Positions 1 to 64,000 of a DNA stretch of 64,000 nucleotides are shown in pieces. A program made the translations under genes and the position numbers. The notes under the pieces are model-generated. The model saw nothing but the letters and a program-made list of their open reading frames with translations. It had not been told where the DNA came from and did no database searches. How positions within the stretch are numbered: the first letter of the stretch is position 1; every line of letters starts with the position of its first letter. The DNA lies in contig NW_011887299.1 in assembly GCF_000151315.2 (NCBI RefSeq), forward strand, positions 1,264,885 to 1,328,884. Reading direction: 5' to 3'. This stretch comes from Capsaspora owczarzaki ATCC 30864 (Eukaryota > Opisthokonta > Filasterea).

Positions 1-85
1 TCTACGCCGCCCAAACACTACTGCGTCAAAGAGCATGTTTGGGCCGGCATAAACAAAAACACGCGTATCATTTTGGTTTGCGCGT
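1..85. other. 3' flank of the RTK gene
   Basis: Sequence beyond the kinase stop codon, probably 3' UTR of the minus-strand RTK. Nothing further is recognisable. Confidence 0.4.
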
Positions 86-2909
86 TTACACCATTGCGCC
101 AATCTCGCGAATGGTCGTCCCATCCTGAAACCCTGCCAGCACCTTGACGAGCTGAGAAAAGCTCGGTCGGAACTCCGGTGTCATGTTCCAGCAACTCATC
201 ATCATGTTGTAGAGCTCGAGCATGCAGTACTCCGGCTGCGGCAGTCGACCACCAGCTTCCACATGAGCCAGGGTATCCCGACCGCTCAACTTGCCGTAAG
301 GCATTTCTCCGTAACAGCAGCATTCCCCTGCAACCAAACACCGCGATAAGTGACATACAAGCGCTAACTTTAGCAGAACACTGCGATACTTACAGGCTGT
401 CACACCAAAGGACCAAACATCGGACATGGACGAGAACTTTCGGAAAGTCATTGTCTCTGGCGCCATCCACTACAATACAAGTGGATTCAACGGAATTAAT
501 ACATGTATCAAACTCGCAACCCTTCCAAAGCAGCCATTGACCCACCTTCACGGGAAGTTTGCCACGCGTTTCCATGCGGTAGTAATCATTCTCGTCGGCC
601 AGCTCGCGAGAAAGTCCGAAATCGGCAATCTTGACCACCATGCCTTGCCCCACAAGGCAGTTGCGAGCAGCGAGATCGCGGTGCACAAAGTGGAGCGTGC
701 CCAGATACTCCATCCCGAGTGCAATCTGGCGAATCGCATGGATTTGCTCGTTCTCAGACCACTTGAATGACTGTTTTTTGGACTTTTGCAGCAGTGAACG
801 CAAATCGCCGTACTGCACAAACTCGAGCAGAACGAGATGGGGCTCTGACTCGACCAAAGCCGCAAGCAGACGCACGACATTCGGATGCACAAAAGGTGCC
901 ATCAGTTTCGCCTCGCTTTCAAAGTCCTTGCGGGATTTCTCGTCTGCATCAGACTTGAGCGACTTGACTGCAACCTGCACGGTTTCGGGCGCTGCAGGTC
1001 CAAGCAAGGTTCGCGCTCGTTCGGGCAAGCCGCTGAACGGCACTTGACCCAGTGCCACATCGCCAAAGTTTCCGCTGGCAAGGTGCTTCACAATGGTCAA
1101 GCCTTCACGAACGCGACGAGAATTGCTGCCAGCAACATAGGCGCTTTCATAGTCGTAGACCACCTCTTCTGGCGGGGCGGTCGGGATGGCTTGGTACAAA
1201 GGTTCTGGCTGCCTTTGGCCGGCTACAAAGGTTCTGGCTGCCTTTGGCCGGCTGTGGCGTAAGCTGATGAGCTGCCCTCCGCTCTATGAGCTCGCGTCGA
1301 ATGGAGCATGGAGGAGCCTGTCAGTTCCGAAGCCTCGTGATAGATGGGATTGGCAGAGTCCGTCGGTTCTGGCGTCGGATAGACGGGGCCGGCAGTGTCT
1401 TTGACAGCGTTTTTCGGTCGCGCAGCCGAACGTCGTTGCAATCGACGGCGTCGCAGCACGATCAAGACCGCTGCAATTATCGCAACAACGGCAACAGAAG
1501 CAACAGCAGCAGCGACGGCAGCTGCTGAAGATGAGGCTTGGGTGTCGCTGCTGTGTTGCACAATGGAGGATGCAACGGATGCAGCAGATGTCGATGCGGT
1601 TGATACAACAGAAGCCAACAGCACCGAGGTATCAGAACTAACAGACGCAGAAACTGCCGACGCTTGTGAGGCAATGGACGCCGAAGATGCAGTAACGATG
1701 GAAGCAATGGGCACCTCGGCACTCTCGGTGGTGCTAAACGAGGTGGCACCGCTCGGGACTGTTGGGCTGAAGTTGGTGATGGGCGTGCACGTTGGGTCTG
1801 TGCCAGCAGACCAGGATCCGGATGCTTGTGTGTTGCTGTTGCAAGTGAACGAGGAAGATCCAGCAAAGGTATAGCCAGAACGGCAAGAGAAGGAGCAGAC
1901 GGAATTCAAGGCGAAAAAGTTTGTGCAGGACATTTGGCCGTTCGTCGGAGCTGCCTTGGCAGTGCAGTAATTGTTGTTGACGACACAGACGCCAGGGTTG
2001 CCTGAAGACCACGCCCGCGACGAGAGGCACGTCGTCGAAGCTGCCGTGCCAGGGCTAAGTGTGTAGCCGTTATTGCAGGAGGTTGTGCAAACACCATTGA
2101 TGGTGTTGGCACAGCTTCTCGTGCCACCGCCAACAGCCGTACCGGGAATGGTGCACCAGTTGGGAGTTAGAGTGCAAGGCCAGACAGTACCAGAGTAGCC
2201 AGTGGCACAGGCGGTACAGGCACCCGCGGAGTTGCAGTTGTTGCAGTTGCCAGAGTTTGTCGAACATCGGGTGTCGCACGTGCCGCCATAGTATTCGGGG
2301 CTGCAGGTGAACTGCACGTTGATGTAGACGTTGTTCACGTACCAAAAGCCACCCAGAGTCACATCCTTTGCTGCAGCACCTGCAGTGACTGCAACGTTGT
2401 ACGTAACCGCACCGTAGTCGTCAGTCTCACCATTGCTATCCGAATCGTTTTCAATCAAATCAATGCTGAAAGTGATGGATCCCTGTGCCAGACGCCCACG
2501 AGTTCAACAAAAGCAACTCCAAGGTCAGACCAAAACCACAAAAACCAGGAGACATACCATACCACCAAAACCTTATTGCACGACACAACGCTGCCACCAC
2601 ATTCGAAAAGCAAACAAGGGGACTTACCGAGAATGTGGGGAAATCCGTTGCGTTAAAAACATAATTCCAGCGAGGCGAATTATTGTTGGATTTTTCGCCG
2701 AGACCAACTTTTTGGGTGGTCGTACCAGCACTTGTGGTGTATGCAAAAATGGATTGGACTTCAAAGTCACAGCTCCCGAACAGCTGATCACAATCATAGC
2801 CATCACCGTTCACCCCATAGAATTTCAGTCTGAGCGTTCCAGGCCCGGCGCGAGCAATGCCAGCCAGTAGCACCAGCGAAATCAATGTGCAGGCTACTCG
2901 CTTCAGCAT
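86..2909 (-). CDS. Receptor tyrosine kinase, DSL/Sushi-like ectodomain
   Basis: Exons 2909-2628, 2482-546, 469-394 and 327-86 give about 835 residues if one copy of an internal 29-base tandem duplication is ignored. Order: signal peptide (1-19); an N-terminal region resembling the MNNL domain of Notch ligands; a DSL-like cysteine block at about 154-192 (CSPEYYGGTC); two Sushi/CCP-like cysteine modules (about 204-327); Ser/Ala-rich stalk; one membrane helix (414-436) followed by RRRRLQRR; kinase domain (547-825). Kinase marks: glycine loop SGNFGDV, VAVKSL lysine, HRDLAARN catalytic loop, DFGLSRE, activation-loop YY, KLPVKWMAPE (split by an intron) and WSFGVTAWE. These define an active-looking tyrosine kinase of the receptor class that would sense an extracellular ligand. 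As assembled, the duplication puts a TAG between the juxtamembrane segment and the kinase, so the gene reads as two frames. The ectodomain assignment is by pattern and needs profile search; the kinase call is firm. Confidence 0.88.
1195..1252. repeat. 29-bp perfect tandem duplication in RTK exon
   Basis: Copies 1195-1223 and 1224-1252 are identical and adjacent, with unit core tacaaaggttctggctgcct. On the minus strand the second pass creates TTG TAG. Dropping one copy restores a continuous frame from the membrane helix to the kinase. No GT-AG pair can remove exactly one copy, so splicing does not explain it. Confidence 0.95.
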
Positions 2910-4171
2910 GGTTGCTAGCGAGTGAGCAGAGGCACAAGCAGAACAAAACAAAAACAGCAAAGCAACGAAAACGAGCTTGGTGAGGCTTTGCCCGAAGGAC
3001 GATGGTCTAGAATCTAGGTGAGCGAGACAGAGCGACACATCCGTAAGAACGAAAAGAACCAAACTCGTCGTCAGCAAAGAGGGGAGGAAGGGGGACCGGG
3101 TAACGGAAAACAGGGAACAGACTGCGCTTCCTAGCAACCACGACGGGGGCCATCTCCGTTGCCGTTTGCGGCTGTGACCGAATGGCAGCATCACGAGGCA
3201 TCGTCGACAGGCAGTGCAATGGGTCTCACTCAACGTGTATCCATGACGCAGCCACCAGCACGGCCGCAAACGGGCCGAGACAAGCCCGCCATGTTCCGCT
3301 GCTGAAATGAGAGCAAAAGCACCGGGATTGGCTTCGATGCATGCAGGCTGCTCCTTGCAGTGCGCCTCCGACCTCAGTTGTCTCTCACACTCTCTGACTG
3401 TAGAAATGCGCGAGGAGAAGACCGTTCTGGGAACGAAGAGAGAAAAAGAGAGAGAGCGCGAGGAAGAGGAGTGCTGAGGCTCAACCACAAGCTCATAAAC
3501 AAAGCTCGCCCACTCGCCCACTCGCCCGCTCGCCCGCTCGCTTCCCCCAAAGGAGCACCCACGCGGCAGCAGTTGGCAATTCCCCAGCAGCAAAATCGCA
3601 GTGCAGTCCCGGCAAGTCGCCAACTTCGTGCTACTGGTTGTTGAGACTTACGACAAAATGAAATAAAAAAAAAATAACAAAAAACACGAAAACAGGACTG
3701 CTTTTCCTAGAAAAAACAAACCGAAAAAAAAAAAACCAAAATCCTTTTTTGTGCTTTCAAACCGCACCATCATAACAACAAAAGTTCGCTGAGCTGCGCC
3801 GCTGGTACTGGCGTACGCAGCTCTCGTCAAACATTTGCAGCTCAGATTTGATGTCTGGGGTGCTAACAACATTTTGGTCGACGAGAATCATCTTTTGGAG
3901 AGTCGGGCTCGATTGCGAGTGCGTTGTCTCTGAACAGGTGGATGTTGCCGTCGATTGTGCGTCCCGGGACGAAGCCGTTTTGCGAGTGTGCATCCTTTCG
4001 TTCATTACAAAATCAATCACTTCTTTGCTCGTTCGTCGACACGATGACTCGGCTGCATTCGAAAGCAGCGTTTTTGCTCAATGTCGCGCCACACACTTTT
4101 TTTTTTTTTTCTTCTTTTCTTTCTATTGTTTCTTGTTTTGCCTTTGTGCTCGTTTCTTTGTGCCTTCACTC
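2910..4171. other. Divergent intergenic region, RTK / XDH
   Basis: This is 1.26 kb between two divergently oriented genes, presumably holding both promoters. It contains a run of four ctcgcc-type tandem units near 3508-3540, A-rich tracts at 3660-3740 and T-rich tracts near 4098-4130 just before the XDH start. Open frames here (for example on the minus strand up to 3623) are low complexity, and I see no convincing gene. Confidence 0.6.
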
Positions 4172-4634
4172 ATGAGCTCACACCCGCGTGTTCACGTGCA
4201 CCCGCACCCGCACTCGCGATCGCCCGTGCCGCGTCATGGCGGCGGCGGAGGGGGCCATCGCAGCCACCACGCCAGCCATCATGGAAGCCCGCGCCACGGC
4301 AGCGCGCCTCACAGCGGCATCATGACCCCAGACCCTTCCAACTCGTCCGCCGTGATGGAAGACGCCTTTGCTGCTGGCGTCGACTTCTACGCACTCAGTG
4401 CGCCGCTCGCCCTGCGCAAGGAGGAGGAGGACGCGCGCACCGCCGTCGTGTTCTTTGTCAATGGCAGGAAGATTACCGAGCAGCGCCCAGAGCCCACCAT
4501 GACGCTCCTCACCTACCTTCGAACCAAGCGTGAGTTTGTGCAAAAGCACCCCCCCCTCCTTGCTCGGGTCTTTGCTTTCGGGACTTGGGTGTTGAATGCG
4601 CAATGCTGGGCGGCGGGTTTATGACGTTTTTTGA

Positions 4635-4676
<42 letters not shown>

Positions 4677-7600
4677 GGATGATGTTGTTGTGCTTCTTAT
4701 CGCATTCATATGTTTGAGTGACTTTTGCTTGGAGGTGTTTTGCCTTGCTGACCTTTCTTGACTGCTCGACTGACGCACTGAATCCATGACTTTTGCTTGG
4801 TTTTTGTGATCTTCACATGTGCGCCTCTCACATTCAATATCGACGGCTGTGTGTCTTTTGCAAATTGTGTACTTGCTTTTTGTCCTCAAAACACAGTCGG
4901 TCTCACTGGCACCAAGCTTGGATGCGGAGAAGGAGGCTGTGGCGCGTGCACTGTGATGCTTTCGCATTACGACCATTCGTAAGTTCGCATGAGAAAACAT
5001 TTGCTCGCGCGACCACCACCACCAACCACCCCACCCTCACTTTGATCATCTTGTTATATTCTTTGAACACAGAGCAAAGCGTATCGTTCACCGATCTGCA
5101 AACGCGTGCCTCGCGCCAATGTGTGCAATGGACGGAATGGCCGTGACGACGGTTGAGGGAATTGGCAGCACCTCGACCAAGCTGCACCCCGTCCAGGAGC
5201 GCATTGCCAAGGCACACGGCTCGCAGTGCGGATTCTGCACACCTGGCATTGTCATGTCCATGTACACGCTGCTTCGAAACAACCCCAATCCGTCGCCCGA
5301 GCTCGTCGAGGACGCCTTCCAGGGCAACCTCTGCCGCTGCACGGGGTACCGACCCATTCTCGACGCATTCAAGACATTCTGCACTGACGACTCGGAGCAT
5401 GCCCAGTGCCACATGGCCAACGGCAACGGCGACGCTGCAACGCTCGCTGCTGCCGCCACGACGTCGACACCGCACCCTGCATCCGTCAATGGCGATGCCT
5501 CGCAGCCTGATGTCTCTGTCTCTGCCGGCGCCTCGTCCTGCCCGATGGGTGCCGACTGCTGCCGGAACAAACCTGCCTCGAGCGCCAACGACTGCGGCAC
5601 CGATGGCAAGGCCGCATCCGTTGTCGTCTCTGCCTCTGCTGACGGCCAGCGCAAGACGTTCCATGGCCCGTCGGCGCTGCTCGTCGGCTTGGACTTTGCC
5701 CCCTACGACCCTTCCCAAGAACTCATCTTCCCGCCAGAGCTCATGAATTCCACTCACGCGACAAACACGCGCGCATTGCACATCCAGGGCGAAACGTACG
5801 CGTGGTACAAGCCAATGTCGTTGCCTGCGCTGCTGGAAATCAAGCACCAGCATCCGCACGCTCGCCTCGTGTGCGGCAACACGGAAATTGGCATTGAGGT
5901 CAAGTTCAAGCACCAAATCTACAAGACACTGGTTTCCGTTGCGCATCTGCCCGAGCTGAACACGATTACGCACTCGAGTGCAGGTGTTCGGGTTGGCGCA
6001 TCCGTCACGCTGACCGATCTCGGCGACTACATGAGCCATCTGTGCGAGACCCTGCCTCGCTACCAGACACGCACGTTCAGTGCGATTGTCGAGAACCTGC
6101 GCTGGTTTGCCGGCCACCAGATCCGGAATGTGAGCGCCGTGGCTGGTAACATTGTCACCGCCTCGCCCATCTCCGACCTCAACCCGATTTTCATGGCCGC
6201 GGGCTGCACTCTCACGCTCGCCTCGGCCACTGGCGGACAGCGCAACGTGCCATTCTCAAAGTTTTACAAGGGCTACCGCCAAACGCTGCTCGAGCCGACG
6301 GAAATCATGCTGGCCATCACCATCCCTTACACCCGCGACTTTGAGTTTGTCGAGGCGTTCAAGCAGGCCAAGCGACGCGAGGACGACATTGCGATCGTCA
6401 ACGCGGGCATGCGCATCCTGCTAGAGATGGTGCCTGCTGCCCAGGTCCAAGCAGCAGCGCCAGCTCCCAGCAGCAGCAGCAGCAACAGCAGCAGCTCTGC
6501 CGCCAGCAACGACACTACTGAGCTCGTTCCCGTCATTCGTGAGATTGCCCTGTCGTACGGTGGTATGGCACCCACGACAGTTTTGTCTCCCAAGACCAGC
6601 GAGGCACTCGTCAATCGTGTGTTTGACGAATCCATCGTCCAGGTGGGCTGTGCTGCCCTTGCGGAGGACTTTCCTCTCGGCATTAGCACTCCCGGCGGCA
6701 TGGTCGAGTATCGTCGCTCGTTGAACACGAGCTTTTTCTTCAAGTTCTACCTGATGGTGGTCGAGTCACTCCGCGAGCGTCTGCTCACAGACGTGGACGC
6801 CAACAACGGCCCAACCGACGCATCTGATGGGGCTGCTGTTGTCGCTGGTGCCTCCACTGTCAATGGTGCGGTCAACGGCTCGAACGTTGCTGCGCCCACT
6901 GCCGACCCGCGAGCTCTCAGCGCGACCGAGCGCACACACCGCCCCGTTTCAAGCAGCATCCAAGAGTACCAACGCCCGGTGGAGCACGCCAACCCGAATG
7001 ACCAAGTGGGCGACCCTGTCCGCCACATGTCGGCATTGAAGCAAGCGACCGGCGAAGCCATCTATGTGGACGACATTCCCCGCTATGGCAACGAGCTGTA
7101 CGGCGCCCTCGTGTTTAGCCAGCGTGCGCATGCCAACATTCGATCGATCGATGCCGGCGCTGCTCTCGAGATGCCTGGCGTGTTTGCCTTTTACTCGGCC
7201 AAGGACATTCCCGGCAGCAACCACATTGGTCCGGCTGTCATTGACGAGGAGTGCTTTGCCGAGACGGAGGTCACTTGTGTGGGCCAGGTCATTGGCATCG
7301 TCTTGGCCGAAACGCAGAGCGAGGCTCAGCAGGCTGCGCGCAAGGTCAAGGTCGAGTACGAGGATTTGCCGGCCGTCATTTCCATTCTGGACGCCATCGA
7401 GGCCAAGTCGTACTACTCGCCCATCAACAAGATTCAAACGGGCGACGTTGACGCTGCCATTGCCGCGGCCGAGGTCGTGGTCGAGGGCGAGTTCCACATG
7501 GGTGGTCAGGAGCACTTTTATCTGGAAACCCAGGCGACGCTTGCCGTTCCTTCCCGCGAAGACGGCGAGATGGAGCTGTTTGTCTCGACCCAGGCCCCGA

Positions 7601-8410
7601 TGAAGACGCAGTCCATGGTTGCCAAGGTCCTTGGCGTGGACTACAACCGCGTCAACTGCCGCGTCAAGCGCATGGGCGGCGGCTTTGGCGGCAAGGAGAC
7701 CCGTTCCATCTACGTCTCGTGCGCCGCGGCCGTTGCAGCACAGCTTTCGCGCCGCCCCGTGCGCATCATGCTCGACCGTGACGAGGACATGTGCTCCAGC
7801 GGTCAGCGCCATCCCTTCCATGCAAAGTATCGCGTGGGTGCGACTCGCGCAGGCAAGCTCTGCGGCGTCGACGTCAAGATGTACAGCAACGGTGGCAACT
7901 CGCTCGACCTGTCCGTTGCTGTGATGGAGCGTGCTCTGTTCTCGATCGACAACGTGTACAACATTCCAGTCGTGCGTGGTGAAGGCTTTGTCTGCAAGAC
8001 CAACCTCCCGTCGAACACGGCCTTCCGTGGATTTGGTGCGCCGCAAGGCATGATGATTGTCGAGGCCTGGATGCAGCATCTCGCAGCCGCGCTCAAGATG
8101 GACGTGGATGCGGTGCGCGAGCTCAACTTTTACCACGAGGGCGACCGCACGCATTTCACGCAAGTGCTCACCGACTGCCACGTCGAGAAGACTTGGAAGT
8201 TTGCTCGTGAGAGCGCGCACTTTGCCGAGCGTCGCGCAGCCTGCGACGCCTTCAACAAGGTCAACCGCTGGCGCAAGCGGGGTCTCGCCGCCGTGCCGAC
8301 CAAGTTTGGCATTTCCTTCACCCTCAAGCTGATGAACCAAGCTGGTGCTCTTGTTCAGGTCGGTTGGTGTTCGGGCGCGCGTGTGTGTGTGTGTGTTGTG
8401 TGTGTGTGTG

Positions 8411-8504
<94 letters not shown>

Positions 8505-9668
8505 CTAAACCTCGTTTGGTACCTATTTTTTTGGCTTCTTCCTTTCAGATTTACACCGATGGCTCGGTGCTGCTCACTCATGGAGGCACTGAAATGGGCC
8601 AAGGTCTGCACACCAAGATGGTTCAGGTTGCCTCCCGCGAGTTGGGCATCCCGATGTCCATGATTCACGTCACCGAAACTTCCACAAGCACGGTGCCCAA
8701 CACATCTCCCACCGCTGCCTCCGCCGGCAGCGATTTGAACGGCATGGCCGTCAAGAATGCATGCGAGACGCTGAACGGTCGCCTCAAGCCTTTCAAGGAA
8801 GCCAATCCGACCGGTACCTTTGCTGACTGGGTTCGTGCAGCGTATGTGGATCGCGTGTCGCTCTCATCTACTGGCTTTTACGCCACGCCCAACATTGGCT
8901 ACGACTTTAAGAACAACATTGGAAAGTACGTCGAGACTCTGGCAATTTTGGTTTTTGTGAAGGCCTTGTTTTTGTGTGACGGAATGCTCACCTCGCTGAA
9001 TGCGTCGACTCCTCTGCTAGACCCTTCGCCTATCTTTCGTACGGTGCCAGTGTTGCCGAAGTCGAGATTGACACGCTGACCGGCGATGCCACAACGCTGC
9101 ACTGCACCGTGGTCATGGACGTCGGTCACTCGCTCAACCCCGCCGTCGATATTGGTCAGGTGGAAGGTGGCTTTGTCCAAGGGATGGGTCTTTTCACACT
9201 CGAGGAGAGCCACTGGTCCCAAAAGGGCATGCTGTGGACGCGCGGCCCAGGCATGTACAAGATTCCCGGCTTTATGGACATTCCTCTGGATTTCCGTGTG
9301 CATCTGCTCAAGGATTCCGGCAACGAGTATGCCATCCATGCCTCCAAGGCTGTCGGCGAGCCTCCTCTCTTCCTGGCTGCCAGTGTGTTTTACGCCATCC
9401 GCGATGCTGTTGCATCTGCCCGGTACGCAGGAGAGATGGTTTTGTTGGTGTTTTTTTTTTGTTTTTTTTTTTCGGGTTTTGACTTGTGATTGCTCACTTG
9501 ATATCAATTCTACCGAGTTCTTCCGCTTTGACAGCCCTGCTACGGTCGAACGCATCCGCATGGCCTGCCTCGACGACTTTACCATGCCTCGACGACTTCA
9601 CCAAGCCATTCCCCGTCCCTGCTTTCGACGATCCTGTCAACAAGCACCGCTGGAATGTTGTGGTCTAA
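4172..9668 (+). CDS. XDH: Xanthine dehydrogenase (molybdenum hydroxylase)
   Basis: Exons 4172-4529, 4897-4978, 5073-8358, 8549-8925, 9021-9422 and 9535-9668. The enzyme oxidises hypoxanthine and xanthine to urate in purine breakdown. Order: a His/Gly-rich N-terminal tail of about 60 residues; plant-type 2Fe-2S domain ([10 protein letters not shown]); second 2Fe-2S domain ([24 protein letters not shown]); FAD domain (GNTEIGIE); molybdopterin domain with [35 protein letters not shown] and KAVGEPPLF. The Glu in QEHFYLE, the Arg in AFRGFG and the terminal GEPPL Glu match substrate and catalytic residues of xanthine dehydrogenase rather than aldehyde oxidase. About 1539 residues is longer than animal enzymes (about 1330) because of the N-tail and low-complexity linkers. 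A 19-base tandem duplication in the last exon shifts the frame as assembled, giving a foreign tail to 9718; skipping one copy gives the expected ending at 9668. Probably cytosolic. Confidence 0.95.
4637..4675. repeat. Poly-T tract in XDH intron 1
   Basis: An uninterrupted run of 39 T lies inside the first XDH intron (4530-4896), about 220 bases upstream of the acceptor. Similar long T runs sit in other introns and upstream regions of the window. Confidence 0.95.
8381..8503. repeat. (TG)n microsatellite in XDH intron
   Basis: About 120 bases of TG repeat with a few interruptions near the 5' end lie in the intron between exons 3 and 4 (8359-8548). The repeat is open in frame, so it gives spurious Cys-Val coding frames. 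Acceptor cctttcag at 8541-8548 restores the XDH frame. Confidence 0.95.
9566..9603. repeat. 19-bp tandem duplication in last XDH exon
   Basis: Copies 9566-9584 and 9585-9603 are adjacent and differ at one base (T at 9580, C at 9599). With both copies the frame shifts after LDDFTM. With one copy the protein ends [16 protein letters not shown] and closes at TAA 9666-9668, as expected for the family C-terminus. Confidence 0.92.
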
Positions 9669-9825
9669 AACGCTTCGTTTGCTCTTGCGATTTCGAGTCT
9701 GCGTTTCTGCGATTTTGATTTTGTTTGCTTTTGTAATGTTTCCATTGAACATTGTTTTAACTGCCCAGACAGCCGAGCACCGAGTAGTTGCACACACATG
9801 CGCTTCTTGAAGCAACAAATGCACC

Positions 9826-10669
9826 TTATGCCTTCTTGTGGGCACCTCCAGCCATGTACTTGGTGTGTCGGCCGTGGGCAACAATGACATTGTCGTGATT
9901 GCGGAGAATGTCGGCGGCCGTGAAGGCAAGGCGACCGCCAGCCTTGATGACGGACGCCTCGATGCGAATGGTGTCGCCAACCGTGGCGGGGTTGAGGTAG
10001 CTGTTTTTCGAATGTAAAGGAGCGAGTCAGGCGAAAGGAGCTTGCGTTTCAAGCGCAAAATTGAACATTCACACTCACGTAACATTCAGGTCGGTGCTCA
10101 CACCCGGATGGTTGGTCTTGCTGACGCATGCCAGAGTGGTGACAATATCGACGATTGTGGCGCTCAGACCGCCGTGCAGGTTTCCCATGCGATTCTGCAA
10201 CAAAATTTTGGGTGAAACGAAAGCCGGCCAACAACCGCCGTAATAACACTCAAAACAATATAACAAGGCACTGTATCTCTATGCTGCCAGTACTCGTGCT
10301 TGCATCTGATCGATCTTACAGTGTGGTGCTCGGTGAGCTTGAACAGGCAGACAACTCGACCTTCCTCAGCGTGCGTGATTTCGAGTCCGTGAAGATTCCT
10401 ACACAACAAACAAAACACATTCAATAATAGCATAGTGAGTCACCAGTTAGCAAACACTCGTATGTTTGCTCCGTTATTGAACTCTGGCTTTACGAGTCAA
10501 AGCCCGGGTTTGCAGGATCGGCAATGAACTTCATCGCCTGCTGCAATCGGTCGAGCAGATCTGGGTTGGACGCCGTGGCTGCGGCGGGCGCAGATGCAGG
10601 GGCGCTGCCAACAGGACCAGCGTGCTTGCTGAGTGCGGCAAAGGATGATCGGAAGGCGCTGCGGAGCAT
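9826..10669 (-). CDS. ACOT13: Hotdog-fold acyl-CoA thioesterase, ACOT13/THEM2 type
   Basis: Exons 10669-10494, 10398-10320, 10194-10079 and 10000-9826 give 181 residues. It hydrolyses fatty acyl-CoA to free acid and CoA; the animal homologue is mitochondria-associated and works on medium and long chains. The signature is NRMGNLHGGLSATIVD, with the Asn and Asp in the catalytic positions of the family, then STDLNVTYLNPATVGD and a C-terminal HGRHTKYM. The start at 10669 was chosen because it gives a typical mitochondrial presequence (MLRSAFRSSFAALSK: Arg/Ser-rich, no acids); an in-frame ATG at 10711 would add 14 residues. It is convergent with XDH, leaving only about 150 bases between the stops. 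Confidence 0.92.
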
Positions 10670-10983
10670 GATTTGGATTGAGAATGAGACTGAGAATGAA
10701 GAAGACTGCAATACAATTCAATACAATGGCAAACTCAATGCAAATTCAGTGGTTTTGTGTTCATGGTCCATTAGAGTGACTGACGACTGGATGGGAAGGA
10801 GTCGGGTATGAGTCTCAGAGGTTGCTTCTGAGATTTTGTCCATGAACTGCTCGTTTTGATGATCGCAGCCCCCGCACACCCACCCACAGCAGATCGGAAT
10901 ACTAGTCATGCATTTCAAGTAATATTGATTAGCGATCTAGATTCGCCATTTCTGAATCATCAGCCCAGTCTCAGTTTCTGACA

Positions 10984-11649
10984 ATGGCTGCGACTTCCAT
11001 TGTCGACGAGCTCGAAGCTGCGCTCCAAGCGTGCTGCACTCCCGCCATCCGCGCACCGCCACCACAGCCGCCAGCATCAAGCAATGGACGGACACACGAT
11101 GCAGAGTCTGCTGCAAGCCACCAGCAGCACCATGCCGCCGCGCAGCCGACGTCGCAGTACCTGGCCGCCTCTGCCCAAGGTACCAGCATGCTCATGCTCG
11201 TCTGGCATATCACCGGACTTTGAAAATATCCAACGTGATGCAATTGTGCTTACTTTTGAATGGGCGATGCTTGGGTGGATTTAGGCGAGTTTGTCGGCGC
11301 CGCAGACCAAACCGCTCAGCATGCACGGACGGTCGATCGTGCAGTACTCGACCTGGTTGGGATTGCAAAACAATTGGAAACGTACTTTATTCAACTGCAA
11401 GTCAAGTACCAAACATTAGATCCGCTAGTACAATTGCAACTGGTAAAAGAGTTTGATAGAAATTCGTGGGTCAGTGTGCTTGCAAGTACTCACGCTTTGG
11501 TTTTGGTACTTCTTTGGATGTGTTAGGAGAATGAAGCAATGGCAGATGAAATTGCTACCAAGACGCGCGTGCTCGCACAACATCGTGCCAAGATGGTTGC
11601 CATGCAGCAAATGCTCGGCAGTGCTTCCCGATTGCCGCAGAGCTACTAG
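10984..11649 (+). CDS. MED28: Mediator complex subunit 28
   Basis: Exons 10984-11179, 11285-11442 and 11527-11649 give 158 residues. MED28 is a head-module subunit of Mediator, which bridges transcription factors and RNA polymerase II in the nucleus. The N-terminus TSIVDELEAALQACC aligns with the STLVDELESSFEACF start of animal MED28. After a Pro/Gln-rich spacer, two helical segments follow (DQTAQHARTVDRAVLDLVGI and ENEAMADEIATKTRVLAQHR), with the spacing and coiled-coil pattern of the family. The match is by pattern and length (human is about 178 residues), and identity is low. Introns of 105 and 84 bases keep phase. It faces ACOT13 head-to-head across about 315 bases (10670-10983). Confidence 0.8.
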
Positions 11650-11873
11650 TTCCAGCGGTTTCGTGGTTTTGCGCCATTCCCCATTACAGTTAATATATTA
11701 TTCAATCGGTCCTTCCTCCTTTTGAGCTTTTTGACGCAGTTTTGTTTTGTTTTTTGTTTTCGCCGTCGTTCAGTTTTCTTTTCTTTTGTTGTTTTTCTTT
11801 TTTTTGTTTTTCTTACTCTCCCCTCATCCAAATTCCTTCAAACCACTGCAGTGCCAAACTGTCTCCAACAGCA

Positions 11874-14800
11874 ATGGTACACAGTGCTCGCTCTCCTCGG
11901 CAGAGGTTGCCCGCGATTCTCGTCGCGACACTTGTGCTGTTTTGCGTGGGAGTGACTTTCCCGCGCCATGTCGTCGCAGCCTACATTGCAGGCGCGCCCG
12001 TCAACTGTCCGGTCGCAGGCGATGCTGCGTATCAGGATGTTGAAACTCTATGCGATGGAATTGATAACGATTGCGACGGCCGCATCGATGTGATCGACCA
12101 GTCGGAGGCGTCGGCCTGCACGATTTCTTCGTTGCTCGGCGAATGCAGCAAGGGTTTCTATCATTGCAGTCTGCAAACGGCAAACACACGGGCTTGTCTC
12201 GGACCCAAGCCACTTCCCGAAAGCTTGAACGGCCTTGATGATGATTGTAAGTTGGCTAGTTGCTTTTGCGTCTGATCATGCAAAAGATTGACTCTGAGGC
12301 ACTCGAGTTCCCATCGGTGGGACGGCGAGGGGGTGTTGGAGGAAAATGGCACAGCCAAAAACGCATTCCCAAGCTGTTTTTGGATAAGTAGTTCTGGGAA
12401 AAGTTGGTGGGAGGAACCCAAACAAACTCTAAAAATGGAGCAATAGGATGTGGGAACACAATCCGCCGAAGGCCAGCCAACACCCCTCTGTGTGCCCGTC
12501 ATCAACCAGCGGGACGCCTCCACAGTAGGTGCGAGTACATTCTCGAATCTGAACGTGTGCGTGAGCTGTGTGACACTGCGCCACACTTTGGGCGAAACGG
12601 GCATGTGCAACCCAAAGTAGGAAAACAAACGGCAGGTGTCCATCCTACAGTAGTCAACGGAAAAGTCATCACACTCATGGGAATCGACAGAACTCGATCG
12701 TGGTCATTGGAGCAATCGGCACGTTCGTGGGGAATTGATCGCACTGACGCAGATGAGTCAAACAACACTTCTCCCTTCTGTCTACCTTGTCACGATTAGC
12801 CGTTCTACATACACAAAACCCCAAACCACAAAAACATCTCACCAATCTCCTTTGCAAAACCTTCGACAACAATCTAGGTGACGGCGAGGTGGACAATGTC
12901 CCGATCAGCGACCAAGTGTACGTTTCGCGCGCGGCCGTGTTTGCCATCACCGGCGACGACACATCGAACGACGACGCCTTGTCTGGTGTTGGCGCCAACA
13001 TGTACATGATGGCTCTGGAGCAGCGTGGCATTGAATACGACCTGATCACCACTGCAGCGATGGCCGACACGAAGCTGCCCATCATGCGCGATCTGTACTC
13101 GCTTGTCATCTTTTCCGTGGATTCGCCCTCGACCGAGTTTCTAAACACTCAGCGCCTGGCAGAGTTTGAGCGCTTTGTCTTCCTCGGAGGCGTCATCATG
13201 TCCTTCTTCCCGACGAGCAGCCCAAACCTCAACCAGTTGCTGGGAATCACTGGCACACGCAACGAGCGCGACTATTTTTTCATTCGCTACTCGACTGACG
13301 CTCAGGTTCCGCTTCTCCACTCGCTCGACTCGTTTGAAGAGCTCGATTTGATGGTGAGCTCGAGTGCCAACGTGACGCACCAGCTGAATCTGCTCCAGCC
13401 GGCCGCGGGAACAGTGTCGCTCGCCACTGCCTACAAGGGCACCACGGTCGCCGGCACTGCCATTACCCGGCGCACGTTGGGCACCGGCTCGGTCTACGCG
13501 TTTGCGCACGACATGTGGTGGTATGTCGGGTCCCGGTGCTACATTAACTGCTTCTCCCCGGCCATTGATGTTCTCGGCCTCATGATTCGCTCGGCCCTGC
13601 ACGAAGGCACCAAAGGCCACTCAATCATCAAGCACACTGTTCCCGGCGAGGCCGACTCCATTCTCATCCTGACCAGCGACACGCACGACTACTCGGACAC
13701 GGTCTTTGACTTTGTCGAGACCCTGCTGCAGGTGGACAACCCTCGTCCGCGCGTCTCGTTCTTTTCGCAGACAACGACCAACATTCACTCGCGCGACCCG
13801 ACCGCCCTTCGCGAAATGTGTCGCCTGGGTCAGTGCCCGCTGGGAGGCCACTCGGTTTCGCATGTCGCCGGCTTCAACAACCTGGTCGAAGGCACGCCGT
13901 CCGACACGTACGAGTCCGGCTACGTTGGCACGCTCAACGAAGATGTCAACGGCACGGCGCTCTACAGCGAGATTTTGGTCAACAACGAGCTCGTTCAGGC
14001 CATCACTGGCAAGCCAATGCTCGGATTCCGATCGCCGTACCTGCAGCTGCATCTCAACCAGTACCCCGTCCTCGAACAGGCCGGCATGGTCGTCGACAGT
14101 AGCGTGGCCGTGGGCGACCTGCCGTGCAACCTTCCCATCGACTTGAAGCTGTGCCAGCCGCTTGTCTACGTCTTCCAGCACGTTGACTTGCTGGAATTCC
14201 CGCTCTCCGGAGAGGACGGTCTCGTAGGCACAGATGGCGTCCGCTATGATTTGCAGCCAGCCAGCTACAAGTGGTTTTTGAACAATTGGAAGCGCCTGCA
14301 GCTCATGAACAAGGCCAACAACGGAATGACGGTGATTCTAGGTGGGGCACCAAAAAACAGCAAAAAAAACAAAAATACAACGGACGGAAAACATGGGATT
14401 TGGGATTTTTGTGTGAATGCTGTGCTTGCAAACAAAGGCTCACTTACACTATGCCGTTTTACTTTCTCGTAGACCACGACGGATGGGGGTCGGGACCTCG
14501 CGATGACTCGATTCTGGCAGCCAAGCGACAGGCCATGGTCGACGCGTTCAACTACGCCAAGAGCCAGAGCATCAAGTACAACATGGGCATGATTGAGTAC
14601 GGCTCGTGGTTTAAGCTCCGGAACAAGGTTCGCGTGACTGGGCTCTACCAGGGCTCGACCTACTCTGGCAACCTGTTTGGCGCGCCAGGTGGCGACGTGC
14701 AAGACCTGACCCTCGAGTTTAGCGACCGTGTGGCGAGCTTTGAGTGCCCGGTGTGCGGTCCCTCAGCCATCTACCGAAACCGCGTGGTGATTAGCAGTCT

Positions 14801-15452
14801 CCCGGCCAATGCCACTGCCTACTTTTCCGCGCGCGTCGGTCTCGTTCCGGACCAGACACCGCCCGTCGTTGTCGATTCCGAGCTGCCGCCTGCGCCTGTC
14901 TCGCCCGTTTACACCTGCAGCAATCCCCGCATTCCCCTCATTGTCAACAGCTTCCGCTACATCACGACCTGGTACAACGACCTCAACCAGTACTGTGGCG
15001 ACGAAGGATCCATGGCGAGTCTCACGCACGACTTTGCGAATGGCATCCTCTCGCTGAGAACGTCGCCCAGTGGCGACTCGAGCTGGTACTCGATGCTGTG
15101 GAATCCCGACTTTTCGTACGAGGTCGATCCGGCCGGCGTGACGGGAGTGCGTGTGGTGATTCGCGCCAACCCAGGAACCTCCATGACCCTCAGCGTCCAG
15201 ACCGGCAAGTCCGCCACCGGCAACGACGGCCGTGGCAACACGTACACGGCACCCTTGCAGCAGTACTTTGTCGGCGGAGCCACCGACTTTATTCCCAACA
15301 CCTGGATGACCGTCCTTGTACCGTTTTCGGCCATGGACGGTGTTGGCAGGTTGAACACCGACTGGCTCTTTGCTGTCGCCTTTACCGACATCATGCCCTT
15401 CGGAGCGTCGTTTGATCTGCATGAGATTGCCTTTGTGACTGCGCCATGCTAA
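11874..15452 (+). CDS. Secreted polysaccharide-deacetylase-like protein, MopE repeats
   Basis: Exons 11874-12246, 12878-14341 and 14473-15452 give 938 residues. A signal peptide (about 1-36) is followed by two MopE-type acidic motifs, CDGIDNDCDGRID and LNGLDDDCDGEVD. The second is assembled across the first splice junction, whose phase makes the Cys codon. Next is an alpha/beta region (VYVSRAAVFAITGDD...) of unknown fold, then a NodB-like region from about residue 370: SDTHDYSD in place of the usual TFDD, HSVSH as the metal-binding His motif, and GFRSPYL as the RxP motif. The C-terminal 200 residues look like a beta-sandwich, possibly carbohydrate binding. Family knowledge suggests metal-dependent removal of acetyl groups from chitin-like or peptidoglycan-like polymers outside the cell; activity is not certain because motif 1 is altered. 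There is no membrane helix beyond the signal peptide. The first intron (631 bases) is long for this window. Proper introns argue against bacterial contamination. Confidence 0.8.
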
Positions 15453-16372
15453 GCCACAGGAAAGTTTGTTGGAATGTTTTGTTTTTGTGTTTTTGGCGGA
15501 TTTTTTTTTTCTCGGCTCTCGCTAGTTTGTGTTTGGCTGCCGCGGTGTGTTTGATGTTGGTTGTTTGACCCTGTGTATATATATACCTGTTGAGTGTAGT
15601 TCGACGTGGTTGTTTTCGCGTAAGGAGGTTTGATGTGAGAAGCTGAGCCACTTGTTTTTTTCTCCCTCCTCCTTTCCCTCCTCCCTCGTCCCCCTTTAAT
15701 TTTCTCGACAACAGAGCACTTTCGGATCGCAAGTGTATTACTATTAAGCACACACTTTCGCGAAACTTGCTTGAGGTCTGAAAAGCTGAGCGTTTCGCCA
15801 CACCTTTGCCCTCCTCCGCCTCCTTCCTCCTTCGTCTTCCCCCCCCCCCTTTTTCCCATTTCTCAACATGGGCAATCCTCAAATCTCAAGTGCATTACTC
15901 ACTCTCCAAACCCAAAAATCTCCTCTGATCTCCAAACCCCAAAAATTCTCCCATCACTCAACATACCCCCCGCTAGCATCGCTGTGTTTCCAAAGCGCGA
16001 CCTTTTTCCTCCAATCACAGCGCTGTCGGCCAATGCTTGCATTTTGTTTTATTTTTTATTTTATTTTATTTTTCAGTCTTTATTATTTTCCTTTCTTTTC
16101 CTTTCTTCATCATTTTCCAGCACCGTCGCGCCTTCCATTTTCACTCTCTGCGAGGTTCCTGAACAGCAACAGCTTGTGAAGAGAGAGCGAGCGCGAGCGA
16201 GTGAGCGAGTGAGAGCCTGTTCATCTCTCAATCCCGCGCCTTTACCCCGTTTCCCTCTTTCCCCCTTCCCGCACTCGTGTCTTCCTCCGTCCAGCCAAAC
16301 ACACTCGTTTTCAACTCTCTCTTCCAATCAGCAAACAAGAAAACCCGTTGAGGGACCCCCTTCTGCCGGACG
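15453..16372. other. Intergenic region with TC-rich tracts
   Basis: This stretch between two co-directional genes holds a short tatatatatac stretch (15577-15587), several CT- and C-rich tracts (15661-15857), T-rich blocks (16048-16083) and a gagcgagcg-type run (16186-16213) shortly before the next start. I see no gene in it. Confidence 0.55.
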
Positions 16373-17813
16373 ATGCAAGCCAACGACGTTTCCGCTGCCA
16401 CCACATTGGCTCCGCTCCGCCGGCATCACGCCGAGCCCCAGCCGCAGCAGCTGGAGGCCTTCCTGGACTGCGCGCTGTGCCTCAAAGCCCTGTTCCAGCC
16501 GGTGACGACGACGTGCGGGCACTCGTACTGCCGCAACTGCCTCGCGAGCGCGCTCGAGTACAAGAAGCTCTGCCCGCTGTGCCGCGCGCCGTGCTTCCTG
16601 GCGCCAGACCACCCGACCAACGTCACGCTCCAGCGCATCGTCGAGTCATTCTACCCAGACGTCTGCAAGCAGCGCATCTCAGAGCTCAGGCAGGACTGCA
16701 AGGACAAGAAGGTAAAATGGCCAACAAAAAAAAAAAAAAAGAAAAAGAAAAAAAGCCACTTCAATGCATTGCATTGAACGCAATGGTCGTGCATATTACT
16801 AACCCCCCCCCACACTTCCACTTGCTTGTCCTCTTCTTCTTCTTGTTGGGTGGATCAATCGCAACAAACTTACAAAAAATCAGATGCGAATCCCACTTTT
16901 TGTGGAGGAAATGGTCCAATTCCCGTTCGCGTTGCTCTCATTACACTTGTACGAGTCAAGATACAAGCTGCTGGCACAGCGCTGCAACGAAGGGGGATCG
17001 CGAGTGTTCGGAGTGGTCTACCTGCCAAAGACCGGCAGCGTACAGTCGGTGGTGGGGTCGGCAGGATGCTTGGTAGAAATCACGCTCGCGCACGAAACGC
17101 CCGACGGCCGATGGTACATTCATGCCAAGGGCGTCAAGCGATTCCGCATCGAGTCTGTGTGCGAAGAGCCCGGCACGGATGGTCTCGTCTATGCCACGGT
17201 GCGCGACATTGATGCAGAGGCCGATATTGAGCGCATGGTTTCAGGCAGCAGCAGTGCGTCGCTTGCGAATGCATCCAGCACAGGCAGTACGGCTGTGGAC
17301 GGCGGCACTTTCGCTGTGGCTGCTGCTCCAGGCACGCCAGCACTTGGGCAGGAGCGGGCTCCGCGCAACGCAGGCGTTTCGGCCGTTGCCGAAGCCACGC
17401 TCATGAACGTCGACCCGCGAGCCCATCCTGACGCCGAGGCTGAAATGCTGTGCCTAAGACTGCGCGTCTTGCTGGAAGACTACTTTAACTCAACCTTCTG
17501 GTCACGACTCAACCTGTTTTCGGCGCTCATTGGACCGTCACGGCGCATCAAGAGTCTGCCCGAATCTCCACTCAAATTTAGTTACTGGGCCGCAGGGTTT
17601 TTGCCCGTGTCGCTCCAGCAAAAGCAAAAGCTGCTCGATGCGCCGACCGTGAACGAGCGGTTGCGGCTCGAGGTCGAGATGCTCCGCGAAATTGTTCACC
17701 GCGAATCGCGCCAAAGCAACGGCTTCCTCTGGCTCCTGCTTGCCATCGTGGTGGTCTTTGTCTCGTTGTATTTTATGCGCATTGCGGCATCAGCTGCAGC
17801 GCTCGGGCATTAA
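16373..17813 (+). CDS. RING-LON substrate-binding domain protein, tail-anchored
   Basis: Exons 16373-16711 and 16884-17813 give 422 residues. A C3HC4 RING finger (about 33-73: CALC, TTCGHSYCRNC, CPLCRAPC) is followed by a LON N-terminal substrate-binding domain (about 114-230: FPFALLSLHLYESRYKLL, FGVVYLPKTG, GCLVEITLAHETPDGRW). A Ser/Ala-rich insertion follows, then a helical segment and a C-terminal hydrophobic helix (FLWLLLAIVVVFVSLYF). The RING implies ubiquitin-ligase activity. Animal LONRF proteins have the same RING plus LON pair, usually with TPR repeats. Here TPRs are absent and a tail anchor is present, suggesting ER or outer mitochondrial membrane placement with the RING facing the cytosol. 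The intron (16712-16883) carries an A-rich run. Confidence 0.87.
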
Positions 17814-18194
17814 GGCAAAAAGAAAAAAAAGAAAAAAAAAAGACGAGGTGGCTGATCCAAGCACGGCTGCGTTGTGATTTTGGAAATTCCCGCGCGAGTC
17901 TGCGTTGGTATTTCCTCTTCTTTGCTGGTTTTGCTTGGACGCATCGTCTGCCCACCCTTGTGTGTGCCCGTGTTGAGTGCTTAGTGAGGTTTTTGATTGT
18001 TTTTGGTGTCAGTTGGATTTCTGCCGTTGTCAATTAATATTATTTGGGATTCATGTCATTTTGTCGTTCCAGCTGTCCATCAACGGTACCACTTTTGCGA
18101 CATTGCATTGCGCCATGCCTATCCCAGTCAGTGTCATGTCCTTCAGTCCTGTATTCAGCTTGCCAAGTCAATCTTCGACGTGTCATTCGCAGCC
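17814..18194. other. Intergenic, RING-LON to IKS1-like kinase
   Basis: An A-rich stretch follows the stop (17818-17842), then T-rich sequence. The open frame continues upstream of the chosen kinase start (to 17997) but has no family-like sequence, so it is probably 5' UTR and promoter. Confidence 0.5.
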
Positions 18195-21100
18195 ATGCCG
18201 CATCGGCAGGCGCCCTCTGCTGCTGCCGCCGCTGCGCCCGACAAGCCAATGGCACCGGATGCCAGTCCCGGCACTGCGTCGATGCCGCTGCCAGAAGGCC
18301 TTGGCTGGGTGATTATACGTCACGACACTGCGCAGGGTCAAATCGTCCTGTACGAGCCTGCCAGTCGCCAGCTCGCCGTCCAGCCACTCTCACGGCTCGA
18401 GATGCACATTCCCATGTCGTCCAACTTGCTGACGTCTGTTCCGTCGCGGGACTCGGCGGAAGCTGCTCCAAGCGCATCGTCGTCCTCCTCGGCGTATACC
18501 ACTCCCATTCAACAATCTGCCTCGTCGTTGTCGACAATGTCTGGGACAAATCTGCCAAGCATTGCGCTGTCCCTCATTCCCGTTTCAATGCAACATGCAT
18601 CATCATCGTCGCATGAGCGTTTGCCAGGCCAAGCTGCGTCGTCCGCACTGTCCGAGTACAATTCGAGCGAGATTGGTCAAATTGTGCTTCCAGGTCATTC
18701 TGCCATGTCCAACCCAAATTACAGAATGTACCACCATCGCTATGACAGCCCGACGCGGCTTCTGACATGCCCGACGTGCCATCAACGACTTCCGGCTGGA
18801 TTCCGCTTGTTTGCGAGGATGGCTGAGGATGTCGATGAACCCGACTCTGCGTTTGCGTCTGGCGTGGGCTCGGGATCGTCTTCTGCATTCAACAGTGGAG
18901 ACGCTGACGGAGATAGCGGCGATGATGTCAATGTCAATGACGAATCGGGCCAAAGCGACAACGAGGACGTCAGTTTGCGAAGTGGACATGTTTGGTCACG
19001 CCGCCGCCGCAGCCGCGCATCGCCGACTCCTGCTGCTGCTGCACGCACAACATCCATTTCACTACCAGATGCTCTACAATCCGAAACCATGCTTGTTCGA
19101 CGCAATTCTCATCTGCCGCGACTTGCTGCACCGCAAGGCACCCACCACCAAACACCACACGCCGTTTCTGGCGAACAGTCAGCATCATCGGCGGCGGCGG
19201 CGAGCTCTTCGCGGGTGCAGGTTGCTCCATTGACCATGGGCGATTTGGTGCCCGTCGGTCGCCACATTCATGCAGATCCAAATTACTTTAGCTTGCTTGC
19301 TGCTGCCACCCATCCTTCGCCTCTTCCCTCCCTGGCCGCGTCCTCCAGTCAGTCATCTGCCGCAAGCTCAAGTCAACCCGCACAGCCGCTCCACGCCGCT
19401 CCTACAGGCAGCCAAGCCAGCGCAGACGTGCAGAACGACGACGACGACGACGACGATCTTCTTCCGGAAGCAGCGCTCAACACGGGCTACTACAAGCGAT
19501 TCTTCATCGAGGAGCAACGGATTGGCTCTGGCCTTCGCGGCCAAGTGTTCAAGTGTCGCCACGAAATTGACAACTTGTTCTTGGGGCACTATGCTGTCAA
19601 GAAGGTCCCGGTGGGCGACCGCAAGCCGTGGCTGCTGCGCATGCTTCGGGAAGTGCACTTGCTCAATCGACTGCACCACGCCAACATTATTGGCTACAAG
19701 CACGCCTGGTGTGAAATGCACCAGAGCACGCCCTTCGGCCCCGCCGTGCCCTGTCTGTTTATTTTGATTGACTATGCCAATGCGGGCAATCTCGCGCAGT
19801 ATTTATGGGCCCGGCCCCGCGTCGCTGACGCATCTTCGTCCCACGTTGGGGAGTCTCCCCGCGCCATCCGAGCTGCAGCACGTCGGAAGCGGTTGGACGC
19901 GGCCGCAGCCGCAGTCACCGCAGGCTCGCAAGACGATACAAACCCCGATCCGCTGGCCGCGCACGCGCGATATCTACCGGATGAAGAAATTTTGCGGCTG
20001 TTCCTGGACATTACCCGCGGTTTGCACCATTTGCATAGCCATGGTATTATTCATCGGGACGTCAAGCCGCAGAACATGCTCCTCACCATTGATGCCGAGG
20101 ACGAGGATGCCGGTGGCCGCGGGGCTTCCACTTCCGACAACAATTCTGAAGGAACTGCGGCCTCATCGGCGGCAGCCAGACGCCGCTCGCTCACCGGCCG
20201 CATGCGAGCGCTCGTCTCTGATTTCGGCGAGTGTGAAAACGAATTCAAGCCCGTCTTGCGAAACCGCACTGGTGCAACCGGCACGCTCGAGTTTGTTGCG
20301 CCCGAGTTGCTAGCTGTCGATGCTGCCACCGGCCAATTCCCGGCGGCGTATTCAACTCAGAGCGACCTGTTTTCCCTGGGTGTCGTCCTGTTCTCCATGT
20401 GCTTTGGGCGATTGCCATGGCGAACCACCTNNNNNNNNNNNNNNNNNNNNNNNNNNNNNNNNNNNNNNNNNNNNNNNNNNNNNNNNNNNNNNNNNNNNNN
20501 NNNNNNNNNNNNNNNNNNNNNNNNNNNNNNNNNNNNNNNNNNNNNNNNNNNNNNNNNNNNNNNNNNNNNNNNNNNNNNNNNNNNNNNNNNNNNNNNNNNN
20601 NNNNNNNNNNNNNNNNNNNNNNNNNNNNNNNNNNNNNNNNNNNNNNNNNNNNNNNNNNNNNNNNNNNNNNNNNNNNNNNNNNNNNNNNNNNNNNNNNNNN
20701 NNNNNNNNNNNNNNNNNNNNNNNNNNNNNNNNNNNNNNNNNNNNNNNNNNNNNNNNNNNNNNNNNNNNNNNNNNNNNNNNNNNNNNNNNNNNNNNNNNNN
20801 NNNNNNNNNNNNNNNNNNNNNNNNNNNNNNNNNNNNNNNNNNNNNNNNNNNNNNNNNNNNNNNNNNNNNNNNNNNNNNNNNNNNNNNNNNNNNNNNNNNN
20901 NNNNNNNNNNNNNNNNNNNNNNNNNNNNNNNNNNNNNNNNNNNNNNNNNNNNNNNNNNNNNNNNNNNNNNNNNNNNNNNNNNNNNNNNNNNNNNNNNNNN
21001 NNNNNNNNNNNNNNNNNNNNNNNNNNNNNNNNNNNNNNNNNNNNNNNNNNNNNNNNNNNNNNNNNNNNNNNNNNNNNNNNNNNNNNNNNNNNNNNNNNNN

Positions 21101-21467
21101 NNNNNNNNNNNNNNNNNNNNNNNNNNNNNNNNNNNNNNNNNNNNNNNNNNNNNNNNNNNNNNNNNNNNNNNNNNNNNNNNNNNNNNNNNNNNNNNNNNNN
21201 NCTTTGTCTTTTGTTGGGTTGGTTTGTTGGGGGCAGCGGGGGGTGAGGGGCAAATTAAATTTGTTGACGACGTGTCCAAACTTACTTTTTTGGTGACAAC
21301 CCAGCGCCAGTTCACTCTCGAGCTCGATGATGTCGGCTGCCGCGCAGATCGCGCTGGTTGCCATTGCCCACATGAGCTCGGTCTTCCCGCTCGAGCTTTC
21401 CTGGAATGACTGCGTGCCGTACAGTCTGATTGGCGTGCATTGTCTGTTGATGAGTTACCAGCCGTAA
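18195..21467 (+). CDS. IKS1: IKS1-like serine/threonine protein kinase (gap-interrupted)
   Basis: The first exon runs from 18195 into an N run at 20431-21201, and a likely last exon lies at about 21311-21467. Near the N-terminus GWVIIRHDTAQGQIVLYEP and a CPTCHQRLP motif match the conserved start of fungal IKS1 proteins. A long Ser-rich, acidic linker follows. The kinase domain begins near residue 435: RIGSGLRGQVFKC, HYAVKKVPVGD, NIIGYKHAWCEMHQ, HGIIHRDVKPQN, SDFGECENEF, GATGTLEFVAPELL and SLGVVLFSMCFGRLPW. GLRGQVF, KKVPVGD and DFGECE are hallmarks of this branch. Inserts of 50-60 residues separate subdomains V/VI and VII. After the gap, one frame gives a hydrophobic stretch (AAQIALVAIAHMSSV) ending at TAA 21465-21467. 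Fungal IKS1 proteins have hydrophobic C-termini, so this may be the real tail. The start is the first ATG giving the family-like N-terminus; the frame is open further up. Confidence 0.82.
20431..21201. other. Assembly gap (771 N)
   Basis: Unsequenced run inside the C-terminal lobe of the IKS1-like kinase. The true length is unknown. All frames running through it are artefacts. Confidence 0.99.
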
Positions 21468-21603
21468 CGCCCGGGCTTTTTTGTCGACCGGATCTTTTTC
21501 TCTTTCCCCTGCTCTTTTTGTGTAGCTTGTACATCCATGTACCACTTGTTCCAATCCGACTCGTAGCTTATAAGTGACTTGCTTCATCTGAAACTTTGGC
21601 CAT

Positions 21604-21605
<2 letters not shown>

Positions 21606-21641
<36 letters not shown>
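21606..21641. repeat. Poly-T tract upstream of hydroxylase gene
   Basis: A run of 36 T ends 10 bases before the start codon of the fatty acid hydroxylase, so it would lie in its 5' UTR or promoter. Confidence 0.95.
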
Positions 21642-21651
21642 CCGCAATTTG

Positions 21652-23178
21652 ATGATTGCTTTGGTTGAATCCTCGGTCGACGCGCTCGCCGGCGTGTGGC
21701 AGGGCTCCCACGACATGTGGACGTCGCTCTGGATGCGCGTGTCCAGCAGCGCGTCTGACTTTAACCTGTGGGTCTGGGGCACCCTCATCTCCCACCTGCT
21801 CGTCTTCTGGCTGCTCAACGCATTCTACTTGACGGTCGACTTGACTCAGGTAAATAATGATAACAATAAAAAGAACGTGCAATTCGTCCTCCTTCGGTCT
21901 TCAATGGGAAGTCGATAGACACGCACTGTTTTATTGAGTGTGCAGTGTCATGCAGCGAGCGAGTGAGTGAGAGCGAGTGAGGCAAAAGGAAGGTCAGCCG
22001 AACGAACTCGAAAACCCGCTTGCTTCGGTTTGTTGGCTTGCGCATCCAACATGCTTGATGACCGACCTGCCGCTCTTCGCTCTTCCAAGCCACAACCCTG
22101 CACTTCCAAATGATGCTATACTTGACTCGCTGCTCCGAGCACTATGTCCCATGACCGTGTGTGGGATTGTGTGACGCAAAAGCAAAAACCCCAAAGGTTG
22201 TGGTTTGGTTCAAGCAAAACACCACTCTGAGAATCTGAGAAATACTCAAAATTGTGTTCCGTCTGTTTCTCGCTCAGAAACCGAAATGGATGCTCAAGTT
22301 CAAGATTCAAGACGGACAGAACCAGCCAGTCGACAAGGCGCGCTTGTACAGCGCCATCAAACGCGCCCTGTTCAACCAGCTCTTCATGATGCCAGTGTTT
22401 TCGGCAGCGTCGTTTGGACTCGCTCAGGCGCGCGGGATTGAATTTGGAACGCCTCTGCCGAGCTTCCAAACCATCATTTTCCATCTCGCATGCTATGGCG
22501 TTGTGGAGGAAATCATGTTCTACTACAGCCACCGCCTGCTGCACTGGGGCGTCCTCTACAAGCGGATTCACAAGCTGCATCACGAGTGGACTGCTCCGAT
22601 TGGCATCACGGCCATTTATGCGCATCCCATCGAGCACCTGCTGTCGAACCTGATTCCCGTCGCTGCTGGTACAGTGTTTTTGAAGGTCGTGTTTTGGCTC
22701 TCGTTTTCGAGCACTGACAGCCCAGCGCACAAAATGAATTGCGTTTGTTTACAGGTCCTCTGATCATGGGCTCGCACCTCGTCGTGTTCTGGATTTGGTA
22801 CTCGCTTGCCATCTTTGTGACGTGCACCGTGCACTCGGGCTACCATCTGCCATTCATGCCGTCCTCCGAGTTCCATGATTTCCACCATCTCAAGTTTACC
22901 AACAACTTTGGCGTGCTGGGCTTCCTTGATTGTGAGGGTTGTCGTCTTTGCGAAGCGGTTTGTGCCCCGCAAGGGTTTTTGTTGTTGCGGTGGACGCTGA
23001 CTGAACCAACCTGTTTCTGCTTGGGCTGGACCTGTCAAAATCAGGGCTTCATGGCACCGACAAGACTTTCCGGGCGTCCGTGCAGTTCCAGCGCCACTTT
23101 ACGTCCATGTCTCCGCGTTCTCTGAAAGAGATTGTGCCCGACGTGAAGGCCAAGGCTGCGGACGCCAAGTCCAACTGA
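21652..23178 (+). CDS. Fatty acid hydroxylase superfamily protein (FAXDC2-like)
   Basis: Exons 21652-21849, 22278-22668, 22755-22931 and 23045-23178 give 299 residues. It is an integral membrane di-iron enzyme of the sterol desaturase/fatty acid hydroxylase superfamily, with His boxes HRLLH, HKLHH, HSGYH and HDFHHLKF placed as in C4-methylsterol oxidase and FAXDC2. Hydrophobic segments flank the boxes (WGTLISHLLVFWLLNAFY, MGSHLVVFWIWYSLAIF). GVVEEIMFYYSHRLLH and IHKLHHEWTAPIGI are typical. It acts in the ER membrane on a sterol or sphingolipid substrate that the sequence does not reveal. The C-terminus is charged and lacks a KKxx signal. The first intron (428 bases) has GA-rich repeats (21957-21982). 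Confidence 0.9.
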
Positions 23179-23949
23179 ACGCGTTTCGATGTGTCGTTGT
23201 GTTGGTGGGTTTGAATTTTTTTGTGGTTTTCGTTTGCCGTCGTTGTTGTGATGAGCAGCACTGTCAATATCTACTTTTCGCCTCTCTCTCTCTCTCTCTC
23301 TTTTCCTGATCTGTCGTCACCATGCTGCCCCCTCCTGGCGTGTTCCAAATTTGCTCTTCGGTCTCCTAGATCGATGTGAATCTTTTGCTCAAACCGCAAC
23401 CCCAGCGTCCCTTTTTTGGATTCGTGTAGAACATTTATCCACGTCTTCGCATTCCGCCCGCGCGCCTCCCCGCTCTCTTCTCTGCTCTCCTCTTCCGCGC
23501 TCTCCACTTCCATCCCTCCTCGCAAGCCCCTCCTCTGCTCCTGTCGCCTCGCTGCAACCAGCCACAAACCGTCCAACCGCAAAAAAGCAAAGTGGAGAAA
23601 TCGGCGAAAACCAAAACAAGCCTTTTTTCGCATTCACTCTTTTTTTTTTTTTTTTTTCTTTTTTTTCTTTCTTTCTTTCTTGTTTCTTTCCGTGCTTCTG
23701 CTGTTGTCGTTCGTTTTGCTGGTCTGTTTGTGTTTTAACACGCTTCGTCCTTCTCTTGCGTGCTGATTCAGTGAAAGCACGACTGTCGGGCTGAAAAAGG
23801 CAAATACCGCTGCACACAAAACCGCTGGATTTGCATTGCGAATATTCATCGTTCTCTCTTTCTCCATTCAAATCTCGATTCCCGCTGCTTGCCTGCCAAA
23901 AACCAGACTGCGAGTGTGCAGACACACAACGAGCAGCTCTTCACGCAAC
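23179..23949. other. Intergenic, hydroxylase to adhesion GPCR
   Basis: Contains a (TC)n tract (23283-23301), CT-rich sequence (23455-23545) and a T-rich block (23640-23685). I see no gene. The downstream frame is open from 23836, so the exact GPCR start is uncertain. Confidence 0.5.
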
Positions 23950-26900
23950 ATGTGGCTCAAGGCAGCGTCCGTCCGCATGGCGACCGCGACGACCGCGACA
24001 ACGACAATGACAATGACGCATGCGCGCCCAGGCCCATGCTTCTCCGCTCGCCGCAAACCAACGTCGTCCTCGAGCGCATCGCGCCAGGCACCCTCCTGCT
24101 GCTGGCTGCCGCTGGCATTGCTGGCATCGCTCGTGCTGGCTTGCTCCCTCCCGGCCGGCGCGTTCGCTGGGTGCGACTTTAACATGAACTCGTTCTCCGC
24201 GCTCAGGGCGCAACTGGAAACTGCCAATGCGGTCAACAAGATTGTTTGCATGACCAACGCCCAGGTGGATGTGCCGACTGGTGTGCTTCCCATCAACATC
24301 ATCGGCAACTACACCGTTACTGGCAGCGGAGGAAATTCGCCCGTCACGTTCGTCACGACCGACACGGTCAACCCCTTCATGCAGCCGAACTCGCCTTTCC
24401 TGGAGATTCGCTTTTCTCAGACAACCTTTGTCGGGTTTTACTCGGTCGTGCGGAGCTTTTCCGATACAAAAGTTGTGATGAACAATGTGGTCGTTCGTGA
24501 CGGCGGTGGCGCCCTGTCGTTGAACTGGAACGCGGCCCTTGTTGTTGCCGACGCCACCTTTCAAAACCTGACCGGCACTGCCGTTGACATTGCCAGCGCC
24601 GGGCGCCCCGTTCAGCTGAGCAATGTGCGGTGCCTTCAGCTGGCTGGAGGCTTTGTCATCACAAGGTGCATCAGAGTTTCCGGTACCCCGACCTCGGTCA
24701 TTCTGAGCAATGTGCTGGTCGCGAACAGTACTCATCAGGCCATTGAAGTGGTCAACAATGGAGCCGATAGCTGCTCGGTCGGTATCAATACTCTTACGCT
24801 GCAGTCCAACCTCGTCATGGACGGCTACGAGCTGGTGATTCTCCAAAACACCAACGTCTCGATCACAACACTCCGAGTGGTCAACAACACCTTTCAATTC
24901 CCAACCTCGTCCTTGTATGCCATCCATGCCCCTGTTGACGACTTTTCGGGAGTGCTCACGTTCGCCGCGACCGACTTTGTCCTCGATCTGCCCTTGTACG
25001 TGAAAACAAGCGGGCGTGCATTCAATTTTTTTTTTGGGCATGTTTCGGCGTTGGTCGCTTCTCACTGCACGCCTTTCCTTTTTGTTAGAAATGAGCGTTA
25101 CGGTGGATTTGGAGTGCAAGCAAGTCGGGTCTCCCTGTCGAACGGCGTGATTACCGGCGGTGGACGCAACATGTTTGATTGCACCGCGTCTTCGCCAGCC
25201 AATGTCGGCCTCTTTGTGGCCAACGATGTCACCATACAAAACGCATTCGTATCCCAACAGGACAACTCAGGCGGTGCCCTGTACTTGAGCAACTTTGTGT
25301 CCAGCATCTCCAACTCTCGGTTTTTCGGCACGCGAAATGACGTGTTTATCGGCGGCTACGGTGGTGCTGTCCACGCAGAGACTCCTGGGACGCTGACAAT
25401 CATCGACAGCACCTTTTCTGGCAACAATGCCGATCTGGATGGCCACTCTCTGTACACCACCGTCAATACGACTTTGGTCCGCTGCACGGTGATTAACAAT
25501 TTGACTCCCAGCAACACCAGGACTGGTATTTATGCGGGTGCCGCCAGCAAGATCGAACTGCAGCTGATCGGTGGCCAGTTCTCGGCAGGGTATTACGCGA
25601 TCAAATTGCACAACATCATTTTGACCGTGGACGGCGCGACATTTTCTCATCCATACCTCCAAGGGAATCTCATTTTCGACGACACCACCCAAGCGCAACA
25701 TACCTATCGCAACGCCATTTTCGGTCCAATCAACGGCACGGATACGACCTATGTTCTCCTGGCTCAATCCCAGCTCGCAATGTCCATCTCCAACACGACC
25801 TTTTCCGACATTCGGCCGAGAATCTTCCAGGCCAATTCTGTGACAGCCACAATGAGCGATTCGTCGGTTTTGCGCAGTAAGATTGCTATCTTTTTGTCTT
25901 GCTTTTTTTTTTTTTTGTCTCTGTGTGTGTGTGTGTGTGCAATTTCTCGGTTGCCCTGTCGACTTGTCTCTGACTGCCAAGTTTGTTCGACCTTTCTCAC
26001 CCCTTTGATTTTCGGTCTTTGATTTGCTCGTTTGTGGTTTGGGTTGGAAATAGCAAACGGCGTTTTCGTCGTGCCCACGCAAAATCTCAACATCACCCGC
26101 TCCTCGTTTGTGGACATTACGGCTACTTCAGCGAATGTGATGGCCGGTGCCATCACTGACACCGTCTCTGGTTTTGCCACCGTGACCTTGACGGCAACAA
26201 ACTGTCAATTCCGCAACATTGTGTCGAAACATGCGCCCTTTGTTTCCGGCGACGGAATTTTCAAGTTTGCCGGTTGCGACTTTCGCAATAACAGCGGTGT
26301 CGGGCCAGCGGGACCGCTCAATGCCGGACTCATCCAATGGGCCACATCGGCATCCGTCCTGACTGCCTCGCTTGTCAACTGCACAGTCTCTGGCAATCGT
26401 CACACCAATCCAAACGCAACGCTGATTGGCGCGGGAACGACAGCGCCCTACAGCAGCGGGTTGCTGAACTTGGAAATTGTGGGCTCTGTCTTCTCTGGAA
26501 ACCAGGGCGGTGTTGAGGTCGCCCTTCAGGGTGGCAGTGCCAGGATTGTCAACACGAAATTCCTCAACCTCGCAAGGAATTCTTCTGGTGGCTATGGCCA
26601 TCTAGCGCTGGTGTTTGAAGGACCGAGTTCCAATGTGACCATCACGGACAGCCAGTTCCAGAATGGCAGGTAAAAGAGATTGGGTCGCTTTGGCTTGCGG
26701 TTTGTTTTTGGGTTGTTCTCTGGCTCGTCAAACTCACTGCTGCAACACTGTGTCTCATCCCCCCCCCCCGACACCAACTCCCAAACAAAACCTAGGGCTC
26801 AAGCGTGTGCTGCTGCCAAAATCTACGCTCAGAGCGTGTCCATTGTCCGAACAACGTTTGATTCCTTCTCGACTATTGACAATGGCGCAGTTTGTCTCAA

Positions 26901-29900
26901 GACGGTACAGGGCGCTCTGCAGTATTCCAACTTTACAAACAACTACTGTGCCTCCGGGCAGGGTGGTGCGATGCGGCTCGTCCACGACGTCAACACGTAC
27001 GACTCGTTTGTGAACTTTACGCAGGTGATTCTGCAAAATAACACGGCTGCTGCAGGCGGCGCCATCTATGCGGCTGCCACATCCTACCCTCGCTTGCTTC
27101 AAGTCAGCTTGGTGGACGTGCACTTTTACGAAAACACTGGATTGACTGGAACTTCGGCGCTTCACATCGACACAAGCGTGACTGTAACAGGCAGCGGTGT
27201 GACCTTCGATTCCAACCGTGTTCTTAATGGTACGAGGCTGATATCGCCGTTTGTTGACGCAATTGTTCTTGCCGAGCCAATGATCTGACTTGTCTTTGAT
27301 GCTGTCTTTTGTTCCGTGTGATTCTCCAGCTCTCACACCCACAGGAAGCGTCACGCTCACCTCGTATGATTCCAAGTTGGCTTGCACCGGCTGCACTTGG
27401 ACGGCGAATATCGGAAATCGCAATGGCTCGGCCGTCACTGCCAGGGGCTCGTCATTCGTGCAAGCCGACGGTTGCACATTTGTCCGGAACGACTGCACGT
27501 CGCCGTACTGCTGGATTGTCTATGTCGAGACTGGGGCCAAGTTCTTTGGCGCCACAGCAACGTTCGAGCGCACCGAGCCACACTACCAGGATGTTCTCAT
27601 TTACCAGTCGCCCGCGTACGTCTTCCTTGGTGACTCGTGCGTTGTCGAGAATCTGAACATTGGCTCGGCCACATACGTCGACTATGGGCGAAACGTTGGT
27701 GGATTCTGTTCGACTGCTTCCAGCTGGGGCGCCGACGGTCTCGACTGCTGTGTTCCTGGCTTTAGTGACTTCCAGGCCTGCTCGTGCTCGAGCGGCGAGA
27801 TTTATGACGACGTTTCCAACACGTGCTCCGATTCGAGTCTATGGTTTGCACAGCTTGATCAGCGTCCACGCTCCACAGCGCCGGAATTGCAGGTGGTGCT
27901 GTCAAGCATGAATGCTGGCTTTGCGGCCATTGGTACAACTGTGGCGACAAGCTCGGTCGTGGAAAACATGGCAGGTCTGCTTCAATCCTCAGTGTCGCTC
28001 ATTCGTTCCGACGCCCCGTGCGCCCAGAGCTTGGTCTCTGTCATTGCAAGCTTGGCGTTGATGGGCAATGCTTCCGCGGTGACCACGGCGCAACGCACCG
28101 CGCAAGACTCTGCCTCCAATCTCGTTCTGATCGTGGAGCGCGGTATTTTCGGCCTTCTCGCGGGCGTCACGACCCCACTCACCTACGTGTCGACGCCCAA
28201 CTCTACCCACGTTGTGGCGCAAGCGGTGACTGTTTCGACAAGCACCTCGCAATCGGTGGTGTCTGTCACGCTCTTTGACGGACAGCTGACTGCCAGATTC
28301 CCTCTGTCGCTCCTCAGCACGTTGGGAGCCACCATCCCTTTGGCAGGCGTCGGGTTTTCCTCGAGCGCAGCGGCCACCCTCTTCCCAGCCCCGAGCGACG
28401 CGTCGTCCAACAGCAGCTCTGCGGATGGCCTCCCTGCAACGACAGTAGTCTCCCTCGTTTTGGACGGCATCGCCGTCTCCAACGCCGCGCACCCAATCGA
28501 GGTGACATTCACCCATCCCTCGACCTCTGCCCGCCGCACATGCGCCTTTTACAACTTTACAACCAACCAGTGGCAAGAGTCGGGCCTCACGCTGGTCGCG
28601 AGCACGCCCACCACAACCACTTGTCAGACAATTCACTTGTCGTCCTTCTCGGTCTTGTTTGCCGTCGATGGCGATGCGTCGGACTCGGTTGCCCTCACCG
28701 CCATCACCTACATTGGCTGTGCGTTGTCGATTGTCGGGTGTGTCTTGACGCTGGCATCCTTCCTGGTGACACGCCAAAAGACCACCTCGTCGTTGCAACT
28801 CAGCATGCTGTGCGTCGCGCTGCTGTTTGTGAATGTGCTGTTCATTGTTGGCTCGGCCGTGTCGGACAATGTGACGAGCTCTGACTCTGCCGCGGACGCC
28901 TGCATTGCCATTGCCGCGTTGCTGCACTACTTTTTGCTGGCTGCCTTTGCCTGGATGTTGATTATCGGAGTGTCCCTCTACCGGACATTGGTCCAGTTGC
29001 ACGGAACGCTTGAGGGCGTCGGCAAGGTTTCTTCCCTGTTGGCTTGGGGTAGGTCGTTTGGCTTGTTGTGGGTTGTTTTTTTGTGTGTTTTTGTGTTTTT
29101 GAAACTGTCACTGAAGATGGCTCACCCTCTGTCGGTTTTGCTTTCCTGTTCATTCGTCAGCCGTTCCGTTGATTCCAGTGATTGTCATTTTGGGACTGGA
29201 TGTGGACTACTACGGCTCGGATGGAGCGTGCTGGATTAGCAATCGCAACGCCCTCATTGCGGGCTTTATCGCGCCCGTTTTGACCATTATCGCCGTCAAT
29301 TTGGTCATCTTTGGTCGGGTGGTGAGAGTCCTGTTCCAAAACTTGACGGACGCCAAGCTGATTGGCAAGGAAGACCGCTCGCATGCCAAGGTCGCAGCGT
29401 CTGTCTTTGTGCTCCTGGGCATCACGTGGGTGTTTGGCGTGCTTGTGATGGATGGAAGCTATCGCACCAGCACGTTCGAGTACCTGTTTGTCATTTTCAA
29501 CTCGCTCCAAGGACTGTTCATCTTCATCCTCCTGGTTGCGACTCGCCGCCAGCTCCGTCATGTTCAGAAGCGACTCACCGTGCGACGCAAGCCCGGCCAA
29601 GCCGCCCAAGAACCTCAGAAATCGCAGCACTCCAGGCAGTCTACTTCCGATCCTCTGCAGTCCAGCACTGTCATGGGGACGCGTCCGTCAACGCTGGTCA
29701 CCATGGATCGCCGCGGTACAGGCCCGTCATCTTCTAGCTCTGAGGGAAACCTCACACGGTCCAACACTGGAGTCTCGTCAACAGCGTCAGACGGGCATCT
29801 GCTTGACGAGGATCGCCCGCAAAAGTCCATGATGGAGATGACCAGCTACGGCCAGGCGGTCGATGACGAGCTTTACATTGGCGATGCTGCACAGAGCATT

Positions 29901-29909
29901 CACATGTGA
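23950..29909 (+). CDS. Adhesion-type GPCR with parallel beta-helix ectodomain
   Basis: Exons 23950-24995, 25089-25876, 26054-26669, 26796-27229, 27330-29048 and 29161-29909 give about 1783 residues. A signal-anchor-like hydrophobic stretch (WLPLALLASLVLACSLPAG) is followed by about 1000 residues of short beta-strand repeats with Asn, Gly and Ser turns (GGALYLSNF, STFSGNNADLDG, GGAVHAET, GGAIYAAAT), as in right-handed parallel beta-helix or Pmp-like proteins. A Cys-rich module follows (DCCVPGFSDFQACSC). Next comes a GAIN-like segment ending in a GPS: CAFYNFTTNQWQESGL then CQTIHLSSFSVLF, with HL|S as the predicted self-cleavage site. Seven helices follow (about 1413-1690), typical of family B2 (ALTAITYIGCALSIVGCVL, LQLSMLCVALLFVNVLFIV, HAKVAASVFVLLGITWVFGV). 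A Ser-rich cytoplasmic tail follows. Start choice: the ATG at 23950 is closest to the signal sequence; 23836 is possible. The first intron is 93 bases and open, so retention would keep the frame. Confidence 0.88.
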
Positions 29910-30489
29910 AGGTCGCCCGTTTGTTTTGTGTTGAGCGCATTGTTTTAGTTTGTTTTGTGCTTGAGTGTTGAGAATTTAGTTTTGTTTGTGTTTCGCTGCA
30001 ATTCAATCGTTCATTGCGGCTTTCCACCTCAGTACAGAAATCTAAGAAATGGAACGGAGTGTTTTGTTTTTTAAGTTTCAATTGACGACGAACAAGAGAG
30101 ACACACACACACACTTTGGCAAACGAAATCCAAAAAAAGCATTGACATCGACAGAGCTCATGCAGCAAACACAACTACGCAAAAAACTGATTCCAATGAA
30201 AGACAACCAACAAACAAGCAACATGCTAAAGCAACCAAAAGCAAATCACAAGAAGGGTCCTACACATGCGACAAATTTGATAAAATGTCTTAAGAGTGTC
30301 CTGGCATTGTGTTGTTTTTTATCTTTTCTTCTCTTTTTGTTTTTCTTCTTTTTTGGTTTTGTTTTCTTGGATTTTGTCCTTTTTTTAGTTCATTTTTCTG
30401 GACGGCGTGAGCGGGTAAAGCACCCACGGCAAGTAGGTACTTTAAAGCACAAGTCGCACCTCACTCGCGAATGCAAGCACAGCACGCTT
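29910..30489. other. Convergent intergenic region
   Basis: Holds the 3' ends of the adhesion GPCR (+) and the unrecognised gene (-). T-rich blocks lie at 30315-30395 and an (AC)n stretch at 30100-30114. I see no gene. Confidence 0.5.
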
Positions 30490-31676
30490 TTAGCAATGGC
30501 ACTGGCTGCGAGACTGAGGAGCGTGAGCGTTGGAACCGAAGAAGCGAGGATTGCCCTTGTGTCGGTTGCCAACGGCGGACGACTGGTTGTGCTGGGCGGC
30601 ATACTTGCCAAACACGCTGGCGTGTAGCATTTGCTTGCGCTGCGCGGTAAGCAGGGCGTTTTGCTCTGCGCGACGAGTTTGCAGCTGCAGCTCAGACTCG
30701 GTGAGCAAGGCCTCCAGGGAATCAATGCGGGAATCGTGGGGCTGCAGCTCGCTTCGGCTCTTGTGCGACCGAGGCGTGACGTGGTGATTCTTGTGCGGCT
30801 CCTGCGTGCGCAGGCGGATTCCGCCGACGATGCGCGCTGGCACAGCACGTGCTTTGATGTCCGGAACCTTGGCCAGGGCGTTTGCAGCAGAGCTGTCTGG
30901 AGTCGACAGCCGAGCAACGTCCATTTCCACCGTCGTTTGGGCAGGCTGTTGCATCATGCGGCCCACCGAACGGAACCAGGACCCGACGTACGACGACGGC
31001 GCGCCCTCGGCAGCCGCAGCAGATCCAGCATAGGCCATCTCGATGCTGGCGCTCATGTCGAGCGACTCGGACAGCTGACGACTAAATTCGGCGGCACGCA
31101 GTTTGCGCTGTGCTTTGGCCGTCATCCGGCGCGAGCGGCGATTCTGCTGCTGCTGTTGCTGCTGCTGAGCAGATTCGTCTTCGAGGACTTGCACACCAGC
31201 ATCGCAGTCGACCATGGAGCCTTCGTCCTCCGAGATCATCTCCTCGTCGCCCACCTGAGATCCCGTCTCCGAGTGGGTCACGCTATGCTCGGCGGTTTCG
31301 ACTCCCGGGGAGCGCACGTCCTGCACGGTGATGCCTGTGCGAGAGTTGAAGATGAACCGCAGATGGTGTGAGCCTGTCAGTGCATGTTCTCTGTGTGGCG
31401 TTCAAAGTCTGGCGTTGTAATTTTTCGATGGGAATTATCCCCTCCACCGCCACCACCCCCAACATCGCCCCCCCCCCGAACAAATCCTCACATTCAAAGC
31501 ACTCATTCGCCAACAATCCAAAAACAAAAAAAAATCACCCAAAAATGTCGCGCCCTAAATTTTGAAATTTTTCGAAATTTGGATGACGAGAAGTTTGGTT
31601 GAAATTCCAGGTTGGTTTTGTTCGTTCACTCACCGTGTTCGCTGTCGTCCGTGTGTCCGTCGAGTAATAGCCAGCC
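30490..31676 (-). CDS. Unrecognised protein, 5' end lost near gap
   Basis: Two exons are clear: 31676-31634 and 31373-30490, joining in phase to read GWLLLDGHTDDSEHG then SHHLRFIFNSRTGITVQ. That joined segment is compact and looks like a folded-domain fragment. The rest is low complexity: acidic (VGDEEMISEDEGSMVDCD), a run of eight Gln, a basic stretch (RRSRRMTAKAQRKLRAAE), then Ser/Ala-rich sequence and a helical region (IDSLEALLTESELQLQTRR). The protein ends SRSQCHC. Upstream exons must lie beyond 31676, probably across the N run at 31824-32060. A minus-strand frame at 32168-32061 (MTTNGAMQPSAQIEEFPF...) is a possible first exon. I do not recognise the family. The basic patch plus acidic regions would suit a nuclear or cytosolic protein, but that is speculation. 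Confidence 0.6.
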
Positions 31677-31823
31677 CTAATAAAGTTGAAACCCATAGCA
31701 AAACAAGCACCATGGCACAAGGAGGAAGCAAGTGAGCAAGTAGGAAACAAATCTCGGAAAGAGGAACTGAGGCAGAAGGAACAACGGAAGCAAGCTCATC
31801 TGCAGTGCTTTGTCCTCCCCCTC

Positions 31824-32060
31824 NNNNNNNNNNNNNNNNNNNNNNNNNNNNNNNNNNNNNNNNNNNNNNNNNNNNNNNNNNNNNNNNNNNNNNNNNNNNN
31901 NNNNNNNNNNNNNNNNNNNNNNNNNNNNNNNNNNNNNNNNNNNNNNNNNNNNNNNNNNNNNNNNNNNNNNNNNNNNNNNNNNNNNNNNNNNNNNNNNNNN
32001 NNNNNNNNNNNNNNNNNNNNNNNNNNNNNNNNNNNNNNNNNNNNNNNNNNNNNNNNNNNN
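31824..32060. other. Assembly gap (237 N)
   Basis: Unsequenced run upstream of the unrecognised minus-strand gene, probably hiding one or more of its 5' exons. Confidence 0.99.
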
Positions 32061-32168
32061 AGACTGATGACCGACCGATCGCACCAATTTGGACGGTGAA
32101 CTCAAAAAAACGGAGAAGGGGAACTCTTCAATTTGCGCACTCGGCTGCATTGCGCCATTCGTCGTCAT

Positions 32169-32531
32169 CGTGGACAGTTAGTAGCCTGGTTGGCATGCTG
32201 GTTTGTACACTCTTGTAGATAACGCTGTACTGTGGGGGAAATGACAATGAGCGAAGGAACGTTGCTGCAATTGAAATTTGGAACGAAAAACTGTTCAATG
32301 AAGCAACGAGCTGAACAAATTCAAACCCTCAACAATGATGCAGATCCAGCCACATCAGCAATGAGAGAGAGAGGAGATGAAATCATCAACGAGCTTGACT
32401 TTGGAACAGCTGGAACGAGAGCAGGAGGGGCGCGGAACAAAAGGGTACAGTAGGAAACGCAAAGCGCAACACGACGAAATGGTAGATCAACGCGCTTTTC
32501 CTTCAAAATCCCATCAAAGCCTCGTTCTCGT
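32169..32531. other. Short intergenic region
   Basis: Lies between the unrecognised gene and the DsbA-like gene, both on the minus strand. A small open frame on the plus strand (32232-32453) has no recognisable features. I see no gene. Confidence 0.4.
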
Positions 32532-33390
32532 TTAGCGAGTGCCAGCAATGAATGGGGCAATCATGTCGGTGATTTGCTCGAGCGACCAGGCAGAGCCGTA
32601 GCTCGCCTCAATGATGCCGTTGACCTGGACCGTGGGCGACATGTGGATGCCGAGCTGGCGGGAATAGCGGACCCACCACTTGACATCGCCGATGAGCGAG
32701 TTGCCATTGTTGTCTGAGCCGACGAGGGCGAGCAGCTCGAGGAACTTTGCGCGGTCGACGCCAATGGGAGCAGCAGCGGCGAGATCGGCGAGCTCCTCGT
32801 TCAGCTGGCTGCGCGACTTGTTCACGACAGCGCGGTCTGAGAATTGCTCAATCTTGTCATAGAGCACGCGCGAGAACGACCACACGGCGGCCGGGTTGAG
32901 CCGCTCGACGGCGAGCGCAGCCTCGGCCAAGTGCAGCGACTGTGCGTGCCACGGCTGGATCTGGTGCATCAGCCAGAACTGGACCTTGCCAGGCAAGTTC
33001 TTGTCGTAATGCGGGATGACTTCATCGACGACTGTGTGTGGAGAGTGAGAGTGTGAGAGAGAGAGTGAGTGAGGATTGAGCGTAAGATTCGGCAAGAGCT
33101 ACTCTCGTCGTCGTGCTTACACTTCAGGAAGGACTTTTTGCAGAACGGGCAGTTGTAGTCCATGCTATGGAAACACCATGACGGGGAGAATCAAGCGAGT
33201 TGAGCGTGCAGAGATTCAGACTCGGAGTGAGTGAAAACCTCCAGCAACTTTCCTTCTTCTCAATCCAAGAGAGGTAGAGCGAGAGGACGGGGGAGTTTTG
33301 ACATGGTTTTGCTTACTAGAGCTGGACGACAACGGGTGCAGCGGCGTCACCCAAGCGGTGGCCTGTGAAGCGAGCTGGCAAAACACTCAT
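32532..33390 (-). CDS. DsbA-family thioredoxin-fold protein
   Basis: Exons 33390-33317, 33164-33121 and 33031-32532 give 205 residues. The N-terminal strand APVVVQLYMDYNCPFCKKSF carries a CPFC active site, which would be redox active. The central helical insertion (PWHAQSLHLAEAALAVERL, FSRVLYDKIEQF) and a late MSPTVQVNGIIE, with the cis-Pro of thioredoxin folds, match DSBA-like oxidoreductases. A disulfide oxidoreductase or glutathione-S-transferase-kappa-like role is possible. No signal peptide is visible, so it is probably cytosolic or mitochondrial. The middle exon is only 44 bases. Both introns are short and GA-rich or T-rich. It is divergent from the NRAMP gene, with about 230 bases between starts. 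Confidence 0.85.
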
Positions 33391-33624
33391 GAATTGGAAA
33401 CAAAATCGGAACTGAGCGCTTCTCAGAAAAAACGAGCAAAAGCTAAATTCACACAATAAGTCTAATTCATCAAGAAAGGACTTGTTTCGTTCGTCACTTG
33501 TCTCAGTCTGAAGTCTGAGATTTTGGCCGAGGTTCAGTTCTCCTTTTTTGTGCTCTATTCGTTCTTCAGCAGCGAATTTACCGAGACTCCCCCTCCCCAA
33601 CACACACACACTTACACACATCAA

Positions 33625-36216
33625 ATGTCGTCGTACAAGCAGTTCTCGTCGTACGGATCAACATCCGCATCCGTGAATGTGAATGCAAACCAGGCAGACA
33701 TCCTGGCGCATGACCGAGTGGTCAAGCACGGCCCGTACATGCTCGACCTGCACGTCGACCACCTGCACTCGACCAAGTCGCCCGAGATGGCCCAGAGCGA
33801 CTCTGAAGCGAATCTGTCGCTGCGTGAGGAGGTCGTCGAGCTCGAGAACGCCGCGCGCACGGACGCCAGCGCCGAGGCCGCGGAAAAGTCGCGCGCCACC
33901 GTCCACATCCCCGACGACGAGTCCACGGTCAGTGTGCGCCATTCTCTTTGTGACATTTTTTGTGCTGAAGTGTGTTCAGAGTCGAGTGTGTTCAGAGTCG
34001 AGTGGTCGTGATGTGGTGGCAGTGCGAAATGTGGACGCCCGTCGGCAAATGGAGAGCGCCAGTGCTCCGCTTCCTCTCATCGTCGTCGTCGTCGACTTGG
34101 CTTTTGAGCAGTGTGTGCTTGAACAGTGTGTGTGCGCTTGAGCATGGTGCTTTTCTGATAGTTGTCTCTTTGTATGAGACTGAGATTGAGTGTATGTGTG
34201 TGAGTGAGTGAGTGTGATTGAGAGGGTGACACGTGCCTGGTGCCAAACAACTCGCTCATTAAGAAAAAAAAAGAGCAAAAGAAAAAACGAAAAACGAAAA
34301 AAGATGATGGAAAAGATGATGAAAGAAAGATGTGGAAAAACTGCATGAAATGAAGGGTGGGGAAAGAGAGAGAGAGCAGAGAGCGGAGGGGAGAAGTAGC
34401 GGAAAATGCTCATCATCCAAATGTAGCACGCTCACCCCACCACTTGCAAAGACAGACCAACTTAGAAATGACTTGGATGCTTCAGAGCAAAAAACACTAT
34501 GGGAGAACTGGGTCGTGTTGGAGCTCACTTTGTTTGTTGTTTGAACTTGACTCTGCAGGCATTCAGCTTCAAGAAGCTCTGGGCATTCTCTGGTCCGGGC
34601 TTCCTCATGTCCATCGCTTACCTCGACCCGGGCAACATTGAGTCGGATTTGTCGGTAAGGTTGTTGCAGTCGCAGCGACGAGCGATTTTGGAAGAGGCGT
34701 TTTGAGCTGGTTCCTAAACTCTGTTGGTTGATACTCTTCTGCTCTAGGCCGGCGCAACTGCCGGATACAGCCTCATCTGGGTCTTGTGGTGGTCGACCAT
34801 CATGGGTCTTGCTCTGCAAATTCTGGCGGCGCGCCTGGGCGTCGTCACGGGCAAAAACCTCGCGCAGGTCTGCCGCGACCACTACTCCCGCCCCGCACGC
34901 TACGCGCTGTGGGCCATGACCGAGCTTGCCATCATTGGCAGCGATATTCAAGAAGTCGTCGGCTCTGCCATTGCCATCCGCATCCTCTCCAAGCAAGCCA
35001 TCCCGCTCTGGGGCGGTGTTTTGATTACTGCCGCAGACACCTTTACCTTCCTGTTCCTCGAAGGCTATGGTATGTTTTGCTTGTTTGTCGTTGGGTCGTT
35101 GGCTGCTCACACACGAAGAAAAAAAAAGAACTGACTTTTCTTTCTTTTTTCCCCCCCCCCTCCTTCCCGCCAGGCCTCCGAAAGCTCGAATTGGTGTTTG
35201 CCATCCTGATCGCCATCATGGTCGGCGCGTTCGGTTACATGTACGGAGAAAGCACAGCCAGCCAAGTGGACGTGCTCAAGGGCCTCGCCGTCCCTTCCAT
35301 TCCTTCGGGCACGCTCGAGCAGGCCGTGTCCCTGGTTGGCGCTGTCATTATGCCCCACAACATCTTTTTGCACTCGGCCCTCGTCCAGTCCCGCCAGATT
35401 GACCGCAGCAAGGAGAAGAAGGTCACCGAAGCCAACATGTACTACCGCATCGAGTCCACCATTGCCTTGGTGCTGTCCTTTGTCATCAACGTCATGGTTG
35501 TCGGCGTGTTTGCGTCGCTTGTGGCGTCGGGCTCGGATGGCAACTGCGGCTCGGACATTGACCTCTTCAGCGCTGGCAACTGCCTCGCCCAGCAGTACGG
35601 CGACACCTTCCTGTACATTTGGGCTGTCGGTCTCCTTGCTGCCGGCCAGTCCTCCACCATGACGGGCACCTACGCTGGTCAGTTTGTCATGAACGGCTTC
35701 CTCAAGCTCGACATTAAGCCGTGGAAGCGCGTTCTCCTCACCCGTTCCATTGCCATCATCCCCGCCGTCTCGGTGGCCGCCGTCGCACACAATGGCGACG
35801 GCTCGCTCTCGTCGCTCGGCGAGTGGCTCAACATTTTGCAGTCCATCCAGCTCCCGTTCGCCTTGCTGCCCATTCTCATCTTCACCTCATCCGAGCGTGT
35901 GATGGGCTCCTGGCGCAACGGTCGCATTCTGCAGAGCGTGTGCTGGGCCATTGGCTTTTTGGTTCTCGGCATGAACGTCTACCTCATTATCGATTTCGTG
36001 CAAACCTCCTTCCCCGACCTGATTGAGCTCTACGTCCTTGTCGGCGTTCTCGGCGCTGCATACATGATCTTTATCTGCTACTTGATGAAGGACTCGGTTT
36101 GGTACATCTGGCTCGTCTCCAAGCTCTTCAACCGCCAAATCCACTCCAACCTGTACGAGACTTCTCAAGCTGGGCAACCCTCGGACAAGACCAAGCTGCT
36201 CGGCGCTGCGTATTAG
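33625..36216 (+). CDS. NRAMP divalent metal transporter (SLC11 family)
   Basis: Exons 33625-33927, 34559-34654, 34748-35069 and 35174-36216 give 587 residues. It is a proton-coupled importer of Fe2+, Mn2+ and similar metals at plasma or endosomal membranes. A cytosolic N-tail of about 100 residues rich in Ser and acidic residues precedes [19 protein letters not shown], whose DPGN is the metal-binding motif of helix 1. The second metal motif, MPHN, is in [19 protein letters not shown], the helix 6 signature. [16 protein letters not shown] marks helix 8. Eleven or more hydrophobic helices fit the fold. The length and motifs are complete, so it looks functional. The first intron (631 bases) contains a 16-base tandem duplication and GA-rich tracts. 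Confidence 0.96.
33972..34003. repeat. 16-bp perfect tandem duplication in NRAMP intron 1
   Basis: The unit gtgttcagagtcgagt occurs twice back to back (33972-33987 and 33988-34003). It is intronic, so it does not affect the protein. Confidence 0.93.
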
Positions 36217-36823
36217 GCTGGCGTTTCTTAGTTAACATTCTTTCATATTTCTTTTCTTCATCTTTTTTGAATTCTTCTTGCTCTGCAGAGAACACACCCT
36301 GCAGCGGCGCCCGCGACGGTCGTTCTATTCGACTACCGCATTATCGTTAACAACCTTTTGTTTTTGTTTGTTTGAAATCTTCAGTTTTGTGCTCATGGTT
36401 TGACGGCGAGACTATCTCTCGTTGAAACTGCAGCATTCTCTCTCTTATTCACCTTTTTTTTCTCGGTGTACCATTCTTTTGTTTGTATGTGTGCGTGACG
36501 TGTTGTTTGTTGCGATTTTTTTTCTGTTCCCCTTGATCTTGAAGGTGCTTCGGCTCATGAGCAGCTTTTTTCTTTCTGCTTCCCTTCTCTACTCTCCGAC
36601 AACATTGTTGGGTGTCCGGCTTCTTGCGTGCAACACCAATGTTTGTGTTCATGCCTGATGTCTGCTATCCCTTCCGTTGCTCGAATTGGAGGAAGGATTG
36701 CGGTTGGTTGTTTGTGAGTGGAGAGGTGGCCCGCATGCATCGTTATTTGTTTATTATTTTCATTTATAAACATCTCCCTAGACTCAATGCTCGATACCCG
36801 AGAAACAATAAATTGAGCGCACA
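36217..36823. other. Convergent intergenic region
   Basis: T-rich 3' sequence between NRAMP (+) and VPS36 (-). I see no gene. An aataaa sequence occurs on the plus strand at 36806-36811, but it lies close to the VPS36 stop and I assign it no role. Confidence 0.45.
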
Positions 36824-38630
36824 TCAACCCTGCAGCTCGAGAAAGCGGTTGGGATAAAAGCGAAGTCCCTCTTCCGAGTCGTCGCGACAGACCAGGCCTC
36901 GGGTTTCGGCTTGAAGCAGCATTTCCTTGGCAAGCGTCACGCTGACGTTCTGGTTGTGCGCGAGATCACTGGCAGACATGTTGGAAGCCTGGCTGACAAC
37001 CTGAGCAGTTCGAGCGGCCATGCTCTCGTCGCTGAAGTCTTGCAATTGTACGACGAGCACGCCAGATGCAAACTCGCGCAATCGAACCTGCAGACTCAAG
37101 TGCTCAAAGAGATTGCATGCGCGCAGCAAGTCTTCCGGTGAAATGAGTGCCGTGCCACGAGCGCGGTTGAACAAGCAATAAACGTCCATCAGCGGCAGAA
37201 TGCCACCGTGCTTGGCCAGCGGCTGTGCGAGGAATCCTGCCAGCTGTCGTGCGAGTTCCTTGTGGTAGAGCTCACCTGTTCCGTGCGTAGCTCTGCAGGA
37301 ATGTCCAAACAGCGATGAGCGTTGTTGTTTCGATTCTGCTCAAACTCTCTCGCTTTATTTTTCGTTTTGGTTGACTTGCGTACCTGGTAACTGGACTGGC
37401 AATGCCGAGACTCAAGAGGTACTCTTGGAACTTTTGCGAATCGGCGTCGGAAACATCGTTCGACGACTTGGCAATCTTTGCCGTGAATCGTTCGGCGATC
37501 GAAACCATGGCTTTGGCCTGTCAAAAGGTTGCGATACAGCCAAAATGATGAGTGCACCCGACAATAATCCAAATGAAACAGCCTCCGAATGAGCAATGTA
37601 CCTTATCCATCAACGCGTTCAAATCTTGGAAGGCATCGTTGATACTAGCCTCGGCTTGTTTGCTGTCTTGCTCCATTTTCGTCGAGATTCCATGAATACC
37701 CACCATCCTGGGCGCTGTCCCAGAGCTCAGCGATGTGGTGCCGGCACTGCTTGATGCACTACCTGAAGCAACGGATGATGATGAGGATGCTCCAGACGCC
37801 AGAGTGCTCCGGGGTGGAATTGGCGGGGCCGCCAGCCAGCCTTCCGCGTGAATGGAAGCATGCAGGGCGTTATAGACCGCATCGGAGCCTCCACTTCGGA
37901 ATGAAAGCTTGACGAGCGGCGAGTTGCTCGTGCCTACAAGACAAGTTGAGAAGTTGAGCAAGTCATAGATCAATGAAAATCTAGTCGCGTTTGCGTTGTT
38001 TACCTGGCGCAATCGGTCCGGGCATTCGTGTAGTAGTTGCAGCCGACATGTATAGAAAGACTTTGGCGCTTGATTTGAGAAAGGCAGCCTGAGAACGACC
38101 GAGAGAGGAAACGATGTCAGAGATCAAGATTGAGCGAGGCAATGTCCATCGCAAGCCTCAGACACCCGCTTTTGCTCAACCTCACCTTGTGGTCTAGTTG
38201 AATTATTTGAGCCATTGGCACGGCCATGCACTGCCGCGCCGCTGGTGGAAGCTGTTGACTGTCAAATTTTCAATGGCAAAGTGAGTTACGCGCTTTCCAT
38301 CCTCTGCCAACGCGACGCCAGCCAAGCAACCAAGCACGAATGATGGCCAACTGTACTTGTGTGTCCACGCAACGCGGTGGCTTGTGACGGTGACGATTCC
38401 GTCCACCCATTCAGTCTGGTCGGTCGAGCCAAGCCAAGCCAAGCCAACCGGTGAGCCTACCACCCTCCATCCGCCACTCACTCAAACAATGGAGCTAGAC
38501 ACGTCAAACTCACCAAAATGTCGCCGGCGTAGAGCGCAACGTTGCTTTGGGACGCGAGCACGACTTCGCCTGGCAGCAGGACAAGCTGACCGGTCTGAGC
38601 ACTGAGCTCGGCCCATGCAAACCGATCCAT
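36824..38630 (-). CDS. VPS36: ESCRT-II subunit VPS36
   Basis: Eight exons (38630-38514, 38415-38357, 38258-38186, 38088-38004, 37933-37602, 37517-37384, 37292-36824 after joining) give 422 residues; the last is one long exon. VPS36 recruits ESCRT-II to ubiquitinated cargo on endosomes for multivesicular body sorting. An N-terminal GLUE domain (split PH fold) is recognisable from VVLASQSNVALYAGDIL, VTVTSHRVAWTH, CMAVPMAQIIQLDHK and PLVKLSFRSGG. A Ser-rich linker follows, then a helical segment (ISTKMEQDSKQAEASINDAF). The EAP30 winged-helix region contains EYLLSLGIASPVTR, MDVYCLFNRARGTALISPED and GLVCRDDSEEGLRFYPNRF. Like animal VPS36 it has no zinc-finger insert in the GLUE domain, unlike yeast. 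Each junction was chosen by phase and alignment to family motifs; exon 2 begins at ACTGAATGGG after a cgaccag acceptor. Confidence 0.94.
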
Positions 38631-39202
38631 GCCCTCGGAAATAACGAAGAGTGATGCGAAATGAGTTGCAAATGTAAAAGGAAAGGCAGTAGGACGACTG
38701 AATTGCTGAGAATTGCTCCAATTTTTAGTAATTCATGATCAGAAACAGGCTTTTTGGAAGGGATTTCGAGCTGCAATCCATCAATCCACTTGTTCAGCGG
38801 ATACTAAAGTGTACAATACTGTGACTAGTCAAGGGAACCTTCCCACTGAGCTGTCCATGCCTCGCTCAACGTCAACGCACCCGGATCATTGCTTCCGTCT
38901 TCCCTATTCCCTCGGGAGCGAATACCGTACCTCCAGGAGTACTGTACCATTGGACTGCGGTTCCAATGCAATGTGCAATCTCATGTTGTCATTAGTAGGA
39001 CGTGTCGGCTGTATGCTGACGAAAGACTAACATTCGATGGCGGAAATCAAAGCGATGAAGCCAGTTTCTAAGAACCAAGCTTGCTGAGCTTTTGTGTTCA
39101 CCTCGTCCAACAGCATTAACATTTGTCTACACTTTATCACTATACTGAGAGGTTTTTGCTCAGGCCTCGACACTCTTCTCTTTCTCACATCTTCACTGAT
39201 CA
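38631..39202. other. Divergent intergenic region, VPS36 / Dbf2-like kinase
   Basis: Likely contains both promoters. Base composition is lower in GC than the genes. No repeat or gene is evident. Confidence 0.5.
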
Positions 39203-39792
39203 ATGTCAAAGCCGCTCGCGCCGACCAAACGCCTGTCGCCAACGACGTCGCACGAGAGCAGCGTGCTCAACGTCGCTGCGATGCTGGCAAGCACTCACAT
39301 TGACGATGGCACCGCGTCTGCAGTGTCATCCAAGCAGCAGCAGGCGACCATGCGAGTGCTGCACAAGGAGCGCGGCGCTGAAAACGAGCCAACGGCGTCG
39401 TCGACCAAGCTCAAACCCAGTTCCGACCGTGCTGGCGATACCACTTATCAGGATGACGAGGACAACTACGACGATGCGTTCTGCATGGACGATGATGATG
39501 AGGATGCTGATGCGCACGCGGAGGCACTCCACCAGCAGGTCGCTGCTCGGCTCCAAGCCAACCTCGCGTCTGTCGCCAACACGAGCAATGCCGTCGCTGC
39601 TGCACCTGCACGCCGCCGCGTCAAGGTCTCCACTGCCGACATGTGCACCGCTGCCAATGTTTGTAAGTTTCGATCTGCAAAATGTGATGTGCTTGCGATT
39701 CATTGAACACAATCCGAAAATCAAAACCAACGATCAAAGTCGAGATTGAAAATTTGATGACAACGAAACAAAACCGTTCTTTGTTGAAAATT

Positions 39793-39830
<38 letters not shown>

Positions 39831-41895
39831 TTGTCATTTTGAGACAAAGAATGGAAAAAATTATCAGAAGAATTTTGTGATGCGTGGAAATCTGAGAAAC
39901 ACGAGAAGTTCTCATTTCGAAATTTGGAGTGGTTGTGAAATCTCAGACAAGAGCTCGAAATTCGTTGCGTTTGTTGTTATTTTCGCTCATCGGTAACGCT
40001 TGTTTGCCGACTGACAGATTTCTTGGACTACTATCGCGACCTGTTCACGTACTTGGCAAAGCGCAAGCAACGCACGGACACGTTGAAATCGTTCATTGCG
40101 TCGGGCAAGGTCAGACAACAAACAACTCGAAGTGATTTCGTTCTGCACCAGCTCACTTGTTGCTTCTATTTGGGTTTTTTTGCCGTCTTGTTGCTGTCGT
40201 GCAGATGCCGCGCGCGCAAATTGAATCGGAAACCGCGCGCCACCGCTCCAAGGAAAGCGACTTTCTGCGCAAGCGCCGCACGCGCATGCATCTTGGTGAC
40301 TTTCAAGTGTATGCACAGATTGGCCAAGGAGGCTACGGATCGGTACGTCTGGTGGACGTGTTGTGCTTGTTTGTGGTGTCTCGCTGAAACTCACAACACG
40401 CGCTCTCGCTCTCTCTCTCTCTATCTCTCCCTCCCGCATCCTCGCAGGTCTTCCTGGCCCAGAAGAAGGACACGGCCGAAATCTGCGCAGTGAAAAAGAT
40501 GCGCAAGGACGTGCTGATCGCTCGCGACGAGGTGCACCACATTCGCAACGAGAGGAACGTTTTGGCAGCCACAAACAGCCCCTGGCTCATCAAACTGCTG
40601 TACTCCTTCCAAGATCGCTCGGACATTTACTTTGTCATGGAGTACATTCCTGGCGGCGACATGCGCACGCTGCTGACCCAGTCGGGCATCCTTCGGCACG
40701 AGCATGCGCGCTTTTACATCATGGAGGTTTTGATGTGTGTTTCCTCGCTGCACCAGCTTGGTTTTATTCACCGCGACTTGAAGGTAACAGTATGGAGCTG
40801 GAACCACGTGCACCATCAGACTCACTCACCACCGATTGCCCCCCACCCTGTTGTAGCCAGAAAACTTCCTCGTCGACAGCTCTGGCCACTTGAAGCTGAC
40901 AGATTTTGGTCTCGCCAAGGGAACCCTGTCCGAGGCGCACATTTCAAACATGCGCGAAAAGCTGGAGGCCGCTCAAAAGTACGCAGAAACACACGAACTC
41001 GCAACGCTCCACTTGACCGCCAAGGAGAAGCGCGCCATGTACCAGTCTGTTCGCAGCGAAGACCGCTCGAAGGCGTACTCGATTGTCGGCTCGCCCGACT
41101 ACATGCCTCCGGAAATGCTCAAGGGCGAATCCTACGACCTGCTCGTCGACTATTGGGCGATCGGATGCATGCTGTTTGAGTTCCTCGCCGGCTACCCGCC
41201 GTTCGCTGCACGCACTCTTGAAGAGGTCTGGGCGAACATTTACAAGTGGGAGCAGACCCTGCAGCGCCCCATCTACACTGGCGTTGACGAGGAATTCAAC
41301 TTGACGGATAACGCCTGGAGCTTTATTACCAAGTATGCTCCAGTTTTTGACTTGACTGCGTGTGTCTGGAGTGTAGGGCATGGCTAACGCACTTATTTTT
41401 GCTTTTATTTGTCCTCGCAGGTTGCTTTGCGGTCACCAAGTGCGCTGGTCCCGTCCCTCTCAGATCAAGGTTCATCCATTCTTTGAGAACTCAGACTGGG
41501 ATTCACTTCGCGAATCGGTGGGTGCCAAAAAAATGATGAGATGCTATTTGGCAGGTTGTGCGCTCAGCTCACTTGTTTGTTTGTTTGAGGCTCTGCAGAC
41601 CCCTCCGTTCACCCCAGAGCTCAAGGACAAGTTGGACGTGTCGTACTTTGACAAGTTTGATCCTGCCGACATTGACACGACCACGCCCTCGTCTGCAGTA
41701 CGGAAACCAGATGTGTTGGGCTGTGGTTGTAGTCTCGATTTCATTTCGTCGATACTAACAAAACTGAACTCGTGTTCCTGTTCCATCCAGAGCCCAAGCG
41801 AAGGCGAGGCCCATCTGTTTGCTGGCGTGACTTTCAAGGGACGCAAGGGCAAGCACTTTGACGTGCCTGCTCCTTCCTCGTTTGCGAGCTCGTAA
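39203..41895 (+). CDS. NDR-family AGC kinase, Dbf2/Sid2-like
   Basis: Exons 39203-39662, 40018-40109, 40205-40342, 40448-40783, 40857-41332, 41421-41517, 41599-41697 and 41791-41895 give 600 residues. An acidic low-complexity N-tail is followed by an NDR-type MOB-binding segment (YYRDLFTYLAKRKQRTDTL). The kinase domain has IGQGGYGSVFLAQKKDT, CAVKKMRKDVL, HRDLKPENFLVD, TDFGLAKGT, an NDR-type insert, and IVGSPDYMPPEMLKG. The tail has PPFTPELKDKLDVSYFDKF and a hydrophobic motif FAGVTFKGR with a candidate phosphorylated Thr. DFQ...IGQGGYG, KKDT and ITFSP-like tails resemble fungal Dbf2 and Sid2, which drive mitotic exit and septation with MOB1. Animals mainly keep LATS and NDR1/2. Intron 1 holds 34 A in a row. 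Assignment to the Dbf2 branch is by motif, not by tree. Confidence 0.9.
39794..39827. repeat. Poly-A tract in Dbf2-like intron 1
   Basis: An uninterrupted run of 34 A lies inside intron 39663-40017. It is on the coding strand, while most other long homopolymers in introns here are T. Confidence 0.9.
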
Positions 41896-42091
41896 TAATG
41901 AAATGAGCTGCGTTGAGCGTGCCGAGCGTGAATGGAATGGGGGTTTTTTTTTGTTGAGATTGAGTTGGTTGCCACGATGCTTTTGGTGTCTTGTATTTTT
42001 ATCTCGTCTAGTCGAAATCATAAAATGTATTTGTATCCAGTCCTCTTTTGTCTATTTTCTCAGACTTTTCTGAGCCTTTTTGCCACCTCGA

Positions 42092-43980
42092 ATGGAACAG
42101 CAGCACGCCGAGCAAGCTGCACACGCTGAGGCTCACCCAGCTGCAGCAACTATGAACACACTCAACGCTGCACACTCGACCATGCCTGACCCACGACCAC
42201 AGCACGCGAGCGACAGCCATGCTGAGGAGTCTCACTCGGACACGGCTCGGAACGGCGGCGGCAACCAACGGCATCCGCACAACCGCGGCCGAGGCGGTGG
42301 TCATCGTCGCGGCAATGGCAATGGCAGTGCTCACGCTGGTCGAGGTCGGGGTGGTCGAGGCGGCGGTCGCGGGGCTGATCATCGCGGCCAGAAGCGCCGC
42401 CATGAGGACGACAACGACGGCGGCGATCGTGCTGCCCGTGCCAGCGCCAGTGCCAGTGCCAATGGCGACTCGAGTGAAGATGAGGCGGGTGCGGGCGATG
42501 ATGTCTCACGCAAGCGGTTGCGGATGGAGCGGCGCGATCCGACTGGTACGTGAGAACTAGCTGAGAAATAAGCTGAGAAATAGCTGAGAAACGAGTCGTT
42601 GATAATGCTGATCAAGTGATTGTTTGCATTGTGTTTAGGTATTCGGATGAAGGCATACGAGGAAGTGTACACACTGGTGAGCCATGACACAATCTCGACT
42701 TGGAATTGCAATTTGATGCTGATTTCGAGTTTTTGCGTCATTCCATGCAGACTACACTGGATCCCAAGAAAGCATTCATCATTCGGTTGGATGGACACAC
42801 GTTTGGCACCTTCCAGCGCGGTTTCAAAAAGCCGTACGATACGCGTTGTAAGACAACCAATCTGCTCAGCTCGGCTTTTGTTTGTTCGTGCACCCGCTCA
42901 TCTTCTCCTCCACCTTTGGGTGTCATCCAGTTGCCGACTCCATGGCATTGACTTGCGTGGACCTCGTGAAAGAATTTAACGCAGTGTTTGGCTACGCCCA
43001 GACCGACGAGATTTCCCTCGTGTTTCTGCCCATCAATCCAGACGTAGCCGGAAGCGAGCTCCAGCATGCTGGCAAGGTCTTGAAACTTGCCACGCTCGCG
43101 GCATCGTTTTGCAGCGTGAGATTCAACTTTCATCTCAATCGGCAAGAATTTGATCCGCAAACCGAAGAGAAGGTGCGTTTGTTTTTGTTGATTTTGGACA
43201 GGACAGGGCAATTTTCTCACATGTGAAGCATTGCATGAACGTCATAGGTGTATGAACGAGTTCGAGCACATATGGCACACTTTGATGGTCGGGTTTTCAG
43301 CGTTCCCAGCTTTGCCGAGGCAGTTGTACGGCCAAACTTTGTGGACTAGAATTTTGTGGTCGCATTGGGTTGGATATTCGATCTCAATTCACTCCAATGC
43401 TTGCAAATACTTATATGTGGTCGCCAACTCTCCAGGAGAACGTGCTGTGGCGTGCAAAGTTTGATTGCTACCGAAACTCTGTCTCTGCGCTGGCGCACCA
43501 CTATCTTGGGAATCGGCTATCCTTCGGGCTATCGACCAAACAAAAGCTGTCCAAGTTGATGCAAATGGATGTGGACTGGCGCGAAATGCCAAACAAGTTT
43601 AAATTTGGTGTAAGCAGCTGAGATATTTTGAGATTGGTGTTTGCCATTTTCAATCTCACATGCGTTTTGCCGGACAGACTTTTGCCAAAAAGGAACAATA
43701 TCCCAAGGAATGCGAAGATCCTCGGACGCACGAAAAGCTCACAGTGATGCGAACCACAGTGTCGTCGCGATCTTTCGACATTGACATGATTGCCAAGCCG
43801 CGGCTAGTCTCGCTTTTGTTTGCACGCACTTGGAACGACTTTGATGCACACGTCGTTCCGAGCGAGCCCTTTGCTGAACTAGCTCAAGCGGCTGATGCAG
43901 CATCATCAGTTTCAGGGACCGCTTCTTCCGAGTTGACTGCACCGCCAGCTGTTGATGCACAATTGCAACCCGAAAGCTGA
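42092..43980 (+). CDS. Thg1-like 3'-5' polymerase with RG-rich N-terminus
   Basis: Exons 42092-42545, 42639-42676, 42751-42847, 42931-43172, 43248-43325, 43436-43609 and 43678-43980 give 461 residues. The family adds nucleotides in the reverse (3'-5') direction to tRNA 5' ends: Thg1 adds G-1 to tRNA-His, and Thg1-like proteins repair truncated or mismatched 5' ends. The core is intact: FIIRLDGHTFGTFQRGFKKP and YAQTDEISLVF, giving the two metal-binding Asp positions and the adjacent Glu. Downstream come RAHMAHFDGRVFSVPSF, ENVLWRAKFDCYRNSV and GTFAKKEQYPKECED. The first 150 residues are an added low-complexity region: His/Ala-rich, then repeated GRGRGG and RGGGRG motifs and an acidic-basic stretch (RRHEDDNDGGDR), which would favour RNA or nuclear binding. 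An intron at 43326-43435 skips an in-frame TAG. The sequence looks closer to Thg1-like repair proteins than to classical Thg1. Confidence 0.86.
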
Positions 43981-44161
43981 AATGACATTGGTGCGTGTAG
44001 TTGTCAACAAAATGATGAGTTAACACATCAACTTTGAAGCAGAGAAGTCACTTGTTCCCCTATCATTGCTCGAATCATCAACCCATTGCTCGTATCTGCG
44101 ATCTCTGATTCCTGGTTCATAGCAGAACTATGTATTTTTGACTCAGATCACAACAACAACC
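43981..44161. other. Short convergent spacer
   Basis: Separates the Thg1-like gene (+) from the macro-SirTM gene (-). AT-rich, with nothing recognisable. Confidence 0.4.
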
Positions 44162-45817
44162 TCAGACCAAATTCAACCCAGCGCGCAACCTCTCCAGCAC
44201 GGTGGTGGCATCCTGGTCAAAGGAAACCGACCGGTTGGTGAGCGAGCTTGGCACCTCGGAATGCTCAGTGTTGATGCGAATAAACCGCGCCTGCGGGTTG
44301 TGCTCCACAGCATCCTCGCACGGATAACGAACCACCATGGGAGTGTTAAACCCAGCGCCAACCTCAATCACCACCAAGCGCTTGTCCCGCGTCGACTTGA
44401 GCCAGTTGTGAAAGGCCGCTCGCAGCTCGCGATACGGCTGATCGATAAACCAGTTGCCACCACGCACATTCATCATAACGGGGCCACCGCAGTTGGGACA
44501 CCGCGGCACCACATCGGCGTTGGTGATTTCCTGGGTGGCGGGGTCGACGAACGGCAAGGCAGCGTCAATCAGCGGGCGAGTGGGCCACACTTGTTGTGTG
44601 CACGGCTTGAGGCACTGCATCCGTCCATACTCGCCTTGCGCCGTGTACACGCGCGTCTTGTCAAAGCCATTCCGCTCAAACATGCCATCGGCGTTGGAGG
44701 TGAGAACAAAGTGGTGCTCGGCGGCTCGGCTTTGGGCGATGGCGAGCAGGTTGCCGTACACGGAACTGAGCGGCCAGTTGTACCGCGCCTTGTCGAGCTG
44801 CGACAGCAGGTAGCCCCACTGCAACTCGGGCGTCCAGTTGGTAAAGCCAATAAACTCGTACATGCACCTGTGGCCACGAGCGGCCATGGCTGGGAAGAGT
44901 CGCTTGAAGAGGGCGCGGTCGTTGTAATCGAGCCCAGCAGCCGCGCTCAGACCCGCGCCGCCAGCAATCAAGACATAGTCGGCGTCGCGCAGCCACTGTG
45001 TTGCCTTCGATAGCTTGGCGTTGAACGCAACGTCGGGCTGTCCGTTCGAGACGGCAGGCGCGTCCAACGGCAGACCGAATGCCCGACGAAGCGCGGCAAT
45101 GTACAGCTCTTCGTCCTCTGGGCGGAACACGTTAAACACGACTCGATCGAGCGTCGGGTTGTTGGCCAAAAACTCGAGCACGGTCGCGACGGCAATCCGA
45201 GCGCCGCGGGCAGCAGGGAACCCAAACACTCCGGTTGAAACGCAGCAGAGCGCGATCGAACGAGAGTCGGGCAACTCGCTGGCGCACTGCAAGCACGAGC
45301 GGTAACTCGAGATCAAATCGGCATCGTCCCGCGGTGTCACATCCCGGCCTCGCTCAATCGCAGGGCCCACCGTGTGCAGCACAAAGCGCGAGGGAAGATT
45401 GTACGCGCGAGTTGCTCGTGCAGTGCCGTTCGGCTCGGGTTGGTACTGCTGAGCACGGCGGATGAGCACACAATCGTCTCTCAGACGCGGACCGGCTGCG
45501 GCGTGGATGACATTGTCGATGCAAGGGTGATTCGGGCGGAAGCAACCAAGGAGACCCGAGTTGGCGGCATTCACAATCGCATCCACCTTGAGCGATGTAA
45601 TGTCGCCTCGCCAGAGGACGATGCGTGAGGCGAGCGGGTGCTGGGTGATGTCCAATCCCAGCAAATCTGAGACGCTTGGCAACGTTGCGGCATCGACCAC
45701 CCCGCGCGCGACCGAGGCGTGCTGGAGCAGCAGGTCAATGTCTGCTTGCACCTTGTTGCCGAGTGGCGCGTTCTCCATGGCGTCGCGCACAGTGAGCAGC
45801 GCGCGCACCGTTCGCAT
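44162..45817 (-). CDS. Zn-macrodomain fused to class-M sirtuin (SirTM)
   Basis: One uninterrupted frame of 551 residues. The N-terminal half is a macrodomain (about 62-235): IVLWRGDITSLKVDAIVNAA, then NSGLLGCFRPNHPCIDNVIH with Cys-His-Cys spacing typical of the zinc-containing lineage, and ALCCVSTGVFGFP as the second ADP-ribose loop. The C-terminal half (about 268-548) is a sirtuin: DYVLIAGGAGLSAAAGLDYN, FVLTSNADGMFERNGFD, zinc ligands CLKPC and CPNCGG. The usual GIPDFR and NID-HG signatures are altered as in class-M sirtuins, which transfer ADP-ribose to lipoylated carrier proteins while the partner macrodomain removes it. In bacteria these are separate genes beside lipoate ligase and GcvH-like carriers; here both are in one chain and no such neighbours are seen. 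The start is uncertain: an in-frame ATG is at 45817, but an ATG at 46118 in another frame may be the real one (see findings). Confidence 0.9.
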   Translation of the reverse strand: MRTVRALLTVRDAMENAPLGNKVQADIDLLLQHASVARGVVDAATLPSVSDLLGLDITQHPLASRIVLWRGDITSLKVDAIVNAANSGLLGCFRPNHPCIDNVIHAAAGPRLRDDCVLIRRAQQYQPEPNGTARATRAYNLPSRFVLHTVGPAIERGRDVTPRDDADLISSYRSCLQCASELPDSRSIALCCVSTGVFGFPAARGARIAVATVLEFLANNPTLDRVVFNVFRPEDEELYIAALRRAFGLPLDAPAVSNGQPDVAFNAKLSKATQWLRDADYVLIAGGAGLSAAAGLDYNDRALFKRLFPAMAARGHRCMYEFIGFTNWTPELQWGYLLSQLDKARYNWPLSSVYGNLLAIAQSRAAEHHFVLTSNADGMFERNGFDKTRVYTAQGEYGRMQCLKPCTQQVWPTRPLIDAALPFVDPATQEITNADVVPRCPNCGGPVMMNVRGGNWFIDQPYRELRAAFHNWLKSTRDKRLVVIEVGAGFNTPMVVRYPCEDAVEHNPQARFIRINTEHSEVPSSLTNRSVSFDQDATTVLERLRAGLNLV

Positions 45818-46118
45818 GCGGTGACCAAACTCCGAATCGGCTTCGTCTTGGTCGTCGACGTCGTCCGTATCCAGTTGGTCGTCGTCGTCGTCGTTGTCGT
45901 TGTCGTCGTCGCTGTCTTGGTGCTCGTTGTGGTTGTGGGAGTGTCCATGGCCAGCGCTGTGGCTGTGGCTGTGACTGTGACTGTGACTGCTGCCGTTGGT
46001 ACTCGCGCATCAGTTTGCGCTCGACGCGACGCAGCGCTGCAAGCAAGGTAGCGAACGGCTGGCTTCCAGTGACTGCAGGTGACCACGGTGTGTTTAGTTG
46101 CAGTTCCTGTGCGGACAT
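45818..46118 (-). other. Possible 5' coding extension of macro-SirTM gene
   Basis: All three minus-strand frames are open for most of this stretch. One begins MSAQELQLNTPWSPAVTGSQ at 46118; another, in frame with the macrodomain, reads SHSHSHSHSH then GHGHSHNHNEHQDSDDDNDN and leads into FGHRMRTVRALL. A TGA near 46010 blocks the second frame upstream. Simple repeats (CAGTCA-type, GAC-rich) lie between, so a repeat-length error or unrecognised splice could join the frames. Confidence 0.4.
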
Positions 46119-48394
46119 TGGTTTTGTGAGTGTTTTTGTGATGTCGGATGAATGGATGATATGAGGAGTGATCCGTCGGGAATGAAATCTCCGTGCGTAC
46201 TTGAGCGCAATGGCACACGTCAATCCTGTCGAGCTCGAAAATGACAGTGGAGTAGCTGTTACGAGATGGGAGTAAAAAGTTGTCCGCCTGTGGGTCGTGG
46301 TGACAGGGGTACAGCGCGTTGCATTGGAATCGCGGAAGTTTTCGTTGAGGTTGAACAATGGTTGCGCATGTCCACCTCGGACCTCGAGCAGGGGGGGTTT
46401 GCGCAATCGACTGCTGCACTACCGCTGCACAACCACGGCAGGTGCTGTACCAATGTGGAGTGTCATTTGCTGTATTGCTACGGGGACTGTGGGGGGTGGG
46501 TGCGGCTGTATCTCAAGATGCGGTTTTGACCTGAGAACAACTAATGCTGAGAACATCCGAACGCAAATCTTCTAAATTTTGAGAACCATCCAAACGCAAA
46601 TCATATTTCAAAGCAAGCTTGACAGATAGCTCTGGAGTTGCATTCTTGGAGCGTGACAGCACGCGATGGCGTTGTTCGACTGATCAAACAAAGCCAAAAA
46701 TCCGCACAAAGTGCACACACACACACAATCGGCGTAGAAACTCAGAATAAGCATCCGCATCCCTTACATCCATTCTCCAAATGTCGTAAAAGTCGCTCAT
46801 CTTCAGTCTTTCTTTTGACGTTTTTCCTCAACTGTAAGTGTTTTTCTTAGCCGTTTTCCCGCCATTCCTTTTCCATTGTTCGTTCTCTCTTTTCTCCCCC
46901 ACTTCTTGCAATACTTCTTCTTGACCTCTATGTGTGTGTTTTCCTATCTGTGCGAGTCCATGTCGATGCTCTTCACCTCCCTGCATCATCATCATCATCC
47001 ACAATCAATGAGAAAACAAAGAAGCCGTGTCGACCTTGCTCTTTTCACGTGTTTACCACCGTCGGTCCATTTTCGCTGCGCATCGGAGCGGCTCTCTCTT
47101 CCCCCTGTTGACTTGTACTCTTCATCACAACCCTTCTCGTACAAAATGTGTGTGCATCATTGTGTGTCTTTGTGTGTTGCTTTGCTGCCCGCGGTTCCAA
47201 ACACCACACACGCTTTGCCGACACGCACTTTTTTCGTTACCTCTGTCATCACTCCGATTCACACGCAACTCGCCTCCCAATGGTCTTTCCCCCCCCCCCC
47301 GCATTGCAAACCCCAACCACCACTCTCTCCATCTCATTCACTCTCACTCTCATTCACTCTATTTCCATGTCAAATGCTGCTGAGTGTTGAATGCTGTCCG
47401 AAGCCAATCAAGCGATTCTACATCCCTATCATCTAGCTCGCTTCGTTCCACGCTCAATCCAAATCCCCAACAATTGCTGCCAACGTGGTGCATGCGTGGT
47501 ACCCCCCTTTTTCTCACCTCTCTCTTTCACTCACTCTCTTTGTCACCACGTTGTCTTTTCGCTGACGCGCTCCTTCTAAAATTGCGGGTCAACGTGGGAC
47601 TTTTTCTTTGCTGCACAACGTGAAAAAAAAAAAAAAAAAAAAAAAAAAAACGCATGCAATGAAAATTCAGAGCTTTTTGTGATTTTTCACGTGTAGCTTT
47701 TTTTTTTTTTTTTTTTGATTTTTGTTGATTTTTGATTTTTGACTTTATCACTCTTCATTTTCTGTTCACTTCTTTGACTTTTTTTTTTCCATTTTGCCGT
47801 TTGGGTAATGTCAGATTTCTTGCATCCTCTCCTTGTATCATCACATCATGTGGGGGGGGAGGGAAGTGGTGTTGCAATGGAAGAGAGGAAGCGGATTTTC
47901 AAATTCGCATGGGAATGCCAATTTCACCTCCTCCTTCTCTCCTTCTCTCCCTCTCCTCTTCTCTCATGCTTCCTCATTCATCACACTCTACCTCTTTTTT
48001 TTTTTTTTTTTTTTTGATTTCTTGCTGGTCATGTGTCTCCCATTTCCATTTCCATTTCCCCGCCCTTCTTTTTCCCCTTGCATTGGCTGCATTGTGGTAC
48101 GTCGTCAAACGTGTGCTTTTCCCTTCGTCTGATTTGCTGAAAACTCGCCTCCTCCCAAAAAATAACAAAATTCACCACCGTCGTTGTTATTCACAAAATG
48201 TCAAAACACCACGACTCACACCTCGCAACAAAACACGCAAAAAAACCCAACCCTTCTGTTCTCTTCTCTTCCACACCTCGCTCGTTCGACTTGGCACGCG
48301 CCATTACCACCAAACCCCAAACACAGCAAGAACAAAACTCACCTCCTTGCTTCCCCCATTTTGCTATTCCAATTGACAGAAAAACTCTTCACTC
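46119..48394. other. Divergent intergenic region, macro-SirTM / perilipin
   Basis: About 2.3 kb, the longest gene-free stretch in the window. It is rich in CT-type and T runs, with 28 A at 47623-47650, T runs near 47699-47716 and 47995-48015, and a (AC)n piece at 46712-46725. Open frames here are low complexity. No gene, repeat family or RNA gene is recognised. Confidence 0.5.
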
Positions 48395-50116
48395 ATGTCT
48401 GCCGAGTCTGCTGCCACCCCCGCCGCCTCTGCCTGGACGCTGATTGCGCGCGTCACCTCGCTCCCCGTCGTCCACTCTGCCGTCGACAAGATGACTGGCA
48501 TCTACGAAAACACAAAGTCGTCCAGCGACTATGTCAAGCGCACGCTCGAGTCTGTCGAGGGCTCGGTCGCCCTTGCCGCCGCTGCCGCCAAGCCCCTGAT
48601 CCAGCCGTTCGAGCCCACGCTCCGTGGCATTGACACGTTCGGCTGCCGCCAGCTCGACCGTCTCGAGGAGACGCTGCCCATCATCCGCAAGCCCACCGAC
48701 GAGATTGTCGCCGACTCGCGCAAGCTTGTCGAGGACGCCGTCACGCAGGGCAAGCACCGCCTCGAGGTGCTGCGCGACACAAACGAGAAGCTCGTCAAGG
48801 ACGTTGTCCGCGCTGTTGTCGACGAGCGGGTCAAGCCCCGCGTCGAGCACCTGCTCACCACCACTGAAAAGACGGTCGACTTTTACCTGCCCAACAACGC
48901 CTCGGCCGCCTCTGCTGCCGACGAGGCCGAGGTCGAGACGCTCACGCGCGTCCAGAAGCTCTCCACCAAGGTCCAACGCCGTCTGTACAGCCGTGCCATG
49001 ACCCAGATCAAGGACGTCCAGCTCCGCTCCCAGCAGAGCCTCGAGTCGTTCAAGTTTACCGTCGACCTCATCCAGTACGCGCAAGAGAACATTGACCTGC
49101 AAGCCGGCCGCATCCGCTCGACCATTGCCAAGGGCAAGGCCTCTGTCGAGTCCATTGGTGGCATTGAGGATGTCCGCAAGTCTGTCGCCGCCGCCTCCGA
49201 GCTCGTCCTCTCGCTGTCCGAGTCTGCCATTGGCGCCGCCAAGCACCCCCGCACCTCTGCCGCCCTTGTTGCCGACCACGTTGCCACCCGTGCCTCTGCT
49301 GCTTCTGCCAAGCTGTCCTCCACCGCGCAGGCTGCCTACACTCGCTCTGTCGAGACTGTCACGCCCTACACGACCGCCGTCACCAACGCTGCCCAGTCGG
49401 CCTACACGCGCTCTGTCGACACTGCCGCTCCTTACACTAACGCTCTCCAATCCAAGGCTGCCCCCTATGTTGCTTCCCTCAAGGCCTCTGCCCTGCCGCT
49501 CGCTCAATCGCTCCAGACACACATCCAAAATGCCACCAACGCGCCCGCTGCCGTTGCCTTGAAGGAACGCGCACAGCCTGCCCTTGCCTCCCTCCAGCTC
49601 GCCTACACTCGCCTGCACAAGGACCTTGTCGACCTCGCTGCTGTCCTCAAGTCTGCCCGCACCACCCAACCGGAAGAGGCTGCCGCCAACGCCCAGGCTC
49701 ACGCCGAGGTTGTTCGTCTTGCCGCCCTCCTCCAGGAAGGCCTTGCCACTCTTCAGCACCTGACTGCTTCGATTTCTTCCCAGTACACTTCCACTTTTAG
49801 CCAGCTGACTGCTCTTGCCCAGCGCGCTGCTTCCTTCCTGCCCGCCAACCGCTTCTTCTCCTTTGCTGCCGCTGCTGCTGCTGCTGCTGCTCCCCAAAAC
49901 GAGGAGGCCGCGTCCTCGATTGAGCTGGAGGAGGTTGCCGCCAAGGCCGCCCCTGCTGCCGAGTTTGTCGACGCGTCCGAGCGCCTCTCCGAGAGCGAGG
50001 AAGACGAATCCAACGCCCAGTTTGAGGAGGCTGAGGAGGTTGACGACGAAGAAGAAGAGCTCGAGCAGGACGACGACGAGGAAGCTGACGACGATGAAGA
50101 TGCTCAGGACGAGTAA
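48395..50116 (+). CDS. Perilipin family lipid-droplet protein
   Basis: Single exon, 573 residues. Perilipins coat lipid droplets and gate lipase access. The N-terminal part (about 10-130) matches the PAT/perilipin domain: ARVTSLPVVHSAVDKMTGIY, EGSVALAAAAAKPLIQPFEP, CRQLDRLEETLPIIRKPTDE and ADSRKLVEDAVTQGK. The middle is helical and alanine-rich with repeated 11- or 22-residue-like units such as AAYTRSVETVTPYTTAVTNA and AQSAYTRSVDTAAPY, suited to amphipathic helices on a lipid surface. The C-terminus is strongly acidic (EEAEEVDDEEEELEQDDDEE). It has no signal peptide and no membrane helix. A long minus-strand frame over it is a codon-bias shadow. Start: first ATG after a C-rich leader, directly before MSAESAATPAAS. 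Confidence 0.88.
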   Translation: MSAESAATPAASAWTLIARVTSLPVVHSAVDKMTGIYENTKSSSDYVKRTLESVEGSVALAAAAAKPLIQPFEPTLRGIDTFGCRQLDRLEETLPIIRKPTDEIVADSRKLVEDAVTQGKHRLEVLRDTNEKLVKDVVRAVVDERVKPRVEHLLTTTEKTVDFYLPNNASAASAADEAEVETLTRVQKLSTKVQRRLYSRAMTQIKDVQLRSQQSLESFKFTVDLIQYAQENIDLQAGRIRSTIAKGKASVESIGGIEDVRKSVAAASELVLSLSESAIGAAKHPRTSAALVADHVATRASAASAKLSSTAQAAYTRSVETVTPYTTAVTNAAQSAYTRSVDTAAPYTNALQSKAAPYVASLKASALPLAQSLQTHIQNATNAPAAVALKERAQPALASLQLAYTRLHKDLVDLAAVLKSARTTQPEEAAANAQAHAEVVRLAALLQEGLATLQHLTASISSQYTSTFSQLTALAQRAASFLPANRFFSFAAAAAAAAAPQNEEAASSIELEEVAAKAAPAAEFVDASERLSESEEDESNAQFEEAEEVDDEEEELEQDDDEEADDDEDAQDE

Positions 50117-51272
50117 AAGCGAGCAAGTTTGAGCTCGATTCCGCTTCCTGGTTTTTTTCTCTCTCACGCTTTGTTGTATTTTGATGCTTGATTTTTTTTT
50201 CGTTTTAAAGCCCATTGCGATGCACATACACACTGAAAGTTGGGCAATACACGCTTTTTTGCTTCAGAATCGTTCAGAATCAGGTCACTCATTGTCTGTC
50301 TTTTGGAACTGCATTTTGTTTTTTTCTTGGGTCACCCACAGCCACTCGTGTTTGTGCCAACTCATTTGCTCTACATTGTGTTTTGTTTTCTGTGAGTGAT
50401 TTGAATCACAAAACAATGCACAAAAGTACACAAACAAAAACAAGAAGAAAATTCCGGTGGCGTTCTTTTGTTGCGATTCTCGGTCTTTTGCTGTTTTTTT
50501 CGGTTTCATCGCCCACCCTATTCACAATCTGCATTGAGATCCGCATTTGTGTGAAATGACGCGTCTTGTTTGATCTCATCGATGATGGCGTGGATGGCTG
50601 TTTCGTGGGGCGCGGGCGGCTGATTGTACAGCTCGAAGCGAATGCAGAATTTGGGAATTTGCCATTTTCGCACCTTTCCCCATTTCTCTCTCACTCATGC
50701 GGAAAGCGCTCCCGGCGATCCGCGATGCTGTAGAATCAACAAGTCGCTGTCGTTCAATGCGCAATGGACGACTACTCGACGTAGCCTTGAGCGCATAGTG
50801 CTTGCTGCTTGGGCAAACTTGAAAATTCGAAAAGTACGCAGTCCTCACTTCACCAAAAACGAAAAATCGGGGAGCCGTGCCACATGGCCGCCCTTTTAAG
50901 TTAAGGTTTGGCAAAAGCGAGTGTTGTTTGGATGTTTAGGCTCTACGACCTTGTACGGAAAACAATAATTATTCAGTGGATGTGCTTATGGCGAACAGCA
51001 GGCAATTCGCATTGTTTTCGTTTTAGAACTTTCATCTCTGCTTCCTTCTCTGCGTCCTGTATTTGTGTGTTGTTCAAGTTGCCCTTGAAACGCCAAAGTT
51101 ATCGGGAATACAACCCTCCAGGTCTCACTCGTTGCTCACTGTTTCGATTTTTGTTTGTCCCTGTTTTTTGTTTGTTTTTGTTCTTTTTCTCGTTTCTCCA
51201 GGTTTGTATCAGCTCGGTTTCGTTCCTCGTATACACTTTACAACCGCTGCCCCCCCCCCCCGCTCAACAACC
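50117..51272. other. Intergenic region, perilipin to bZIP
   Basis: Mostly AT-rich, with a C run (51250-51260) 12 bases before the bZIP start. A minus-strand stretch at 50518-50844 reads in one frame except for a TGA at 50697-50695 and has protein-like segments (see findings). On the plus strand 50624-50899 is also open. Neither is convincing as a gene. Confidence 0.45.
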
Positions 51273-51442
51273 ATGCCGATCGGTGCGCAAGCACTTGAAG
51301 TCAATGATGTAGCACGACGTGCACCGCATTCTGCCAAAGTGGTTGGCACGTCAAACGCGCCTGTGCAACCTCAGCCACAGCAACTACAACAACACTTCCA
51401 CAGTCAGCAACACCAGCTCCAGCCGCAATCCCAGCAATCCCC

Positions 51443-51482
<40 letters not shown>

Positions 51483-53471
51483 CGTTCGTTTGCAGAATCT
51501 CTCTTGCAACAACCGCCAACAACCTCTGGCGGACAGATATTTTCTGCGCGCTTCCCATCAGCCAGCCCCGGTGCCCAGCAACAACCGCCATACCTCTCGA
51601 GAAACTTTCTAGACGCTGGTTCGGGCCAGGCCGAAAACCTCAATCCACTCGCACGCGCCGAAACCAGATCCGCTGACACCCAACAACCCTCCGTCTCCAA
51701 TAACAACAGCGCGCGTCAGTCTGCGTCCTCCATGTTTGACCTCGAGCCATCGGGAGGGTCCTCGCCATTTGGCCAGTTGATGACCAATGCACCTGCTCAG
51801 CCATCCGCACCGAGCGCACCGAACGCGCCGAAAGGGAAGCCGCTTGCCATGCCCCTCCCGAGCCAGGTGAACGAGTTTGTCAAGCTCCAGCAGGCTGCGT
51901 TGCAACGGCAGCAAGAAATTCAAGGCCAAAACCCAGCTTCGTTGGATGCGAATGGTGCGATGGGAACTGGGCCGGACGCCATGACGCCAATTTCCAGCGC
52001 TCTCTCGTCGTATTTCGGCATGCCAGTGTCGAATCAGGGCAACAACAGCCTCGGAGGAGTGAACTTGTCAGAGTTGCCAACACCCTCTGCGCTGCTGGGA
52101 ATACCACTGTCGCTGTCTGGAACGTCCATGCCGTTGCCGATGCCGGCTCAAGAAGGATTTGCGCCGCAGTCGCTCGGCTTCCCTCTTGCTCAGCAGCAAG
52201 ACGTGCTCAACCAGTATGTGCAGTTGCAGCACTTACAGGAACAGCAGCAACAGCTCCAGGATGACCAGCAGCAGCAGCTGCAACAACAGCGCTTACTGAT
52301 GCTCGAACAACAGCGCCAGCTTCAGAATCAACAACAGCTGTTACTGGACCAGCACGGCCAAGGCGATCAGCAGCAGCAGTCGCAACCATTCGATGCGTCG
52401 CTCCAGGCGCTCAGAACCAAGCGCGCTGCTCCGTCCCGCACGTCCCTCTCAAGCGACGGAGGGGGAAGCGTCGATAATTTGGCCTCCTCCAGCCCGAGTC
52501 AACCGCGCAAGCGTGGCCGCGTCAAAGTGCAACAGATTCCGGAGCACGAGCATCAGCCTCTTGTTGGTGGAACGCCAGGATCCGAAACGATGGCCGAGCC
52601 CCAGACTGCTGCTGCCCGCCTTTCTGGGGGCTCCTCTGCCGAGATGGAACCACACGCCATCATTTCGGGTGAGCCGTTGAAACGCGGACGGCCGCGACGA
52701 GCCTCGGCCCTCGCTGCCATGCCAATCTTCCGACGCGAAGCCAAAGTTCAGTTTGATGGAAGCGACGCGTCTTTTGCGGGCAGCTCCAGCGAGTCGGTCG
52801 ACACGGATGAAACAGATCCGGCGAGTAACTTTGAAGCGCTCGCCGCGTCCCACGCAGACGGCACTCGACGCCGCGCTCGCAGAATCCGTCGGTCGTCTGG
52901 GGGCACCGACAGCACTGGCAATCGAAGCAGTTTCAGTGGAAGCGAGGGCGTATCGTTGGCCGATGCAACCAAAGCAGCGGCTCGGTCTGCCGCAGCGGAC
53001 GGGTGGACAAAAGGAGCAGATCCGTCCATCACAACGCTTCGGGCACACGATGCTGCGCTGATGGAGGGTGCTCCGGAAGATGTGGCCCAAGGCTCCGTGA
53101 CGGCAGCTGCAGTGGAAGCAGAGCGCAAGCGGATTGCCATCGAGAGGCTCGACCAGGTCGACATTGACCAAGAAATTGAGGATGAATATGGGGATTCGCT
53201 CGACCGGGGCGTGCGCAAGCGTCTCCGAAACCGAAAGGCGTCCAGGCTGTGTCGCCTCAAGAAAAAGTACTACATTCAGCGGCTTGAGGCAGAGTGCGAT
53301 GACTTGACCGATCGGAACATTGCTCTGGCCACCAGCTTGCGCGAGCACGAGCGGCAGTGCGAAGCCCTCAAACGAGAAAACCTAGAGCTCCGTGCGCGCT
53401 TTGGGCTGCTCGATGACACTGGCAGAATCCCGGACGCGACGTCGTTGCCCAGGCTGGAAAGTAGTGTTTGA
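51273..53471 (+). CDS. bZIP transcription factor with AT-hooks and poly-Q
   Basis: Single exon, 732 residues. The C-terminal bZIP (about 640-705) has basic region RGVRKRLRNRKASRLCRLKK with the invariant Asn and Arg, and a leucine-zipper-like coiled coil (YIQRLEAECDDLTDRN, REHERQCEALKRENLELR). Two AT-hook-like motifs lie upstream: RKRGRVKV (about 412) and KRGRPRR (about 469). The rest is disordered and Gln-rich: a run of about 14 Gln near residue 60 encoded mostly by CAG, and further QQQ-rich blocks at about 310-370. It should bind DNA as a dimer in the nucleus and regulate transcription; the partner and target site cannot be read. The start is the first ATG after the C-rich leader; the frame is open upstream to 51063 but that sequence looks like UTR. 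Confidence 0.87.
51441..51481 (+). repeat. CAG/CAA repeat coding poly-Q
   Basis: Near-perfect CAG repeat inside the bZIP gene, coding about 14 consecutive Gln. Length variation between strains is likely. Confidence 0.92.
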
Positions 53472-53794
53472 AGTAGTGTTTGAGCAGGGGGCAAATGATG
53501 AGCAGTTCTCTTGTACTACAGCTTGTCAGATGTGGTCGCCAGCTATTATTTTGTAGTCCTTATTTATCACCCTCCTTCCTGGTTGCTGTTCTGCATTGGT
53601 TGATTAGCATTTCGCTTTTGCATCGTCTGTTGTGTTGCACTTTTTCGCAATGTTCGAGCTGTCGGTCGATATGCTCCAGCTTGCAGCTTTATGTACATGA
53701 ATGATATTGTATCAATCGATTGCCAAATACAAAAAGCCTTACCAAACTGAATCCATCGTTTCAGTCGTAACTTTTTTCGGAACGGAATACTAGA
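53472..53794. other. Short intergenic spacer
   Basis: Lies between the bZIP and TRIQK-like genes on the same strand. T-rich, with nothing recognised. Confidence 0.4.
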
Positions 53795-54253
53795 ATGGGT
53801 CGAAGCAGCGGTTTGGGCGGCGGTGGCGGTGGCGGCGGCGGTGGTCCAGATCGCATCGACGCACGACCCATCGAGCATTACAGGCGATCTATTGGTGAGG
53901 AAAACGCGAGTGGCTTGTGGCTTGTGGCTGGGGTTGGGGTGGGGGGCGAGATGTGGGTTCAGTGGCGCAAACTGAGCGAGATTGAGATTCAGCCATTGCA
54001 TCAATGCATCAATGCGTCAATGCGTCTGTGCGTTGATATATTTTGCATTGGATTGAATTTCGGCCATTTGGTAGGACGACAAGAAAACCGAGGACGAAGC
54101 AAGCAAGCGACGCTGAGCATTAAAAACACGGCTCAGATCAGACGAACAGGCGAGAAATCAGTTACTGTGCCAAAGGAGGCATATACGTCACTCGCACTGC
54201 TGGCACTGGTCATTGTGGCTGCTGGACTCTACTGGTGGATGCACCACGCATAA
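53795..54253 (+). CDS. TRIQK: TRIQK-like small tail-anchored ER protein
   Basis: Exons 53795-53894 and 54075-54253 give 92 residues; human TRIQK is 86. After a run of ten Gly, the segment ARPIEHYRRSIGRQENRGRS resembles the DQYRKQIGKQ start of TRIQK, and further Qxx[KR]-type triplets occur (QENR, QIRR). A basic middle region is followed by one C-terminal hydrophobic helix (SLALLALVIVAAGLYWWM). TRIQK proteins are ER membrane proteins of poorly known function. The intron (53895-54074) is phase 1 and keeps the frame. The match rests on size, topology and motif order rather than on strong identity. Confidence 0.6.
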   Translation: MGRSSGLGGGGGGGGGGPDRIDARPIEHYRRSIGEENASGLWLVAGVGVGGEMWVQWRKLSEIEIQPLHQCINASMRLCVDIFCIGLNFGHLVGRQENRGRSKQATLSIKNTAQIRRTGEKSVTVPKEAYTSLALLALVIVAAGLYWWMHHA

Positions 54254-54445
54254 GAAATGTGCGGACTGCGTTTTTTGGAGCACTTTTGTGTGGAAGGACT
54301 TATTGTTATACCAAGTAATAACTGGGGAAAATGGATGGCAGATTTCACAAAGTACGTGCACAGTTAAGCGTAAGCAACATGACCTACATCATGTCTTGGG
54401 CGGCAGAGAACGCATCAGATCAGCTTGTAGGAATCCGCAATAGAC

Positions 54446-56139
54446 TCATCGCAAGGCGAACGGCGACATCAACCGCAACCACAGCAGCAACAGACCCTGG
54501 TTGGACTGGAGCAGCCACAAGAGCACGCGAGCAACGATTGTCAGCGCAGACGTCTTTTGCAGGCGGAGGCGCGATTGGAGTCGCTTGGTGGCAAGCCGGG
54601 ACTGCTCGACAAGGTCGCCCAGTGCTGACCAAGCCTGCAGTGACGCTGCAGCCAAAGCAACAGTGATGCTCGTCTGAATTGCACGCGCGCAAAGAGACGC
54701 CCAGTACTGAGGGTCGCTCAGCTTGGCCAGCAACCGCGGCAGAAACTTGGAAATTGCTCGCAGCGGTTGCCGGCACTCTGGGCAGAGCCCTGCACCCCGC
54801 TGCGACGATGCAAACCACCTCTGCATGCACTCAAGATGTGCGACATGCTGCGGAACGGATTTGCAGAAGTTTAGGAGAGGCGGGAGCGTTGCGGATTCTT
54901 GTGGTGCTTCGGTCTCAGGATTGGGTTGAAAATCACCGACATTGGTGCGAACATCGGAAGTGTCTGTATCCGTCGACTCGTCGTCAGAGGAGGATTCTGA
55001 GGATGGATCAGAGGACGATTCTGAGGACGATTCTGCGGAAGATTCTGAAGACGGTTCCGAGAACGATTCTACTTCTGCAGAGCGTGACCGTCGCCGGCGT
55101 CGTGGTCGAAGAAGCGCTATTTGGCGGTGCCATACTGCTATATCGTGCAACGGCTGATTCCTTTCGAGCAGCGCCGCTTCGGAGGGAGACAGATCGGCAA
55201 TCGATCCTTGGCAAATGCTGCAATCGGATGCAGGGCGGACAGCAGCGCCTGTGAGATGATGTTCACTACCAGTCTCTGTGCATTGCCCTTGATCCGCAAG
55301 ACGACCGTCAAGCATGAGACGGTTGCGTTGAAGTAACAATGTTGTGAGCAGGTGTGTGAGCTCCTCCAGGAAGCACACGACTGCTAGGGTTATTGGAATG
55401 GCTCTGGTGAGTCGAACGCGTCGTAACAAGAATGCAGCCAGCTTGTTCCGGTCCTTTGGTGGCAGTTTGTTTGCACTTTTAGTCTGAAACACAAAAAGCA
55501 AAAAAACAAACATGTCTCCTTGGTTAGACTCTGTGTCAAAGCCGCCCGCATGCATACAAGAATGCACCAAAGAGCCCACGCTCATGCTCGGAACAACTAT
55601 ACGCAATCATGGCACTCGCTTCTTACAAACGTGGCAACGCGGCTCAGAATGGTCGCAAGAACGTACGCCAGAATGAAATGCACGCCTGCATGGATGGGCC
55701 GATCCTCGTCGCGCAGATCGTGCCCCAGCGCCAGTCGCTCGAGTGTCAGCGATGCATCCCGCGACAAGTTCGTCCATGCGAGCAGCCTTGCAAACGACGC
55801 CGGGACGAACGGCGGCGAAAGGCCGACAATTCGGGTCAGTACATTGACAATCGCACGCGCTAGGACCCGCGACGGCGCCCGGACGATGGCTGTGATGATG
55901 CTTGGACTGCCAGCAGCACGATCAGGCGTGGGCGTGAGGTTGTTGGGTGTCCGGGGCTGAATGTTGACGATTCGTGCTGGTTGTTGTGGCTGCTGAGCGG
56001 TCAGGCTCGGTTGGTACCGCCTGCCGCTCGCCCAGCAGTGCACAGCCCAGCCAAAGCCTGCAGCACGCACTGATTGGTAGACGAGAACGGTGGCCGTGGA
56101 CGCAGCCCGCAGACGCTGTATGGCGTCCGATTGCTCCAT
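54446..56139 (-). CDS. Membrane RING-type E3 ligase with split RING
   Basis: Exons 56139-55627 and 55483-54446 give 516 residues. The N-terminal half has two weakly hydrophobic segments (PSIITAIVRAPSRVLARAIV, IHAGVHFILAYVLATILSRV) and another after the splice (AIPITLAVVCFLEELTHLLT). A RING-like set follows: CSIC near residue 245, then after about 110 residues NFCKSVPQHVAHLECMQRWF and CPECRQPL. The Cys/His order fits a RING-H2 or RINGv, with a long Ser/Glu/Arg-rich insert between the first Cys pair and the rest. The C-terminus has further hydrophobic stretches (IQTSITVALAAASLQAWSAL, ALTIVARVLLWLLQ). Probably a multi-pass ER or organelle ubiquitin ligase. I do not recognise an orthologue; peroxins PEX2/10/12 were considered but their N-terminal motifs are absent. 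It converges on the TRIQK-like gene. Confidence 0.68.
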
Positions 56140-56941
56140 GGGTGGGATATTAGAAAAATTTGATGACGCGCCGTTCTGAGCGAATCAGAAACTGGATCTT
56201 GTTACTTGTTGCCTTAACACAGCAAATAAAAGTGCTCAAATCTGAGGATCAAGCCAAATAAGCAAACAAACAAACAAGACCAAAATCACGACTGGTGGAC
56301 ACCAATCTGCGCTGCCAAATCTCTTGTCATTTTCGCTTTTTCGCTTCATGCAAGTGCTCTTGTACAATGAGATGAGAGCGAGTCGCCGAAATCCATTCGC
56401 TCGTGTTTGTGCTGATTTTGGCTGTTTTGGGTCGCGCGATCATCTCAAACGCAAGTGTGCGGAAAAATGAACATCGGCACCGTGCGTTGTTTTTTTTTTT
56501 TTTTTTTTTTTTTGTCCGTGTCGGCTCATTGAGTTTAGTTCAAGGTGCGGAACACAATGCAAAAGAGCGAGCCAGCATATTGCCATAGATTGAGCATGTC
56601 TAGAAAACAGCTCTTGTCTTGGTCGGTCGGCCCGAGCGCGTTCACGAGATTGTGCATGCTGACGGGTGCCAAAGGTTACTCAATGTTGTTGATGTGCGCC
56701 AATTTTCCACTCGACTCAGTCTTAATAATTTTTTATTTTTGAAACTTACGAGCACACAACTTGGCGATCACCCAAAAAAACCGCCTCAATCCGCTCTCAG
56801 CAGCGAGCGCAACGGAGACTTTTTTTTTCTCTTTTTTTTTCTTTTTTTTTTTTGTTTATTTTGTATTGAATTTGCATTGCAGCACAGCTTTTTTTTTTTT
56901 TTTTTTGATTCCGGTGAGAAGGTCCGTTCTCCAGCATTAAC
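56140..56941. other. Divergent intergenic region with T runs
   Basis: Contains T runs at 56490-56512, 56820-56853 and 56889-56906, the last 36 bases before the F-box gene start. I see no gene. Confidence 0.55.
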
Positions 56942-57268
56942 ATGTCACTGTGGCGACCACCGGAGCCGGACATCCGAGGGGTGCAGCTGGTTGAGCTTCC
57001 GCACGAGGTCCTTGAGCACATCATCATGTTCCTGGACTACGAGAGCGTGCAGCGCGTTGCCGAATCGTGCCTGTTTCTTCGCAGCGTCGTCCTGTCAAGC
57101 CGACCGCTCTGGCGCGTCCTCCTCCTCCGCGAGCGCCCCTGCCTCTCGCGGTCCTCCCGAGCGCTCCTCGAGTCACAAGGGTAAGCGTTTCCAACCAACC
57201 AGCCGCCCCCTGTGCCATTGTCACCCACCCCCACATCCCCGTGTGTCTGTCGTCGGAGAGAGGACCAA

Positions 57269-57302
<34 letters not shown>

Positions 57303-59864
57303 GTTTTCCCCGCTCCTCGTCTGTTCGTTCAACTCGTGGCACACTGCTGTGGGGGGAAAGTTGCTCGTCGTCACGTCCTTTCGTTGTTGTTGTTTCTCCT
57401 TCTCTTTTTTGTGCTTTTTGCTCTCTTCACGCATTGTTTTGAGCTTCTGGGCTTTTGTGTTTGTTGCTTTTGGCTTTGTTCTACGCGTCGCGGCAAAATC
57501 GGAAAAATAAACCACAGCCGGGAACGGAAGAAAAAAAAAAACAAAAAGCCATCAGAAAAAAAAAAGCGGAAAAAAAAAAAGAAAAAAAAAACGAGCCGAT
57601 TGCTTTGTAGTTTGTATGGCTGTTTTATTCCGCAGGGCAACAACAGCACGAGCGTGCTGATCGAGCGTGCTGATCGAGCTACGAGATGGCATCACTCATA
57701 AAACACAAAGCCAAAACAACTCACTGGAGAAATGCCGACGCACTACGAGGATTTTAAGGAACTAACCGATCACATTGAAACGTCTCGTTTGTTTCACTTT
57801 TGGGGGGGGGGGGCAACAGAGCATGCGTCAGGAGAATCTTCCTCGCAAACCACCGCGTGCAGGAGCATTGGCGAACGGGCACGGGCAAGATATCCTGGCT
57901 GTCCAACCGACCGAGCGCGTTGTCGTCGCGATGCCAGATGCTGCGACAGGTGCAGGCTGCTCAGGCTGCACAGCGCGCTGCTCCCAACCACCTTCATAAC
58001 ACGGGTGCAGTCGACCATGCTGCTGCTAATGCTGCTGCTGCTGCTGGTGCTGCTGCCCTTTTCCAACGGCCTGGTGGCAACGGGCAACAGCCAGCATCAC
58101 CATCGCTGCCCGATTTCTCGCATATGAGCAACTTTTCCACCCAGGCGCATCCGATGGAGACGTCGCACTCTGCACCTGCATCGTCACAGCCGCAACAACA
58201 GCCAGCAGGAGCTCATGGGCACCAGCCACCACTCGTCTCGGTGGAGGAAACCACCTCGTTCCAGATTACTAGTCTACATGTGCGCGGCGACACGCTTGCC
58301 GCCGGCTATTCGAACGGCGCGGTCTCGCGGTGGGACCTCGATCCGTGCCGGAAAAAGACCATGACTATGCTCGTCTACCGCTCGCCCGTGCGGCTCGTGC
58401 ATGTGATTCACACGCGCGTCTCCGTGTACCTGCAAAGCTGCTCGCCGGCGGAGGCCGCCGTGCTCTCGTCGGTCGCCGCATCGCAACACCTCGAGCAGCC
58501 AATCCCGCCAACCGCCCGAACCATGCTCACCTTTCCTGACGGGCGGTCGGAGGAGGCGAGCATCGGCTTGGCCAGCGCCAGCAGCTCCAATCTAACGGTC
58601 TGGGACATTGAAACTGGGCGCTGCCATGTCGCCCGTCTGCGCACCGGAGACGTGACGAGCATTGCGTCGTCGCCCTGTGCTGGCATTTTCGCTGCAGGCG
58701 ACCAGAGCGGTACCGTCCGCGTCTTCCAAATCACACGCCAAAACCTCACGTGCTTCCATGTGATTACCGTCAGCGCGACGCCCATCACCAGCCTCGCCGT
58801 CGGGAGCAGCGGCCAGTGGATTTTGAGCAACTCGAATGACGTTTGCTGCCGGCTATGGCGCTCCACGCCCATGGACGCGTTTGTGGTTGTCGGGTTGTGG
58901 TCCAAGCGCGAGTGCCAGCGCGGCCTTGTGTGCTTCTCGCGCTCTGAAGTGGTGGCGGATCCGCTCAAGACCTGCTCCGAAGACGAGTGCAAGCAATTGA
59001 AAACCATGATGAGCGATGCACCGGGCCAACTGCCACGCGAGAAGGAACCCTCCCACAACTCGCCACAAAAGTGTAACAGCATTTTCTCCCGCTGGCCCTT
59101 CCTGTGCAAGCAATCCCGAACGGCGCCCTTGACCAACCGAGCTGTCGCGGCGGCGACAACCGCCCCGTGCACGTTCACGCGCATTCTCCAGACCGCCTCC
59201 AGCTTTTTCGGCGGAGCGGGCGCCACCTCGGCTCTACCCACACCACCAACGGACGACGTCAAACCCATGGAGGTAGACAGCATGTGTATGGATGAGATGT
59301 CCTCACCGACTTTATCGCAGGAGCAACATTCTCCACCTCCGCACACGATGCAAGTGGCTGAATCGCTGCCCAACCCGTGGACAACCTTCCACGCCAATTT
59401 GGTGACCATCCCAGCCGAGCCCTCGTCGGAGCTCGTACCGGAGGACGACTTTGTCGAAGATGACGAGACTCTTGCACGATTTGAAGCTGCTGATCAGCAA
59501 CTTGCTTTGCTCGCCAACTGCCGACTCTTCTGGCCTGGTCAGCCGTCAACCGTGGGTCGAGGTAGGGTTTCTCGTTTCGGCGAGTGTGGTTCAAAGGGGT
59601 TGGATTTGTTGTGTTGCTTTTGACTAATCCTTCCTCTTTGCTTTCGTGCTTGTAGTGACGTGTCTTGCACACGACAAGTTTTTCATTGTGAACGGCACGT
59701 CGGCTGGTCAGGTCCAACTCTGGGATGTTGCAACCGGCATGTTGCACTGGTCCTGCCATCAGCACGTATCGCCAGTCAAGTCGCTGCAATTGGATTCATC
59801 GCGGCTCTTTGTGGGTCATGCCGACGGCACGATCTGCTACATCAACTTTGACGAGTGTCTATGA
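56942..59864 (+). CDS. F-box and WD-repeat protein
   Basis: Exons 56942-57180, 57820-59561 and 59656-59864 give 729 residues. The N-terminal F-box (about 14-60: VQLVELPHEVLEHIIMFLDY, then LWRVLLLRE) would bind SKP1. The segment ACVRRIFLANHRVQEHWRTG after the first splice is the linker helix typical of FBXW proteins and fixes the acceptor. A Gln/Ala-rich stretch precedes WD-type blades: ITSLHVRGDTLAAGYSNGAV-SRWDLD, NLTVWDIETGRCHVARL, GIFAAGDQSGTVRVF, WILSNSNDVCCRLW, and in the last exon QVQLWDVATGMLHWSC and RLFVGHADGTICYINF. A disordered, acidic insert of about 170 residues splits the propeller between blades. It would serve as the substrate receptor of an SCF ubiquitin ligase; the substrate is unknown. 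The first intron (639 bases) has a run of 30 T and a 13-base tandem duplication. Confidence 0.87.
57653..57678. repeat. 13-bp perfect tandem duplication in F-box gene intron
   Basis: The unit cgtgctgatcgag occurs at 57653-57665 and again at 57666-57678. It is intronic. Confidence 0.9.
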
Positions 59865-60230
59865 TCGCTTTCATCATTGCATTGTTTATTTATTTATTTC
59901 TTTTGATGTGTGTGATGTGTGTTTTCGGTGTTCTACATTGCAGCTGGCTGCATTGTTTTTGTGCAACAAAGAAAAACAGTGAAAAATTACGATTCGTACG
60001 CCACCTTCATGGTTGCCAAGGACAGAAATACAGAGGTAGATGAATATTTTTGGATAGGAGAGGCAAGCAACTCCAAAAAAAACTGAACAGACAAACGAGC
60101 AGCAAAATAACACGACACACGACGGAATGGTGATTTTAGGCCAGACACAACGAAAACAGGAAAAAAAAATCGGTCTGGATTGGGAAGACACACATCCCAA
60201 AATGATTCTACTTTGTTGTTAAAACTCGAC

Positions 60231-63200
60231 TTAATCGAGCTTGACATTGTGGTAGATTTGTCGCACAAATACACTTGTACCTGCGTGTCCGATCGTGCCT
60301 GTCAAGAAAACCCATCAACGTGAGTGAGATGAAATCAAAAGCAAATGACCGAGCAGCTGGAACGAAAGGACAGTTAAACGTACCACACAAGACACCGAGG
60401 CCGATGCAGAAGAGGGCCATGTAACCGAAATAGAAGCTTGTTTGGAAAAGGCCGTACATTCTGCGTCATGGAAACCAAAACAATCAAAGAGCAAACAAAA
60501 ACGTAGAAGTGTGAGCTCAAAACGACTATGCTGCAAGCAGAAACCCCAAACAAAAGCGAATGCATCTGGAACTTACGTGGTCTTGAACAAAAAGTAGTAA
60601 ATAGAATAGCCGTACACATAAAGCGCAGTTGATGCGGCGCTCAAGAAGCTCGTCCAGTGCCTGTGTAGGAGGTAAAATGTGGCTCAATAAGCAATGCGGG
60701 CAATCACAAAACAACGAAATAAAAACCCTGCTCGGGCAACAACGCAAAAAAAAAAAAAAAAAAAAAATCCAGGGGCCTTACCAGCGGTAGTCCTCCGAGT
60801 TGAGCAAAAAGTACGTGCAAACGATGGTAGAGCACACGGTAACAACGGCAAGAATGAGGAAGACTAACAACATAAAGCCGTAAACGTAGTAAATCTTGTA
60901 CGCCCAGAAGGAGGTAAAGACAAAGTACATTTCGATGAAGATGGAGCCGAACGGCAGAATGCCGCCGATGAGAACGATGACCCAGGGCTCCATGTACCAC
61001 TGCTTTTCAGGGATGGGGCGCGGGACTGGCTTGACGCGGCAGGGGAAGTTGGCCGCGCCGCACATGTTGCGACCAAGCACGGTGCCGACCAAGCACAGGG
61101 GCATGACGACGAAAAAGCAGATGGCAAGCACCATCAACATGGTAATGAACGGGATGGCACGCGTGGCATTGTAGTAAATGGCGATAAAGTTGATCATGAA
61201 CGCGGTCGCCGACACGGTGAATGGCAGCAGCGCGGCAGTCAGGAAGGTTTGCTTAATCCACTCGCGTCCGCCATAACGCGCGTACAGCGAGCCACCAGAG
61301 AAGCCGGCAACCGGAGACAGCGCGGCATACGCAAAGATGCAAGTGGTGAGAATCGATCCGCGACTGCGGGGGGGGGGGGGAAGAAAGCAACGTACTGTGA
61401 GTCAGGAGTTCAAAAATGCGCATCGACAAAGCAGAGAAGCAAGAACATTGTCCCTTACGTCGTGTAAAGGTCGCCAACAATGATAAAGCAAATGACTGCG
61501 ACGGCCACGGCGACGAGTTGATAACCACTGCCAACAAGCGCCGAGAACAAGAGCAAGTGCGAGGGGGCGCGGAAAACATCGCCGTGAACTTGCTTCCAGC
61601 CATACTCGTCACCAAGATCGCGCTCCTAAAAGCGAGAGGAACGTGGAGGTGCGGGGGGGGGAGAAAGTGAGCAAGACCAACCAAAAACGAAAAAAGCAAA
61701 AATGCTTTTGGTGAGCCCAATTACCATGTCGTCAATGTCATCGTCGCGGCTGTACCGAGCATAGTCCTTGCGGAGAGTGCGCATCAGAATCATGCTCACG
61801 AGGCCGACGAGGAAGATGACCATCATGAACGAGTTGAAGATGCTAAACCAGTGGATCTGCAGCGGACATTGACAAAAGACCGAAAAAATGAGCGACGTGC
61901 GACGCTCTAGCACACATTTGAACACACTGACTCTCAATTGCTACTCACGTTGTGCTGGAAAAAGTTGGGGTCGAGGTACTTGTCAAAGCGCTCAGCAAAC
62001 GAGGTGGAAGACTCGCCCCAGGCGACAGTGTAGGAGAACGAGATGGTGATTCCGGGAGCGAGAATGGTGCTGCTGTCGTGGGTCAGCTTGACGTCCACAA
62101 TCTGCTTGCCGTTGAAGCCAATGTCAAAGTGCCTGTGCGTCCAGATGGCGTACTGCACATCGGTGCGGTCATGGGTGCTCGCCTCATCGCCCGTCTGGTC
62201 GTCGGGAACCACGGTTTCGCCGACGTTGTCCCAGATTGGCAGATCGTCGAGGTACATTTGGTACCAGTAGTGGTTGCGCACTGCATACACGAACGCGTCA
62301 AAGTTGTCCTCTGTCAAGACGACCTGGCAGTAGGCCTTGCGTTCTGGCACGTCCACTGCGAGATCAAGAGAGTGTTTGGTGGTATGCAATCGTTGGGGAG
62401 GGGGAGTTGTAGAGGTTGGGAGTGATGAGTGACAAGAACATAAAACGGGGAGACAACGAGTCTCATCGTGCTCTCACCGCCAAAGCGAATGTCGAGGCCC
62501 GAGAACTCGAGATCGATGCCTTGCAATGCCTCTCCGATCGTTTCGTGCGGGTGGTCGATCGACGGCTTGGGACCGCGGCAGAACGGCAGCGAGAAGAAGT
62601 TGTATGTTTCCTGGCGATTGTGATATGGGCCGACCGTGTTCATCCAGAGGACGACCTCGTCAAAGTTTTCGTACTGTCAAGCAACACACAGACGAGCGCA
62701 CAGTGATAGACAGTGAGTTGAATACGCGTTGACAAAGAGAGAGAGAGAGAGAGGGAGAGAGAGAGAGATAGAGGGAGTGAGATTGCAATGGAAAGTCAAT
62801 GAGACGTTTGCCTCCTTCCTCGTCCACCCAGGCCACCCCCCCTCCCAGCGCCCATCGCCCCGCGGCACTCGTGAGACAAGGCTCGTGGGCAGAGGACGGT
62901 GTTCATCCACTTTGAGTGGACGTCGCTGCGATCAACCGCGAGAGAGAACCAAAGCGAGAAGCCACGTCGACTTCAGACAGACGGTCCCTCTGTTGCCAGC
63001 CCAGCAACCAAGATGCAGAAGCGGGTTTGCGTTGCTGTGGATGTGTCGATCGCTGAGATGGGTCGTTCCTCTGGGCAACCCCCCCGCCGAAGAGAGAGCG
63101 TCGGTGGTGCGGAAAGATGGACTTGCAATAAAAACCCAAAGAAAAAAGAAGCAAAAAAAAAAAAAAAAAAAAAAAAAGATCGCAGGAAAATTTCAATTGT

Positions 63201-63397
63201 TCAGATTTTCCATTTTGTTTTCACTCATCGCAAAGTCGCGCTGGGGTTTGACACAACATCTTATAATTATTATTGTTATTATTTTATTGCTTTGAAGGGG
63301 GAGGGGTTTTGACGTTTACCAGGTGGTCGTGCTCATCTGCAATGGCAACGGCAGCCAGCAGCGCGGCAACAACGAGCAGAGCGCCTCGCAGTCGCAT
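60231..63397 (-). CDS. TM9SF3: Transmembrane 9 superfamily member 3 (nonaspanin)
   Basis: Exons 63397-63320, 62673-62478, 62355-61949, 61856-61725, 61625-61459, 61363-60782, 60660-60577, 60460-60384 and 60298-60231 give 596 residues; human TM9SF3 is 589. It is a Golgi/endosomal protein with nine membrane helices, implicated in membrane-protein sorting and glycosylation. A signal peptide ([20 protein letters not shown]) leads to the lumenal domain with [55 protein letters not shown] and [14 protein letters not shown]. The membrane part has [73 protein letters not shown] and [20 protein letters not shown]. The C-terminus [14 protein letters not shown] resembles the conserved KxD ending. Identity to animal TM9SF3 is very high in the helices. 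Intron 1 is 646 bases. Confidence 0.97.
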
Positions 63398-64000
63398 CGT
63401 GGGAACAAAAGAGAGAGAATAGAATAAAGAGAATATGAATAGAATCACGGAAGAGGGGAAGAGAAGAAGAAAAAAAAAACAGTCAAAAAAGCTCAGAAAC
63501 AAAAAAAAAAAAAAAAAAAAAAAGAAGACTGAAAAATGAAACAAACACAGATTCAATTCTGGATCAACTCACAATTGACCCAGAAAGGTGGGTGGATGGA
63601 AGGGAAGACAATGGATCAAAGCGATCTAGATCTAGTGGGTCGATTGTTCATAATCAGAATCAAAAGAACAAGAAGCGGAAAGAAGCGGAAAGAAGTGGAA
63701 AGCATTGGAAATTGCTGGACAAAGCAAACTCCTCCTCATCACAGATGTAGACGCAGATGCACGCAGTCAACACACCATGTCTTTCTCAAACTGCACAGAT
63801 TAGCAATTACAAAAAAACTCAAAAGCACCTCTCAGCAAAACCGCATAATCTCAGCAAATCCAAATTAAGCACCGTCACACCTTCTTTTTGTCCACAACTT
63901 GTCATCCTCTTCTTCTGAGCACCTGTTCGCACCGTTGCGTTCTGCGATAGACACATCGATACAGTTCTCGAGAATAATAGACGAATGCGGTTGGCGACGC
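63398..64000. other. Upstream region of TM9SF3
   Basis: Contains an A run (63501-63523), a T-poor GA-rich block (63402-63470) and a gaagcggaaa-type short tandem array (63671-63710). Probably promoter. No gene is recognised up to the window edge. Confidence 0.5.

Follow-up and report, generated by a model that had tools for sequence, protein, structure and literature searches.

Capsaspora owczarzaki encodes a member of the Mfs1 family, in which a zinc macrodomain (Zn-Macro) and a class M sirtuin (SirTM) lie in one polypeptide. Both domains and their catalytic residues are present in the protein, and the two-domain anatomy, as read from the sequence, is correct far beyond chance. The protein is probably a writer and eraser of ADP-ribose in a single chain. 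On the chemistry of SpySirTM and of the Zn-Macros, from which this model is taken, the C-terminal SirTM would move ADP-ribose from NAD+ onto a target protein, at an acidic residue, and the N-terminal zinc macrodomain would take it off again. It is most likely a self-contained, reversible mono-ADP-ribosylation enzyme with a target that is perhaps redox-related, an activity and a target that we infer.

Fungi, oomycetes, and amoebae are already known to have fused proteins of this type. The name Mfs1 was given to the fungal protein in 2015, in a paper whose genus list includes Entamoeba and Phytophthora, and in 2024 Mfs1 was reported as cloned from five eukaryotes (Fusarium, Aspergillus, Candida, Entamoeba, and Phytophthora), with the Fusarium structure solved (PDB 8RSN). 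A preliminary description of this DNA had stated that fused forms are reported in fungi, which is true but understates their spread, since Entamoeba and Phytophthora also have them. Searches of the open-access PMC literature turned up no reference to an Mfs1 from Capsaspora or any other holozoan, nor to the sister branch of Myxococcota and Heimdallarchaeota described below, and the words Capsaspora, myxobacteri, and Asgard are absent from the main text of PMC11490716.

Domain Layout of the Capsaspora Protein

The window is the whole stretch of 64,000 nucleotides that was analyzed. On its minus strand, an uninterrupted ATG frame of 551 codons with no stop inside occupies 44162-45817 and is divided as follows.

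44162..45817, minus strand: fused Zn-macrodomain-SirTM ORF, Mfs1-like, 551 aa (open frame and PDB match 8RSN)
45083..45631, minus strand: Zn-macrodomain (MacroD-type), residues 63-245 (Pfam Macro; PDB 8rsn, 8rsi, 5kiv, 8rsm; predicted structure)
45020..45082, minus strand: interdomain linker, residues 246-266; the macro match ends at residue 245 and the SirTM match starts near residue 268
44198..45019, minus strand: class M sirtuin (SirTM) domain, residues 267-540 (phmmer matches to 8rsn and 5a3a; predicted structure)

For the two halves together, the PDB entry that matches best is 8RSN, the macrodomain-fused SirTM (Mfs1) of Fusarium, which covers residues 63-516 with an E value of 4.5e-105. 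As in Mfs1, the macrodomain comes first and the SirTM follows in the single polypeptide. The joining of a Zn-macrodomain and a SirTM in one chain, and its presence in a holozoan genome, are thus as the preliminary description had them. An alignment (A3) in which separate macro and SirTM proteins were lined up with the full-length fusion was dropped because, in every one of the 12 SirTM rows examined, about one-third landed on the macro half. The halves were therefore aligned and modeled apart, and the predicted structures cover each half, not the whole chain.

A three-helix bundle at the N terminus is typical of Zn-Macros. The model of the macro half starts with a helix at residues 2-13, predicted with low confidence, followed by a helix at 21-38 and short helices before the macro fold, and the 551-aa frame may be incomplete at its N terminus. 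One upstream segment, which may encode an additional helix, is a weak lead.

45996..46118, minus strand: candidate N-terminal segment, Met-led, in another frame, beyond a simple repeat at 45840-45995 (intron or indel)

This segment (46118-45996) was not accepted as the N terminus: when it was aligned with seven members of the branch, between 1 and 326 of 500 shuffles reached the observed score. Its best match may fall upstream of the real start in the locus of that relative.

The Zinc Macrodomain

Pfam Macro matches residues 82-209 (E 3.2e-26), and the best NCBIfam match is PRK04143, a protein-ADP-ribose hydrolase, over residues 4-245 (E 1.9e-75), its 253.7 bits lying below the cut-off of 272. 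The Cys/His/Cys loop that had been claimed for this half is present.

45521..45544, minus strand: zinc loop C92-x4-H97-x-C99, in invariant or near-invariant columns of alignments A1 and A4; Asp101 and His105, the catalytic dyad, follow

This Cx4HxC loop (C92, H97, and C99), which defines a Zn-Macro, replaces the glycine-rich catalytic loop. Two further marks of Zn-Macros are found, the NAAN motif as N83-A-A-N86 and the Dx3H dyad as D101/H105. A fold search with the model of this half (pLDDT 91.1) placed six Zn-Macro chains first (best folds 8rsj, 8rsi, 8rsl, 5kiv, and 8rsm). 8RSN itself stands only 27th in that list; its crystal macrodomain is described as devoid of zinc, with a distorted loop.

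The residue that supports the zinc loop is changed. SauMacro Asn46 was placed by spacing, through staphylococcal relatives, and read column by column; at this position the Capsaspora protein has Thr, as do five of six branch relatives; the sixth, L156, has Ile, and all six other aligned rows have Asn. Fusarium Mfs1 is reported to have Cys there and about 75% less zinc in its macrodomain. Restoring Asn in the Fusarium protein lowered zinc even more, and this one substitution is thus not enough to account for the low zinc. By analogy, zinc occupancy of the Capsaspora macro half may be weak too.

The Class M Sirtuin

Searched alone against the PDB with phmmer, the sirtuin half matched 8RSN (1.2e-55) and 5A3A (SpySirTM; 9.1e-29), both of class M, and these were the only PDB sequences matched up to E = 1; SIRT5 and Sir2Tm are in the PDB yet went unmatched. 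Pfam SIR2 does not reach E 0.001 on the protein, and the NCBIfam deacylase subfamily PRK00481.1-3 matches it weakly (1.3e-09, 37.4 bits versus a cut-off of 243). The positions that make up the putative active site are these.

44693..44695, minus strand: Asn375, equivalent to SpySirTM Asn118, which is needed for transfer in SpySirTM (alignment; role from PMC4518038)
44633..44638, minus strand: QG motif (Gln394, equivalent to SpySirTM Gln137), in place of the HG of deacylase sirtuins; context AQGEYG
44489..44614 (span), minus strand: small-domain zinc-site cysteines Cys402, Cys406, Cys440, and Cys443 (conserved columns)
44462..44464, minus strand: Arg452, equivalent to SpySirTM Arg192 (alignment)
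44339..44359, minus strand: GAGFNTP, pyrophosphate loop (class motif GVGx[NT]TP)
44270..44272, minus strand: Asn516, equivalent to SpySirTM Asn258, a contact of the adenine ribose (alignment)

All four SpySirTM residues that have been tested (Asn118, Gln137, Arg192, and Asn258) are kept, and Phe42 is replaced by Leu. The activity of SpySirTM is dramatically lower when Asn118, Gln137, or Arg192 is mutated (PMC4518038), and judged from the alignment the transferase site of the Capsaspora protein looks complete. The loop GAGFNTP fits five of the six fixed positions of GVGx[NT]TP, and its change of V to A is common to the Corallococcus-type SirTMs L025 and L146. The NAD-site motifs, QG for HG and GAGFNTP for GVGx[NT]TP, are atypical, as the preliminary description had recognized. 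Asn at the Asn118 position is invariant in the 26 rows of alignment A5. The Fusarium chain in 8RSN has Ala there, either natural or engineered; if it is natural, Fusarium Mfs1 may be a weak transferase.

The model of the SirTM half (pLDDT 94.3) has 5A3A as its top fold (TM 0.88), and SpySirTM and Mfs1 rank ahead of all other sirtuins. The E value of yeast Hst2 is about twelve orders of magnitude weaker than that of SpySirTM, and SIRT5 and Sir2Tm lie far below SirTM. In trees, the grouping of the half with class M against eight or four HG sirtuins received an SH-aLRT of 100 in a quick tree and 100/100 in a fuller one; this outgroup consists of myxobacterial HG sirtuins, with class I-IV and U rows left out. 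Two outcomes had been named in advance as speaking against the original reading, a sirtuin half that groups with class III or U and a macro half without zinc ligands. The zinc ligands were found, and the trees put the sirtuin half in class M, with myxobacterial HG sirtuins rather than class III or U rows as the comparison.

Prokaryotic Relatives and Phylogeny

Prokaryotic genomes were scanned at one per species, and the best 80 of 578 confirmed stretches were examined. Seventy of these 80 (L025-L094) are of the Zn-Macro kind; the loop pattern is found in 69 of them, the exception being L075, and by hand count 55 of the 70 have a SirTM frame in the fetched stretch. None of the best 80 of 578 carries both domains in one frame, nor does any of the five Myxococcota loci and one Heimdallarchaeota-phylum locus that have a close SirTM. 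Among the best 80, the closest pair for both halves is that of Corallococcus praedator (L025), with 61% identity in the macro half and 45% in the SirTM half; its macro and SirTM genes overlap by ATGA. The close Myxococcota SirTMs are 45%-49% identical to the query half. Identity to Fusarium Mfs1, computed with an aligner other than that used for the Corallococcus figures, is 48% for the macro half and 41% for the SirTM half. In Gemmiger formicilis (L094:4488-6175), one Zn-Macro is followed by two tandem SirTM frames. A contig from a viral collection (L105:3683-4534) encodes a full Zn-Macro, grouped with those of Butyrivibrio and other gut bacteria, which could be prophage cargo.

In surveys with the SirTM half, four matches below 1e-80 were found in 145 genomes of the Corallococcus order, of which 45 gave a match at E up to 0.001; 5 of 195 genomes of the phylum Myxococcota gave one at E up to 1e-30. 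In the phylum of the Heimdallarchaeota locus L026, 227 genomes yielded 1 strong match (1.3e-79) and 10 weak ones, and the genome of L026 itself yielded none. A Zn-Macro adjoins the SirTM at all six strong-match loci. Eight of the weaker myxobacterial matches (L148-L155) were read and are HG sirtuins, not class M; such an HG sirtuin, with PDFR and an ILMFGD or VLMFGD motif and a weak match to the SirTM query, occurs in many Myxococcota.

Phylogenies of both domains, which the preliminary description had proposed, place both halves with Fusarium Mfs1, Myxococcota pairs, and Heimdallarchaeota-phylum sequences; eukaryotic Mfs1 is represented in them by the Capsaspora query and the Fusarium chain. 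In the macro tree (42 rows), the query, Fusarium Mfs1, five Myxococcota rows, and two Heimdallarchaeota-phylum rows form one clade with support of 95/93, the bootstrap not having fully settled. In the SirTM tree (38 rows), the other 26 class M rows are split by 100/99 from the query, Fusarium, five Myxococcota rows, and one Heimdallarchaeota-phylum row. Against the rooted outgroup this eight-row set receives only 85/37, and the program warns that the long branch of the 100/99 split meets the long branch of the outgroup. The tree of concatenated pairs (34 rows, no outgroup) gives the eight-row branch 100/100, with several of its rows flagged for letter make-up. In the quick trees, the branch, then of six rows, had an SH-aLRT of 91 for SirTM, and Fusarium fell outside the group of the query for the macro half. 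Two marks that do not depend on trees point in the same direction, the replacement of Asn46 and a DPATQEITNAD-type insert in the SirTM, which all six branch rows of A5 share with Fusarium. Taken together, the sequences indicate that the Capsaspora protein shares an ancestor with the two-gene Zn-Macro/SirTM operons seen in Myxococcota and in the Heimdallarchaeota phylum; two genes would have become one chain by fusion.

The position of Fusarium is less firm. Its branch is marked as long in each of the five trees, and its macro half is nearest by identity (51%) to L050, a row from the Clostridia/Actinomycetota side, not to the query. Capsaspora and Fusarium pair in the best concatenated tree with support of 71/10, and trees constrained to keep the two as a pair are not rejected for either the SirTM half (p-AU 0.463) or the macro half (0.49). 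On these values, a single origin of the eukaryotic fusion was not accepted.

Genome Setting

The genome searched has 29 contigs with a total of 27.46 Mb; the contig that carries the window is 1.5 Mb long. Six stretches of the genome match T-box genes, and its macroH2A macrodomain agrees with PDB 7NY6, the macroH2A macrodomain of Capsaspora owczarzaki, at 167 of 170 aligned residues. The neighbors identified by Pfam in the window are eukaryotic in kind: Thg1 at 42.7-43.2 kb, split over two overlapping frames, bZIP at 51.1-53.5 kb, Nramp at 34.8-36.2 kb, a xanthine dehydrogenase-like gene at 5.1-8.5 kb, and a tyrosine kinase-like gene at 0.4-1.2 kb. The window also holds, at 48395-50116, a perilipin-family gene of a holozoan protist (Pfam Perilipin 1.2e-35). 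Stretches of N, either gaps or withheld sequence, occur at 20431-21201 and 31824-32060, the former accounting for a dip in G+C to 0.327 at 20001-22000.

A search of the genome with the whole protein returned the protein itself and four macro-only matches. None of the four has the zinc loop in its macro part; a CxxxxHxC in another frame of L005 is a chance occurrence. Pfam Macro matches seven stretches in the genome, and Pfam SIR2 exceeds its cut-off in six stretches elsewhere in it.

Target and Alternative Explanations

Bacterial contamination of the assembly would agree with the bacterial origin of the nearest non-eukaryotic relatives found and with the lack of an intron in the 551-codon frame. 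The 1.5 Mb contig and the Thg1, perilipin, bZIP, Nramp, tyrosine kinase-like, and xanthine dehydrogenase-like genes around the frame speak strongly against it, as does the fusion itself, which sets the Capsaspora protein apart from all prokaryotic pairs found, and contamination can be dismissed for practical purposes. A eukaryotic lipoyl-dependent cycle, in which Mfs1 would modify and demodify a lipoylated GcvH-type carrier, has more to recommend it. The systems of S. aureus and S. pyogenes act on such a carrier (PMC4518038), and GcvH and lipoyl-transfer loci exist in Capsaspora. However, the proposed search for GcvH-like carriers and lipoate ligases recovered one GcvH gene, as two matched exons whose fragments are below the NCBIfam cut-offs, together with one LplA/LIPT1-like and one LipB-like locus. 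We read a third GcvH stretch as the canonical C-terminal helix; among the best candidates, which are those that the search scores, there was no second gene of the GcvH-L type. Of the basic residues of the macrodomain that are reported to contact GcvH-L, SpyMacro Arg172 is replaced by Ala and Arg183 by Asp, and SauMacro Arg175 by Glu; Arg is kept at the position of Spy Lys175/Sau Arg176, so that the basic patch is only partly present. A similar pattern (Ser, Asp, Glu, and Arg) is found in MorMacro, which is reported to be unable to demodify GcvH-L (Ariza 2024). The same report states that the macrodomains of Mfs1 and of minimal operons cannot demodify GcvH-L and that Mfs1 macrodomains do clear PARP1 E988Q. 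Around the sister operon loci, neither GcvH nor a lipoate ligase is among the 20 proteins scanned, a subset of the ORFs. From these sequences, a lipoyl carrier appears to be a poor candidate for the target, and the lipoyl-linked cycle that the preliminary description had suggested for eukaryotes is quite improbable.

The enzyme could instead be degenerate or mainly self-modifying, the macro half clearing the SirTM's own or stray ADP-ribose with no dedicated target. PMC11490716 gives no known target for any Mfs1, and both the loss of Asn46 in the Capsaspora macro half and the Ala of the Fusarium chain in 8RSN would suit such an enzyme. On the other hand, the Capsaspora SirTM retains every catalytic residue tested, and the invariance of the Asn118-position Asn throughout A5 argues for selection on transfer activity. 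This explanation is unlikely, though less so than the lipoyl cycle.

Under the preferred reading, that of a reversible writer and eraser, we infer by analogy that both halves are active and act on the same target, which would be a redox-linked protein rather than lipoylated GcvH-L. The genes around the sister operons are suggestive of redox control. In the Myxococcota loci L166 and L167, the gene directly upstream of the pair encodes an Rrf2 regulator; in L025 the Rrf2 gene lies one gene farther upstream, beyond a SnoaL-like gene. At L169, of the Heimdallarchaeota phylum, MarR, PNPOx-like, and nitroreductase-like genes lie directly upstream of the pair on the same strand. Two of the five Myxococcota loci (L165 and L168) have no redox gene among the ORFs scanned, which belong to the same set of 20 proteins. 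The five genes of L169 are closely spaced (4946-8664, minus strand; nitroreductase-like, PNPOx-like, MarR, Zn-Macro, and SirTM) and may constitute an archaeal redox operon. In Candida, deletion of mfs1 is reported to improve growth in peroxide (PMC4518038). In the fusion, writer and eraser would stay in constant proportion and work on the same substrate, and we propose that the mark could thereby be made and cleared as redox conditions change.

The combined proposal, that eukaryotic Mfs1 derives from a Zn-Macro/SirTM operon of the Myxococcota/Heimdallarchaeota type and that the Capsaspora protein is a catalytically complete writer and eraser of a non-lipoyl redox protein, is tentative and has somewhat less than an even chance of being right as a whole. 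If it is true, a close unicellular relative of animals is available that could yield the first Mfs1 target. An apparently intact Capsaspora Mfs1 and a two-gene prokaryotic sister group, several members of which lie near redox-type genes, offer two handles on Mfs1 targets, and the result argues against extending the bacterial lipoyl model to eukaryotes.

Comparison with Known Systems

The other macrodomain proteins of the genome (MacroD-like, GDAP2-like, macroH2A, and large ORFs) share the macro fold with the fusion protein, but the four that it matches differ from it in having no zinc loop in the macro part. The extended SirTM operon of Staphylococcaceae and Streptococcus (GcvH-L, LplA2, Macro, and SirTM) uses the same two enzyme families. 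In contrast to the Capsaspora fusion, it includes a dedicated lipoyl carrier and ligase, together with a basic docking patch that the Capsaspora macro half has only in part, and its sequences sit in a different branch of the trees. The Myxococcota Zn-Macro/SirTM pair (L025 and relatives) is the closest prokaryotic system to both halves among those found and has the DPATQEI-type insert in common with them, but it consists of two genes where Capsaspora has one chain. Mfs1, as seen in the Fusarium structure (8RSN), has the same domain order in one chain, a zinc loop, and a QG sirtuin, and it belongs to the same tree branch as the Capsaspora protein. The two differ at the position of Spy Asn118, which is Asn in Capsaspora and Ala in the 8RSN chain, and at the residue that supports the zinc loop, which is Thr in Capsaspora and Cys in Fusarium.
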